From NCBI GenBank assembly GCA_963965975.1, contig OZ014411.1, positions 3,271,001 through 3,335,000 on the forward strand: a stretch of DNA of 64,000 nt, given 5' to 3'. The translations under genes were made by a program, and so were the position numbers. The stretch's first letter is position 1, and each line of letters begins with the position of its first letter. The notes below the pieces were generated by a model, which was given only the letters and a program-made list of their open reading frames with translations, was not told the DNA's origin and did no database searches. Of the stretch, positions 1 to 64,000 are shown one piece after another. Source of the stretch: Xestospongia bergquistia (taxonomy: Eukaryota > Porifera > Demospongiae > Haplosclerida > Petrosiidae).

Positions 1-118
1 CAATAGTATTGATACAACTGTAAACTCAAGTTTTGAGACACTAGAAATGACAGAAGAAAGAGAACATCTAAGTTTTGAAGATAACAGTAATATAACAATT
101 GAAGTTTCTAATGTTTAA
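1..118 (+). CDS. SP-7TM family copy A, 3' end of last exon (partial)
   Basis: The window starts inside the last exon of a family member. The reading frame begins at base 2 and codes the short hydrophilic C-terminal tail (NSIDTTVNSSFETLEM, then an acidic stretch ending IEVSNV), with TAA at 116-118. It is nearly identical to the tail of copy B (10770-10888) and copy E (42805-42923). No membrane segment lies inside the window, so intactness of the gene cannot be judged. Continuity of the 3' flank with copies B and E supports a genuine paralogue rather than a processed fragment. Confidence 0.85.
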   Translation, partial: NSIDTTVNSSFETLEMTEEREHLSFEDNSNITIEVSNV

Positions 119-644
119 TTTAATGTAAACTTAAAAATGCAACTTGTTTGTATATAAGTATATAAATGTATTATGTCTTCAACTCAATATTTTTGCCCAG
201 ACAGTGCTAAAATGTTTCTGCTGCTTTAAACAAATTTTTGTATGTTTATAACTTAATGAAATACATAATTGGGATATTTCTGTAATCTTTATAGGGGAGA
301 GAACCCAACAACCTTTATCCAACACAAAACAAAAACAATACTAACAAACCTGAACTACAAACAGGAAATGCATGTTCTTATATATCAATAACACCATGTA
401 ACTATAACTAGTTATGAGAAGTTATTACATTGACAAAAATACAAGTAATATAAATATAGGATACAAACTTAAAATATGATTATATAATATTATAATTATA
501 TAATTATAGGATAAAAACTTAAATTGTTCTTATAATTATGCATGTATACAAAGTTCATACATTGTACTAGCTATGTACGTACAATGTAGTTGTATGGCTC
601 ATAAAAGTCACTATGAAAAGTATATAACATAATATGTATGAATG
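119..644. repeat. Duplicated 3' flank of SP-7TM genes
   Basis: No gene is seen. The stretch is the 3' untranslated and downstream flank shared with copy B (10889-11242) and copy E (42924-43291). Landmarks are GTATATAAGTATATAAATG, TTTGCCCA and CATTGTACTAGCTATGTA. It leads directly into the tail of the convergent beta-helix gene, as in the E block. The interval 290-480 holds extra AT-rich sequence not present in the other copies. Confidence 0.7.
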
Positions 645-796
645 CTACATATCAATAAAAAATCAAATATCAAAGACTCTCTTTTGTTAATCACCCGTGG
701 TGGAGAAAACAATTCAACTGATTTATATATAAATCATCTGTTGATAAGGAAGAGGTTGATGTTTAGTTGGACATGATATTATGCATTAAGTGTGCT
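645..796 (-). pseudogene. Beta-helix membrane gene relic, 3' tail
   Basis: On the minus strand this matches the C-terminal tail of the gene at 43292-46935, including CPTKHQP-like and PPRV-like segments and a stop at 645-647. A run of As is one base shorter than in the E block, which shifts the frame. Homology to 43292-43432 ends near 786 and resumes at the equivalent of about 43557 (GCATTAAGTGTGCT), so about 125 bp have been lost. The relic is then cut by the LTR retrotransposon at 797 and continues at 5720. Confidence 0.75.
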
Positions 797-816
797 TGTA
801 GGATAGTAATTAACAT

Positions 817-1954
817 AGATTTTTTTCAACTGTATCACATTCCTTGCCAAAGTAAACTTTAAAGTCTATGTTATAATCATTGACTGAGTCAGCTAAAATC
901 CATACCTTTATACAGTTCATGTTTGATAGGTTTCAATGGAATGTACTGTGTTATTTTAGACTTTCCTTTAAATTTGATCATCGCTTCATCTACTGAAGCA
1001 TCTCTGTGCGGACAATACATAGAATCAAACTTTAAGAGGTCAAGAATAGATTGAACTCGTGCCAGCCTGTTGAACCCAGGTTGTCCATGTCGTATAATGG
1101 TATCCTTGTCTACAAAATGCAAAAATGATTTGATTTCCATAAACCTTTTACGTGATATTCTAGATGCTATTGGAGCATAGTGAAGACATGGATCTGTCGA
1201 CCAGTAATCATATATATCTGGAAGCTTGTTGATCCCCATTAGTATACAAAAACCAAAGTAAGCGAATATTTCCTCTGTACAGGTTTTCCAGCTGTCATTT
1301 CCTAAACACTGAGCAGCATATCTGTTGGTTTCTACTACAATTAGGTCGATAATTGCCCTGGTAAAAAACAGTAGGAAAATCTGTAATGTACTATGAGAAA
1401 GAGTTACTGTTGGTCCTGGTACACTAGCAAATGGTTGAATGGTGACATCTGAAGCTTGGTCACTCCAATGTAAATCAACATCATTGTTGCTACTATCGGG
1501 TTTGTCCCGCTCTCTACAACGAGCTCTATGAAATCCTTTACCATGACCTCTACCACCTCGACTACTTCTATAACCACCACAACCTCTACCACGAGAACAT
1601 CCTTTCCCACGACTACCACTATTGAAGGTTCATATCACTACTAGTATTGCTTTCTCTATCACTATCATTTCTGTCATCAGCATTGTTTTCTCTATCACTA
1701 TCATTTCCACTTATTTTACTTGCATAATCACCAACATAACTATCATCATCATTATCACTACTATAATCAGTATCATTTCCAAGCATAACATTTGCACCAA
1801 CTAACATATCTTCCATTTCTCTAGCATCCAGTTCTTCCAACACTTCAGCATCCATTTCATCATCACTTCCAGAAAACATATACTCTTCCATCTCATGATT
1901 ACTGTCTTCCATTGCTAATTCACATACTTCATCTGTAGTATACTTTCTAGCCAT
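817..1954 (-). pseudogene. piggyBac transposase-like pseudogene (DDE_Tnp_1_7 type)
   Basis: The frame begins with ATG at 1954 (MARKYTTDEV) and codes a very acidic D/E/S-rich N-terminus down to about 1622. After a one-base frameshift an RG/GR-rich stretch (about 1510-1620) follows. Next comes the conserved domain: a TNRYA motif, a MGINKLPDIYDYW block, RKRFMEIKSFLHF, and SVDEAM holding the first catalytic Asp, then a KPIKHELYKG block. A second frameshift near 893 puts the next conserved block (LADSVNDYN, FKVYFGK) in another frame. The sequence then stops at the LTR junction, so the remaining catalytic residues and the terminal Cys-rich domain are absent. The family assignment rests on block order. 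The RG-rich insert is unusual for the family as I know it. Confidence 0.85.
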
Positions 1955-2159
1955 TGTTTACTATCAAAATTTTCTACTGCAGCAGCTGGTTACTACCTCA
2001 TGCTTTTTGACTCCACCCATAATAATTAGCTTTTATTTTTCATTATTACGATTTTTATTTGCTATAAATACAAAATAATAAAGAAAAGTAGCTATAAGGA
2101 CCTAATATTATAAATGTAAACTTTGAAAACACCATATGGCGTCATTGGTTGGTAAAGGG
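817..2159 (-). mobile_element. Truncated piggyBac-like transposon nested in the 5' LTR
   Basis: The right end is ...GTAAAGGG followed by TTAA (2160-2163), so read inward the terminus is CCCTTTACCAACC, a piggyBac-type end at a TTAA target. At the left the transposase reading frame runs straight into LTR sequence (TTAACAT, 810-816). The left terminus, the C-terminal half of the transposase and a few LTR bases are therefore missing. The insertion lies inside the 5' LTR of the gypsy element, so it is younger than that element. Confidence 0.8.
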
Positions 2160-2163
2160 TTAA

Positions 2164-2232
2164 CATTAGTTATCATGAATAATTAATAAACGAGAGCACA
2201 TGTTGTTAAAACTTGAGGAATATTATATTACA
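2164..2232 (+). repeat. 5' LTR, right part
   Basis: Matches the second half of the 3' LTR (GAATAATTAATAAACGAGAG, then TTGAGGAATATTATATTACA). It lacks a short segment (about 30 bp, starting CAGATTTTTTTTG) that is present in the 3' LTR. The left part of this LTR is 797-816. Confidence 0.8.
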
Positions 2233-2247
2233 CTGGTAGCAGAGTCT
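2233..2247 (+). promoter_or_regulatory. Primer-binding site of the gypsy element
   Basis: CTGGTAGCAGAGTC follows directly after the 5' LTR end. Its resemblance to the 3' end complement of an initiator-tRNA-like primer (TGGTAGCAGAG) is what is expected at this position of an LTR retrotransposon. Confidence 0.6.
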
Positions 2248-2250
2248 GAG

Positions 2251-3060
2251 ATGGCAGATAGGCATGTGGCCTTACCTAAAACTATTAAGGATGGCGATGA
2301 ACTAGAGGAGTGGTTAGTGAAGTTTGATATATTTGCTAATTCCAATGGATGGGATAACGACAAAAAGGCAAGTAAAATTCCGACATTTCTCGAAGGAGAA
2401 GTTCTGGTAGCCTACCTGGAGATGGCGGACGAAGATAAAACAGATTACTCTACGTTGGTGAGAGCATTGAGGGCAGAATTTCGAACAAAGAAATGCGTTT
2501 TCAGGTAATTAGAGAGTTCGAACGCCGCAGTCATTTGCCGAGAGAATCCCCACGTGTTTTTTGTATAACCTTAAGAGACTACTTGAAATAGCCATGCCAG
2601 AGTTAACTGGTGAGGCAAAGGAACAAATATTACTTCACCACTTCATCGACGGTCTCCCAACGGAAATTGCCAAACTAATGCGATCTTCGCCAGCTGATAT
2701 CACGACTACCAAAGATGCTTTAGCAAAAGCATGCTTGCTCATGATGAACAATGCACAGTTACCTGAGGAAGCAGCACATCTTACCACTTCGTCAGTTACT
2801 GGCAGTACTTCTGGTTTACAGAAAATAGAAGAAATGATACTTGATATTTGTGCCAGACATGATTCATTAGAAAATGACAGCTGAGCCATTAGTATTGCTG
2901 CAGTCAGATATCAGAATAAACCGAAAAAGGCAACCAATATCCATTCCCAGCAATGTTACAGGTGTCAACGGTTAGGGCACATTGCAAAGAATTGCAGTAC
3001 TACCCTTCAATGTTTTAACTGTGGCAAATATGGCCACACAAATGCTCATTGCTGGGGAAA
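2251..3060 (+). pseudogene. gypsy gag-like remnant with two CCHC knuckles
   Basis: The frame starts at ATG 2251 ([10 protein letters not shown]) just after the primer site and codes a capsid-like helical region. It is frameshifted near 2500 and continues in another frame from about 2540 to 2884, where a stop interrupts it. At 2954-3052 two zinc knuckles are readable, CYRCQRLGHIAKNC and CFNCGKYGHTNAHC, both CX2CX4HX4C. This is typical of Ty3/gypsy Gag nucleocapsid and binds the element's RNA. Gag and pol appear in different frames and several breaks make it non-functional. Confidence 0.8.
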
Positions 3061-3169
3061 CGCCACCCAGTCGTCTCTACAGGCCAGATGAGGCGACTGG
3101 AAGTAATACACTTGGCCTCGACACTGGATATGCCTATAAATATTAAATGACTCTCAATAATATCAGGAA

Positions 3170-3500
3170 AAATACGAGATATTCACTGTGTTATTTTATT
3201 AGACAGTGGTTCTTCTGTGTCATTGATTAGTCAACACTTGCTTGAACAAGCCGGCTTGAGTTATAACTCAATAGCATCCTCTATAGACGTTATCACAGCT
3301 TCCTGCAATGAGATGGAATTATGCAACACTGCCATTGTACCTCTTCATGTTGGTACATTGTCTGTGACACACGAGATGTATGTTGCTCCTCAACTGGTTG
3401 CACCTGTCATTTTGGGTAATGATTTCTTGGCCAAATTCAATGTCTGTTTAGACTACAAGACAAAATCTGTTACTGTCAATGGTAAAACTGTAGCTCCAGA
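3170..3500 (+). pseudogene. Retrotransposon aspartic protease domain
   Basis: The frame reads LLDSGSSVSLIS at about 3197-3235, which is the D-S/T-G active site of a retropepsin. About 60-70 residues later comes an ILGNDFL segment, typical of the second conserved block of Ty3/gypsy proteases. The domain is open to about 3579 and then loses frame before RT. It processes Gag-Pol in active relatives. Confidence 0.8.
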
Positions 3501-3702
3501 TGTGGACTACAGGGAGAACACAACATGGTCAAGGAAAAGCTATGGGAAAACTCCTACCACACTGCTGTTATTTTATTAGGAATTGAAGATGACACTGAAA
3601 ATTGCGCTATTCCTTGTTTCATTCATCCAGGTAAATGTACACTACCTGTTTTTTCTGATGCATACATGGATATAGTTACAGAATATAAATCCCTGTTTTC
3701 CT

Positions 3703-4640
3703 ATGTTCCAGAGAAGATGCAATATACCACCATATTCCAACGGGAAAGAGTTTCAACAACAAATTGCTCAAATGTTGGAACAAGGCATTATACAAGAAAG
3801 TAGTAGCCCTTGGCTGGCATTCTCTGTATTCGTGCACAAGCGAAATGGTAAAATAAGAATTTGTATTGACTATCGCGAACTCAACAAATGGACTGACAAA
3901 AATAGCTATCCCTTACCTTTACCCAATGAAGTACAAGATCGTTTAGGGATTGCACAAGTATTTACTAAGTTGGACTGTCGGAAAGGGTTTTGGCAGGTCC
4001 CTATTGCACCCGAACACCAAGCAACAACAGCCTTTTCACCAGGTCCAGGTATGGGGTTATTTGAATTTCTTCGATTACCTTTTAGCCTTACAGGGTCACC
4101 TGGAACATTTCAGCGGTTAATGGACCATGTACTTTGGGGGTTACCCTTCGCAATGGTTTATGTAGATGATATTTTGGTATATTCTAGTGATGAAAGAAGC
4201 CACAAACAACACTTTAGGCAAGTTTTTCAGAGATTAGTAGATTATGGTCTTACCTTGCATGGAGAAAAATGTGCTATTGGGGTGCAAGAAGTTTTCTACC
4301 TTGGTGACACCTTTACAAAACACGGTATGATACCAGATCCTAGTAAAGTGAAACCTATTCAGAATTGGGGTTTGCTTCATGTTACCAAAGAGATATCAAA
4401 AATTTTGCCAACATTGCCTCTCCTCTCTATCATCTTACTAATAAAGGTGTAACCTTCTAATAGACAAATCCTTGTCAAGAAGCCTTCACCACACTTAAAA
4501 TCTGCTTAATTTCTCAACCTATTTTAAAATGTCTGTCGCTGAAGCCAGCTGAAAAAAATTATAGCGTTATCGAAAAAGAGTTTTTAGCTCTGGTTTATGC
4601 TATTAAGTACATTAAACACTACCTTATCTTATTATCTTAT
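3703..4640 (+). pseudogene. Ty3/gypsy reverse transcriptase and partial RNase H
   Basis: Blocks in order are GIIQESSSPWLA, KIRICIDYRELNK, FTKLDCRKGFWQV (first catalytic Asp), FEFLRLPF, and MVYVDDILVYS with the YVDD active site near 4160. The thumb region continues to about 4330. After a stop at about 4450, RNase H motifs remain in broken frames (EKNYSVIEKEFLALVYAI near 4550-4605). The core then breaks off at about 4640 into integrase sequence, so the RNase H core and the integrase zinc-binding domain are deleted. Internal stops make it inactive. Confidence 0.85.
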
Positions 4641-5405
4641 ATCTTAGTTATACAAGACTACTTCACTAAATGGCCTGTGGCCATTTCTCTGAAGGATCAA
4701 ACAGCAGGAAGTACAGTTAAAGCTCTTGTTGAAACCTTTAGTATTTATGGAATATCTACTTATATTCACTCTGATCAGGGAGCTAATTTTGAGAGCACAC
4801 TTCTAGAAGAGATGTGCGGGGCTTTTGGAATACATAAATTACGAATCATGCCCTATTATCCCCAAGGTGGTTTAGTGGAGCGTACCAATCGCTCCTTATT
4901 GCAGATGTTAAGGACATATTTTGTTAAATCCAGTGATTGGGAAAAATGGCTGCCTCTTCTCCCATATGCCTACTGATCCTCAACGGACACATCTACTAAA
5001 TGCTCAGCATATCTTTTAATGTTTGGTAGAGAACCCACACTTCCATCTGATTTACCTGGACTAGCCACAGACACATATGATTATTTTAAACAACTCCAAC
5101 ATCAGTTAAGTCAGATGTATGAATTAGTTGAACTGCAGCTTATAGATGCAGCATCTACTCAGAAGAAGGCACATGACACTCTGGCTCATACTAGGTCATC
5201 ATTTCAAGCTGGTAATCATGTTTGGTTATCCAAACCAACAGCTGGAAAGCTCTGTTCAAGATGGGAGAGTGGGTGGACTGTTTTGGAACACAATTCAGGT
5301 CAACTGACTGTCATAATTGCACACTCTGATGGACGAAAGAAGACAGTTCACATAATTCGTTTACGGCTCCATACTCTTAGACCAATTCCAAAAGGAATGC
5401 CATAG
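4641..5405 (+). pseudogene. Ty3/gypsy integrase core and C-terminal region
   Basis: The core reads QDYFTKWPV (first Asp), YIHSDQGANFES (second Asp) and GGLVERTNRSLL (Glu), so the DDE triad is visible. A stop lies at 4974. A second open segment (5019-5405) starts MFGREPTLPSDLP and ends in the C-terminal domain with HVWLSKP and VHIIRLRLH. The N-terminal HHCC zinc domain is missing, matching the deletion at about 4615-4640. Confidence 0.85.
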
Positions 5406-5584
5406 CATTCTCCAACACTTACACCATATTGGCAACCACCTCCTTTTGAACATTCTGTTTGAGAAAGATGAATTTTCTAACAATTACCAATTGGAAGAAC
5501 CTTCCACTTCTCTACCTACCCGCACACACAGAGTTCCAGATAGATATGCTCCCTATGTTACATTGTCGCTCGAGATGAGCTCTT

Positions 5585-5719
5585 GAAGAGAGGGAGGTTA
5601 TGTAGGATAGTAATTAACATTAATTAATATTAGTTAACATGAATAATTAATAAACGAGAGCACATGTTGTTAAAACAGATTTTTTTTGTAAATTGTTATT
5701 TGAGGAATATTATATTACA
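5585..5719 (+). repeat. Polypurine tract and 3' LTR
   Basis: GAAGAGAGGGAGG (about 5585-5597) is a polypurine tract just upstream of the LTR. The 3' LTR runs 5601-5719, starts TGTAGG and ends TTACA, and is 119 bp, short for the class. The 5' copy is broken by the piggyBac insertion. Confidence 0.85.
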
Positions 5720-5723
5720 TGCT

Positions 5724-6066
5724 CATTAATCCTGAATTAATAAAATAGAAGAATTCTAATACTGTCAGTCTACAATCTCGATATACACCATTTCCAGCTA
5801 TTAAAAGAAATCCTACCCCTATCATTATGATGTAATTATTTAAAATGACTAATGAACCTGTAGTATAGGAAAAGACAGCAGTTATGATGATACGAGTGAC
5901 AAGTAAAAGACCTGGCCAAAATCTAAAGTAATCCTTGAATAGACAACCAAAAGCATCAATGAAAGCTCTACATTGACCACAGGATCTCTGGAACCTCTAT
6001 AGCATTTACCATGCACTGTAACATTGTAACCACTGACTACAAAATATCAGGCCAGTCAACAAAATT
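5724..6066 (-). pseudogene. Beta-helix membrane gene relic, distal membrane segments
   Basis: The minus strand matches 43573-43915 of the intact gene, coding its last membrane helices (segments such as YRDCRLTALEF and a WPGLLLV-like block). It continues the relic at 645-796 on the far side of the retrotransposon. Homology ends near 6066, and the beta-helix part of the gene is absent. The frame is no longer cleanly open, so this is a decayed paralogue. Confidence 0.75.
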
Positions 6067-6079
6067 CAATGAAATGTCA

Positions 6080-6310
6080 AAGAAAATAGAGGACTAGTGC
6101 CAAAGGTAGCTTGCTCACTTGAAGAATGACATGATGGTGAACAACTATGTAGAGAAACAAATTGATCAAGAGTTCCTTCAAATTCATTGGAAGTATATGA
6201 AGATGATTTTATAGGTGTTATATTTCTCTTCATAGCTCTCATTTCCATCTCATAGTCATGTCTTTGTTGTTTATATGTCGTTAATTGCTTCATTAAGCCT
6301 GTCACAAAGC
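6080..6310 (-). repeat. Recurrent ORF fragment 'X1' (dispersed)
   Basis: An open segment on the minus strand reads GLMKQLTTYKQQRHDYEMEM, then a Ser-rich stretch. Related copies occur at 14325-14510 (-), 28430-28510 (+) and 50925-51020 (-), always in the flank upstream of an SP-7TM gene or its relic. It looks like a decayed coding exon of an unrecognised gene carried with the duplications. No domain is recognised. Confidence 0.45.
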
Positions 6311-7384
6311 TTATGTTTTGACTAGCAGTAGCCTCGTATCATTTTTATTTATAGAAATGCCTGTCATTTAAATTTTTACATTTGACTCTTAGTTGTCAAC
6401 AGTATATTTGACTTCTTAGACTTTGCACTTTTTGAGAATTTTACTTTATCAAATAACACTTCCTTATAAAGTTATAAAGTTAAATATCATCATTTACTAT
6501 AGCATTACTGCCATTTCTATATCTCTGTCTGGATGAAAGCAACTTTGGAGACTGCAAGGATACTTCTATTATAGCCAATTAAAAACAATTATAATAATTC
6601 ATACCAAGACTGAATTAAAAGATGCACATTGTTCTTTAACTATATAACCTATTGTATTATAAATGCAATATTCCTTTTCCGGTAGATAGCATCAATTTAT
6701 TGTTCTATTATGAAACACAAATGAACAAAGACCTCGCTAAGGAATAAATAGAAAGAGAGTCAACATGAACAATCGAAGATTCTTCAAGTTAAACTGAAAG
6801 TTACACCAATAAAATATTTGAGTGAAGTTAACCAGTTCCACCCTTTAATACTTTTTGGATTTCTATCATTACTTTGAGAACAATTCTATCAGGTATCTTT
6901 TCCTCCAACAAATGTACATACTCTTCTCATATTTTCTTTGCAAAAGAAGTTTATCATCAGATGTCATCAAATGTCAAAATTCTTCCGTGATTCTCTTCAT
7001 TAGTTTATGTTTTATTCTTTCAAGTAATCAAATGTTGTTCAACAATTATGCTGCATATATGAAAGTGGTATAGGATATCTTAATAAGATAACTAATAGGA
7101 TAAGTTATACTCTTGGACCTTGACCTAAATTCATATATATAATATAATGCATATATGCATATATATCTCCTCCCTAATTCTTTTAATGTACACACTCTCC
7201 GCTCTAATTCTCATATTTTCTTTGCAAAAGAAGTTCATCATCAGATGTCATAAAATGTCAAGATTCTTCCAGGATTCTCTTCATAAGTTTATGTTTTATT
7301 CTTTCAAGTAATCAGATGTTGTTCAACTATTATGCTGCATATATGCAAGTGGTAATAACGTTGACGCTGTCTTGAAATGATAAT
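6311..7384. repeat. SP-7TM upstream flank, including fragment 'X2'
   Basis: No intact gene is seen. The stretch is shared with 14520-15405, 29740-29997 plus 34989-35640, and 51040-51905, and in inverted form with 27620-27860 and 60745-60945. The part at 6830-7080 is a decayed version of the minus-strand ORF best preserved at 15019-15405 (GGEYEHLFEEKIPDRIVLK). A second partial copy of it follows at about 7200-7345, a local tandem duplication. Confidence 0.6.
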
Positions 7385-8075
7385 TTAACCCTTTCATCAC
7401 TAACCACGCCTAAGAATTATTTTGCAGGAATTATTGCTTTGAATTGCTCAGCCAGTTTAGTACTATACTCATTGTAATATGTGAGTTATATAGGTATTTC
7501 AGAGTAATAATAGACTATATATAATAACTAATATCACGAGTAACACTTAGTACTGTAGGGGGGCTTTCTCCCCTATATTTATGTTTTTTTATGAGTGCCC
7601 CCTACCCTCTCTCTGCTGCTATTGACTATAGATCATGTTTAAAAATTTATTCAATGTTTTGCACATACAAATATGGTTGACCTTGTGTTGCCTTATTTGC
7701 TGCAACACACTAACATACATGTCCAGTTGTCATAGCTGTTTTTTAAAGTGATATTGTATGTCTGACCTCAGCTATATACATGACCTACCCTACCTCAACT
7801 ATATATATAGCTGAGGTAGGTCATACCAGGAGGCTATAGCTGTAGCCTCACAAAGGATGAAGGAGCATGTAATAAAGCATTAAGTCCAAACATTTTTAAT
7901 GACCATATAAGTAAATATGTAATTATATTCACAGTAATTTAACTATGTTCATGATTTCACAAGTATCAAGTGTCCAAGTACATAATGCAGTATTATCAAA
8001 AAAACCTTTTAAGGAATGGCATTTAACACAATATCCAATTAAATTCATTGTGACTCAACTATTTTTATTCATAAT
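7385..8075 (+). mobile_element. TTAA-flanked MITE, copy 1, right end eroded
   Basis: The left end is TTAA then CCCTTTCATCACTAACCACGCC. The internal sequence matches the inverted copy at 26775-27516, the copy at 35703-36390 and the F-flank copies. It contains an imperfect palindrome at 7781-7823 (TGACCTACCC... arms around TATATATATA) and a smaller one at about 7830-7848. No transposase is coded. Ends CCCTTT at TTAA resemble piggyBac-mobilised MITEs; this is inference. Confidence 0.6.
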
Positions 8076-8089
8076 CTCATAATTAATTA

Positions 8090-8774
8090 CTTAAAATTCC
8101 AAATATGGCCATGAGCAAAATTAATATGGTCTGTTTCTTGCATTTGAAAGGTAATTGCATGCTTGTCCTCTCCTTTGTGAGGCTATGGGCTCCTGGCCAC
8201 ACTTATTGTTTTCATGCCATACCAACCCAACCACTGTGACAAGGGTTCTTCAATACTTTATAATATATATTGTTCCCTATCTGATTCCCAATGCATATAT
8301 TATTTTATCTAAACAAACAGCATATAGTTCACTCTTATTTAAAACTCATTTTATATTACTCTGATAGTATTAGTTAGCAATGAATTCCTTTTACAAATTC
8401 CTATTAGAGTTGCATTCAACTTTATACACAACAAACTATTTTCATAATAAGAATAATTAATATTTTCTAACTTCAATGAAACCATAAATGTACTGTTTTT
8501 TATTCTATTTTCAGACATTTAGACCTCTTTTGTTAATAATTACATTATAATTTCCTATAAGGAAAAATATGTGGACTATTTAATTAATGTTCAAAGCACA
8601 TATTTGTATACATATAAAGTGCATTTAATAGTCTTTTATGTTAAAATTGTACAGTGTGAATGCTATAAGCATTATATGTGCATAATTAGAATTTGCCATC
8701 TCAAAATTTGTAAACAGAATACATACAAAATTGCAACTTGTTACTTTTATTATATATCCTAATGGTTTGTTTCA
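8090..8774 (+). promoter_or_regulatory. Conserved upstream block of SP-7TM copy B
   Basis: A block of roughly 250 bp (8095-8390, with CTTCCAAATATGG and CTTTGTGAGGCTATGGG) is conserved about 700-1000 bp upstream of the coding start. It recurs in E (36410-36690), D (28955-29180), and inverted in C (25540-25790) and F (59525-59800 and 61740-62010). It is not convincingly coding. Its constant position suggests promoter-proximal sequence, but this could equally be shared descent of the duplication. Confidence 0.4.
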
Positions 8775-8825
8775 ATAGATGCACTTTTTGCGACTTGATA
8801 AGCACATAAGGACCATCACCTTTTG
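8775..8825 (+). promoter_or_regulatory. Probable 5' UTR exon of copy B
   Basis: The segment ends ...TTTTG|GTAAGTAT, a good splice donor. The coding exon is preceded by an acceptor (TTATATAG|GTTGAAATAAAATG) at 9073. The same donor follows the same sequence in E (about 36951), C (inverted, 25454) and F (inverted, about 59114). The 5' boundary is not determined. Confidence 0.5.
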
Positions 8826-9084
8826 GTAAGTATACATAGATGTTTACTTTGTGTGATATAAAATTAATTTAACACTTTTTATAATTATATGGCAATTAAT
8901 TTTTTGCTATCTTACAAATTCTTAGCCTCATATTAACCAAAGTCTATGAGATGACTTTTTTGTTATTGATGGTCCTTTATAGTTTCTATATATGGACTCA
9001 TTAATAAAATTATATTTAAAGTTAACAAAAACTGTAGCATCAATGAAAATAAATACATTTTCTATTTATATAGGTTGAAATAAA

Positions 9085-10888
9085 ATGTCAGTAAGACTCT
9101 TGGTTTTAATTTTTGTTCTTCCATCAGTCACTTATTCTGAAAAGTGTATTGGTTCTTTCAAAGAACTAGAGGAGTCATTACTATCTAGTGATGAGAACAT
9201 GCTAAATTTAGTGCATGCATTTTATCCAGCAAATCAACATCCAGCATTAATAGTGGAAGTGACTTATGTAGTTGAGGAAAATGACAGTATATCAATTAAC
9301 GACACATCTGTCTATGTTTATCGTTGGTTCTCCTCTCAAGTTCTCATATATTCGTATCCACAGTTTCTTCAAGCTTTATCACTAAGGACCTACTCAGATG
9401 TCATATATTATGCAAATATTATTGTTGACCATTTTGTCAACACATAAATGGTATAGAGAAGATTAGACTTTTGAATGATGCCACTATATGGGTTAGTCAT
9501 TTTAAAATGAATGCTATCATTAACAAATAATTTTATGTATGTATGTGTGTATTCCTCGTGGATTTATGGGATGGGCTATGAAATTTTATTATTAGATGTA
9601 CATGTATATAAATTATACATTTTATACATCATAGATATTATATATACATAATATAATTATAAGAAATTAGCTGAAGAATTTCAATTATTTATAATTATAT
9701 AAATATATTTTATTTGCTCTATTATGTTTAAACATTATTTTAAACTTGCAGCTGAAACTATACACTACTCATCGACTGTCTGTCATAGATCATGGAGCTG
9801 ATTCATCACTACAAGGATATTCTTCCTACAAAAAAAACTTAGAAACAAATGATTTTGCAGTATTTGAAGAGGAAGGAAAGTACAAAGTTCATAACTACAC
9901 AATGCCAGTTGCACTAATCAGTCTACTTGTTGCTTGTGTAATGATCATATCATCAAAGCTAGATAGTAGCTATGAGTTACTGCATATGAGATCTAAAAAG
10001 AGCAATAAAGATGAGTTTCAAAGATTTCGATTTAAAAGCTTATTTTGGGCAGTTATATCAACTTTAGTTTTAGTTATCATGATGGTATTTGTCTTGGATG
10101 TCTATGAAATTTCCAGGTTTGGGACATCTTGGAATTCTACTTCAATTACTATATATTATTTAATAATTGTTGGTCTTGTCTTGTCTCTTTTTGTGTGTGG
10201 AGTCATTTCAATAATAATTGTTGTACGAGCAAAAAATAGAGGCAAACTTATTTCTATTCCAATGATCTTACTCTGTAGACAACATCAGTCCTTTAATCAT
10301 AGTCAAGGAAAGGCTATATTATTTTACCAATTCATAGGATCTTTTACTATACTTCTTGCAAGTGTGGCAGTCTCTATTCATGGTACTGGTATTGTCATTG
10401 CAGCTTTAGCTAATCCACTACAAGTTTTCTCAACAGTTTCTACAGTTGTTGTAGCTATATTTTACTGCACATATGCTTTTGCAGACATATATGATCATTA
10501 TGAAGATATGTATAATGCAACACCATTGTCTAATTACAGAAAGAATAAAAGTCCATTATTTCTCATTTTCCGTGGACTAACTCATGTTCTTGTTCTTGTC
10601 TTCTTTTGTCTCTTTTCATATACATATTTAACAGCTGTTATTTTTATTGGTGGTGACAACAGTGGTGTCGTTAGCTCTATTGCTAAAGTTTTACCTATAT
10701 TATTGCTTACATTTTTTACTTGGCTCTCAAAACATGAGCTTCAAAAGTTTGTTAAATTTGAATCATCAAGCAATAGTATTGATACAACTGTAAACTCAAG
10801 TTTTGAGACACTAGAAATGACAGAAGAAAGAGAACATCAAAGTTTTGAAGATAATAGTAAGATAATAATTGAAGTTTCCAATGTTTAA
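9085..10888 (+). CDS. SP-7TM family copy B (two coding exons, one frameshift)
   Basis: Exon 1 (9085-9491) starts MSVRLLVLIFVLPSVTYS, a signal peptide, then codes an ectodomain with EKCIGSFKELEESLL and several N-glycosylation sites. It ends ACT ATA TGG|GTTAGT. Exon 2 (9752-10888) follows an acceptor TTGCAG and begins LKLYTTHRLSV in phase 0. It codes about seven hydrophobic segments separated by loops such as SKKSNKDE and YDHYEDMYN, then a polar C-tail. Compared with copy E, one C is missing near 9429 (GACCATTTTG versus GACCCATTTTG), so exon 1 shifts to a stop at 9445-9447 and the ectodomain's second Cys is lost. This is either a pseudogene or a consensus error. No known receptor motif is recognised and the function is unknown. 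Confidence 0.8.
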
Positions 10889-11242
10889 TTTAACATAAAC
10901 CAACTTGTTTGTATATAAGTATATAAATGTATTATGTCTTCAACTCAATATTTTTGCCCAACAGTGCTAAAATGTTTCTGCTGCTTCAAACAAATTTTCT
11001 ATGTTTCTTGTTATGTTTTCGTAAATTTATAAAATAGCATATTCTAACATAATGGTAACTTTATAAAATACATAATAAAAATACAAATAATATAATTATA
11101 GGGTACAAACTTTAAATAACTGTGCTTATAATCATGCATGTATACAAAGTTCAGACATTGTACTAGCTATATGTATGTACAATGTAGTTGTATGGCTCAT
11201 AAAAGTCACTATGAAAAGTACATAACATAATATGTATGAATT
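10889..11242. repeat. 3' flank of copy B
   Basis: Colinear with 119-644 and 42924-43291. No gene is seen. It ends at the stop codon of the convergent beta-helix relic. Confidence 0.65.
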
Positions 11243-11472
11243 CTACATATCAATAAAAAAACAAAAACTCTCTTTTCTTAACCACATGTGGTGGAGAAAA
11301 CAATTCAACTGATTTATCACCTGTTGTCTCTTCATGAAGAGGTTGATGTTTAGTTGGACATGATATTATCTTCAGATGACATTTTGTCTTGATAACAAGT
11401 ATACATGAATAAATATTATTCCTATAAATGAAGCCAAAGAAATAGACACTATGTTAACAGTAGATATGATTT
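11243..11472 (-). pseudogene. Beta-helix membrane gene relic, 3' tail (block 1)
   Basis: The minus strand matches 43292-43530 of the intact gene: stop at 11243-11245, the hydrophilic C-tail (CPTKHQPL-like) and the start of the last membrane helix. At 11472 it switches abruptly to sequence equivalent to 48332, inside a Tc1 relic. The whole gene body, about 4.8 kb, has therefore been deleted in this block. Confidence 0.75.
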
Positions 11473-11905
11473 ACTGGTAGCCATGGCATTATTTTTTCCA
11501 CCTTCTATATATTATTGAAAGAAGTGTTGTCAGTTTATATATAATTTCTCTAATACTAAACAATTATCTTTTTATATTGAAGACAATTTGGGTTGTTTTG
11601 GTTGTTGTTCATCTGTTACAGACTTATTGCTTTTTAATTTCAGATGATGTTATTTAGTACTCTTTGGTAGTTTTACCTGTTTTGATATAGCTCTATGTGA
11701 TGGTTTAAGTTGGTGTAAAGCTATAATTTGATCTCTCTTGAACTCATTGACGGATTTTCCCCTGCAGGTCAATGACCTTAAAGATATTTTTGATATACAT
11801 AACTGAGCAAATTTAATATATTCTGTTAAGTGTTGTACATTGTCTAAGTATATTTAAGTATTGTTTTGGATGATAAATACTTGAGTGTCTGAACTTTTTT
11901 GAACT
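11473..11905 (-). mobile_element. Tc1/mariner relic, truncated by the block-1 deletion
   Basis: Minus-strand translation near 11690-11750 gives RDQIIALHQLK and RAISKQVKLPKST, a helix-turn-helix of Tc1/mariner transposases. A decayed terminal repeat (GTGTCTGAACTTTTTTGAAC) lies at about 11890-11910. It is colinear with 48332-48708, where more of the element survives. Confidence 0.6.
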
Positions 11906-12372
11906 CCATTGAATAAAATACCAACTCATGATTTATAAAGAATATTTCTCAATGGTCATGTGCTATATATTTTATGGAAAGATAGCAACAGGTTACATAT
12001 ATAAGATAAGTTATATGAGAGATGGATCAACAATCACTGCACTGGCCTAGGTAATGATATTAATAAAAATATCAATCAATTGTGCATTTAAAGTCACTTC
12101 TAAAGCAAATATTTAAAGCAATTGGTTGCTTTAGATTATTCCTAAACATACAATTTATAACTGTGCGCGGACTGTCTATAAAACTTTGACGCAAATAACA
12201 GATCTAACACGATGCAGTTAATTGCCTCTAAGATAAATGACAAGGAAAGAGGCTGAATGCAACTAAACACAATTGCATGATCTACTTGTATGGATAAATA
12301 CAAACGTATTGTCTAGTAATAATATCTACAGACAAACAAAGAAATTGTATAAAAATAGACAAGTATACTCAC
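11906..12372. other. Former intron of the beta-helix gene
   Basis: Colinear with 48709-49153, the intron between the tiny first coding exon and the large exon of the intact gene. No gene is seen. Confidence 0.55.
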
Positions 12373-12387
12373 CAAAATAATGTTCAT
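12373..12387 (-). pseudogene. Orphan first coding exon of the beta-helix gene
   Basis: On the minus strand ATG AAC ATT ATT TTG is followed by the donor GTGAGTATAC, exactly as at 49154-49168 of the intact copy. The downstream exon it should join is deleted, so only the leader exon (MNIIL, with an in-frame upstream MLC) remains. Any surviving promoter would lie to the right of it. Confidence 0.6.
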
Positions 12388-14324
12388 ACACAACATCAAT
12401 TCATTGAAAGACACGTCGTGCTCGTCAATCAGGAAGACTTGAGAATTAAATTAAACACAAATGGATGTAACTTCAAGAAAATTATATCTCAAAGAAAACA
12501 TAAATTTCCTTGGCCAAAACATCACTGTCTCAAACAAGTACACACTTAACATATTATATATATATTTATATATTTTGTAAATTATTGAGGTGAAATGAGT
12601 GTTACAGTTGCTGTACAATTTTAGTAGTTAATTCGATAAGTAATAGCCAGTAATTAATACTCAAAGTTCTCTTCTAATAGAGAAAGCCTATCAAGCAACT
12701 TTTGCTTCATTGATTACATGTATTATTACATAAAGACTACTGTATAGACAAAGCCATTCAGTTACTATTATTAAAGACTATTAAATGCTCTCAAGCAAAC
12801 CACACTACAGCTGTCTAATGTCACATAATTTAATAGTTAGTATAATTGTAAATCTTCAAGCCAGATAGTTATGTCAAGGCTGACTACTTGTGTATACAAT
12901 AAAATCATAAAGATTAATATTTTTATTTTTATTGAAATTAAGTTGTTATCTATTATTTATAGTTGAATGCTGCAATCTGTATAGGACTTTCCCTCCAACT
13001 GAGTTTGCCCTTTGATAAAACTATAATGTTTGTTACTGTAACTAATTTAATATCAGTATAATCATTATACATATTATAATATGGTGTTAGCTATATAGCA
13101 ATGAATAACGAGTAATGATATTTTTTGATGAGATGAAGAACTGATGAAATGTGATATAGTGTGATAAGCACAAAAAACGACTATAGAAAAAGATACTAGG
13201 TCAAAAGAATAAGTTGAACTAAAACAAAACAGCACAACATAAGGAACATCTGTTAAAGTTAGAGCTTTCTCATATAAAATACAGCTGTTGTGGGTTTAGG
13301 CATTTCAAACTTCCTGGCTTTTTGTCATTGTCTTAAAATTCTCATCAATTAAGTCAAGTAGTACATCTTTTGTGAGAGAATTTTCTTCTCTGGTATATAT
13401 CTTCTATCAAGACTAGGCACACACCTATAGAGATAATTCACTTAAGAGAGCTCTTCTATCATATCAGTAGCTGATTAAGAGCCACATTCCACTACAGTGA
13501 ATTTTATTTAGTGAGCTAAATAATTGTTATAAACTGAGTAGTTTCAAAGAACTGTGTAAGGACAGTGCCTATAAGTCATTTTACTAAATATTAGAACTTC
13601 CAAATATGGGCATGAGCAAAACTCCTGTGGCTTGTCTGCATGTTGCTTATGAATGGCAACTTATGAATGGCAATTGCATGCTCTTTGTGAGGCAATGGGT
13701 TCCTGGCCATGCTTAATCTTTCCATGCTTCACCAATTCTACTACTTGAACTGACTAACAAGAATTTTTACATATATTAAATCTTTATTATTATGGCTGTA
13801 TTTAAATATAGAAAAGTCATTTAAAAAATAAAATGACTACCAAATGCTAAAATGTAAAAGCATAGATTGGAAACTGAATTAACACTTTCAGTCTAGGTCA
13901 TTGTCATAAAGATGTTTGATTACATTCTATTTTGGAATGTGACTCTTGTATTGTATTAATGGACAATATGTTTCCAGGCAAGAGAGATGAGACACTCCCA
14001 ATCTTGTCTCAAAGGGGAGGGCCTTAATGAAAAGGGCTACCACTTATTCAAAATACTATTAAACTATTAGAAAATTTGGCAATAATAACAGGAAAAGGTA
14101 CATTCAAAGTTATAATATTAAAATATTAAAAGCTAAACTTAAAGTGCAGAAATGATCAGCTTAATATTTGTATATAATCATTTACAAACACAACACTGTG
14201 ACAGATTAGAGGTGCAGCATTGTCCTTGACAAATTATGACTATACTAATAATAGAAAAATACAAACAGAGCAATTGTAGCAGACACAACCAATGATGCCT
14301 CAAAGTGGGAGGGCCTTAATATAA
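12388..14324. repeat. Duplicated intergenic region (block 1)
   Basis: No gene is seen. It is colinear with 49169-50930, but block 1 carries two extra stretches (about 13030-13120 and 13870-14320). It includes a decayed copy of the SP-7TM upstream block at 13590-13780 (CTTCCAAATATGGGCATGAG). A short AT run lies near 12555. Confidence 0.55.
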
Positions 14325-14510
14325 AATGGGATGACATGATGGTGAACAACTATGTGGAGAAGAAATGGTTCCTTCAGATTCATTAGAAGTATACCAAGAT
14401 GATTAAGTAGGTGTTATATTTTTCTTCATAGCTCTCGTTTCCATCACATAGTCATGTCTTTGCTGTTTATATGTAGTTAATTTCTTCATTAAGCCTGCCA
14501 CAAAGCTTAA
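14325..14510 (-). repeat. Recurrent ORF fragment 'X1', copy 2
   Basis: Minus strand is similar to 6080-6310 (TTYKQQRHDY-like segment) with stops. It is part of the duplicated flank. Confidence 0.4.
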
Positions 14511-15018
14511 GTTTTGACTAGCAGTAGCCTGGTATCATCATTTTGTTTTATAGAAATGCCTGCTATTTAAATCCTTACATTTGAGACTTAGTTGTCAACA
14601 GTATATTTGATTCTTAGACTTTACACTTTTTGAGGATTGTTTTGGTTTTAACTTCATCAAATAACACTTCCTTTCTTATAAAGATAAATATCATCTTCAC
14701 TGTGACATTACAGCCATTTCTCTATCTTCTGTCTAGATGAGAGCAACTTTGGACTTCGGAGACTGCAAGGATAATTCTATAGCCGCGTCACTTATCTTTT
14801 TCTGATTAGGTCTTACTTTCTTAATGACATAACTTTCGTAGTTTTAGTTAGCTTTCTATATATACTCTTCCCTATCTAGAGTTCCTAGTACTTCAACAAC
14901 AAGCTCATAATGAAATTGAAAAAAAATAATTGTTATAATTCATACCAAGACTGGATTAAAAGATGTGGATTATTCTTTAACTATAACCTAATGTATTATA
15001 AATCCTATATTCCTTTTT

Positions 15019-15405
15019 CTATAGATAGCATAAATTGATTGTTCTATTATGAAACACAAATGAACAAAAACATCGGTAAAGAATAAACAGAAAGAGAGTC
15101 AACATGAACAATGGAACATTCTCGAAATTAAAATTAAAGTTACACCAATAAAATATTTGAGTAAAATTAACCAGTTCCACCCTTTCATACTTTTGCATTT
15201 CTATCATTACTTTGAGAACAATTCTATCAGGTATCTTTTCCTCAAACAAATGTTCATATTCTCCTCCATAATTCTTATTTTTTCTTTGCAAATGAAGTTC
15301 ATCATCATATGTCATCAAATGTCTAAATTCTTCTTTGATTCTCTTTATAAGTTTGACATTTTTGACATTGACATTTTTTTCTACATTTTGCACTTGAAAT
15401 AACAA
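15019..15405 (-). pseudogene. Recurrent ORF fragment 'X2', best-preserved copy
   Basis: A 128-residue open frame includes IKRIKEEFRHLMTYDDELH, then GGEYEHLFEEKIPDRIVLKV and MQKYERVELVNFTQIFYW. The charged, hydrophilic composition is unlike random AT-rich sequence. Related copies are at 6830-7080, 35340-35600 and 51540-51905, and inverted at 27620-27860 and 60745-60945, most with stops. It is probably one exon of a host gene or transposon protein copied with the SP-7TM flanks. No family is recognised. Confidence 0.4.
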
Positions 15406-17293
15406 CAGTTTGAACAGATGCTACAATTAGGAAATCATCAGACCATCTTGTAGCAATTGGTCTTCTCCTCTCCACGTGGTACCTAAAAAGACACCAGATT
15501 ATTGGCGTCCATGTGGAGACTATCAGGCCCTCAACTATGTAACAATCAGTACTACAGGACTTTGAATTTCTCAGACTAATCAATTTTTACCACAGATTCA
15601 TTCCAAAATGTGCACACATTCTGAAAACACTTATCGATTTACTATCTTCAAACTCTAAAAGTTTGGAATGGACACATACAGCCAATGAATCGTTTCACCT
15701 TATCAAAGATACTCTTGTCAATGTCTCTCTCTTGTTTCTTCGAAAGGTAGATGCTCCACTGAATATCATGACAGATGCTTATGATTCTGCTGTTGGAGCA
15801 GTATTTCAACAATTTGTCGACAACACCTGGCAACATTTTCCTATTTCTCACATAAATTCAAACCAGCTGAAACTCGTTACAGCACCTACAATCGAGAACT
15901 CCTTGCTATTTATTTGTCCATCAAACATTTTCAACATTTTGCTGAAGGACGCAAGTTTCATGTCATTACTGATCACTTACTTATTCTCTATTCTCTAATT
16001 CCAACAGGTACTCCCCCCGTCAAGTCAGACACCTCGACTTCATTTCACAGTTCACCACAGATATCAGACATTTAAATGGCACTGACAACCCAGTAGCTGA
16101 TGCCCTTTCCCGTTTTGACATTCAGGAAGTCAATCAACTTCCTTCCATTTTTGATGCAATGGCTGCCGCTCAAGTAACTGATGTTGAACTACAGATGTTA
16201 CGGTTGTCACCTACCTCCTCTTTGAAACTGAAGCACATACATCCAAGGTACAGATGTCAGTTTAGTTTGCGACAATTCCAGAGATGTGCCATGCCCATAT
16301 GTTTCTCCAAATTTTTGTTATCCAGTATTTGAAAAGCTACATTCTCTATCGCATCCTGGTGTTTGAGCCGCAAAATGACTCATCACTTGACATTACATAT
16401 GGCCGAGCATTAATCCAAATGTCTGAAAATGGACTCGTTGCTCTCTTTCGTGTCAATGCTCAAAGATTCACAAACACACAGTTACTCCACTCTCTACCTT
16501 TGCCACTCCTGATGTTCACTATGATGACATATATATTGATCTACTCGGTCCACTCCCTCCATCAAATTGTTACAGCTACATCCTTACAAGTATTGTTTCA
16601 CTCGTTGGGTAGAAGCCATCCCAATAGTAGACATAACTGCCCAAACTGTCGCTTGTGCTTTTATCAGTTGTTGGATTTCACAATTTGGAACTCTATCAAC
16701 AATCACTACTGACCGTGGAAGTCAATTTGAATCTGGACTTTGGAAACAACTCATGGAATTGCTCAGAACATCTCATATTCATACAATTTCGTATCACCCA
16801 ATTACTAATGGATTAGTTTAAAGATTTCATTGTCAACTCAAAGCAACACTCAAATCACAACTTCACCCTGCTCGTTAGACAAATAGCCTACCTGTGATCA
16901 TGCTTGGAATCAGAACCACACTCAAACAAGACCTCGGATGTAGCCCGGCAGAGTTAGTTTACGGCACCACTCTATGTTTACCAGGTGCATTTTTCACCCG
17001 AACCTTTTTCCCATCCACTATGGACATAATAGATTACATACAGAAACTTAAATCTTCAATGCAGAGACTTCGTGCAGTACCACCTCGTCAAAGTCACAAC
17101 TGACTAGTACATATAGCCTCAGATCTCTTCACGTTGACTCATGTTTTCATTCGATGTCACGCGGTTCGAAAACCACTACAACTACCTTATAAAATGGCCC
17201 TTACAGAGTTATCAACCGTACAAAGAAACACGTCACTGTGGATGTTAATGGTAGACAGGAAATAGTTTCAGTGGATCGTTTAAAACATGTGAG
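15406..17293 (+). mobile_element. Decayed gypsy pol relic (block 1)
   Basis: Fragments in several frames read in pol order. They are an RT piece (WRPCGDYQALN near 15505), RNase H (APLNIMTDAYDSAVGAVFQQ near 15750-15810 and a KHFQHF block near 15920), and integrase ([19 protein letters not shown] near 16530; TTDRGSQFESGLW with a catalytic Asp near 16720; LKATLKSQLHP near 16840). The tail carries VFIRCHAVRKPLQ and SVDRLKH. No LTRs are obvious. Block 2 has the same relic at 51906-53815, so the insertion predates the block duplication. Confidence 0.8.
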
Positions 17294-17515
17294 TTATGTA
17301 GGTACTTCAGAGTAATAATAGACCATATAATGTAACTAATATCATTCGAGCATTAGCCATGTGCTCCTTTGGCCAGTTAAGTAGGTGCTCATTCTTTCAC
17401 CAGTTCATGAAATGGGTTGGGAACTGCATTCATTGTATGAATTACTTCTATTTGGTATTGGACACTAATCAGCTACCACTATATCAATTGGAAAGTTCGT
17501 AGATTCTAGCAAAAG
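17294..17515. other. Possible retrotransposon 3' flank
   Basis: GTGAGTTATGTAGGTACTTC and the following bases also occur inside the MITE family (for example near 7480), but the rest is shared only with 53816-54050. No gene is seen. Confidence 0.4.
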
Positions 17516-17770
17516 TTGATGTATCACACGAACCATCCTGATCAACGCTATCCTGATAGGATAGAATATTTTGCCAAAGTGGATGTCAAAGATAATTATT
17601 GTGTAGTATTGATTCAACATTTTCAATCAACACAGTTTGGGTTGCTTGCGTACGTTTTTATATGGAAGACTCCTGTAAATTATGGTTTGAAGGACAAACA
17701 CGAATTTGGTTCATTTGACTGTCATTTTATCAAGCGGTCATCTATTAAGAGTCGCATTGCTTACTGCTAA
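17516..17770 (+). other. Conserved 84-codon ORF, unrecognised
   Basis: The open frame reads HPDQRYPDRIEYFAKVDV, then FIWKTPVNYGLKDKHEFGSF and DCHFIKRSSIKSRIAYC before the stop. The block-2 copy (54059-54313) is open to the same stop with about a dozen substitutions and no indels in the shared part, unlike the surrounding relics. The shape (basic and aromatic with a terminal SRIAYC) resembles the C-terminal tails of some transposon-borne proteins, but I cannot name it. Confidence 0.4.
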
Positions 17771-18426
17771 ACCAATATGGACTTTGGAGGCCAGTAAAAT
17801 TATTTTATTGTATCTGTATTATTTGATCTAATTTTTTGAACTAAAATTCAGTGTTATTATACTTTGACAACAAATGTTTTTATTGTATCTGTATTATCTA
17901 ATTTCGGAAACTAAAATTCAGTGATATAAATTTTTAAAGTTTAATTCAGTATAGTAATTAAATATAAATGAGCCTCACAAGTATGCCTTTTGTAAGATAT
18001 GAATACCTGGTAAATTCATGTATATGCATTGCACATATGAAGTTTACACACTTCATATACTAATGAAAACTAGCTGTGTCAGTACACTACATGTAAATTA
18101 AATGTAAACCTTAAGTATTATATGTAGTACATAAACTATTGATGGTAAATCTATGTAAATGTTGTGTAAACTTGGAGTTTACATATTTTGTACACTGATG
18201 CTTAATACTGCATTTTGAGCTGTGATAGAATACTTAGGCATTATTTTATAGTTATAATTATGACAAATATTTTTAAACATCTTACAAAAAAATTTTGCCC
18301 CAAATTAACCAAAGTCTATGAGATGACTTTGTGTATTAGATAGTATTTTAACTTTTTACACATGGACCTATTTGCAATTAACTGTAGCAACTACAGCCAG
18401 AATGAAAATGAAAGACTATATATATA
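17771..18426. repeat. Duplicated intergenic region
   Basis: Colinear with 54314-54972. It has an internal repeat of TTTTTATTGTATCTGTATTAT at about 17800 and 17877. The segment 18280-18420 resembles sequence just upstream of the SP-7TM coding exon (ACCAAAGTCTATGAGATGAC, compare 8940), so a decayed upstream fragment lies here. No gene is seen. Confidence 0.55.
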
Positions 18427-18754
18427 TGTTACAGTAAGATTGTCTAAATAGGGATTTTGTGAAATCCCTGAAACTTTCAGGGAATTTGTGAAATCACTAT
18501 TTCACTTAGGGACTTCATAAATTCACTAAAATTTCTAGTGATTTCATGAAATCACTGAAATGAGGCTCTTGTTATTTCACAAAATCACTGAATGTGATAT
18601 ATTGGTAGAAATTCAGCATTGTTTAAGTGTTGTAAGGAAGTTTATTCATAAATATACGATTAGTTTTAATATCTGTACACAATTCTTTATTGCAGATTTT
18701 CATGGACAATCACCACAATGAGACATCTTTGATGAAACAGTAATTCAGCTGGAC

Positions 18755-18962
18755 TTAATACCATAGCTTTGATGACTACTCTGAGGATTTATTGTAGTTC
18801 AGAGCAGTTTATACTTCCTTTAATGTAGTCTTACACAGGGAGAGGTGTCGATAGTTTTTGCAATCAAAGAAATCTATGTAATCATATCATAGCTTTGATG
18901 ACTACTCTGAGGATTTATCATAGTTCAGAGCAGTTAACACTTCCTTTAATGTGTTGTAATTG
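18755..18962 (+). repeat. Tandem ~75-bp repeat upstream of the transposase
   Basis: Two copies (about 18757-18833 and 18884-18960) share ATAGCTTTGATGACTACTCT and CAGAGCAGTT...CACTTCCTTTAATGT. They lie between the terminal repeat and the transposase start, so they may be promoter or transposase-binding sequence. Confidence 0.55.
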
Positions 18963-19038
18963 CAATTTAGCTTAGCCTTCACTATATAAGAGGCAGCTAC
19001 ACAATGCTCATCCACTTTATTCCTGCATTTGAAGCAAA

Positions 19039-20695
19039 ATGGCGCAGCATAATTTTGAGACAAAATTCGAAGAGGCTTTGTTCAAGAAATATTCTCAATG
19101 TGCAAAATATCTCATTCCTAAAGAGGTGTACTACAAGACCTTCCACTACCAAGTCACATCATCAGTACTACATCCTAAAAAAGTATGAGTTACTTCAGTG
19201 TGGTGATGTAGAGAAGCTTATCAAGAAGAGAAAGTCACCAGAAGATCACCCTGTCTACTATGCCACCATAGAAGACACCTATGACATCATCAGTAAAGCT
19301 CACATTGCAACTGGCCATGGTGGTCGTGACAGGATGCTGAAACATCTTAGGCAAAAGTATGCCAACATCACAACAGATGCTGTTGAACTATTCAAGTCCT
19401 ACTGTGTTGTATGTCAAGAGAAGAGGAAACATCCCAAGACTACAGGTGTTGTTGTCAAGCCTATTCTTTCCAGCGAATTCAACTCTCGTGGTCAAGTTGA
19501 TCTTGTTGACATGAAGTCATCCCCACAAAGACAATTCAAGTGGATCATGGTTTACCAGTGTCACCTCACAAAGTTTGTTATCCTGAGGCCCCTGTCTTCC
19601 AAGAGAGCTGCTGAAGTCGCCTTTCAGCTGTTGGATATATTCCTCCTCTTTGGTGCACCAGCTATTCTTCAGAGTGACAATGGCTCAGAATTCACAGCTC
19701 AAGTCATCACAGAGCTCAAAGAGTTGTGGCCGCAGCTCATCATTGTTCATGGCAAGCCCAGACATCCCCAAAGCCAGGGTTCTGGTGAAAGAGCAAACAG
19801 TGACATCAAAGACATTCTGGTGGCTTGGATGAGTGACAACAACACCCAGGACTGGACAGTGAGACTCAAATTTGTTCAGCAACAGAAGAACTGCGCTCAT
19901 CATGCTGGCATCAACAGAACCCCTTACAAAGCCATGTTTGGAGAGGACCCTAAAGTTGGATTGACATCTTCTAGCCTCCCACCTGAAATTCTGGAAAGGC
20001 TTCAATCTGAAGATGACCTTTTAGCACTTTATCAGGCACCATCCTCTGACACCACTGCTGTTCACAACAATAAACTACCTCGGCCACCAGTGAACAACTG
20101 CCACCTTCACCTCCTGCCATCTCCCAGCCTTTTACAAGCTCCCAGACTCCGTCAGTGCAGCATCATCACAATTCTTCTCCATTGAATTCTACACCCCTTG
20201 ACAAGCGACTTGAAGACATCGCCAATCAACGAAAAGAGCATGTGAATCCCAGTTATCACAGGCAGAATGGATGGTCAAGCACTCCCGTATTGACTAAAGG
20301 CAGGTGAAGCTGGAGATAATGCTGCTGTACCCATTCCCATGGTTGACAGAGGGAGAGGTGACCCAAGAAATATCCTAGGAGTTATTGTTGATCGGGATGA
20401 ACATGACATGTATAGAATTGCAGTGAAAGCTGGGATTCTGAGCAAAAAGTATTCCAGGAATCAGTTTGATCTCTGTCCTCAGCAACTCTTGAATGATTCT
20501 GATGTCAACAAAGAATCTACAATCACACTCCGTCAAGCTCTCAAGTCTACAGGTTCTGGCGGACAAGGGTTCTTCCTGTGTGACTGCAGCAAAGGCAAGA
20601 AACTGTGTCAGACAAACAGGTGCAAGTGTTATAAAGCAAAGAGACTTTGTAACAGCAGGTGTCACAGCAGTCTCAGTTGTCATAATAAGAATTGA
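19039..20695 (+). pseudogene. Ginger-like (KRBA2/SCAND3-related) integrase transposase, frameshifted
   Basis: The probable start is ATG 19039 (MAQHNFETKFEEALFKKYSQ). A frameshift near 19155 joins it to the long frame that begins HHQYYILKKYELLQCGDVEK. Then follow an H-H-C-C zinc domain (HIATGHGGRD and YCVVCQEK) and the catalytic core with Asp in QVDLVDM, Asp in LQSDNGSEF and Glu in QGSGERANSD. The core ends with the typical TPYKAMFGE. After about 20185 the frame is lost, with traces in other frames. At 20339-20695 a C-terminal part reads MVDRGRGDPRNILGV and ends in a Cys-rich module (CDCSKGKKLC, NRCKCYKAKRLCNSRCH). The triad is intact but at least three frameshifts disable the gene. Confidence 0.85.
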
Positions 20696-20989
20696 GAATT
20701 ATGTACAGATATTAAAACTAATCATAGCATTTTCAGATTGTTATTTTACCATTGTAATCATTCATGAATAAAGTTCCTTACAACACTTAAACAATGCTGA
20801 ATTTCTACCAATATATCACATTCAGTGATTTTGTGAAATAACAAGAGCCTCATTTCAGTGATTTCATGAAATCACTAGAAATTTTAGTGAATTTATGAAG
20901 TCCCTAAGTGAAATAGTGATTTCGCAAACTCTCTGAAAGTTTCAGGGATTTCACAAAATCCCTATTTAGACAATCTTACTGTAACATAT

Positions 20990-20992
20990 ATA

Positions 20993-21047
<55 letters not shown>
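20990..21047. repeat. (TA)n microsatellite
   Basis: About 45 bp of nearly perfect TA dinucleotides immediately right of the Ginger-like element, which probably inserted into a TA-rich site. Confidence 0.95.
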
Positions 21048-21051
<4 letters not shown>

Positions 21052-21479
21052 AAGATATCATTATAGATGTGTGTGTGTTTATGTACAAATATATATCCTA
21101 CATATTCATTTGATATTTGATTTTTTTTATGTAGTAGTATTCACTATTCATGCATATTAAATAATGTACATTTATAGTGCTTTTTATGGGTCATATACAG
21201 CTACATTGTACACATATAGTTAGCACACTCTATTAACTACATATCAATGCATTTTAATTATTTTAAGTTAAAATTATTTTAAGTTTGTACTACATAATTA
21301 TATTAATTGTATATGTATTATGTATTTTATAATACATACACAATATTTTATCCTACGCAATTTTTTGTCCCAGAACCAAAAATTGCTGGTTGTTTTTTAT
21401 CTCACCATGCAATTTTGAAATGATGCCAAAAAAGGCTAAGTTTGTTTTAAATTAATTTTGGTGTTGTTTTATATCAACA
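21048..21479. repeat. SP-7TM 3' flank fragment, inverted
   Basis: No gene is seen. 21120-21300 reads, on the minus strand, like the 3' flank of SP-7TM genes (CATTGTAC, GTGTGCTAACTATATGTG). It is colinear with 55025-55430. Confidence 0.5.
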
Positions 21480-21862
21480 CATGTAGGTTGGTACCAGTCA
21501 GAGGATGAACAAAAACCCAATTGTCACTAAAAATGAGCTTCATACCAAATCAATAAATTCTCCATGGCACCAAAGTCAATTAACTTTGTTGGCCCAATGT
21601 CTCCAACGTCTAGAAATGGGAACGGTTTTATTCTCATTGTGTCAGATTATTTTACAAAATGGGTGGAGGCCATTCCCTTTCCTAGCAAATGTACCTATTA
21701 TGTCACTGAAACTTTATTCAAAGTAATGATTATTATTGAGTAAAATTATAGAACAATATTCATATAATTTACATTTGCCACAGATTTTTATGAGAATGGG
21801 TCTTTCTAAATTAGTGACCAAGGCTGAGAGTTTAGACGTCAACTCGAAATTCAGAAGTTTAT
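21480..21862 (+). pseudogene. Gypsy-type integrase fragment with an intron-like gap (block 1)
   Basis: Across frames the text reads NSPWHQSQ, then VGPMSPTSRNGNGF, SDYFTKWVEAIPFPSK and YYVTETLFK, which is an integrase core around the first Asp. At about 21724 the match stops at AAAG|TAATG. It resumes after TTGCCACAG (21783) with IFMRMGLSKLV and SDQG-EF, the segment around the second Asp. The gap of about 60 bp has splice-like ends. A frameshift and a stop are present. The copy at 55435-55830 is similar. Confidence 0.6.
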
Positions 21863-22599
21863 TACAGTTTTTGAAATATAGTAACAATATCAGCTCTCTA
21901 ACATAGACAAAATAAAAATATATATAACCTAAAATATTATATAAAACATAAGAAGTTATATTTTTAGATAAGAATTTAGCAAGTCATTTAGTGGTCTGGG
22001 ATATCATATAGCAAACCATTTTTATCCTAGGATAAAATATTGTAAACCATTCTTTAAAATATTGCAAACAATTTATTATCCTAGGATGTAAGCCCAAATT
22101 TTTTCTCCTAGGAAAAATTTTTTTTCTGGTATATAGGACAAAATTGTCCAGCAATATTTTATCAAAGGATGAAATAATTCTGCAATATTTTATCCGGTCT
22201 GACAAATTTTAGTGGGATAATAATTATCATGACAGTACTTTTCAGAGTGACTTATGGGCCATACAGCTACATTGTACATATATAGTTAGCATAATCTATT
22301 CACTTTGTATAAATGCATAATTTTTTAAAGTTTGTACTCCATAATTATGCTAATTGTAGATGCATTGTGTATTTTATAATGTTAGTATATTGTTATAATA
22401 TGTTACTTTGTTAAAATAAAAAAAAACGTTTTACATCAAGAAACATTCAAAAAAAATTTGAAGCAGCACAAAAAAGTTAGGAATATTTGGGGAAAACTTT
22501 AAGCTAAAAACATAATATATTTATATACTTATATACAAACAAGTAGCATTCTTTAAATTAAACATTGGAAACTTTCTTCACTTTAAAGACTACCTTTTC
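21863..22599. repeat. 3' flank of copy C with palindrome-rich stretch
   Basis: No gene is seen. 21960-22205 holds several imperfect copies of TTATCCTAGGATAAAAT and AATATTTTATCC, alternately oriented. The duplicate is 55960-56170. 22230-22599 is the SP-7TM 3' flank in inverted orientation, matching the flank of copies B and E. Confidence 0.55.
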
Positions 22600-25249
22600 T
22601 TAGAGCATTGACGTCTCCACGGATCTCGAGTTTTCAGGTGTATCCATACTATTGCCTGATGATCTCGAGTTTTCAGGTGTATCCATACAACTGCCTGATG
22701 ATCTCGACTTTTCAGGTGTATCCATACTACTGCCTGATGATTCAAAATTAACAAACTTTTGAAGTTCATGTTTTGAGAGCCAAGTAATAAATGTAAGCAA
22801 TAGTATAGGAAAAAAATTACTAATGGAGTTAACTATACCACTGTTGTCAGCACCAATAAAAATAACAGCTGTTAAATATGTATATGAAAAGAGTAAAAAG
22901 AAGAGAAGAGCAAAAGCATGAGTTGGTAGACGTAAGATGAAAGAAAATACTCGACTTCTGTAATTAGGCAATGGGGGTACACAAAACAAATCTTCATAAC
23001 AATCATATATGTCAGCAAAAGCATATGTGAGGTAAAATAATGCTATAACAACTGTAGAAACTGTTGAGAAAACTTGTAGTGGATTAGCTAAAGCTGCAAT
23101 GACAATACCAATACCATGAATACAGAATGCCACACTTGAAAGAAGTATAGTTAAAGATCCTATGAATTGGTAAAAGATTACAGCCTTTCCTTCACAATGA
23201 TTAGAGGATTCATCTCTTCTACAGAGTAAGATCATTGGAAGAGCAATAAAGTTTGCCTCCTTTTTTTCAGTAAGTTCGGGTCTATCTTTTGCTCGTCGAA
23301 CAATTATTATTATTGAAAAGACTCCACACACACAAATAGACAAAACAAGACCAATAATTATTAAATAATATATAGAAATAGTAGTAGAATTCCAAGCTGT
23401 CCCAAACCTGGAAATTTCATAGATATCCAAGACAAAGATCATCATGTTAACTAAAATTAAAGTTGATATAATTGCCCAAAATAAGCTTTTAAATCGAAAT
23501 CTTTGAGTATTCTCTTTATTAGGTGTTTTAGATTTCCGATACAGTAACTCATAGTTACTATCCAACATTGATGATGTAGTCAATACGCAGGCAGAAAATA
23601 CACTGATTGCTGCAATTGTTAATATATATATGTGAACTTCGTATATATCTTCCTTTTCAAATACTGCAAAATCATTTGTTTCTAAATTTTCTTTGTAAGA
23701 AGAATATCCTAGTAATGATGAGTCAGCTCCATGATCTATGACAGATAATCGATGAGTAGTGTATAGTTTCAGCTGTAAATTAGAAAAGGCATTTAAATAT
23801 GTTTAAAAAATCATGAACACAGTATTTAGTATTGCTTAATATGTAGGGTTGACCTGATATAAAATCTTTACTTCAGGCTTATATAAGCATCTAATTGTCA
23901 TTGTTGAGTCTGTCCACATTAAAACACCTTTAAAGCTATAGAAAACATTGTTTGAATAGATAATTAGAATTTTAAAAAAAATAAAAAAAATAAAAATTAG
24001 AAGCAAATATGATCCAGATATAAAGAAAAGAAGTTAACATGAACATCCAAATCATTCATAAGTAACTAAATCTTTTAGTTAAGTAAGGGCTGCTTATAAA
24101 ATATTAATGGTGAAAATGTTAGAATGTTGTATTAGTCCCAATATTAAATTTTATTTTATGATATTGTTTATTACAAATTAAACAAGGAGTAAAGAAGTAA
24201 TAAAAACATTTGAAATGAAACGGGGTATATAATAGATATGACAATAACAAAAGTACAGAACAAGGTATGTGCAAATCTATACAACAAACAGTAGGTATAA
24301 TCTTCAACTAGATAGTTATCATATTACTTTTTAAGGATTTTGTATTTGTGTGTACAATGTGCTGTGCCTAACTGGCATTTGCAATTTTGGGTATTATCAT
24401 CCCCACTTTTTTATTTATATTTTTTTGTACTTGTACAATCATAAATAAAAACAAATTTATCAGAAATGTCTAAAAAATTATTCATTTATTTGTAACAAAT
24501 ATGTAGGATATATATTTGTATATACACATATAATACACAGACATACATCCTATAAAGAGAATTATAGTCCTCCATAAATACAAATTGTAAATTTATGGAA
24601 TAATTGTGACATGTTGGTATGAATTTTATCGTAAGATTTAAATATATCAAATAAATATCATGTTTTATTAGTCTATATGTATTATATAACGTACATCTCT
24701 GAATCATGATATAACACACATACACATGCATATAAATATATTTTTATAAACCAATTATTTTAACAACTGGATGTTTGCTTACTTTAGTGAATTACACTTA
24801 AAACATAAATTTCATGTGCTTGATTAATTTAAATGACTAACCCATATAGTAGCATCATTCAAAAGTCTAATCTTCTCAATACTGCTTATGTTTTGACAAA
24901 ATGGGTCAATAGTGATATTTGCATAATATATGTCAATTGAATAGGTCCTTAATGATAAACCTTGAAGAAACTGTGGATAAGAATATACAAGAACTTGGGA
25001 GGTGTGCCATCGATAAACATAAATAGATGTGTTGTTAGTTGTTATACTATCATTTTCCTTGACTACATAAGTGACTTCCACTATTAATGCTGGATGTTGA
25101 TTTGCTGGATAAAATGCATGCACAAAATTTAGCATGTTCTCATCACTAGATAGTAATGACTCCTCTAGTTCTTTGAAAGAACCAATACACTTTTCCGAAT
25201 AAGTGACTGGTTGAAGAAGGAAAACTAAAAGCAAAAGTCCTACTGACAT
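22600..25249 (-). CDS. SP-7TM family copy C (open, two coding exons)
   Basis: Exon 1 is 24842-25249 (136 codons): a signal peptide MSVGLLLLVFLLQPVTYS, then an ectodomain with Cys in EKCIGS and PFCQNI and several NXS/T sites. The donor is ATATGG|GTTAGT. Exon 2 is 22600-23772 after a CAG acceptor, phase 0, starting LKLYTTHRLSV. It codes about seven membrane segments, then a C-tail. Total length is about 526 residues with no stop or frameshift, so this copy is likely functional. Its tail is unique in having three tandem 13-residue repeats (SSGNSMDTPENSR type). Loop charge and the signal peptide suggest an outside N-terminus and a cytoplasmic tail. The fold is receptor-like, but no known receptor-class motif is seen. 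Confidence 0.88.
22615..22745 (-). repeat. 39-bp coding tandem repeat in copy C
   Basis: Three units of 39 bp (plus strand CTCGAGTTTTCAGGTGTATC and following bases) encode the repeated SMDTPE.SRSSG tail. None of the other copies has it. Confidence 0.85.
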
Positions 25250-25453
25250 TTTAACCTACATAAAAATAAAAGATATCCTTTTGATTTAGGATGCAATGTT
25301 TTTCAATTGCAAATAAAATAAATGTGTTCATATATAAGATCTATCAATAACAAAAAAATCATATATTTATAGAAATATGCTTAATTACATTCATGTAACA
25401 GGAATGTAGACACATACCAAACAATCTATAATTACCAAACAATTTATACTTAC

Positions 25454-25510
25454 CAAAATGCAATGGTCTTTATGTCATAAAAAGTGCATCTATTAAAACA
25501 AACCATTAGG
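25454..25510 (-). promoter_or_regulatory. Probable 5' UTR exon of copy C
   Basis: Minus strand reads ...CATTGCATTTTG|GTAAGTATAA, the same donor context as copies B, E and F. The acceptor before the coding exon lies a few bases upstream of the ATG at 25249. The 5' boundary is uncertain. Confidence 0.45.
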
Positions 25511-26774
25511 TAACTAATACTATCAGAGTATCATAAGAATGAGTTTTAAATAGTAGAAAATTGATATGTCATTTTTTTAGATAATGCAATATATAAGTTA
25601 GAGAACAGTTAGGGAACAATATAATGAAAAGTATTGAAAAACCCTCGCTATAGTAGTAGGGCTGGTATGGCATGGAAACAAAAAAACGTCACTAGGAGCC
25701 CATAGTTTTGCAAAGGAGAGAAAGAGCATGCAACTAACATTATAAAGTAATAGACAAACCATAGTAGTCTAAGAGTTTTCAATTCCACAACGTTTTATTA
25801 CTTGCTATCTAGGGACTGGCTTTATAGCATAAAACCTCAAAGTGACAATCAAGATCACATAATTAGTATACCAACTTTATTATAGGAATTGAGTATAAAC
25901 TACAATTAAGTCAAAAAGAATTTAATTACATATTAAATTTAATATTATTCATTAAAAGGTGTTTTGATAATACTTGCACACTTGGCATTGGTGAAATCAT
26001 ATGACCATAGTTGAATTACTATGAATATAATTATATATTTACTTATATGGTCAATACATTTTTTTAGCTTATGCTGCATAACATACTTGCATTTTCATTC
26101 ATCCTTATGAGGCTATAATTATAGGCTATTGGTATGACCTACTTTAGCCATATATATATAATTGAGGTAGGTCATATATATAGCTGCAGCATGTCATACA
26201 ACATAATTATCTTGCAACAAATTAAATACTATTGATTTCAGTTTAAAACAATAACTTTGCCAACCAGACATATATGTTGCAGTAAATAATGTTTTTTTAA
26301 TTATTTATATTCAGTAGCATCAGAGAAAGGGCAGAAGAGCAATAGGAATGGTTTATTTTCCTTTTGTTTATTCCTCTTGTTTATTTTATTTTGTTTATTT
26401 AGCAACGTTTTTCTACAATTATGTTTAATAATAGAACAATAAATTGAAGATTTTTGCAGAAAAGGAATATTGGACTTATTATTGAACCACATTAGGTTAA
26501 AATCAGGGAATTAAGCACAATTTTATCTAGTCTTAATATGAATTATAATTTTAAAAAAAATTTCATTAACAATTTGTTGTTTATATACTAGGAACTTAGG
26601 AAGCAAAGAGTATATATTGAAAGTTATCTCAAACTCACAACTTATGGTGTTAGGTAATTTAGGGAAGTAACACCTTATGAGAAGATGATAATTGATTCGG
26701 CTATAGAATTGTCCTTACAGTTTCCAAAGTTGCTATTGTCTCAATAAAAAGATATAGAAGTGGCTAAATATTAT
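25511..26774 (-). repeat. Upstream flank of copy C
   Basis: No gene is seen. 25540-25790 is the conserved upstream block in inverted orientation. An imperfect palindrome lies at about 26135-26178 (TGACCTACTTTAGC and GAGGTAGGTCA). 26280-26760 matches 27835-28230 and 60950-61290. Confidence 0.55.
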
Positions 26775-27516
26775 TTAATCCTTTCACCGCTAACCACGCA
26801 CAAGACATTTTAAACTGTGACATAAAGTGCTTGATTATGACATTATGGTAATTATGATTAAGTCAAAATGAATATAATTACATATTACCTTAAATGTCAT
26901 GTTTTTGATGATAATGCATTATGTACATGCACACTCAATACTTGTGAAATCATGTGCATTGTTAAATTACTATGAATATAATTATATATTTACTTATATG
27001 GTCGATAATTTTTTCGCTTATACTGCATAACATTCGTCCTTTGTGAGGCTATAGCTATAGGTTTCTGGTATGACCTACCTCAGATATATATATAGCTGAG
27101 GTAGGTCATATATATAGCTGAGACATGTCATACAACATAATTATGTTACAACTAATACTATTGATTTCAGTTTAATTTTGCCAACTGGATTTATGTTGAA
27201 GTAAATAATGCAACATAAATAAACCAAACGTATGTGACCATAATATCAAATATTTTTTTATAGTCAGTGGCATCAGAGAAAGGGCAGAGGAGCAATCATC
27301 CCCCAAATGTAAAAGTATGTTGGAAAGCACTACTACTGTACTAAGTTTTATATATGATATTAGTTATTCTATATGGTCAATTATTACTCTAAAGTACCTA
27401 TTTAACTCACATAATGTAGCGATAACACTTCTAAACAGGCTGAGAACCTCAAAGTGTGTTAAAGCAAAAAAATTGCCGTAGAGTGTTTTGGGCGTGGTTT
27501 GTAATGGAAGGGTTAA
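26775..27516 (-). mobile_element. TTAA-flanked MITE, complete copy
   Basis: Bounded by TTAA at 26775-26778 and 27513-27516. The termini are TCCTTTCACCGCTAACCACGC at the left and, on the minus strand, CCCTTCCATTACAAACCACGCC at the right, giving imperfect inverted repeats of about 28 bp. Length is about 740 bp, with no ORF. It contains the palindrome GACCTACCTCAG...CTGAGGTAGGTC at about 27070-27110. It is the best-delimited member of the family also seen at 7385, 35703, about 59935 and about 62130. Confidence 0.7.
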
Positions 27517-28950
27517 ATTAAGTTAAAAACGTAAACTATGATGAGACAGCAAAGTGGATGTTGTAGTCCCAGGGAATCTGGTCAAGGTCCAAGAGTATCA
27601 TCAATTATTATCTTATCTTATACCACTAGCATATATGTGCCAATAATGGTTAATTAAAATAAATTGCGTGAATACTTAAAAGAATAAAAAATAAACTTGT
27701 GAAGAGAATCAAGTAAAAATCTTAGTATTTGATGAAATCTAATGATGTACTACTTTTGCAAAGAAAGTATGAGAATTGTGGAGGAGAGTTTGAACATTTG
27801 TTTGAGAAAAAGATATCTGACAGAATTGTTGTCAAACTAATGATAGGAATGTTTTACTTTTCTTTTGTTTATTAACGTTTTGTACAATTGTGTTTCATAA
27901 TAGAACAATAAATTGAAGATTTTTGCAGAAAAAAGAATAGTGGACTTATCATTGAATCACAATAGGTTAAAATCAGGGAATTAAAGCACATTTCAATTTT
28001 ATCCAATCTTAATAATGTTTTTAAAAATTTCATTAACAGTTTGTTGTTTATATACTAGGAACTTCAGGAAGCAAAGAGTATATATTGAAAATTACCTCAA
28101 ACTCACAACTTATGGTGTTAGGTAATTTAGGGAAGTAACACCTTATATGAGAAGATGAGTTATTTATAGAAATGTCCTTGCAGATTCCGAAGTTTCTATT
28201 GTCTCAAAAAAAAGATATAGAAGTGGCTATATAACTCACAGTATTTGACGTTTTTCTTTATAGAAAGGAAGACTCATTCAATGAAATTAAAACCAAAACA
28301 ATCTCAAGTACTAGTGAAGTCTAAGAACCAAATATCTGACAGACATCTAAGACTTAAATGTAAGAATTTAAATAGCAAAAGTTTGTATATATAAAGGAAA
28401 TAATACCACAATACTGCTAGTCAAAACATTTTTTGTGACATGCATATTGAACAAAATAAAACACATAAACAGCAAAGACGTGAGTATGAGATGAAAATGA
28501 GAGCTAAAAAGACAAAGGATCATATATATGTAGTTGAGGTAAGTCATACCAGGAATGTTAACTTTCATAAAGAATGAGGTAGCATGCAACTACGTAATGC
28601 AGCACGGAGCTAAAAAATTGTTAATGATCACTTAAGTAAATGTGTCCTGATTTACAAAAAGGGACCACTTCCGTCAAAACACCTGTGACATGATTTGTGA
28701 AAAAAACCACTGTTAAAACGTATTAAGATACAGTTTCAAATACATATAGGATAGTTACACATGTATACCAACTGTATGTATACAAAACTGAGATGTTTGA
28801 GAATTTTTGATGGTTGTTTGTCCATAAATCAGGTCAAATGTGTTTTGACAGATCCTTTTTTTGCAGTTCACATCACAAATATAATTATATTCATAGCAAT
28901 ATAATTTCACAAGTGCTATATAAATAATTTTATTCATAATCTCATGATAA
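27517..28950. repeat. Distal upstream flank of copy C
   Basis: No gene is seen. 27620-27860 is fragment X2 inverted and 28430-28510 is fragment X1 (AAACAGCAAAGACGTGAGTA). 27835-28230 repeats 26380-26760. 28640-28720 resembles 50390-50420 (AAAGGGACCACTTC). Confidence 0.5.
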
Positions 28951-29186
28951 ATATTTAAACTTCCAAATATGGTCATGAACAAGACTGCTATACAGTTTGT
29001 CTATCTCTTTGGAATTGCAGTTGCATGCTTTTTATCTCCTTTGTGAGGTTATGAGCACTTGTCTGTGCTTATTGTTTCCATGTTACACCAACCCTACTAC
29101 TGTGGTAAGCTCGGATTCTTCAATATATTTTGTTATATAGTTCCCTAATTGTTCTCTAATGAATGTATTATCTAAACAACAATACA
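28951..29186 (+). repeat. Upstream block joined to copy D
   Basis: Matches 8095-8315 of the copy B flank. At about 29186 (ATTATCTAAACAACAATACACC) it joins directly to late exon 2 sequence, so UTR exon, exon 1, intron and most of exon 2 are deleted. Confidence 0.6.
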
Positions 29187-29591
29187 CCATATATGATCAT
29201 TATGAAGATATTTTTAATTCAACAGCATTGTCTAATTACAGGAAAAATAAAAGTCAATTATTTTTCATTTTCCGTGGACTAACTCATGTTCTTGTTCTTT
29301 CTTCTTTTGTCTCTTTTCATATACATATTTAACAGTTGTTATTTTTATTGGTGCATTGTGACAACAGTGGTGTCGTTAGCTCTATCGCTAATGTTTCACC
29401 TATAACATTGCTTGCATTTTTTACTTGGCTCTCAAAAAATGAACTTCAAAAAGTTTGTTAAATTTGAATCCAGCAGTAGTAATGATACAAATGTAAATTC
29501 AAGTTTCGAGACATTTGAAATGACAGAAGAAAAAGAACATCTAGTTTTTGAAGATAACAGTAAGATAACAATTGAAGTTCCTAATATTTAA
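29187..29591 (+). pseudogene. SP-7TM family copy D, 3' fragment
   Basis: Starts in the loop after the fifth membrane segment (YDHYEDIFN-like) and runs through segments six and seven to a TAA at 29589-29591. Small indels relative to B and E (for example the extra GCATT near 29351) break the frame. Without start, ectodomain or most helices it cannot be functional. Confidence 0.85.
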
Positions 29592-29997
29592 TTTAATGTA
29601 AACTAAAAATTGCAACTTGTTCATATGTAAGTATGTATTATGTCTTCAACTCAATATTTTTGCCCAACAGTGCTGTTTCAAACAAATTTTGTATGTTTCT
29701 TAATTTTACAAAATATATAATAGTAACTTGTAGTAGTAACCTGTTGTCATCATTTTCTTTATAGAAACGTCTGTGATTGAAATCCTTACATTAGACTCTT
29801 AGTTGTCAGCTGTACATATTTCATTCTTAGACTTTGATTGGTATTGTTTTTACTTTATCAAACAAGACTTTCTTTCTTATAAAGATAAACATCATCAGTC
29901 ACTATGGCATTACAGCCATTTCTATATATTTTTGTCTAGATGATAGCAAGATTAGCTCTATAGCCACATCACTTAATTTTAATCTGATTACGTGTTA
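29592..29997. repeat. 3' flank of D passing into the upstream flank of E
   Basis: No gene is seen. The first ~150 bp match other SP-7TM 3' flanks. From about 29740 the sequence matches 6320-6560 and 14525-14800 and is interrupted by the pogo-like element at TA 29996-29997. Confidence 0.6.
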
Positions 29998-30527
29998 GAG
30001 GCGTGGCTCGATGATCGGACACTCTGGTGTTTTTACTGTTTTTAAATAAACGGAGCGTTCGAAGCTGACTTTCGACACCAGCTTCGAGTGCCCCAATCCG
30101 TCATATAGTTATTGCAAAAAATATACTGAAAAAAAAATCTCTTTGCACAATTTACAAGCATATATCCTGTACACTTGTGATAATTATAATACGGACATTC
30201 TTATGTAGATTCGAACGATGACCATATCTTGGTAACAATTATAGCTTGAACGTTTTCTCTGCTTTTGAACACTATATAAGATGTAAAGAATTAACCGTCA
30301 AAATTTGGAGAAATTTCTACATACAGTTCTGAATATACATTTCTTTGAAAACATGAACTCATGGACGAATAAACGGACATTTAAGAGAAGTGCTTTTCTA
30401 AAGTAGGTGATAAGTTCTTGTTATTTATTAACTCAAATTTGACAATCACAAATACTGTTTATTAATTATACAAATTCACTGTGCATGAAGAAATAATTTT
30501 ACAACAAAAAAGTCTAGCAGTTAATTA

Positions 30528-33500
30528 TTACATGTCACACATAAAACAAACAAAATTTAGTGATTTTTCTTTCTTGATCCCAACACATATCATGTGGTAC
30601 CACTGGAAACATTTTTCACATTCCACCCAATTAGTTGCTTTAGTATGAAAACATAAATTATTAGAACATGCTGATAGTTTTTCTGTAATAAAATACATGA
30701 ATTGTATTATTATATTGTGAATATTTTCATACTGGTTGTCAGATTATTCTTTGACTGTTCTAGTGTAGTTTCTAAAATGGCAAGCCATTAGTCAAGGGTT
30801 AATTATAATATAATGTCACATACCATTATCACTGAGTCCATTCTTGTCATATTCACTGAGTCCTATCTCTTCTTCACCTCTCTTGCTAGTACTTCTGGTA
30901 CATCTCTTCCTCCCTGTAACAAGGATAATTAACTCATAAATACTTCAGTATATATACATTACACATACTGGAAATTTGAGAATTTTTAGGTAATGTCTTT
31001 GACTGTTCTAGTGTAGTTTCTAAAATGGCAAGCCACTAGTCAAGGGTTAATTATAATATAATGTCACATACCATTATCACTGAGTCCATTCTTGTCATAT
31101 TCACTGAGTCCTATCTCTTCTTCACCTCTCTTGCTAGTACTTCTGGTACATCTCTTCCTCCCTGTAACAAGGATTATTAAGTCATAAACACTTCAATTTA
31201 TATACATTACACATACTGGAAATTTGAGAATTTTTAGGTAATGTCTTTGACTGCTCTAGTGTAGTTTCTAAAATGGCAAGCCACTATTAAAGGGTTAATT
31301 ATAATATAATGTCACATACCATTATCACTGAGTCCACTCTTGTCATATTCACTGAGTCCTATGACTCCTATCTCTTCTTCACCTCTCTTGCTAGTACTTC
31401 TGGTACATCTCTTCCTCCCTGTAACAAGGATAATTAACTCATAAATACTTCAATATATATACATTACACATACTGGAAATTTGAGAATTTTTAGGTAATG
31501 TCTTTGATTGTTCTAGTGTAGTTTCTAAAATGGCAAGCCACTAGTCAAGGGTTAATTATAATCAAATGTCACATACCATTATCACTGAGTCCATTCTTGT
31601 CATATTCACTGAGTTCTATCTCTTCACTTCTCTTGCTAGTACTCCTGGTACATCTCTTCCTCCCTGTAACAAGGATTATTAACTCATAAATACTTCAATA
31701 TATATATACATTACACATACTGGAAATTTGAGAACTTTTGGGTGACTGTTCTAGTGCACTTTCTAAAATAGCAAGCCATAAATTCAAAGTATAATTAACC
31801 TCAGGCTGTATCACTTACTATTCTCATCTACTTCACTGAGACTGATGTCTCCATCACTGGATTTACATGCTGTAGCGTCTAAAGATAATTCTTCAGGATG
31901 GAATATTTTTTCCATTTTTCATATCTGATGTCAGGTAGATCATAACCATTCTCATACCTCCTAGAAAACCGACTGTGCTCTTCTTCTGTAAAATCAAATT
32001 TTGATGTACTCTGTTCACTTTGTTTTTTTTCTTTCTTTTGTCTCTCTTTCTCGGCTTTTTCAACTGCTCTTTTATTTTTTCTCTCCTCTACTTCCTTCTT
32101 TTTCTGTTCTCGTTCCATTGCCTTCTTTTCTCGCTGTTGCTTTCTAAGATCTTTAGCTTTTAATTCATCTGCTTTCTTCATTTCTTTTTCTCTTATCAAC
32201 TGAAGATTTTCAGAACTTGTTAAAACACGAGCACTGTGGTTTGTCTTTTTCTCATTACTTGGTAGCTGAGGTAAAGTAAGAAAATCATGAAGAGTAGATG
32301 GCTGAACTTTTGTAATGCAATCTTCGTCTGCAGAAAAGTTACCATAGTAACCACAGGTACTGTCTTCACTACAAGTGTGTTCCTCATAATAATCAATGCT
32401 TTCACTATCGGAAGTAATACAGGTACGAGGATGAGACTTAGCTGGGCTATAAAGAGGAAGAAACAGTCCCATCTTGGAGGCTATCATATCTATTTTCCCA
32501 TCCTCCTCAAGTTGCAAGTAACGTAATACTGCATACCTGTTGAAGGGGTATATACCAGTGGATCTAAACCCAGCAACAATATTGGCTGGTGTCATTGCCT
32601 TTGTCCAGGCTCGACTAAAAATTTCGGTGAAATTAAATCTATTAACGGCTTTCCCAGGATTATAGGACATGTAGAGATGACACTCATTATTGTATGCCTT
32701 TTTTAAGGGGCTAAAACATGACCTGTCCAGTGGTTGACACAAATGAGTTGTATGAGGTGGCAAGCAAAATAAGATGATCTGATTTGCAGCAGCTGTCCTG
32801 ATCAATTGAGGTTGGTAATGTGAAGAATGTCCATCCAGGAGTAACAAGATGGGTCGTTGTGGAGGGATGTGAAGTAAGAAGTGATTAGTAAACCATTCCT
32901 GAAACAATTCGGAATCTATCCATCCATTTTTAGACAACCCATATGCAGTACCTGGGATTTCTCCTGTTGTGAAATTGGGCTTGAGTTTTTTCCGATCAAA
33001 AATTATCATCGGAGGCAAAAGGTAACCAGAAGCACTGCATGCTGACAAAACAGTAATTTGGGCTTTATCACCACTAGTAATACAGGAAATATCTCTCTGA
33101 CCTTGTACTCCAATTATTTTGCCAGGTTTATGTTGCAATGGGAACCCGCTCTCATCACAGTTAAAAATCAGCATTGGTGATTCAAGCAAATTATTAGACT
33201 TCAATGTTTCTTCAAGCAAGTCAAAATATCGATTTATGACATCTGGGTTAGCTGCAATAGCTCTACAATATGCTAATTTGGATCCATATCTTAATCGTAG
33301 TTTTGGATGCCTCTTCACAAATGAGCCCCACCAACCAGTAGTGACATTGATATCTTCAACTTCACATTGACGTTTCTTTGCTAGTGCTGCTCTAACAATA
33401 CAAGAACTTGTTCCTTTGTCCGAGCGAAGCCAATTTTAGCTGAACCTACCAAAAATGTTACTAGTTCTTCTTCTTCAATGTCATTTAGGTATCTAGGGGG

Positions 33501-33699
33501 TCCACTGTGAGCACCAAAAGAGACATTACCAGACACTCTATCCCATAATGTTGACTTTGGCACATTATACATTTCAGCAGCTTTTCTAAGAGTAAATCGT
33601 CCTTTAGCCACGTCCTTTGCTGCTATACGTAACTGGGTCTCACTCCACCGCTTGTAGTGCCTATCCCTTGGCTTTTTTTCCTCCAGAGGATAACCTAGG
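30528..33699 (-). CDS. pogo/Tigger-like transposase with tandem exons and a C-terminal PHD finger
   Basis: Exons on the minus strand are: 33699 down to 31819 (HTH plus DDE), four cassette exons (31577-31663, 31320-31418, 31072-31161, 30824-30913), and 30528-30682. The N-terminal part has a psq/CENP-B-like HTH (KRWSETQLRIAAKDVAKG, TLRKAAEMYNVPKSTLWDRV). The catalytic part shows Asp in IFNCDESG, Asp in LLLLDGHSSHY and Asp in QPLDRSCF. A Lys/Glu-rich coiled segment follows. The last exon codes CSNNLCFHTK, WVECEKCFQWYHMICVGI and FVCFMC, a PHD finger. All junctions are phase 1. Single-base frameshifts near 33395 and 31900 interrupt the main exon, so it is inactive unless these are consensus errors. 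The first coding exon upstream of 33699 is not identified. Confidence 0.8.
30735..31790 (-). repeat. ~248-bp tandem array of exon-intron cassettes
   Basis: Four units of about 248 bp, each with one 87-99 nt exon between a TTACAG acceptor and a G|GTATGTGACAT donor, plus a partial fifth unit. All exons are phase 1 on both sides, so any number can be joined. Exon consensus is RKRCTRSTSKRGEEEIGLSE, then YDKNGLSDN. One unit has 9 extra bases and one lacks 3, and both keep the frame. Confidence 0.9.
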
Positions 33700-34988
33700 C
33701 TATTAAAGATGTAACTATAACATAATAAATCATATATAAACAAAGAAAAATAGACTCATGTCAGGGGCACTTAAAAAAGGACTTGCATGTTTTCAAACAA
33801 TTAATTGTCTCAGCACCCACTTAAAGCACATAAACTTTATGGCTTGCAATAAGTCATTTGTACAAAGGTTTTTCACAACTAATTGTCATAGCTTTGTATA
33901 GAGACTCCTAGTTATGTATAAAAGATAGAAAGATTTTAGCTCATTGTAGTGGACTACTGCATTCTGAAGATTCAATAAGACCAGATGAAAACAAATAAGT
34001 AAGGCAGATATGTCTACTAGTATGTTTGAAGGTATACATCTCTTCTCTACTACATAACAAAGACTATACATTGCACCAATGACTACATGTGATATAACTA
34101 TATACTGCAAAATATTTAGAGCCTTTGATCATATCATGAATTTTGAATAAGCAACTCATTAGAACTCATCTCTCTATCAAAATAATGACTAGTGACTTTA
34201 ACATGTTATCTGCCTACCCTTCCTCCTATTCTTGTGACTATAACATCATACCTACAGTATAATACATGGTCTATGACATATTTTAGTTTACGGGATGACT
34301 TTATCTTTTTTTCTCAAAGGTATTAAAAACAAATAATATTGTCATATAATTAATTGATTATCATTTAAAAGTTTATTTCACTCAGATTATTATAATTCAA
34401 ATATCTATCACATGTTTACCTACTTATAGTAAAGTTAGTCATAAAGTCAAGCAGCTATTAAGCCTTAGTACAACACTCTTATTATTAAAAAAGTGAACTG
34501 ACTCTGTTATTACAGACATATTTACTAATCACTAAAATGGCCAGGGTTGACTAAGGTATTGCTAACACATAGCTGAAGCCATCAAGTCTTCCACATGGAC
34601 ATCTATACATTATCACAAATTACCATGTTTGATTCTTTCCACAATAGTTAATACGAGAGAGTCCTGGATAAGGTTTAACTTGAGGTAGATTTAGTTGATA
34701 GAAAGAGAAAGACTCAGAAACTGACAGAAAACTCCTAGCTAACGTTTAAACTTGAGGTTGTGTTGTCCGCCAAAACATACCACGTGTCCGCAAATACAAT
34801 TAAGTCCGTACAAGCACCAAAAACGGAGCTCATTCACAACACGGAGTTTAGTTAGGAAACTGTGCAAGGAAAGTGTATTCATTGAGCATAACCAAGAGCC
34901 ACATTGTACGGAAGCAATAAGCTGTCTTCAAATTTTTAGAAGAAAAAGTGTCCGAGAATAGATTTGTCCGTCCATTGATCTTCGACTC
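33700..34988. other. 5' part of the pogo-like element
   Basis: No convincing gene is seen. The acceptor at 33700 implies an upstream leader exon here that I cannot place. 34750-34988 is richer in CG dinucleotides (GTCCG recurs several times) and forms the terminal region. The short open frame at 34752-34961 has no coding character. Confidence 0.5.
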
Positions 34989-36774
34989 TACTTCCCTAAC
35001 AATATAACTTTGGCAGTTTGGGATTACATTCTATATATACTCTTCCCTATCTAGAAGTTCCTATTACATCAACATCAAACTCATAATGAAATTGAAAAAA
35101 AACAATTATTATAATTCATCCGAGACTGGATTAAAAGATCTGCATAATTCTTTAATTCTATCCTAATGTGTTACAATGATATCTTAATATTTCTTTTTCT
35201 GTAGATAGCTTCTATTATGAAACACAAATGAACAAAGATCTCACTATAAGAAATAAACAGAAGGAGAGTCAAAACGAACAATAGAACATTCCTAAAGTTA
35301 AAATTAAAGTTACACCATTAAAATATTTGAGTAAAATTAACCAGATCCTCCACCCTTTAATACTTTTTGCATTTCCATCGTTATTTTGATAACAATTCTA
35401 TCAGGTATATCTTCCTCTAACAAAGGTACATATTCTCCTCCCTAATTCTCTTACTTTCTTTGCAAAACAAGTTCATTATTAGTTGTAATCAAGTGTCGAA
35501 ATTCTTCTTTGTTCTCTTCACAAGCTTATGTTTTATTCATTCAAGTAAATATACATTGTTCAACCATTATTGACACATATATGCTCGTGGTATAACACAA
35601 CTTAATAATTGATGATACTCTTGGAACCTCACCCAAATTCCTTTGAACACATTAACATATGTTTATATTTACTGTCTTATTTAGTTTTCTCTTTAATATA
35701 GTTTAACCCTTTCATCACTGACCACGCCTAAGACGTTTTTACTGCAATTTTCACTATAAAGCTAAGAAAACTGTCTTTGAATTTCTCAGCCTGTTTAGTA
35801 CTGTTGTCACTGTAATATGTGAGTTGTATAGGTACTTCAGAAAAATAATGGATCATATAGAAAAAATTAATATCATGTGTAACACTTAGCACTATAGGGC
35901 TTTCCCCTATATTTATGTCTTTTATGATTGCCCCTGCCCTCTCTCTGCCGCAAATGACTATAGATTATGTTTTAAAACAGTAGTTGATGTCATATACATA
36001 CAAATAAGGTTGACCTTGTGTTGCATTATTTGCTGCAACACACTAACACACATGTTCAGTTGTCACAGCTGTTTTTTAAGTGAAATCAAATAGTATTTGT
36101 ATGGTATGTCCGATCTCAGCTGTATTCATGACCTACCCTAACTCAGCTATAAATATACCTGAGGTAGGTCATACCAGGAGGCTATAGCTATAACCTCACA
36201 ACCAAGGAAGGAGTGTACAACTACATGATGCAGCATCAAGCTAAAAAAAATTTAATAACCATATGTAATTATGTTCATAGTAATTTAACTATGTTCATCA
36301 TTTCATAAGTACAGAGTGTGAAAGTAGATAATGTAGCATCACAAGAAACACGTTTTATGAATACTGTCTATCATTGTGACTCAGCTATTTTTATTCATAA
36401 TCTATAAGTAAGTACTTAAACTTCTAAATATGGTCATAAGCAAAACTGCTATAGTTTGTTTGTTACTGTTTGAATTGCAATTGCATACACGTCCTCTCTT
36501 TTGTGAGGCTATGGCCTCCTGGTCATGTATCCCAACCCTACTACAACTGTGACAAGGAATCTTCAATACTTTTCATTATTATTATTCCCTATCTGATCCC
36601 CAATGCATGTATTATTTATCTAAATAAATGTACACCAGTTCACTACTATTTAAAACTCTTTTTATATTACATTGATAGTATTAGTTAAAAATGAATCCCT
36701 TTTAACAACTACTATTAAAGTTGCATTCAAGTTTATTTAGTAATCTTTTATGTTAAACATTTGTGATGTAAATG

Positions 36775-36825
<51 letters not shown>

Positions 36826-36949
36826 GCCCAGTTAACTTTGCTGTCTAAAAATTTGTGAACAGAATACATACTAAACTGCACTTTTTGTGAATTGAAAAGC
36901 ACACAAGGACTGTCACCTTATATGGTAAGGATAAATTGTTTGGTAAGTG
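34989..36949 (+). repeat. Upstream flank of copy E
   Basis: Colinear with 6560-8820. It contains fragment X2 (35340-35600, decayed), a MITE copy from TTAA 35703 to about 36390 with palindrome 36129-36171, the upstream block 36410-36690, a (TA)n run at 36777-36820, and the UTR exon ending about 36951. No gene is seen. Confidence 0.6.
36777..36821. repeat. (TA)n microsatellite
   Basis: About 44 bp of TA repeats in the upstream flank of copy E. No counterpart of this length is present in the B flank. Confidence 0.95.
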
Positions 36950-37180
36950 TTTACTTTGTGTGAAGTAAAATCAATTACTAGTAGGCATTTTTCTATAATT
37001 ATATGACAATTATTTTTATAATATATTACAAACTTTAGCCTCAAATTATAAGATGACTTTGTGTTATTGATGGTCCTTTAACTTTCTAAACATTGATTCA
37101 TTAAATTTTATTTGCAATTAACAAACACTGCAGCATGAATGAAAATAAATGCATTTTCTATTTATATAGGTTGAAATAAA

Positions 37181-37197
37181 ATGTCAGTAAGACTCTT
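37181..37197 (+). pseudogene. SP-7TM copy E, first 17 coding bases (5' of insertion)
   Basis: ATG TCA GTA AGA CTC TT follows the usual acceptor TTTATATAG|GTTGAAATAAA. The signal peptide is then interrupted in codon 6 by the CACTA-type element. The remainder resumes at 41143 after a 2-bp TT duplication. Confidence 0.85.
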
Positions 37198-37511
37198 CAC
37201 TATAAAAAATTTTATTTGAAATAACCATGTATTTTTAAAACAAACTATTTTGTGAAACTCATTTCAACATAGAATATATTTGAATCAACTAGTAATGGTT
37301 AATTCAATAGCTTTGTTTAATTTAAGATGTTTCTTTTGATTTGACCATATATTTAAAGTTATTTTAACTGACTTACTGTTTGTTATGACTGAAATAATGT
37401 TAAATTAACCATTAAAAATTATTTTAACAAGCTACTGATTATTTTAACCTAATATTTGTTAATTTTACAACAATTATTGAATTAAATAAACCATTAAAAG
37501 TTATTTCAATA

Positions 37512-38391
37512 TTAATACAAGTAAGGCAAAGAAATGTAAATTGACTTTTCAGTTTTTACAAAACTATACTTAGCATGAATAGGACGATGATCATAAAGGT
37601 TGTTGACCTCCAAAGCAGAGAAAGTACCATGACTTACAATGACAAATGAATTGTAGAGAGAATAAAAAAAAGACGAATGATACTCTTCAACGCATATTAT
37701 GAAAATACCTTCTCAAATAACAAAGTCAATGATTTTACCAAACAGATGTTCATAAATGTCATACTTCAGTAAAACATAATAACCCATTTTAAAAGATGAA
37801 CTTTGCATCTTAACCCACTTAGGGTGTTTGACAATTGAAAATAAATCTAAGCCAGATGAAAGCCTTGTTAATTTTGCTTGAACTTAATTTGGTTCAGTAG
37901 ACAATGGATTGGTTTCACATACTGGACTTATTTTAAAGATGGAGAAAGGAGAGAAGGGTCAGATATAATCTTATGACAGAGCCAGTACTGATGTCTATTA
38001 GCCACAGTTTTACTCACATTCTTATAATTACTCAAATATGACACCCTTTTAGCAAAACTTAACTTAGATTCTTGCCGCATAGTCCAAGAATAAATTAGAG
38101 GCCCAAACATGCTTATTTCTGAAGGATAATGAATCATATAATGATGTTTAGGTTTTAATGTTGTAGCTGGATAGAGAGTTTGAAAAAGTGTTAAGTATTC
38201 TTGAATTAAAATACCAAGGTAAGCTATTGTGTCATAAGAAAAGGCTAAAACCTTCTGGTGCATCCTTTTATTCCACAGTTTACATCGAAATTACAATCTT
38301 TTGAATGAACAAGACGAAGATGACTAACATGAAGGCGGAAATTTGGAGATAAAAGGTCACAAATCTGACATTTGACAACAGAGGCAGACAT
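37512..38391 (-). pseudogene. CACTA-element zinc-finger/transposase-like gene, internally deleted
   Basis: ATG at 38391 starts MSASVVKCQICDLLS, then HVSHLRLVHSKDCNF and CGIKGCTR, a C2H2-like N-terminal module. At about 38270 this runs, out of frame, into a segment (37928-38263) with LKPKHHYMIHYPSEISMFGP and SWTMRQESKLSFAKRV, a block I associate with the C-terminal half of transposase-like proteins of CACTA-type elements. A last exon (37512-37846, acceptor CTTAG) codes VKHPKWVKMQSSSFKMGYYV and ends SLPYLY with one internal stop. The DDE core is missing, so the element is not autonomous in its present form. Confidence 0.7.
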
Positions 38392-38510
38392 GACAAACTA
38401 CTATAGGAGTGAGGGTTAATAATGAGTCAAGGTCACGTGACGATTTTAGAAGCACATGGTGTAAATCTAGTTGCTAACTGCTGGTAAATATTATTGATAA
38501 AGTGCCGAAA
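38392..38510. promoter_or_regulatory. Shared divergent promoter region in the CACTA element
   Basis: Only 119 bp separate the two divergent ATGs (38391 on minus, 38511 on plus). The interval includes GTCACGTGACG (38431-38441), an E-box-like palindrome with CpG, which is unusual in this AT-rich window. A bidirectional promoter is inferred. Confidence 0.5.
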
Positions 38511-40700
38511 ATGACCGAGTTCAATCGAGATATGGATTATAATGAGCTGTTTGACTTACTTCTTGACAAGAGTATACCAATTGACGTATGTGATAAGCTC
38601 CGTGGTAAGTTTCAGTACTTAAGCCGCTATGTGTGCACGTTCGCCTTAGTATAGATCAGTACTGAGATTTGTAGCGGTTATTGTTATTTTACTGAATAAT
38701 GAATAACAGCTGAAATAGACAAACTGACAGAATTTATAATATGCAACAGAATGATAAGAGTTCTAGAATGTTTTTCTAGAGACTGAAAAACACGTGCATC
38801 TATACAAATAAAACACTTACTAATTAATTAATAATGATTAAGTGATAAAGTCAATTTACTATTCCAACAGTTATGAACCTTCTTAATGTTGTACTATGGT
38901 TTGTGTTTATTGTTATAGAGCATGAAGTAGATGGAGAAGCCTTTATGGAGCTCACTGAAGATGACATTTCTAAAGTTGTGACAAAGATTGGTGTAGTTAA
39001 AAAAATCATTCGATTGAGAGCACAGTTTCAATGTCAAATGGTATGTTTATTTTCTATAACCACCAAGATTTGTTTATTCATTTTTAGACTAATCCTAACA
39101 ATACTACTACTACAATCAGTCCATCAATATCCTCTCCATCAATTATCAGTCCACCGATAACCTCTCCATCAATATACAGTCCACCAATGTCATCAGAAAT
39201 GAGTAGCTTGACATTTGATATGGCATCTCCTTTTTCTCCACGCAGTTCAGATTGTGATGACTTGTTTTCTGTTCATTCAATTGGATCATCTGTATCTTCA
39301 AGCAAAGGAAAGTTTACAATTCCATCTACATGGAGACCAACTATCATGGACTGTATTCATAAAGTAACAATTGAGGATCAACGGAGGGCATTAACACCTT
39401 CTCTTCGTAACGAAATTGTCCGTGACCTTGTTACGAGTATGTTCTCGTATAAAAATAATCCAGACAAAGCATTTTGCACCCAAGCAGCCAAAATGCTTGT
39501 ATCTAAGTACAAATTTTTGGAGGACCTTGGGGACAAAGTCAGTGGTTATGTAAGTTAGTTGTCATAATTGACTTCTTATATACCAATGCAACTTTTATAG
39601 GGATCATGGGAGAAAAAATAATTGAGCGTGTTTATAATATGAAAGCTGCTTCTCGTAAGCGACACATGGAACCTGACATTGAAGGAACACCCAAGAAAAA
39701 GAGGGGTAGGCCGAAGAAGCAGAATTTGGAGGACCGGTATCTTCCTATGAAAGGTTTCAATGATGATCATATCACATTATCTCGTAATAAATCGGCTCTT
39801 TATAAAGAGCTAGAAATGAAAAAGCCACGAAAAGAATTAATAATTTCTTTATGTAACCAAACGTTTATGTACAGACGTGAAGAAATATTAAACGAATCTT
39901 CGGAAATTACTGCTTCTGGTCTGATCGACAAATTTCAGGAATTGAAAATTCTCTATGTGGTTAGTTGACATTGGTTTCACTCGTTTTTCATGTATTTTTA
40001 CATTTGTAGATTATAAATGAGATGGACCTTATTCTTGACAAGAAAGATGTGTTTAAGACATGTTTCCAAAATTGGATGAACAAATGGGTTCCTGCTATAA
40101 TAGCGTATGGAAATTCGTTAAAAGGAAAAACTATAGGATTTTTAAAAAGAGTTGAGGCTGAATATCAAGGTAGTAAGTGATTATTAATTGAAATGTATTA
40201 CTTTTAATTTACAGGTGATATAGACTGTAATGCTAAAACTGCCTTAGCACTACTTTGCCATTTGTTTCCTAAAAAAGGTGTGATTAATGCTATTTCGTAT
40301 ATTTATGACGAACGAAAGGTAAGTTTGTAAATTCTAATTATTTAGAATGCTTACTGAAATTTTATCCTTCTAGATGAATGATGATATAGCTGATGTTGCC
40401 TCAGAATGCTCACGCTATTCAGGTCCTCACTTTATTGGATTTTATAGAGAAGATGGCAGTGCTCAGTTTTTCTTATATGTAGAAGGTGTCGTTTTGACAA
40501 CGTCCCATTCGTTCTCTGAGATGTTGATGACCTGGTTCTCCTCCTTTTATGTACTTAACTTGGAGTACATGGTTGAAGTGTTGGAGGTGTGTCTATTTTT
40601 TCAAGAGTCGGTATTTAATTTACCAACTGGCAGTTACAAAAAAGCTAAAAGCGGTAGCTTTCTCTCGATCGCAACTGATATCAGGAAATTTATTTCATAA
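38511..40700 (+). CDS. SAM-domain (SAMD3-like) protein carried by the CACTA element
   Basis: Seven exons are supported by GT/AG sites and phase: 38511-38604, 38919-39040, 39088-39549, 39601-39959, 40010-40169, 40215-40318 and 40374-40700. Exons 1-2 code a SAM domain (LFDLLLDKSIPIDV, then EHEVDGEAFMELTEDDISK and IGVVKKIIRL). Exon 3 has a Ser/Pro linker and a conserved block (RRALTPSLRNEIVRDLVTSM, QAAKMLVSKYKFLEDL). Exon 4 opens GSWEKK and then needs a one-base shift in an A run (about 39612-39617) to continue IIERVYNM, and carries a basic KKKRGRPKK motif. The rest is open to TAA at 40698-40700, about 540 residues. Domain order resembles vertebrate SAMD3. The single frameshift may be mutation or consensus error. 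Its role in transposition is unknown. Confidence 0.8.
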
Positions 40701-41142
40701 TAATACTGTTTTTGTTTACTAGAACACTCATTATACATGTTGTCTATCATTGAAACATGTTGAAATAGGTTATTTTCAATAAAGGTTCATATTATTTTAA
40801 ATGGGGGTATTGTAATTATACAATTATGAAAAGGTTAAAATGCCAAATTTTATTTATAACGGTAATAGTTAATATTTAAATCAACTATATTCATTTCTTA
40901 AAACGTTTCTTCAAATGTAAAATTAACTTAAACTTATAGTACATTTAACCTTTTTCTATAGTATAATTAACCTTTTTTATACAGTATAATCAACTGTATT
41001 TAATATGGTTAAATTAAGTAATATTTAAATGGCAAAAATAACCAATTTTTGTTATGGTTGTTACAACCATGAAAGTGGTTACCTCAGTTTCAATTAAAAT
41101 AACCTCAAAAAATAATTAAATCAACAATTATTTTTTGTAGTG

Positions 41143-42923
41143 TTGGTTTTAATTATCCTTCTTTCATCAGTCACTTATTCTGAAAAGTGTATTGGTTCTT
41201 TCAAAGAACTAGAGGAGTCATTACTATCTAGTGATGAGAACATGCTAAATTTAGTGCATGCATTTTATCCAGCAAATCAACATCCAGCATTAATAGTGGA
41301 AGTGACTTATGTAGTTGCAAACAATGACAGTATATCAACTAACGACACATCTATCTATATTTATCGTTGGTTCTCTTCCCAAGTTCTCATATATTCGTAT
41401 CCACAGTCTCTTCAAGCTTTATCACTAAGGACCTACTCAGATGTCATATATTATGCAAATATTACTGTTGACCCATTTTGTCAACACATAAAAGGTATAG
41501 AGAAGATTAAACTTTTGAACGATGCCACTATATGGGTTAGTCATTTTAAAATGAATGCTATCATTTATTATACAAATAATTTTATGTATGTATGTATGTA
41601 CTCCTCGTGGATTTATGGGATGGGCTATGAAATCTTATTATTAGATGTACATGTATATAAATTATACATTTTATACGTCATAGATATTAATTAAATTTTA
41701 GGAAATTAGCTGAAAAATTACAATTATTTATAATTATTTTATTTGCTCTGTTATGTTTTAATTTAAATCATACTTTAACTTGCAGCTGAAACTATACACT
41801 ACTAATCGACTGTCTGTCATTGATTATGAAGCTGACTCATTACTACAAGGATATTCTTCCTACAAAAAAAACTTAGAAACAAATGATTTTGCAGTATTTG
41901 AAGAGGAAAGAAAGTACAAAATTCATAACTACACAATGCCAGTTGCGCTAATCAGTCTACTTGTTGCTTGTGTAATGATCATATCATCAAAGCTAGATAG
42001 TAGCTATGAGTTACTGCATATGAGATCTAAAAAAAGCAATAAAGATGAGACTCAAAGATTTCGATTTAAAAGCTTATTTTGGGCAGTTGTATCAACTTTA
42101 GTTTTAGTTATCATGATGGTATTTGTCTTGGATGTCTATGAAATTTCCAGGTTTGGGACAACTTGGAATTCTACTACTATTTCTATATATTATTTAATAA
42201 TTATTGGTCTTGTCTTATCTCTTTTTGTATGTGGAGTCATTTCAATAATAATTGTTGTACGAGCAAAAAAAAAGAGGCAAACTTATTGCTCTTCCAATGA
42301 TCTTACTCTGTAGACAACATCAGTCCTTTAATCATAGTCAAGGAAAGGCTATATTATTTTACCAATTCATAGGATCTTTTACTATACTTCTTGCAAGTGT
42401 GGCAGTCTCTATTCATGGTACTGGTATTGTCATTGCAGCTTTAGCTAATCCACTACAAGTTTTCTCAACAGTTGCTACAGTTGTTATAGCTATATTTTAC
42501 TGCACATATGCTTTTGCAGACATATATGATCATTATGAAGATATGTATAATGCAACACCATTGTCTAATTACAGGAAAAATAAAAGTCAATTATTTCTCA
42601 TTTTCCGTGGACTAACTCATGTTCTTGTTCTTGTCTTCTTTTGTCTCTTTTCATATACATATTTAACAGCTGTTATTTTTATTGGTGGTGACAACAGTGG
42701 TGTCGTTAGCTCTATTGCTAAAGTTTTACCTATATTATTGCTTACATTTTTTACTTGGCTGTCAAAACATGAACTTCAAAAGTTTGTTAAATTTGAATCA
42801 TCAAGCAATAGTATTGATACAACTGTAAACTCAAGTTTTGAGACACTAGAAATGATAGAAGAAAAAGAACATTTAGTTTTTGAAGATAACAATAAGATAA
42901 CAATTGAAGTTTCCAATGTTTAA
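41143..42923 (+). pseudogene. SP-7TM family copy E (3' of insertion)
   Basis: Exon 1 resumes at 41143 inside the signal peptide (VLIILLSSVTYS) and runs to 41535 (ATATGG|GTTAGT), with both ectodomain Cys residues and DPFCQHI in frame. Exon 2 (41786-42923) starts LKLYTTHRLSV-like (TTNRLSV) and has about seven membrane segments. A 9-A run at about 42264-42272, against 6 As plus T in copy B, adds one base and shifts the frame after the third membrane segment; the correct frame resumes from about 42252. The gene is therefore doubly disrupted, by the CACTA insertion and by the frameshift. Apart from these it is about as close to copy B as any pair in the window. Confidence 0.85.
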
Positions 42924-43291
42924 TTTAATGTAATCTAAAAAAATGCAACTTGTTTGTATGTATGTATGTAATGTATTTTGTCTTCAACTCAATATTTTTG
43001 CCCAAACAGTGCTAAAATGTTTCTGCTGCTTCAAACAAATTTTGTATGTTTTGTTGTTATTATATGTTTTGTTAATTTTACAAAATAGCATATTCTAACA
43101 TAATAGTCACTTTATAAAATACATAATAAAAATACAAATAATATAATTATAGGGTACAAACTTAAAATAATTGTGCTTATAATCATACATGTATACAAAG
43201 TTCATAGATTGTACTAGCTATGTATGTAGAATGTAGTTGTATGGCTGATAAAAGTCACTATGAAAAGTACATAACATAATATGTATGAATG
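42924..43291. repeat. 3' flank between copy E and the beta-helix gene
   Basis: The convergent stop codons lie only about 370 bp apart. The sequence is shared with 119-644 and 10889-11242. No further gene is seen. Confidence 0.65.
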
Positions 43292-46200
43292 CTACATATC
43301 AATAAAAAAATCAAATATCAAAGACTCTCTTTTGTTAATTACCCGTGGTGGAGAAAACATTTCAACTGATTTATCATCTGTTGACTCTTCAGGAAGAGGT
43401 TGATGTTTAGTTGGACATGATATTATCTTCAGACGACATTTTGTCTTGATTAACAAATATACATGAACAAATATTATTCCTATAAATGAAGCCAAAGCCA
43501 AAGATATAGACACTATGCTAACAGTAGATGTGATTGCTAAATTAAAATCATTACTTATTGGATTAATTGTGCTCATTAATCCTAAATTAATAAAATAGAA
43601 GAATTCCAATGCTGTCAGTCTACAATCTCGATATACACCATTTCCAGCTATTAAAAGAAATCCTACCCCTATCATTATAATGTAATTATTTAAAATGACT
43701 AATGAACCTGTAGTATAGGAAAAGACAGCAGTTATGATGATACGAGCGACAAGTAAAAGACCTGGCCAAAATCTAAAGTAATCCTTGAATGGACCACCAA
43801 AAGCATCAATGAATGGTTTAAGTTTGACCACAGGATCTCTGGAACCTCTACAGTATTTACCACTGTAACGTTGTAACCATTGACTACAAAATATCAAGCC
43901 AGTCAACAAAAATCCAAGTAAAAGAAAAAACAATGATACAGTAAGAAGTGGGATGTGTTTACTACTAAGATAGTTTATATTTCCGTCTACACTCCAAACA
44001 TTCCATTTATGTTGGCCACAATTTACTTTTGTCATCATTAAAACACTTGTAATGTTACGCATAATTTTAGAGTACGACATAAGAATTAGTGTAGCTAATA
44101 CTGGTACTGCATTATTTCCACATAATCTAGAAAGCCTTCCAGAGTAATGACAACCAATAATGATTCCTCCAATTAGTAGCCAAATGTACAATGGAAAAAC
44201 AAATTGAAGCCATGTTTTCAAATAACCATCTAATCCATTAAAGAAACACGTTTCAATTCCAAGATCAAGATTGAGCCAGGCAACAAACTGAGTCAACACA
44301 GGTACATCCCCATCAGGAAAAAAGACGGTTTCGTTCAATTTAACAATGTTGATATAAAAGAGTAAACCATTGATTGTCCCCATTGATACTGTCATGTTGA
44401 ATATCAAAAGAAATAGCACCACTGCTATTCCAGCTAAAATAAAAGTAAGAATCATTGTTAAATAAACATTACTGCAAATTTCATATTTATTTGATCCTAA
44501 CAGTACACTCAATCCTTCTTTGCACTTTCCACAAAGAATACCTGATCTATTATACATACATTGAAGATCAGAGTTGTTCAGACTAAGGGACACAACAGAG
44601 GAATTACAAAAATGCAAAGGACAGTTAGCAAGCGCCATGATGCATTCATATTCTTGATGATATGATAACCAGTTATTTCCAGATCTCCTAATCGGATATG
44701 GCATCCAAGATACATTGCATTGTGGTTTAAGGCTATTGATGACATCATCACAGCGACATTCACCAGATAAATTGTAAAATTGAAGACCAAGTGGACAAGG
44801 TAAAAATTTAATGCTAACTTTGAGTTCTGATCCATTTAGTTGAGGGGTCCCACTACTTCGTAAAGTGATCAAGCTAATATGCGATACATAGATTCCTTTC
44901 AGGATATATGTAAAATTCCTACAAGAACTTTTAGTGTTTTGATTGTCTTCATTAAGTGTTATATCAATTCCATCACTTTCAGTTAATAATACTCCAGGGC
45001 TGGTACTATTACACATTCCAACAGTAACAAGTGAAAGAGTGATGGCATCACCAGGATATACCTCCTTCAAAAGAATCCTCTTGTTACAATCAATATAGCC
45101 ATCATCATCACAGCTACAAACACCAATTGGTTTTGATGATAAATGAGAGTAATAAAGTGATTTTGTCAAGCATCCATAAAAAATATCACTAATAGTGCAT
45201 TTAAAAACATCAATAAAGTTTGGTTTCCAAATGGAATAATCTCTTTGAATAAAAGTAAAATAGAAATTTCCACCAAAAATATCTTTTCCAGCAATCATAG
45301 CACTATTCTTAGAAAAGTTGGCATTAAAGTAACTAAATGTACAATATTGGACAATGTCTGGAAGCTTGAAAATACCAACTGGCTTAATGAAATCTGCATT
45401 TGAATAAATAGCACCACCATACTGTTGAGCAGAGTTATTAATGACGAAAACTGTAACTGATGATGTCATAACAGTAGCAGCATCAGCATATATACCTCCA
45501 CCATTACTTGGAGATTTGTTGCTAGCTATAACACTGGATGATTTGGTAAAGTTTACTAGACATCTTTTAACGAATAGACCTGTTGTGTTATTGTTAGTAA
45601 TACGAACATTAGTAAGATGTACTGTTTGTCCACTTGTATCACAAACTAATTTGATGGCTCCAAAGGCATTGCTAAGTTTTGAACTTACAAAGTGGCTATT
45701 TGTTGTATTTGTGACAGTGACATTAGTTATATTAACATGACCATCACTTGTAATAAACACAGCCCCTGCACTAATATCAGAATTATTAGTAAAAACTGTG
45801 CTTTGTATAGTCAAATTTGGAGGTGTAAAAACTCTACCACTGACCATGTAAACACATAGGCCACCACCTCTTCTATCATTCCCTGCGTTATATAATAGTT
45901 TGGAATGACTTATTTTAACATCCGAGTGTCCTTCAGTAAATATTGTTAGTCCACCTATAAAGCCATTGTTGTTATAAAATGTGACATTTTCTAAATTGAC
46001 ACTTTTGTTAGAATCATCATAAATACCCAAAAATGCTCCTCCTGTGTTGCTATATCCAGTATTTAATGAGAAATTCAATGCTTTCATTTTAATGTTTAAT
46101 CTACCATCTCTTTTTGTGTGTATTGTCAAGCCTCCAGTACCACCAATGTTGCTTAGAAAAAGACTATGTTGTAAAATGATAGTTAATTCTATGTCACTTA

Positions 46201-49177
46201 TCTTTATCACTTCTGCTCCTCCTACAGATTTACCATAATTAGCATAAAATAGGCAACCATGAATGTCAATCGTAGTAGTGTTAAAAAGTGAGTTAATATT
46301 ATTTTGTCGTACAACTGCTAGCGCTCCAACTGTACTTCCTTTTCCCAAAGTAAAGTTAGACCACTTTATAGTAGATATACCAACAACATTTAGTAAAATT
46401 GCATTGCCAGAATATTTGTTGAAACCATTTTGACAAAAAGAACTATTGTCAAGATTAACATAGACTGCTGAGACTATAACTAACCCAAGGAGAATGTTAT
46501 TTTGCACCGACAGAGAATTGATATCAACACTATAAGATGTGTTAACAAAAACACCATGTCCACAATCTGCTATAGTTAAACCTTCAATATGTACTGATGT
46601 TGTGTTATATATGTTAATAGCAGTAGTTTTGTTATAAATGCATCTAATAATGACTGTTGACTGCATAACTGACCAATGAAAACCGTGCACCCACTGACCT
46701 TGTCCAATGAGGTTGACTTGTTTAGACTATTAATATGAAGGGAGCTGTTTTTATCTATCACATGTTCACCATTCAAAAAGATGAAGGTGACATTAGAGGG
46801 CAAAAGAATTTTATGATTGTAATAAGAAAGTTCATGACACTCTTTATCAGCAGGACAGCTTTTATTACCAGTAGAGGGTGTGACAAAGTAAGTAGGACTT
46901 GCATCACAGAGCAAAGCTAATATTATATGACATACCTAAGATAAAACATGAAAAAGCACAACATTTCATTGAGTACATCAATTAATAATATATAAAGTTG
47001 CATTTCATATGTACTATGTTTCTTACGATTTATTGCTTAAATATCTCAGTTGTGTCCTATTTAGTATTGAAGTACATTAAATTAATTATTATTTATTAAT
47101 TAATGGTTATTAGTACCAATTTATAAAGAAATCGTTAGACCACAATGATTTGGAAATGAACAATGAAAGTTTTAAGCTATTTGAATTTAATTGAGAAACT
47201 AAAGTCATTTAAATTTCAAAATGTTTATTAATATCCTCTAATAATAAGAGTTATAATAGCCACAATGTTATAACATTGTATACATGCTAATGGGACAGGC
47301 AGTCTTTTTGTATTTGGTCTATTTGTGATATGGAAACATATCAATGAGGGATATTGTAAAAGAAATCACCTAATTATGGTTTTCTATATTGATCACTGAA
47401 CAATGATAGGATATCAACAATTGCAGGACAATTAATGGTGCCTTGACTAGTTAAATCAACTAAGTCCCAGATCAGAACTTTACCAATTTGAATGGATAAT
47501 TATTATAGCAGAACATGTTATTTTAAATATACAATTACTAATTAAAACATTTACAATTAGGCAATAAGCACCAGTTGAGTGTTGACATCATGTTTATCGA
47601 CCCCATTAACGAGTAACGAACAAAAAGAAGAATAAACAATTCCAATGAAAAAATAATATCATATATTGTAGAAACAGTGTATAGTAAATGTCACAGGCTA
47701 CTAGCTATTGCTGTGCAAAAAAATACATATAACTCTTTGGACTGAATTAAAAGATCATTCTTGTCATGGAAAGACCAATTTTTATGAATTAAAATGGCTA
47801 GTTTCTTTATAAATGCCGCAGAGGGTGGCTAATAACGATATTATGACAACCTATCATTGTTGATCTGTTTCACGTGTGTTATAACGTGTCGTTCAAAAGA
47901 ATTCGGACACCTACGCGAAAGTTGCGTTATTTGAGTTTATTAAGTTAATTACAGCTACAAATGTGATGAATGAATACATAGTTTAAACCTTTTATTGTAC
48001 AGGTTGATGTAATAATTGCACTTTCTAGCCTTCTAAATACTGAAATCTTACTTTTGACTTGCACTAGCATGTCTTTTTCATTGACACAGATACATCCCTA
48101 CACCACCACACTAGCACCACATGCTCCATTGTGCTTTGTACATAATCCTCATTAAACATTTCTCATAGTCTACGTTGTATGCATGTTCGACCATCACTAT
48201 GGAAGCGCACTCTACTGATAATACAGCTTTTTTAGACATATACTCTGTCCAGTCTCTGTGATCCTTAATTTGCCCATTAGAGCCATTTTCGTTTGCCATT
48301 TAATCCGATATCTATCGCTTTCCTCTTCACTGTACTGGTAGCCATGACATTATCTTCTACCTTCTTCAAAGAGCTGCTGTCATGCAGCTTAGAATTTATC
48401 TTGTCATCTATTACTGACTTATTTCTCTTATATTACATTTACAGTACTCTTTGGTATAATTTTACCTGTTTTGATATAGCTCTATGTGTTAGTTTAAGTT
48501 GGTGTAAAGCTATAATTTGATCTCTCTTGAATAGGTTTTCCCTGTAAGTCAATGACCTTAAACAAGTTTACAGTCATTGCTCTAATTGCTCTTGTGTAAT
48601 TAGAAATTTTTGATAGACATAACTGAGCAACTTTAAGATGTTCTGTACATTGTCTAAGCATATTTAAGTATTATTTTGAATGATAGTGTCTGAACTCTTT
48701 TGAGCACCATTGAATAAAATACCAACTCATGATTTAAAAAGAATATTTCTCATGTGCTATATATTTTATGGAAAGATAGTGACATACATAATATCAGAGA
48801 TGGTATCAACAATCACTGCACTGGCCTAGTTAATGATATTAATAATAATATCAATCAATTGTACATTTAAAGGCACTTCCAATGCAAAATATTCAAAGCA
48901 ATTGGTTGCTTTAGACCATTCCTAAAGACACAATCTATAACTGTGCGTGGGCTGTTTATAAAACTTTGACGCAAATAACAGATCTACATACGATGCTGTT
49001 AAATGTCTCTTAGATATATATGACAAGGAAAGAGGCAGAATGCAACTCAAAAAATTACATGATCTACTTGTATGGATAAATACAAACGTATTGTCTAGTA
49101 TTAATATCTAAAGACAAAACATTAAATTGTATGAAATAAACAAGTATACTCACCAAAATAATGTTCATAGAAGACAT
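43292..49177 (-). CDS. Beta-helix plus multi-pass membrane surface protein
   Basis: Exon 1 codes MSSMNIIL or MNIIL (49154-49177) and ends TTTTG|GTGAGT. Exon 2 (43292-46935) follows TTATCTTAG and continues the signal peptide with VCHIILALLCDAS. A one-base deletion near 46712 (expected ...NLIGQGQWVHGF) shifts frame; the long frame then runs 1132 codons. Residues about 20-480 are short repeats rich in N, G, V and T (for example NTGGAFLGIYDDS, GGGIYADAATVMTS), typical of a right-handed parallel beta-helix with many N-glycosylation sites. A Cys-rich region follows (GECRCDD, GILCGKCKEGLSVLLG). Then come about eight or nine membrane helices (GTINGLLFYINIV, LNLDLGIETCF, WLQFVFPLYIW, AVPVLATLILMSYSK) and a hydrophilic tail. 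Similar proteins are abundant in sponges as I recall. The function is unknown; a surface receptor or adhesion role is inferred. Confidence 0.82.
46936..49153 (-). other. Intron 1 of the beta-helix gene
   Basis: A 2.2-kb intron between the tiny leader exon and the main exon. It contains a Tc1 relic (47887-48710) and is otherwise AT-rich with no gene. 47820-47940 is relatively CG-rich because of the Tc1 terminal region. Confidence 0.6.
47887..48710 (-). mobile_element. Tc1/mariner relic in the intron
   Basis: Terminal repeats: left TCGTTCAAAAGAATTCGGAC at about 47890, right decayed GTGTCTGAACTCTTTTGAGC at about 48688. Minus-strand coding traces are an HTH (RDQIIALHQLK, HRAISKQVKL near 48460-48530). 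Nearer the left end KHNGACGASVVV-stop-GC (about 48085-48130) resembles the HGGGSVMVWGC block of Tc1 transposases. It is only about 0.8 kb, so internally deleted. The block-1 deletion breakpoint falls inside it. Confidence 0.6.
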
Positions 49178-49303
49178 AATTCTGCGTGCTCACCAATCAG
49201 TCAAGACAGGAAGACTTGAGAATTAAATTAAACACAAACGGATGTACCTTCAAGGAAATAGACCACAAAGAAAACATATAAATTGGTCATAGCATCAGTG
49301 TAG

Positions 49304-49374
<71 letters not shown>

Positions 49375-50924
49375 AATGATTGAGACAAAATGACTGTTGC
49401 TGTGCAATTTTTAATAGTTAATTCGATAATTAATAGCCAGTAATTAATACTAAAGTTCTCTTCTAATAGAGAAAGCCTATCAAGTAACATTTGCTACATT
49501 GATTACATGTATTATTACATAAAGACTACTGTATAAACAAAGCCATTCAGTTACTATTATTAAAGACTATTAAATGCTCTCAAGCAAACCACATTACAGC
49601 TGTCTAATGTCACATAATTTAATAGTTAGTATAATTGTAAATCTTCAAGCCAGATAGTTATGTCAAGGCTGACTACTTGTGTATACAATAAAACCATAAA
49701 GAATAATATTTTTATTTTTATTGAAATTAAGTTGTTACCTGTAATTATAGTTGGATGCTGCAATCTGTATAGGACTTTCCTTCAAAATGAGTTTGCCCTT
49801 GGATAAAGCTATAATGTTTGTTACTGTAAGCAAGGGTGAAGAACTGATGAAATGTGATATAGTGTGATAAGCACAAAAAAACGACTATAGAAAAAGATAC
49901 TGAGTCAAAAGAATAAGATGATCAAAAACAAAACAGTACAACACATTAGTACAAGTAACATCTGTTAAAGTTAGAGCTTTCTCATATAAAATACAGCTGT
50001 TGTGGGTTTAGGCATTTCAAACTTCCTGGCTTTTTGTCATTGTCTTAAAATTCTCATCAATTAAGTCAAGTAGTACATCTTTTGTGAGAGAATTTGCATC
50101 TCTGGTATATATTTTCTATCAAGACAAGGCACACACCTATAGAGATAATTCACTTTAGAGAGCTCTTCTATCATATCAGTAGCTGAGAACCATATTCCAC
50201 TACAGTGAATTATATTTGGTGAGCTAAATAATTGTTATAAACTAAGTATAAGTTTAAAGAATAGTTTCAAAGAACTGTGTAAGGACAGTGCCTATAAGTC
50301 ATTTTATGTAAATATATATTATGAAAGGTAAGTCAGTTCATTTCCTGTAAGTATGAGCATACTCCATTAATTGACTATATGTGACCGGATTTGCGAAAAG
50401 GGACCACTTCTGTCAAAAACAAAAATTTCAGTATGGACAGAAAAAGTGATGGTTCAATATTTTGGAGAATTTGAGTTAAACCAAAAAACGAAGAGAATAG
50501 TTCCTGACAGTAATTGACATAATTTCGTAAGTACATTTACATAATGCGGCATCACCAAAAACACCTTTTATGAATAATATAAATAATATATAATTAAATT
50601 TATTGTGCTCGTCACTCATCCATTTTTAATCATAATCTCATAACTAAATATTAGAACTTCCAAATATAGTCATGAGCAAAATTCCTGTGGCTTGTCTGTT
50701 GCTTATGAATGGCAACTTATGAATGGCAATTGCATGCTCTTTGTGAGGCTATGGGTTCCTGGCCATGCTTAATGTTTCCATGCTTTACCAATTCTACTAC
50801 TTGAACTGACTAACAAGAATTTTTACATATATTAAATCTTTATTATTATAGCTGTATTTTAAATATAGAAAAGTCATTTAAAAAATCAAATGACTACCAA
50901 ACGCTAAAATGTAAAAGCATATTT
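49178..50924. repeat. Duplicated intergenic region (block 2)
   Basis: Colinear with 12388-14324. It contains a long (TA)n run at 49303-49371, where block 1 has only a short AT run, and a decayed SP-7TM upstream block at 50645-50830. The first part should include the promoter of the beta-helix gene; no TATA box can be assigned in this composition. Confidence 0.55.
49303..49371. repeat. (TA)n microsatellite
   Basis: About 66 bp of uninterrupted TA repeats just upstream of the beta-helix leader exon. The spurious YIYIYI reading frame over it is not coding. Confidence 0.97.
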
Positions 50925-51905
50925 CTTCATAGCTCTCGTTTCCAACACATAGTCATGTCTTTGCTGTTTATATGTAGTTAATTTCTTCATTAAGCCTGCC
51001 ACAAAGCTTAAGTTTTGACTAGTAGTAGCCTGGTATCATCATTTTCTTTTATAGAAATGCCTATTATTTAAATCCTTACGTTTGAGACTTAGTTGTCAAC
51101 AGTATATTTGATTCTTAGACTTTGCACTTTATGAGGATTGTTTTGGTTTTAACTTCATCAAATAACACTTCCTTTCTTATAAAGATAAATATCATCATTC
51201 ACTGAGACATTACAGCCATTTCTCTATCTTTTGTCTAGATGAGAGCAACTTTGGACTTTGGAGACTGCAAGGATAATTCTGCAGCCGTGTCTCTTATTTT
51301 TTTCTGATTAGGTCTTACTTCCCTAATGGCATAACTTTCGTAGTTTTAGTTAGCTTTCTATATATACTCTTCCCTATCTAGAGTTCCTAGTACTTCAACA
51401 ACAAGCTCATAATGAATTTGAAAAAAATAATTGTTATAATTTATACCAAGACTGGATTAAAAGATGTGGATTATTCTTTAACTATAACCTAATGTATTAT
51501 AAATCCTATATTTCTTTTTCTGTAGATAGCATAATTGATTGTTCTATTATGAAACACAAATGAACAAAGACATCCTTAAAGAATAAACAGAAAGAGAGTC
51601 AACATGAACAATGGAACATTCTTGAAGTTAAAATTAAAGTTACACCAATAAAATATTTGAGTAAAATTAACCAGTTCCACCCTTTAATACTTTTACATTT
51701 TTATCATTACTTTGAGAACAATTCTATCAGGTATCTTTCCTCCAACAAATGTACAATGTACAAATTCTCCTCCCTAATTCTTATTTTTTCTTTGCAAATG
51801 AAGTTCATCATCATATGTCATCAAATGTCAAAATTCTTCTTTGATTCTCTTTATAAGTTTGACATTTTTGACATTGACATTTTTTTCTACATTTTGCACT
51901 TGAAA
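50925..51905 (-). repeat. Fragments X1 and X2 and linking flank (block 2)
   Basis: Colinear with 14410-15405. 50925-51020 is X1. 51540-51905 is X2 with stops (the block-1 copy at 15019-15405 is still open). 51300-51330 preserves the empty target site of the pogo-like element. Confidence 0.55.
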
Positions 51906-53815
51906 TAACAAGAGTTTGAACACATGCTACAATTAGGAATCATCAGACCATCTTGTAGCAATTGGTCTTCTCCTCTCCACGTGGTACCTAAAAAGACACC
52001 AGATGATTGGCGTCCATATGGAGACTATCAGGCCCTCAACTGTGTAACAATCAGAACTACAGGACTTTGAATTTCTCAGACTAGTTAATTTTTACCACAG
52101 ATTCATTCCAAAGTGTGCACACATTCTGAAACCACTCATCAATTTACTATCTTCAAACTCTAAAAGTTTGGAACGGACACATACAGATAATGAATCATTT
52201 CTCCTTATCCAAGATACTCTTGCCAATGTCTCTCTCTTGTTTCATCGAAAGGCAGATGCTCCACTGAATATCATGACAGATGCTTATGATTCTGCTCTTG
52301 GAGCAGTATTTCAACAATTTGTCGACAACACCTGACAACATTTTCCTATTTCTCACGTAAACTCAAACCAGCCGAAACTCGTTACAGCACCTACAATCGA
52401 GAACTCCTTGCTATTTATTTGTCCATCAAACATTTTCAACATTTTGTTAAAGGACGCAAATTTTATGTCATTACTGACCATAAACCACTTACTTATTCTC
52501 TTTTCTCTAATTCCAACAGGTACTCTCCCTGTCAAGTCAGACACCTCGACTTCATTTCACAGTTCACCACAGATATCAGATATGTCAATGACACTGACAA
52601 CCCAGTAGCTGATGCCCTCTCCCGTATTAACATTCAGGAAGTGAATCAACTTCCTCCCATTTTTGACGCAATGGCTACCGCTCAAGTAACTTATGTTGAA
52701 CTACAGAAGTTACGGTTGTCACCTACCTCCTCTCTGAAACTGAAGGACATACCAATTCAAGGTACAGATGTCAATTTAGTTTGCGACAATTCCAGAGATG
52801 TGCCACGGCAATATGTTCCTCCAAATTTTCGCTATCCAGTATTTGAAAAGCTACATTCTCTATTGCATCCTGGTGTTTGAGCCGCAAAACGACTCATCAC
52901 TTGACATTACATATGACCAAGCATTAATCCAGATGTCTGAAAATGGACTCATTGCTCTCTTTCGTGTCAACGCTCAAAGATTCACAAACACACAGTTACT
53001 CCACTCTCTACCTTTGCCGCTCCTGATGTTTGCTTTGATGACATATATATTGATCTAGTTGGTCCATTCCCTCCATCAAATTGTTACAGTTACATCCTTA
53101 CCAGTATTGATTGTTTCACTCGTTGGGTAGAAGCCATCCCAATAATAGACATAACTGCCCAAACTGTTGCTCATGCTTTTATCAGTGGTTGGATTTCAAG
53201 ATTTGGAATTCTATAAACAATCACTACTGACTGTGGAAGTCAATTTGAATCTGGACTTTGGAAACAACTCATGGAATTGCTCAGAACATCTCGTATTCAT
53301 ACAATTTTGTATCACCCAATTGCTAATTTATTAGCTGAAAGATTCCATTGTCAACTCAAAGCAACACTCAAATCACAACTTCACCCTGATCATTAGACAA
53401 ATAGCCTACTTGTGATCCTGCTTGGTATCAGAACCACACTCAAACAAGACCTCGGATGTAGACCGGCAGAGTTAGTTTATGGCACCACTCTATGTTTACC
53501 AGGTGCATTTTTCACCCGAACCTTTTTCCCATCCACTATGGACATTATAGATTATATACAAGCAGCTTGAATCTTCAATGCAGAGACTTCTTGCAGTACC
53601 ACCTTTTCAAAGTCACAACCAACTTGTACATATAGCCTCAGATCTCTTCACATTGACTCATGTTTTCATTCGATGTCAAGCAGTTCGAAAACCACTACAA
53701 CCACCTTACAAAATGGCCCTTACAGAGTTATCAACTGTACAAAGAAACACTTCACTGTGGATGTTAATGGTAGACAGGAAGTAGTTTCAGTGGATCGTTT
53801 AAAACATGTGAGTTA
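51906..53815 (+). mobile_element. Decayed gypsy pol relic (block 2)
   Basis: Duplicate of 15406-17293. Better preserved parts are RNase H and connection (SIKHFQHFVKGRKFYVITDHK, about 52419-52490, and DNPVADALSRIN near 52600) and integrase ([19 protein letters not shown] near 53040; GSQFESGLW near 53240; LKATLKSQLHPD near 53360). The tail shows VFIRCQAVRKPLQPPY and SVDRLKH. Multiple stops and frameshifts are present and no LTRs are recognised. Confidence 0.8.
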
Positions 53816-54058
53816 TATAGGTACTTCAGAGTAATAATAGACCATATAGTGTAACTAATGTCATTCGAGCATTAGCCATGTGCTCCTTGGCTAGTTAAGT
53901 AGGTGCTCATTCTTTCACCAGTTCATGAAATGGGTTAGGAACTGCATTCATTGTATGAATTACTTCTATTTGGTATTGGACACTAATCAACTACCACTAT
54001 ATCAATTGGAAAGTTTGTAGATTCTAGCAAAAGTTGATGTATCACAAAATCACATGTT

Positions 54059-54313
54059 ATGGCTCTCCACACGAGCCATCCTGATCAATGCTATCTTGAT
54101 AGGATAGAATATTTTGCCAAAGAGGATGTCAAAAATAATCATTGTGTAGTAATGATTCATCATTTACAATTAACACAGTTTGGCTTGCTTGCCTGCGTTT
54201 TTATATGGAAGACTCCTGTAAATTATGGTTTGAAGGACCAACACGAATTTGGTTCATTTGACTGTCATTTTATCAAGCAGTCATCTATTAAGAGTCGCAT
54301 TGCCTACTGTTAA
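54059..54313 (+). other. Conserved 84-codon ORF, block-2 copy
   Basis: Counterpart of 17516-17770. It reads RIEYFAKEDVKNNHCVVMI, then FIWKTPVNYGLKDQHEFGSF and DCHFIKQSSIKSRIAYC to the same stop. No indel is seen between the copies in the shared frame. Product not recognised. Confidence 0.4.
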
Positions 54314-55434
54314 ACCAATATGGACTTTGCAGACCAGTAAACTTATTTTATTGTATCTGTATTATTTGATCTAATTTTTTGAACTAAAATTCAGTGTTAT
54401 TATTTTTTGACAGCAAATGTTTTTATTGTATCTGTATTATCTAATTTCGGAAACTAAAATTCAGTGATATTAATTTTTAAAGTTTAATTCAGTATAGTAA
54501 TTAAATATAAATGAGCCTCACAAGTATGCCTTTTGTAAACTATGAATACCTGGTAAATTCATGTAAATGCATTGCACGTATGAAGTTTACACACTTCATA
54601 TACTAATGAAAACTAGCTGTGTCAGTACACTATATGTAAATTAAATGTAAACCTTAAGTATTATATGTAGTACATAAACTATTGATGGTAAATCTATGTA
54701 AATGTTGTGTAAACTTGGAGTTTACATATTTTGTACACTGATGCTTACTACTGCATTTGTAGCTGTGATAGAATACTTAGGCATTATTTATATTTGTAAT
54801 TATGACAAATATTTTTAAATATCTTATAAAAAAATTTTGCCCCAAATTAACCAAAGTCTATGAGATGACTTTGTGTATTAGATAGTCTTTTAACTTTTTA
54901 CACATGGAACCATTTGCAATTAACTGTAGCAACTACAGCCAGAATCAAAATGAAAGACTATATATATATATATGAAATAACAAGAGCCTCATTTCAGTGA
55001 TTTATATATATTGTAATAAGATATCATTATAGATATGTGTGTGTGTGTTTATGTACAAATATATATCCTACATATTTATTTGATATTTGATTTTTTATGT
55101 AGTAGTATTCATGCATATTAAATAATGTACATTTCATAGTGCCTTTTATGTGTCATATACAGCTACATTGTACACATAATAGTAATAATAGCATAATCTA
55201 TTAACTTTATATAAATGCATAATTATTTTAAGTTTGTACTCCATAATGATATTAATTGAATATGTACATGTATTTTATAATATATATACAATATTTTATC
55301 CTACGCAATTTTTTGTCCCAGGACCAAAAATTGCTTGTTTTTTTTTTTTATCCCACCATGCAATTTTGAAATGATGCCAAAAAATGGCTAAGTTTGTTTT
55401 AAATTAATTTTGGTGTTTTTTTTTTATATCAACA
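54314..55434. repeat. Duplicated intergenic region with Ginger scar
   Basis: Colinear with 17771-18426 and then 20990-21479. At 54973-55003 a 31-bp piece TGAAATAACAAGAGCCTCAT plus TTCAGTGATTT, flanked by TATATA, is identical to part of the terminal repeat of the Ginger-like element in block 1. No gene is seen. Confidence 0.65.
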
Positions 55435-55830
55435 CATGTTGGTTGCTACCTGTAATAAATGTCAGAGGATGAACAAAAACCCAATTGTCACTAACAATCA
55501 GCTTCATACCAAATCAGTAAATTCTCCATGGCACCAAATTCAATTGACTTTGTCAGTCTAATGTCTCCAACGTCTAGAAATGGGAACGGTTTTATTCTCA
55601 CTGTGTCAGATTATTTTACAAAATGGGTGGAGGCCATTCCCTTCCCTAGCAAATGTACCTATTATGTCACTGAAACTTTATTCAAAGTAATGATCATTAT
55701 TGAATAAAATTATAGAACAATATTCATATAATTCACATTTGCCACAGATTTTTATGAAAATGGGTCTTTCTAAATTGTTGACATACAAGTGACCAAGGCT
55801 GAGAGTTTAGATGCCAACTCGAAATTCAAA
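55435..55830 (+). pseudogene. Gypsy-type integrase fragment (block 2)
   Basis: Duplicate of 21480-21862: LHTKSVNSPWHQ-like, MSPTSRNGNGFILTVSDYFT and KWVEAIPFPSKCTYYVTETL, then the same ~60-bp intron-like gap ending TTGCCACAG and an IFMKMGLSK-like segment. Stops are present. Confidence 0.6.
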
Positions 55831-56530
55831 GTTTATATATTACAGTTTTTGTAATATAGTAACAATATCAGCCCTCTAACATAGACAAAATAAAAATATA
55901 TGGTAACTTAAAATATTATATAAAATATAAGTAGTTTTATTTATAAGACAAGAATGTAGCAACCCATTTAGTCTCCTGGAATGTAATATAGCAAACTATT
56001 TTTATCCTAGGATAAAATATTTTAAACCATTTTTTATCCTAGGATAAAATGTTGCAAACCATTTATTTTCCTAGGATAAAATATTGCAAGCCAATATTTT
56101 TTGTCCTACGATAATTTGGTAGGACAGAATCGTGCAGTAATATTTTATCCGGTCTGACAAATTTTTTGTAGGATAATAAATGTCATGACATTACTTTTTC
56201 ATAGTGACTTTTATGGGCCATACAGCTACATTGTACATATATAATTAGCACAATCTATTAACTTTGTATAAATGCATAGTTATTTTAAGTTTGTAATCCA
56301 TAATTATATTAATTGTATATATATTGTGTATTTGATAATGTTAGTATATTGTTATAATATGTTATTTTGTTAAAATAAAAAAAAATTATAAGAAACATCC
56401 CAAAAAATTTTTGAAGCAGCACAAAAAAAGGAATGCTTGAGCAAAATATTCAGTTAAAAACATAATACATTTTTATAAATTTATATACTATATATATATA
56501 TATTCAAACAAGTTTGCAAACTTTTTCACT
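55831..56530. repeat. 3' flank of copy F with palindrome-rich stretch
   Basis: No gene is seen. 55960-56170 repeats the TTATCCTAGGATAAAAT motifs seen at 21960-22205. 56200-56530 is the inverted SP-7TM 3' flank. Confidence 0.55.
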
Positions 56531-58866
56531 TTAAAGACTAGCTTCTCTTACCACTGATATCTCAACAAAACTTGAGCTTTCATTTGTATCAATAGTACTG
56601 GCAGAAGATTCAAAATTAACAAACTTTTGAAGTTCTTGTTTTGATAGCCAAGTAATAAATGTAAGCAATATTATAGGAAAAAAATTAGCGATGAAGTTAA
56701 CTATACCAATATTGTCACCATCAATGAAAATAACAGCTGTTAAATATATATATGAAAAGAGAAAAAAGAAGAGAAGAACAAAAGCATGAGTTAGTAGACG
56801 TAAAATGAAAAAAGGTACTCGACCGGTACTACTGCAATTAGGGAAAAATGGTACGTTAAATATATCTTCATAATGATCATATATGTCAGCAAAAGTATAT
56901 GTGCAGTAAAATATAGCTACAACAACTGTAGAAACTGTTGAGAAAACTTGTAGTGGATTAGCTAAAGCTCCAATGACAATACCAGTACCATGAATACAGA
57001 ATGCCACACTTGCAAGAAGTATAGTTAAAGATCCTACGAATTGGTAAAATAATTCAGCCTTCCCTTGACTATCATTATTAGAGGGTTGAAGTTTTCTACA
57101 GAGTAAGATCATTGGAAGAGCAATAAGTTTTTCTCCTTTTTTTGCTCGTACAACAATTATTATTGAAATGACTCCACACACAATAAAAGGTAAAACAAGA
57201 CCAACAATCATTAAATAATATATAGACATTGAAGTAGAATTCCAAGCTGTCCCAAACTTGGAAAGTTCATATATATCCAAGACAACTATCATCATGTTAA
57301 CTAAAACTAAAGTTGATATGACTGCCCAAAATAAGCTTTTAAATCGAAATTTTTGATTCTCATCTTTAATAGGTTTTTTAGATTTCTTATGCAGTAATTC
57401 ATAGTTACTATCTAACTTTAATGACGTAATCATTATGCAAGCAACAAATACACTGGCTAATGCTACTGTTATTACATAGCTGTTAACTTTGTATATATCT
57501 TCCTTTTCAAATACTGCAAAATCATTTGTTTCTAAATTTTCTTTGTAAGAAGAGTATCCTTGTAGAGATGAGTCAGCTCCATGATCTATGACAGATAATC
57601 GATGAGTAGTGTATAGTTTCAGCTGAAAATTAGAAACAACATTTAAATGTGTTAGAACACAATATTTAGTATTCCTTAATATGTAGGATTGACCTGACAA
57701 AAAATCTTTGATTTACAAACTTATATAAGCATCTAATTGTCATTGTTGAGCCTATCCACATTAAAATACCTTAAAAGCTATAGAAAACATTGTTTGAATA
57801 GATAATTAGAAATATATATATATATATATATATAATAAAAGTTAGCAGCAAATACGATCCAAATGTCAAGAAAAAAAAGCTGACATGAAAATGCAAATGA
57901 TTCATAAGTAACCAAATCTTTAAGTTAAGTAAGGTGCAAATGTTAGAACACTGTATTAGTCCATATATTATATTTTATTATAACATGATATTGTTTTTTA
58001 CAAATTAAACAAGAAATAAAGAAGTAATAAAACATTTGAAATGAAATGGACTATAATAGAGATGACAATAACAAAGTACAGAACAAAGAATGTGCAAATC
58101 CATACAGCAAACAATGAGTGCTAGATAATTATTATGTTACTTCTTTAAGGATTTTGTATTTTTGTATACCATGTGCTAAGCCTAACTGGCTTTTGTAATT
58201 TCTGGCATTATCATCCCCACTTTCATTTATACTTTTTTTGTACTTGTACAATCATAAATAAAGACAAATTTATCAGAAATGTCTAAAACTTTATTCATTT
58301 ATTTGTAATAAATATGTAGGATATATATTTGTATATACACATACAATACACAGACATACATCCTATAATATGATTTATAGCCCTCCATAAATTTGCTTAC
58401 TTTAGTGAATTACACTTAAACATAAATTTCATGTGCTTGATTAATTTAAATGACTAACCCATATAGTGGCATCATTCAAAAGTCTAATCTTCTCAATACT
58501 GCTTATGTTTTGACAAAATGGGTCAATAGTGATATATACATAATATATGTTATTTGTGTAGGTCCTTAATGATAAACCTTGAAGAAATTGTGGATTAGAA
58601 TATACGAGAACTTGGGAGGAGTGCCATCGATAAACATAAACAGATGTGTTGTTAGTTGATATACTGTCATTTTCCTTGACTACATAAGTCACTTCTACTG
58701 TCAATGCTGTATGTTGATTTGTTGGATAAAATGCATGCACTAAATTTAGCATGTTCTCATCACTAGATAGTAATGACTCCTCTAGTTCTTTGAAAGAACC
58801 AATACACTTTTCAGAATAAGTGACTGATGAAAGAAGGAAAACTAAAACCAAAAGTCTTACTGACAT
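56531..58866 (-). CDS. SP-7TM family copy F (open, two coding exons)
   Basis: Exon 1 is 58459-58866 (136 codons): signal peptide MSVRLLVLVFLLSSVTYS, ectodomain with EKCIGSFKELEESLL and PFCQNI, donor ATATGG|GTTAGT. Exon 2 is 56531-57622 after TTTTCAG, phase 0, starting LKLYTTHRLSVIDHGAD. It has about seven membrane segments (for example YLMIVGLVLPFIVCGVISII, FYQFVGSLTILLASVAF, FILRLLTHAFVLLFFFLFSY) and a short tail ending VVREASL without the repeats of copy C. Total is about 499 residues with no disruption, so it is likely functional. The intron (57623-58458) holds a short (TA)n run. It is closest to copy C in both sequence and orientation. Confidence 0.88.
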
Positions 58867-59099
58867 TTTATTTTAACCTATATAAAGAAAGATATCATTT
58901 TGATTCAGGATGCAGTGTTTGTTAATTGCAAATAAATTTTAATGTGTTCATGTATAGAAAGTAAAGGTCCGTCAATAACATAAAAACCTTTTCATAGACT
59001 TTGGTTAAATTAGGCTAAAACTTGGAAAATATTAAAGGTGTCATATCGAAATATGCTTAATTACATTTATGTAACAGCAATGTAAACACTTATCAAACA

Positions 59100-59165
59100 A
59101 TTTTTACTTACCAAAATGCAATGGTTCCTTTCAAGTCATGCATCTATTAAAACAAACCATTAGAA
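59100..59165 (-). promoter_or_regulatory. Probable 5' UTR exon of copy F
   Basis: Minus strand reads GACTTGAAAGGAACCATTGC, then ATTTTG|GTAAGTAAAA, the donor context conserved in B, C and E. The 5' boundary is not determined. Confidence 0.45.
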
Positions 59166-61292
59166 TATGTACAGTAAGTAATCAGTTAATGTGTTCTGTT
59201 TACCAATTTTAGGAAAGCAAATTCTAATTTTGTACATATTTATATATTGTATTTAAATAACACTAATTATATAAAAAAGATTACTAATAAGCATTATGTG
59301 TTTAAATAATATATGCATTGATCATTAAATAGTGCATATAACTAGAAAATATAATGAAACTATTATAAAGATTATGGTATCTGGCTATCAGCTTGAAAAC
59401 AAAAAAAAAACACTACAATATTACAATAAATAACTTAGGCCTAAAAAATATTAACATTATTATAATGAGAATAAGTTTCTGTGTATAAATTTGAATACAT
59501 TTCTAATAGGAAACTCTTAAAGCAGTTCCTTGGTAACTAATATTACCAGAGTATCATAAGAGTGACTTTTCAATAGTAGTAAATTGATATGTCATTTGTT
59601 TAGATAATGCAATACATAATTAGAGAACGGTTAGGGAACAATATAATGTAAAGCATTGAAGAACCCTCACTATAGTAGTAGGGTTGGTATGGCATGGAAA
59701 CAAAAAACGTCACTAAGAACCCATAGTCTTGCAAAGGAGAGAAAGAGCATGCAACTAACATTCTAAAGTAATAGACAAACCATAGCAGTCTACAATTTTT
59801 CAATTCCACAACATTTTATTACTTGCTATTTAAGGACTGGCTTTATAGCATAAAACCTCAAAGTGACAATCAAGATCACATAATTAGTATACCAACTTTA
59901 TTATAGGAATTGAGTATGAATTACAATTAAGTCAAAATGAATTTAATTACATATTAACTTAAATATCATTCATTAAAAGGTGTTTTGATAATACTTGCAG
60001 ACTTGACATTGGTGAAATCATATGACCATAGTTAAATTACTATAAATATAATTATATATTTACTTATATGGTCAATAAATTTTTTTTAGCTTGTGCTGCA
60101 TAACATACTTGCATGCTCATTCATCCTTGTGAGGCTATAATTATAGGCTTTTAGTATGACCTATTTTAGCCATATATATATAATTGAGGTATGTCATACA
60201 TATAGCTGCAGCATGTTATACAACATAATTATGTTGCAACAAATTAAATACTGTTAATTTCAGTTTAAAACAACAACTTTGCTAACTGGACATATATGTT
60301 GCAGTAAATAATGCAGTAAATAATGTTTTGTTAATTATTTATATTCAGTGGCATCAGAGAAAGGGCAGAGGAGCAATCGTCTCCAAAATGTAAACATAGG
60401 TTGAAAAACACTTCTAAATTTTACAAATGATATTAGTTATTCAAATACGGCCTATTATTACACTAAAGTACTTATTTAGCTCACATATTACAGCGATAAC
60501 ACTTCTAAAGAGGCTGAGAACTTCAAAGGTAGTTGTCGTATTGTTAAAACAAAAATTGCCGTAAAAAGTCTTGGGCGTGGTTTGTAATGGAAGGGTTAAA
60601 TTATGTTTAAACGTAAACTATGATGAGACAGTAAAGGTAGAAAAAATGTGGATGCTCTAGTGCCAGAGAATCTGATCAAGGTCCAAGAGCCTCATCAATT
60701 ATTATGTTATGTTATACCACTAGGATATATATGATAATAACGCTTAATTGAAAGAAATTGTGTGAATACTTGAAAGAATAAAAATAAACTTGTAAAGAGA
60801 ATCAATTTAAAATCTTAGGATTTGATGAAATCTGATATGTATTACTTTTGCAAAGAAAGTATGAGAATTGAGGAGGAGACTTTGAACAGTTTTTGAAGGA
60901 AAAGCTAACTGACAGAATAGTCATCAAAGTAATGATAAGTTTCCTTTCATTTTTTTCCTCTTGTTTATTTTATTTTGTTTATTTAGCAACATTTTCTACA
61001 ATTGTGTTTCATAATAGAACAATAAATTGAACATTTTTGCAGAAAAGGAATATTGGACTTATCATTGAACAACATTAGGTTACTATCAGGAAATTACGCA
61101 CAATTTTATCCAATCTTAATAATGTTTATAAAAATTTCATTAACAGTTTGTTGTTTATATTCTAGGAACTTCATGAAGCAAAGAGTATATATTGAAAGCT
61201 ATCTCAAACTCCCAACTTATGGCGTTAGGTCATTTAGGGAAGTAACACCTTATTGTCTCAACAAAACAAAATAGAAGTGGATAAATATAATT
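59166..61292. repeat. Upstream flank of copy F with MITE
   Basis: No gene is seen. 59525-59800 is the inverted upstream block. A MITE copy ends at TTAA 60596-60599 and starts near 59935, with palindrome 60157-60200. 60745-60945 is fragment X2, inverted. 60950-61290 matches 26380-26760. Confidence 0.55.
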
Positions 61293-62848
61293 TAATCCTT
61301 TCACAGCTAACCACACACTAAGCTGTGACATAAAGACAGCTGCCTTAAAGTGCCTTTGAAGTTCACGGCCAATTTTAGTAGGTTATCACTATAATATGTC
61401 AGTTATATAGAAACTTCAGAGCAATATGGAGCATATAAAATAATTAATATTATAATACAGATTATACAAAAAAAGATTACTTATACGCCTTATGTGTATA
61501 AATAACGTATGCATTGATCATTAAATAGTGCACATAACTAGAAAATATAATGAACTATTGAAATAATTATAGCATCAGGCTATCAGTTTAAAAACAAAAA
61601 TCTACATTTACCGTTCTATTACAATAAATAACTTGGGCCTAAAAAATATTAACATTATTATAATGAGAATAAGTTTCTGTGTATAAATTTGAATACATTT
61701 CTAATAGGAAACTCTTAAAGCAGTTCCCTGGTAACTAATATTACCAGAGTATCATAAGAGTGAGTTTTAAATAGTAGTAAATTGATATGTCATTTGTTTT
61801 TAGATAATGCAATACATAATTAGAGAACGGTTAGGGAACAATAAAATGTAAAGCATTGAAGAACCCTCACTATAGTAGTAGGGTTGGTATGGCATGGAAA
61901 CAAAAAAACGTCATTAGGAACCCATAGTCTTGCAAAGGAGAGAAAGAGCATGCAACTAACATTCTAAAGTAATAGACAAACCATAGCAGTCTACAATTTT
62001 TCAATTCCACAACATTTTATTACTTGCTATTTAGGGACTGGCTTTATAGCATAAAACCTCAAAGTGACAATCAAGATCATATAATTAGTATACCAACTTT
62101 ATTATAGGAATTGAGTATGAATTACATTTAAGTCAAAATGAATTTAATCACATATTAACTTAAATGTCATTCATTAAAAAGGTGTTTTGATAATACTTGC
62201 AGACTTGACATTGGTGAAATCATATGACCATAGTTAAATTACTATAAATATAATTATATATTTACTTATATGGTCAATAAATTTTTTTAGCTTGTGCTGC
62301 ATACCATATTTGCATGCTCATTCATCCTTGTGAGGCTATAATCATAGGCTTTTGGTATGACCTATTTTAGCCATATATATATAATTGGTGTATGTCATAC
62401 ATATAGCTGCAGCATGTTATACAACATAATTATGTTGCAACAATTTAAATATTATTAATTTCAGTTTAAAACAACAACATATATGTTGCAGTAAATAATG
62501 CAGTAAATAATGTTTTGTTAATTATTTATATTCAGTGGCATCAGAGAAAGGGCAGAGGAGCAATCGTCTCCAAAACGTAAACATAGGTTGAAAAACACTT
62601 CTAAGTTTTACAATGATATTAGTTATTCTGTACGGTCTATTATTACTTTAAAGACCTTATTTAACTCACATATTACAGCGATAACACTTCTAAAGAGGCT
62701 GAGAACTTCAAAGGTAGTTGTCGTAATGTTAAAACAAAAATTGCCGTAAAAAGTCTTGGGCGTGGTTTGTAATGGAAGGGTTAAATTATGTTTAAAAGTT
62801 CAAGGGAAAACTATGATGAGACAGTAAAGGTAGAAAAAATGTGGATGT
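61293..62848. repeat. Second copy of the F flank (tandem duplication)
   Basis: About 61460-62848 repeats 59265-60650 with very few differences, including upstream block, palindrome (62358-62400) and MITE right end (TTAA 62781-62784). 61293-61450 is a MITE fragment in the opposite orientation (TTTAATCCTTTCACAGC). The duplicate is interrupted at 62849 by a gypsy element. Confidence 0.7.
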
Positions 62849-64000
62849 TTAATAATAAAAGAAAGACTTTATGGGAAACAGCTCGAAAATCATTGAGTTT
62901 GACAGATATTCAAACAGAACAACTTTATCAAGTTCTTTTAATGTATGCTGATGTTTTCCTGAGAGTGATAGCGATTTAGATTGTACTGGAGTTATAAAAC
63001 ATATCATCAACACGGGATACGCACCTCCGATCAGACAATCACCTTGAAGATTCCAAAACATTTCAATCAGAGACAAGTAAATTGATTAACCAAATGTTAC
63101 AATATAAAATCATCCAAAAGTCTACTAGTCCATGGTCTTCTCCATTTGTATTAGTTTAAAAAAAGGATGGCTCTGTTCGGTTTTGTATTGATTACTGTAA
63201 AATCAATAATATCACTAAAAAAGATGCTTATCCACTTCCGAGAATGGATGATACCTTAGACACATTATCTGGAGCAAAATGGTTTAGTATGTTGGACTTA
63301 CTGAGTGGATACTGGCATGTGGAAGTTACAGCAGAGGATCAGGAAAAGACTGCTTTTCTTACACGGGATGGCGTTTTTGAATTTAATGTAATGCCGTTTG
63401 GGTTCTGTAATGGACCTGCAACTTTCCAAAGGCTCATGGATATGGTTCTGACTGGCCTCCAATGGACAAATTGCCTTGTTTATCTGGATGACGTCATTAT
63501 TTTCAGTCATGAATTTCAGTCCCATTTAGACAACCCACAGTATGTTTTCCAATGCCTTAGAAGTGCTGGATTAAAGGTAAAACCAACCAAGTGTAATTTT
63601 TTCAAAAAAGGTGCCCTTTTTAGGACACATTGTGTCCGAAGAAGGGGTTTCAACTGATCCAGCCAAGATTGACAAAGTAGCCAATTGGCCATCACCAACA
63701 TCACGAAATCAACTCCAACAGTTTTTTGGCTTAGTGAGCTACTATTGGCAATTTGTCAAAGATTTTGCGACAATTTGTTGACCACTTCACCAATTGACCA
63801 AAACATCAGCATCCTTCAAGTGGACAGAAGATTGTCAGCAGTCATTTGATAAACTACGGCATATGTTAGTTTCCCCTCCTATACTAATTTTTCCTGATTT
63901 TTCAAACCATTTATATTGGACACTGATGCCAGTGACTTTGGCATTGGATCAGTCCTGTCACAAGCCGACGATGATGGCCATGAAAGAGTTGTTGCCTACG
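62849..64000 (+). mobile_element. Ty3/gypsy pol, 5'-truncated, continuing past the window
   Basis: The sequence departs from the duplicated flank at about 62849. Frames then read SLSLTDIQTEQLYQVLL, a connection block, and RT: VRFCIDYCKINN, FSMLDLLSGYWHVEV (first Asp), FNVMPFGFCNGPATFQR, and CLVYLDDVIIFS with a YLDD active site near 63485. A frameshift near 63615 is followed by LGHIVSE-like and KIDKVANWPSPTS segments, then a one-base-shifted RNase H start near 63910. Stops near 62978, 63158 and 63779 show decay. No 5' LTR, gag or protease is visible, so this is a truncated copy. Confidence 0.85.

Follow-up and report, generated by a model that had tools for sequence, protein, structure and literature searches.

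A sponge pogo-superfamily transposon with a variable array of symmetric exons between its transposase core and a PHD-type finger

The 64,000-nucleotide stretch of Xestospongia bergquistia DNA analysed here (the window) contains a 4,991-bp DNA transposon at positions 29998–34988, with its gene on the minus strand. It is a cut-and-paste element of the pogo superfamily inserted into TA; the duplicated target lies at 29996–29997 on the 3′ side of the gene and at 34989–34990 on the 5′ side. One end, GAGGCGTGGCTCGATGATCGGACA (29998–30021, plus strand), carries a CGGACA motif and is an imperfect short inverted repeat of the opposite end, GAGTCGAAGATCAATGGACGGACA (34965–34988, minus strand, given in gene sense). 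This short imperfect repeat spans about 24 bp and follows the pattern GAG(T/G)CG...GATC...GGACA, with CGGACA/TGTCCG motifs close to both ends of the element. Forty copies, the window copy among them, support the 3′ boundary with its adjoining TA, and seven others support the 5′ boundary, an eighth 5′ stretch having fallen outside the element. Both boundaries also agree with a paralogous empty site, C1:3340385-3340515, which matches the joined flanks at 131 of 131 bases and has a single TA. The inverted repeats at 27041–27905 and 35210–36201 were considered as parts of the element and rejected: the stretch tested, 27560–27900, has 11 matches, all within C1:3.277–3.368 Mb, and is thus a local duplication. 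It is a copy of this flanking duplication that provides the empty site.

The transposase core is encoded by a single exon (31819–33699, minus strand) with a phase 1 donor. Frames of the window match HTH_psq (1.4e-9) and DDE_1 (PF03184; 5e-29), and the catalytic triad is spaced D-106-D-35-D. The motif could be located in 115 of 123 sequences examined, and every one of the 115 has DD35D spacing. One set of DDE matches comprised 101 of the listed matches, with most copies of the window element's own family (family A) left out and a few old A-like fragments kept. Comparison with uninterrupted copies reveals three single-base frameshifts in this exon of the window copy, which the first-pass annotation had missed. 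The gene of the window copy is therefore broken, though the family is intact: two other copies are open through the HTH-DDE exon, four cassettes and the PHD exon, and encode 799 and 800 aa. Comparison of one intact copy with seven others gives dN/dS values of 0.61 to 1.39 for the DDE exon; in the PHD exon, where the C4_2308k pair was left out of the pairwise comparison, changes within the family are too few for a judgement.

Fot and Fot-like elements are defined by HTH_psq and/or HTH_Tnp_Tc5 in the N terminus, and have a DD35D triad, a size of 1.2–5.2 kb, a TA target in some Fot-like elements and inverted repeats of 40–60 bp in most, not all, members (PMC7386202). The window element resembles them in its HTH_psq domain, DD35D triad, TA target and 5.0 kb size. 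Because its imperfect inverted repeats measure about 24 bp, against 40–60 bp in most members, we call it Fot-like in several features and not a member. The passage of PMC7386202 on Fot-like elements names Chromista, protozoa and algae, with sponges not listed there, and the main text of the paper makes no mention of PHD, intron or exon.

Downstream of the DDE exon, Tandem Repeats Finder reports an array of four exon-plus-intron units of about 248 bp (30748–31743, minus strand; period 248, 4.0 copies, 93% matches). Each unit holds one predicted exon flanked by AG and GT and in phase 1 on both sides: exon 1 of 87 nt (GRKRCTRSTSKRSEEIELSEYDKNGLSDN, 31577–31663), exon 2 of 99 nt (GRKRCTRSTSKRGEEEIGVIGLSEYDKSGLSDN, 31320–31418), and exons 3 and 4 of 90 nt each (GRKRCTRSTSKRGEEEIGLSEYDKNGLSDN, 31072–31161 and 30824–30913), all on the minus strand. 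The predicted introns around them are 155, 158, 158, 158 and 141 bp long. The first-pass annotation had described these four repeats and placed them between the DDE exon and a PHD-type exon (30528–30682), and both points are confirmed. A search with residues 610–799 of the predicted protein found no public protein with a family-A array at E ≤ 0.001.

The last exon (30528–30682, minus strand) encodes a C4HC3 PHD finger followed by the stop codon, as judged from the ligand pattern, Pfam and alignment to PDB sequences. The zinc ligands are, in order, C6, C11, C22, C25, H30, C33, C46 and C49, so that the first pair is CX4C and not CX2C as previously read. Checked against the Pfam PHD profile, the exon alone passes the gathering cut-off of 24 (6.2e-6, 26.6 bits), whereas the finger within the full spliced window protein falls below it at 20.3 bits. 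Scores are also under the cut-off in P0005, P0018, P0023, P0040 and P0078, and near or under it in most relatives. Across 11 aligned sequences the two cleft tryptophans and seven of the eight ligands never vary, and the remaining ligand, C6, hardly does; 41 of 45 family-A copies have an uninterrupted finger pattern. Of 26 matches in a PDB profile search, 25 are, by name, PHD-bearing chromatin proteins. The closest PDB sequences are the PHD3 fingers of KDM5B and KDM5A, host demethylases whose match to the element covers about 35 residues, and W19 and W28 align with both tryptophans of the KDM5A/B H3K4me3 cleft. In PMC9172573, W1625 and W1635 are described as the cleft tryptophans of an H3K4me3-reading PHD. 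The sequence thus resembles H3K4me3 readers, in line with the chromatin-reader assignment made earlier, and the C-terminal finger is probably such a reader.

The number of units varies between copies by whole exon-plus-intron steps. The 45 family-A copies, many of them host duplications, have 1 to 8 units; among young near-identical copies the counts are 2, 4 or 5. Copies that differ at a single position over the final ~580 nt of the DDE exon have 5 and 4 units, and copies 0.69% apart over the same region have 2 and 4. Because the cassettes are in phase 1-1, the frame is kept when their number changes; the earlier proposal that repeat number could change without loss of frame is thus borne out, nearly always in frame, across this range. 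Length is divisible by three in 138 of the 139 family-A cassette exons, and AG/GT sites are present in 130. This total counts C7_4929k, C13_3528k and C13_3743k as three units each, a doubled unit start (35 bp apart) having been merged; for C1:4510k and C1:4526k the available stretch, which has no DDE donor, holds one full and one partial unit. In-frame stops occur in 26 of the 139 units, 25 of them in old copies within one related group, and in the copy at C2:3.71 Mb one of five units is a broken 91-nt exon.

Three further families examined in the same genome, B, C and D, share the layout of family A, in which the DDE region is followed by an array and a PHD-like exon, with unit sequences unrelated between families. 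Their unit numbers range from about 7 to 40. Parsing with a pattern that required splice sites yielded 35 exons (37 unit cores were counted), with lengths of 54/60 nt in B (n=9), 60/66/69 nt in C (n=9) and 60/84 nt in D (n=17), and introns of 49, 50 and 40/42, respectively; none of the 35 contains a stop. Each of the four family-D copies has a PHD-like exon after its array. The family-D finger has Asp in place of the zinc-binding His and a Pfam PHD score of 20.2, under the cut-off, and the family-C finger has a stop inside in the one copy read. D-like arrays on C9 are very long, about 21–72 units by span. Their interpretation as orphan satellites is doubtful for the ~72-unit array at C9:3476060-3484748: a PHD-like exon, with one stop inside, lies 86 bp past it (C9:3484834), so at least that array looks gene-borne. 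The three other C9 arrays have no adjoining PHD match and no DDE among the matches listed nearby (150 of 327 and 150 of 305 candidates scored). PHD-less relatives with repeats outside the gene, which the first-pass annotation had named as telling against its reading, were not found in the four families examined, with these three arrays as possible exceptions.

Annotated gene models of other sponges have a similar layout. Amphimedon LOC100641974 and LOC109590340 and Halichondria LOC135351543, all named only as uncharacterized proteins, encode HTH_psq-DDE_1 transposases with tandem repeats of 16–30 aa past the catalytic core, differing from family A in that the repeat sequence is unrelated. In the spliced models of Halichondria isoforms X10 and X3, 4 and 8 repeats precede a PHD-like finger, and the LOC100641974 model likewise places its repeats between transposase core and finger. 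Both fingers score below Pfam cut-offs, that of LOC100641974 being of another type, and the isoform of LOC109590340 examined has none. A search with the Halichondria tail region matched only its own two isoforms.

We looked for purifying selection on the unit peptides in families A–D and found none that was consistent. The pN/pS of unit exons is 0.94 in A, 0.51 in B, 1.35 in C and 14.3 in D. Diversity in family A differs little between exons (.040) and introns (.052), and in families B–D exons vary more than introns; the variable sites of family D fall at codon positions 1 or 2 in 11 of 11 cases in 60-nt exons and 9 of 12 in 84-nt exons. Each of the eight unit peptides compared is basic overall, rich in S/T/G/N and nearly without aromatics. 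As to the origin of the units, the tail of the HTH-DDE exon ends in a peptide, ISLSEVDEN, that is similar to the unit's acidic half. This tail scores 24 against the unit, higher than any of 500 shuffles, the best of which reached 23; the intron after the DDE exon is clearly homologous to the unit (score 144).

Taken as a whole, these data are best explained, with a probability that we put at about one half, by a tether of evolvable length between a transposase and a probable H3K4me3 reader. Once spliced in, the cassettes would form a probably disordered, net-basic linker between the catalytic core and the PHD finger. The core would be bound to the transposon ends while the finger holds the complex on H3K4me3 nucleosomes, and unit number together with exon skipping would set the length of the tether and the count of basic contacts. 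The array probably arose by duplication of the DDE-exon tail together with the next intron and afterwards grew by unequal recombination or slippage. The first-pass interpretation is partly supported; the lack of consistent purifying selection on the unit exons counts against functional fine-tuning, and makes neutral expansion a serious rival. Here the array would be a minisatellite-like by-product of unequal recombination, in which a phase 1-1 exon of disordered peptide is tolerated and unit number has no function. The differing unit numbers of near-identical copies, the pN/pS near 1 in families A and C, the unrelated units of different families and the great length of the C9 arrays speak for this explanation. 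However, array position and unit phase are identical in the four families examined, a PHD-like exon stands right behind the ~72-unit array, and the basic, aromatic-poor composition recurs in every unit peptide compared. Exon lengths also step by multiples of three (3 and 9 nt in A, and likewise among the B–D lengths), whereas four of six family-A intron length differences do not, the independent length changes being few. We regard neutral expansion as the less likely of the two.

Less probable still is that the finger, instead of reading histones, serves as a cross-brace zinc module for dimerisation or for binding the element's own DNA, as in the piggyBac cysteine-rich domain, the linker setting its reach to the CGGACA motifs. 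The presence of these motifs near both ends, the marginal PHD score in whole proteins and the Asp ligand of family D are consistent with such a role, which the largely invariant ligands, the invariant cleft tryptophans and the chromatin proteins returned by the PDB search argue against. We give similarly little weight to an account based on splicing, a mode by which the P element is reportedly regulated. If the first array intron were often retained, the transposase would terminate as DENSK*, two codons beyond the donor, and a tail of cassettes and PHD would be made only in certain tissues or as a regulator. Read-through does meet a stop after DENSK in the eight copies whose listed frame reaches the donor, and a tail-less transposase is therefore possible from the same gene; yet the annotated spliced relatives contain the array, two genes also the PHD-like finger, and the finger pattern is open in nearly all family-A copies.

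Two known systems are comparable in part. The C-terminal PHD finger of RAG2 reads H3K4me3 and steers a DDE recombinase system from behind a flexible hinge, an arrangement like the one proposed here; RAG2 differs in being a separate subunit, in belonging with the Transib superfamily and in having no exon array. The C-terminal cysteine-rich domain of piggyBac is also a zinc module at the end of a DDE transposase, of the cross-brace type that the finger of our element would have. It binds piggyBac's own ends, and the repeat array is absent.

More broadly, and with less than even confidence, we suggest that tunable transposases guided by histones have arisen repeatedly among the pogo transposons of sponges. 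In these, a nuclease and an H3K4me3 reader would be linked by interchangeable symmetric exons whose number shifts often during spread, and again through splicing, and whose units diversify. If the units are spliced in, these elements would form a natural series, from about 1 to about 40 units, in which the main difference between transposases is how long a link joins catalysis to the reader. With its many near-identical copies, the series would illustrate clearly how exon number evolves on the time scale of a transposon. It could also be used to ask in what way a tethered reader directs the integration of DNA, the same question that RAG2 poses. If the histone-guided tether is real, these copies would offer natural linker-length variants for chromatin-targeted integration.

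A DNA transposon occupies 29998-34988 and carries its gene on the minus strand. When copies are compared, the ends of the element, in gene sense, come out as TA-GAGTCGAAGATC...GCCACGCCTC-TA; 40 copies, including that of the window, supplied the 3' ends, and 7 further copies the 5' ends. On contig C1 (3340385-3340515), a local copy of the host sequence without the element matches the joined flanks over 131/131 bases and contains a single TA. Insertion at TA is thus demonstrated rather than assumed, and the boundaries given in the first-pass annotation prove exact. Inverted repeat arms at 27041-27905 and 35210-36201 flank the transposon but are part of a local duplication cluster; a stretch tested from this repeat has 11 matches, all inside 90 kb (C1:3277859-3367716). 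Elsewhere in the window, a 39-bp tandem repeat occupies 22622-22741 (3.1 copies, 95% matches), and 30-bp repeats at 39115-39188 encode a Ser/Pro/Ile-rich stretch within an open frame.

The first located exon (31819-33699) encodes HTH_psq and DDE_1 domains (Pfam, 1.4e-9 and 5e-29). Next come four cassette exons (87, 99, 90 and 90 nt), and the final exon (30528-30682) encodes a PHD finger. The introns measure 155, 158, 158, 158 and 141 bp and every junction is in phase 1; the cassettes of this family, termed family A, are presumably spliced. Coding starts upstream, in an exon that could not be placed. The catalytic triad has DD35D spacing, as do 115/115 sequences in which the motif was found (123 examined). 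Three single-base frameshifts interrupt the HTH-DDE exon of the window copy; two other copies have an unbroken frame, four cassettes and PHD included, of 800 residues (C9:2.70 Mb) and 799 residues (C10:4.77 Mb). A copy at C7:3.85 Mb (L004) lacks ~717 bp matching window 33464-34179, and with it the start of its HTH-DDE exon.

The earlier assignment of the last exon to the PHD class is supported by Pfam for the exon alone (6.2e-6), but the score falls under the cut-off within the whole protein. All eight C4HC3 ligands are present in the window finger, and the finger pattern is kept in open frame in 41/45 family A copies. Across 11 aligned fingers there is no variation in seven ligands, in W19 or in W28, and almost none at C6, past which one row begins. 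KDM5B and KDM5A PHD3 rank first among the PDB matches; of 26 PDB profile matches, 25 are PHD-bearing proteins by name. W1625 and W1635 of KDM5A form the H3K4me3 cleft (PMC9172573); by alignment and spacing, W19 and W28 correspond to these residues. The window PHD is predicted to read H3K4me3.

In 45 family A copies with array sequence, we counted units, each a cassette exon with its intron; the units were detected by motif matching, which favours well-kept ones. One unit is present in 2 copies (the stretch examined has no DDE part in either), two in 10, three in 21, four in 9, five in 2 and eight in 1. The proposal that repeat number could change is thus borne out. The unit exons are divisible by three in length in 138/139 cases and bounded by AG/GT in 130/139; 26/139 contain an in-frame stop, 25 of these being one common change in old copies. 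Over the final ~580 nt of the DDE exon, two young copies with 5 and 4 units have one difference (0.17%) and a pair with 2 and 4 units diverges by 0.69%. In the five-unit copy of the first pair (C2:3.71 Mb), one unit is a broken 91-nt exon. Whole exons have been gained and lost in frame in family A. The 45 copies are not 45 independent events: where the flank was available, old copies on C5, C6, C7, C13 and C15 have one common, nearly identical 3' flank, indicating multiplication by large host duplications rather than by transposition. Old copies recur in the same orientation per contig, mostly ~110-220 kb apart (C5:4.57-5.19, C6:3.37-4.24, C7:4.74-5.19, C10:2.43-2.68, C13:3.30-4.15 and C15:2.44-3.10 Mb); this spacing and the common flank suggest that several chromosomes carry very large tandem duplications. 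Two near-identical copies on C1 (L002 and L003, 22.86 and 22.88 Mb) lie ~20 kb apart in opposite orientation with different flanks.

The DDE exon ends in a coding stretch, ISLSEVDEN, that is similar to the unit's acidic half (IGLSEYDKN). At nucleotide level this likeness is weak alone (local score 24; best of 500 shuffles, 23), but clear homology links the intron that follows the DDE exon with the intron of the unit (score 144). Together these suggest that the first unit probably arose through duplication of the DDE exon tail and its intron.

The order of DDE exon, array and PHD-like exon recurs in all four families examined, with phase 1 from unit to unit in B, C and D. Families B and C were chosen because a PHD match lay close; D was chosen without one, and its finger was found afterwards. 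Family B (L082; DDE ~50% identical) has units of 103/109 bp, with exons of 54 or 60 nt and introns of 49 bp; family C (L083) has mostly 110-bp units, with exons of 60, 66 or 69 nt and introns of 50 bp; in family D (L084, L093) exons are 60 or 84 nt long and introns 42 or 40 bp. The C copy read has a stop inside the finger. The D finger carries Asp at the usual zinc-binding His and scores 20.2 in Pfam, under the cut-off; in 4/4 D copies, a coordinate search locates a PHD-like exon at a distance of 50-74 bp from the array. Array spans give estimated unit numbers of ~7 to 13 for family B (15 copies), 8 to 40 for C (four loci) and 13 to 20 for D (four copies). The 40-unit C array is flanked by a DDE match (C3:3872944) and a PHD match (C3:3879166), and on C9 a PHD-like exon follows a D-like array of ~72 units. 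A rough count over the genome, among the matches listed, gives 27/101 typed DDE_1 matches with a same-strand PHD match <=6 kb downstream (14 B copies, 3 C, 2 old A-like fragments, 8 others), 3 with one upstream and 2 with one on the opposite strand; D copies are absent because their finger is not among the PHD matches listed. Three long D-like arrays (C9:3434016-3436587, 3441581-3447153 and 4111240-4114394) have no DDE nearby among the matches listed, and may be element remnants or arrays turned satellite-like. By coordinates, one B copy is apparently inserted inside another, between DDE exon and array (C1:3807235-3815653). By eye, an inverted stretch resembling a unit exon lies just upstream of the C array (L083, ~1590-1660).

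Among the best 120 of 806 protein matches, the gene models named as from sponges belong to Amphimedon queenslandica and Halichondria panicea, which suggests that the host is a demosponge. These models are apparently automated, and their fingers score under Pfam cut-offs. LOC135351543 has 4 (isoform X10) or 8 (X3) copies of a 30-aa repeat, the final three identical between isoforms, then a PHD-like finger. LOC100641974 has a 19-aa repeat, after which comes a PHD-like finger that is of a different type and lacks the first of the two cleft tryptophans. LOC109590340 isoform X7 has a 16-aa repeat and no finger; in another Halichondria model, LOC135348769 (P0023), a finger is present and, by repeat score, there is no close tandem repeat. 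In 9/121 proteins a pattern search found a C4HC3-like motif within the latter half; it missed further fingers in P0005, P0023 and P0092. Tandem repeats are clear (score of at least 15; shuffle maximum 5) in 11/121, two being charged helical runs. Many of the 121 are unnamed and may be single-frame predictions in which later exons were missed.

In 50 family A units from 19 copies, selected to thin duplicates, diversity is.040 in exons and.052 in introns, and.037,.056 and.027 at codon positions 1, 2 and 3. Exons vary more than introns in B (.095/.033), C (.099/.046) and D (.089/.028), from one array each and small numbers; possible causes are constraint acting on introns this short, or diversifying exon change. 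The pN/pS of unit exons is 0.94 in A, 0.51 in B, 1.35 in C and 14.3 in D. Frame and splice sites are thus preserved while the unit peptide drifts, and these values count against a tuned function. This pattern fits a disordered tether, and neutral growth of the array fits it almost as well; we regard such neutral expansion as a serious, though less likely, alternative.

The element falls within the established pogo superfamily. Titles and shown abstracts on pogo/Tigger, PHD, sponges, and tandem or symmetric exons contain no description of the array-plus-PHD layout, most subscription papers and Repbase being outside the search; the available sections of PMC7386202 (on Fot/pogo) and PMC7325037 mention neither PHD nor intron, and those of PMC10027918 do not mention PHD. 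As far as this literature goes, the architecture is new. We give a probability of about 0.5 to the units being a linker of evolvable length that joins the transposase to a probable H3K4me3-reading PHD. The units would then act as a tether between the two, and the PHD finger may affect insertion targeting.
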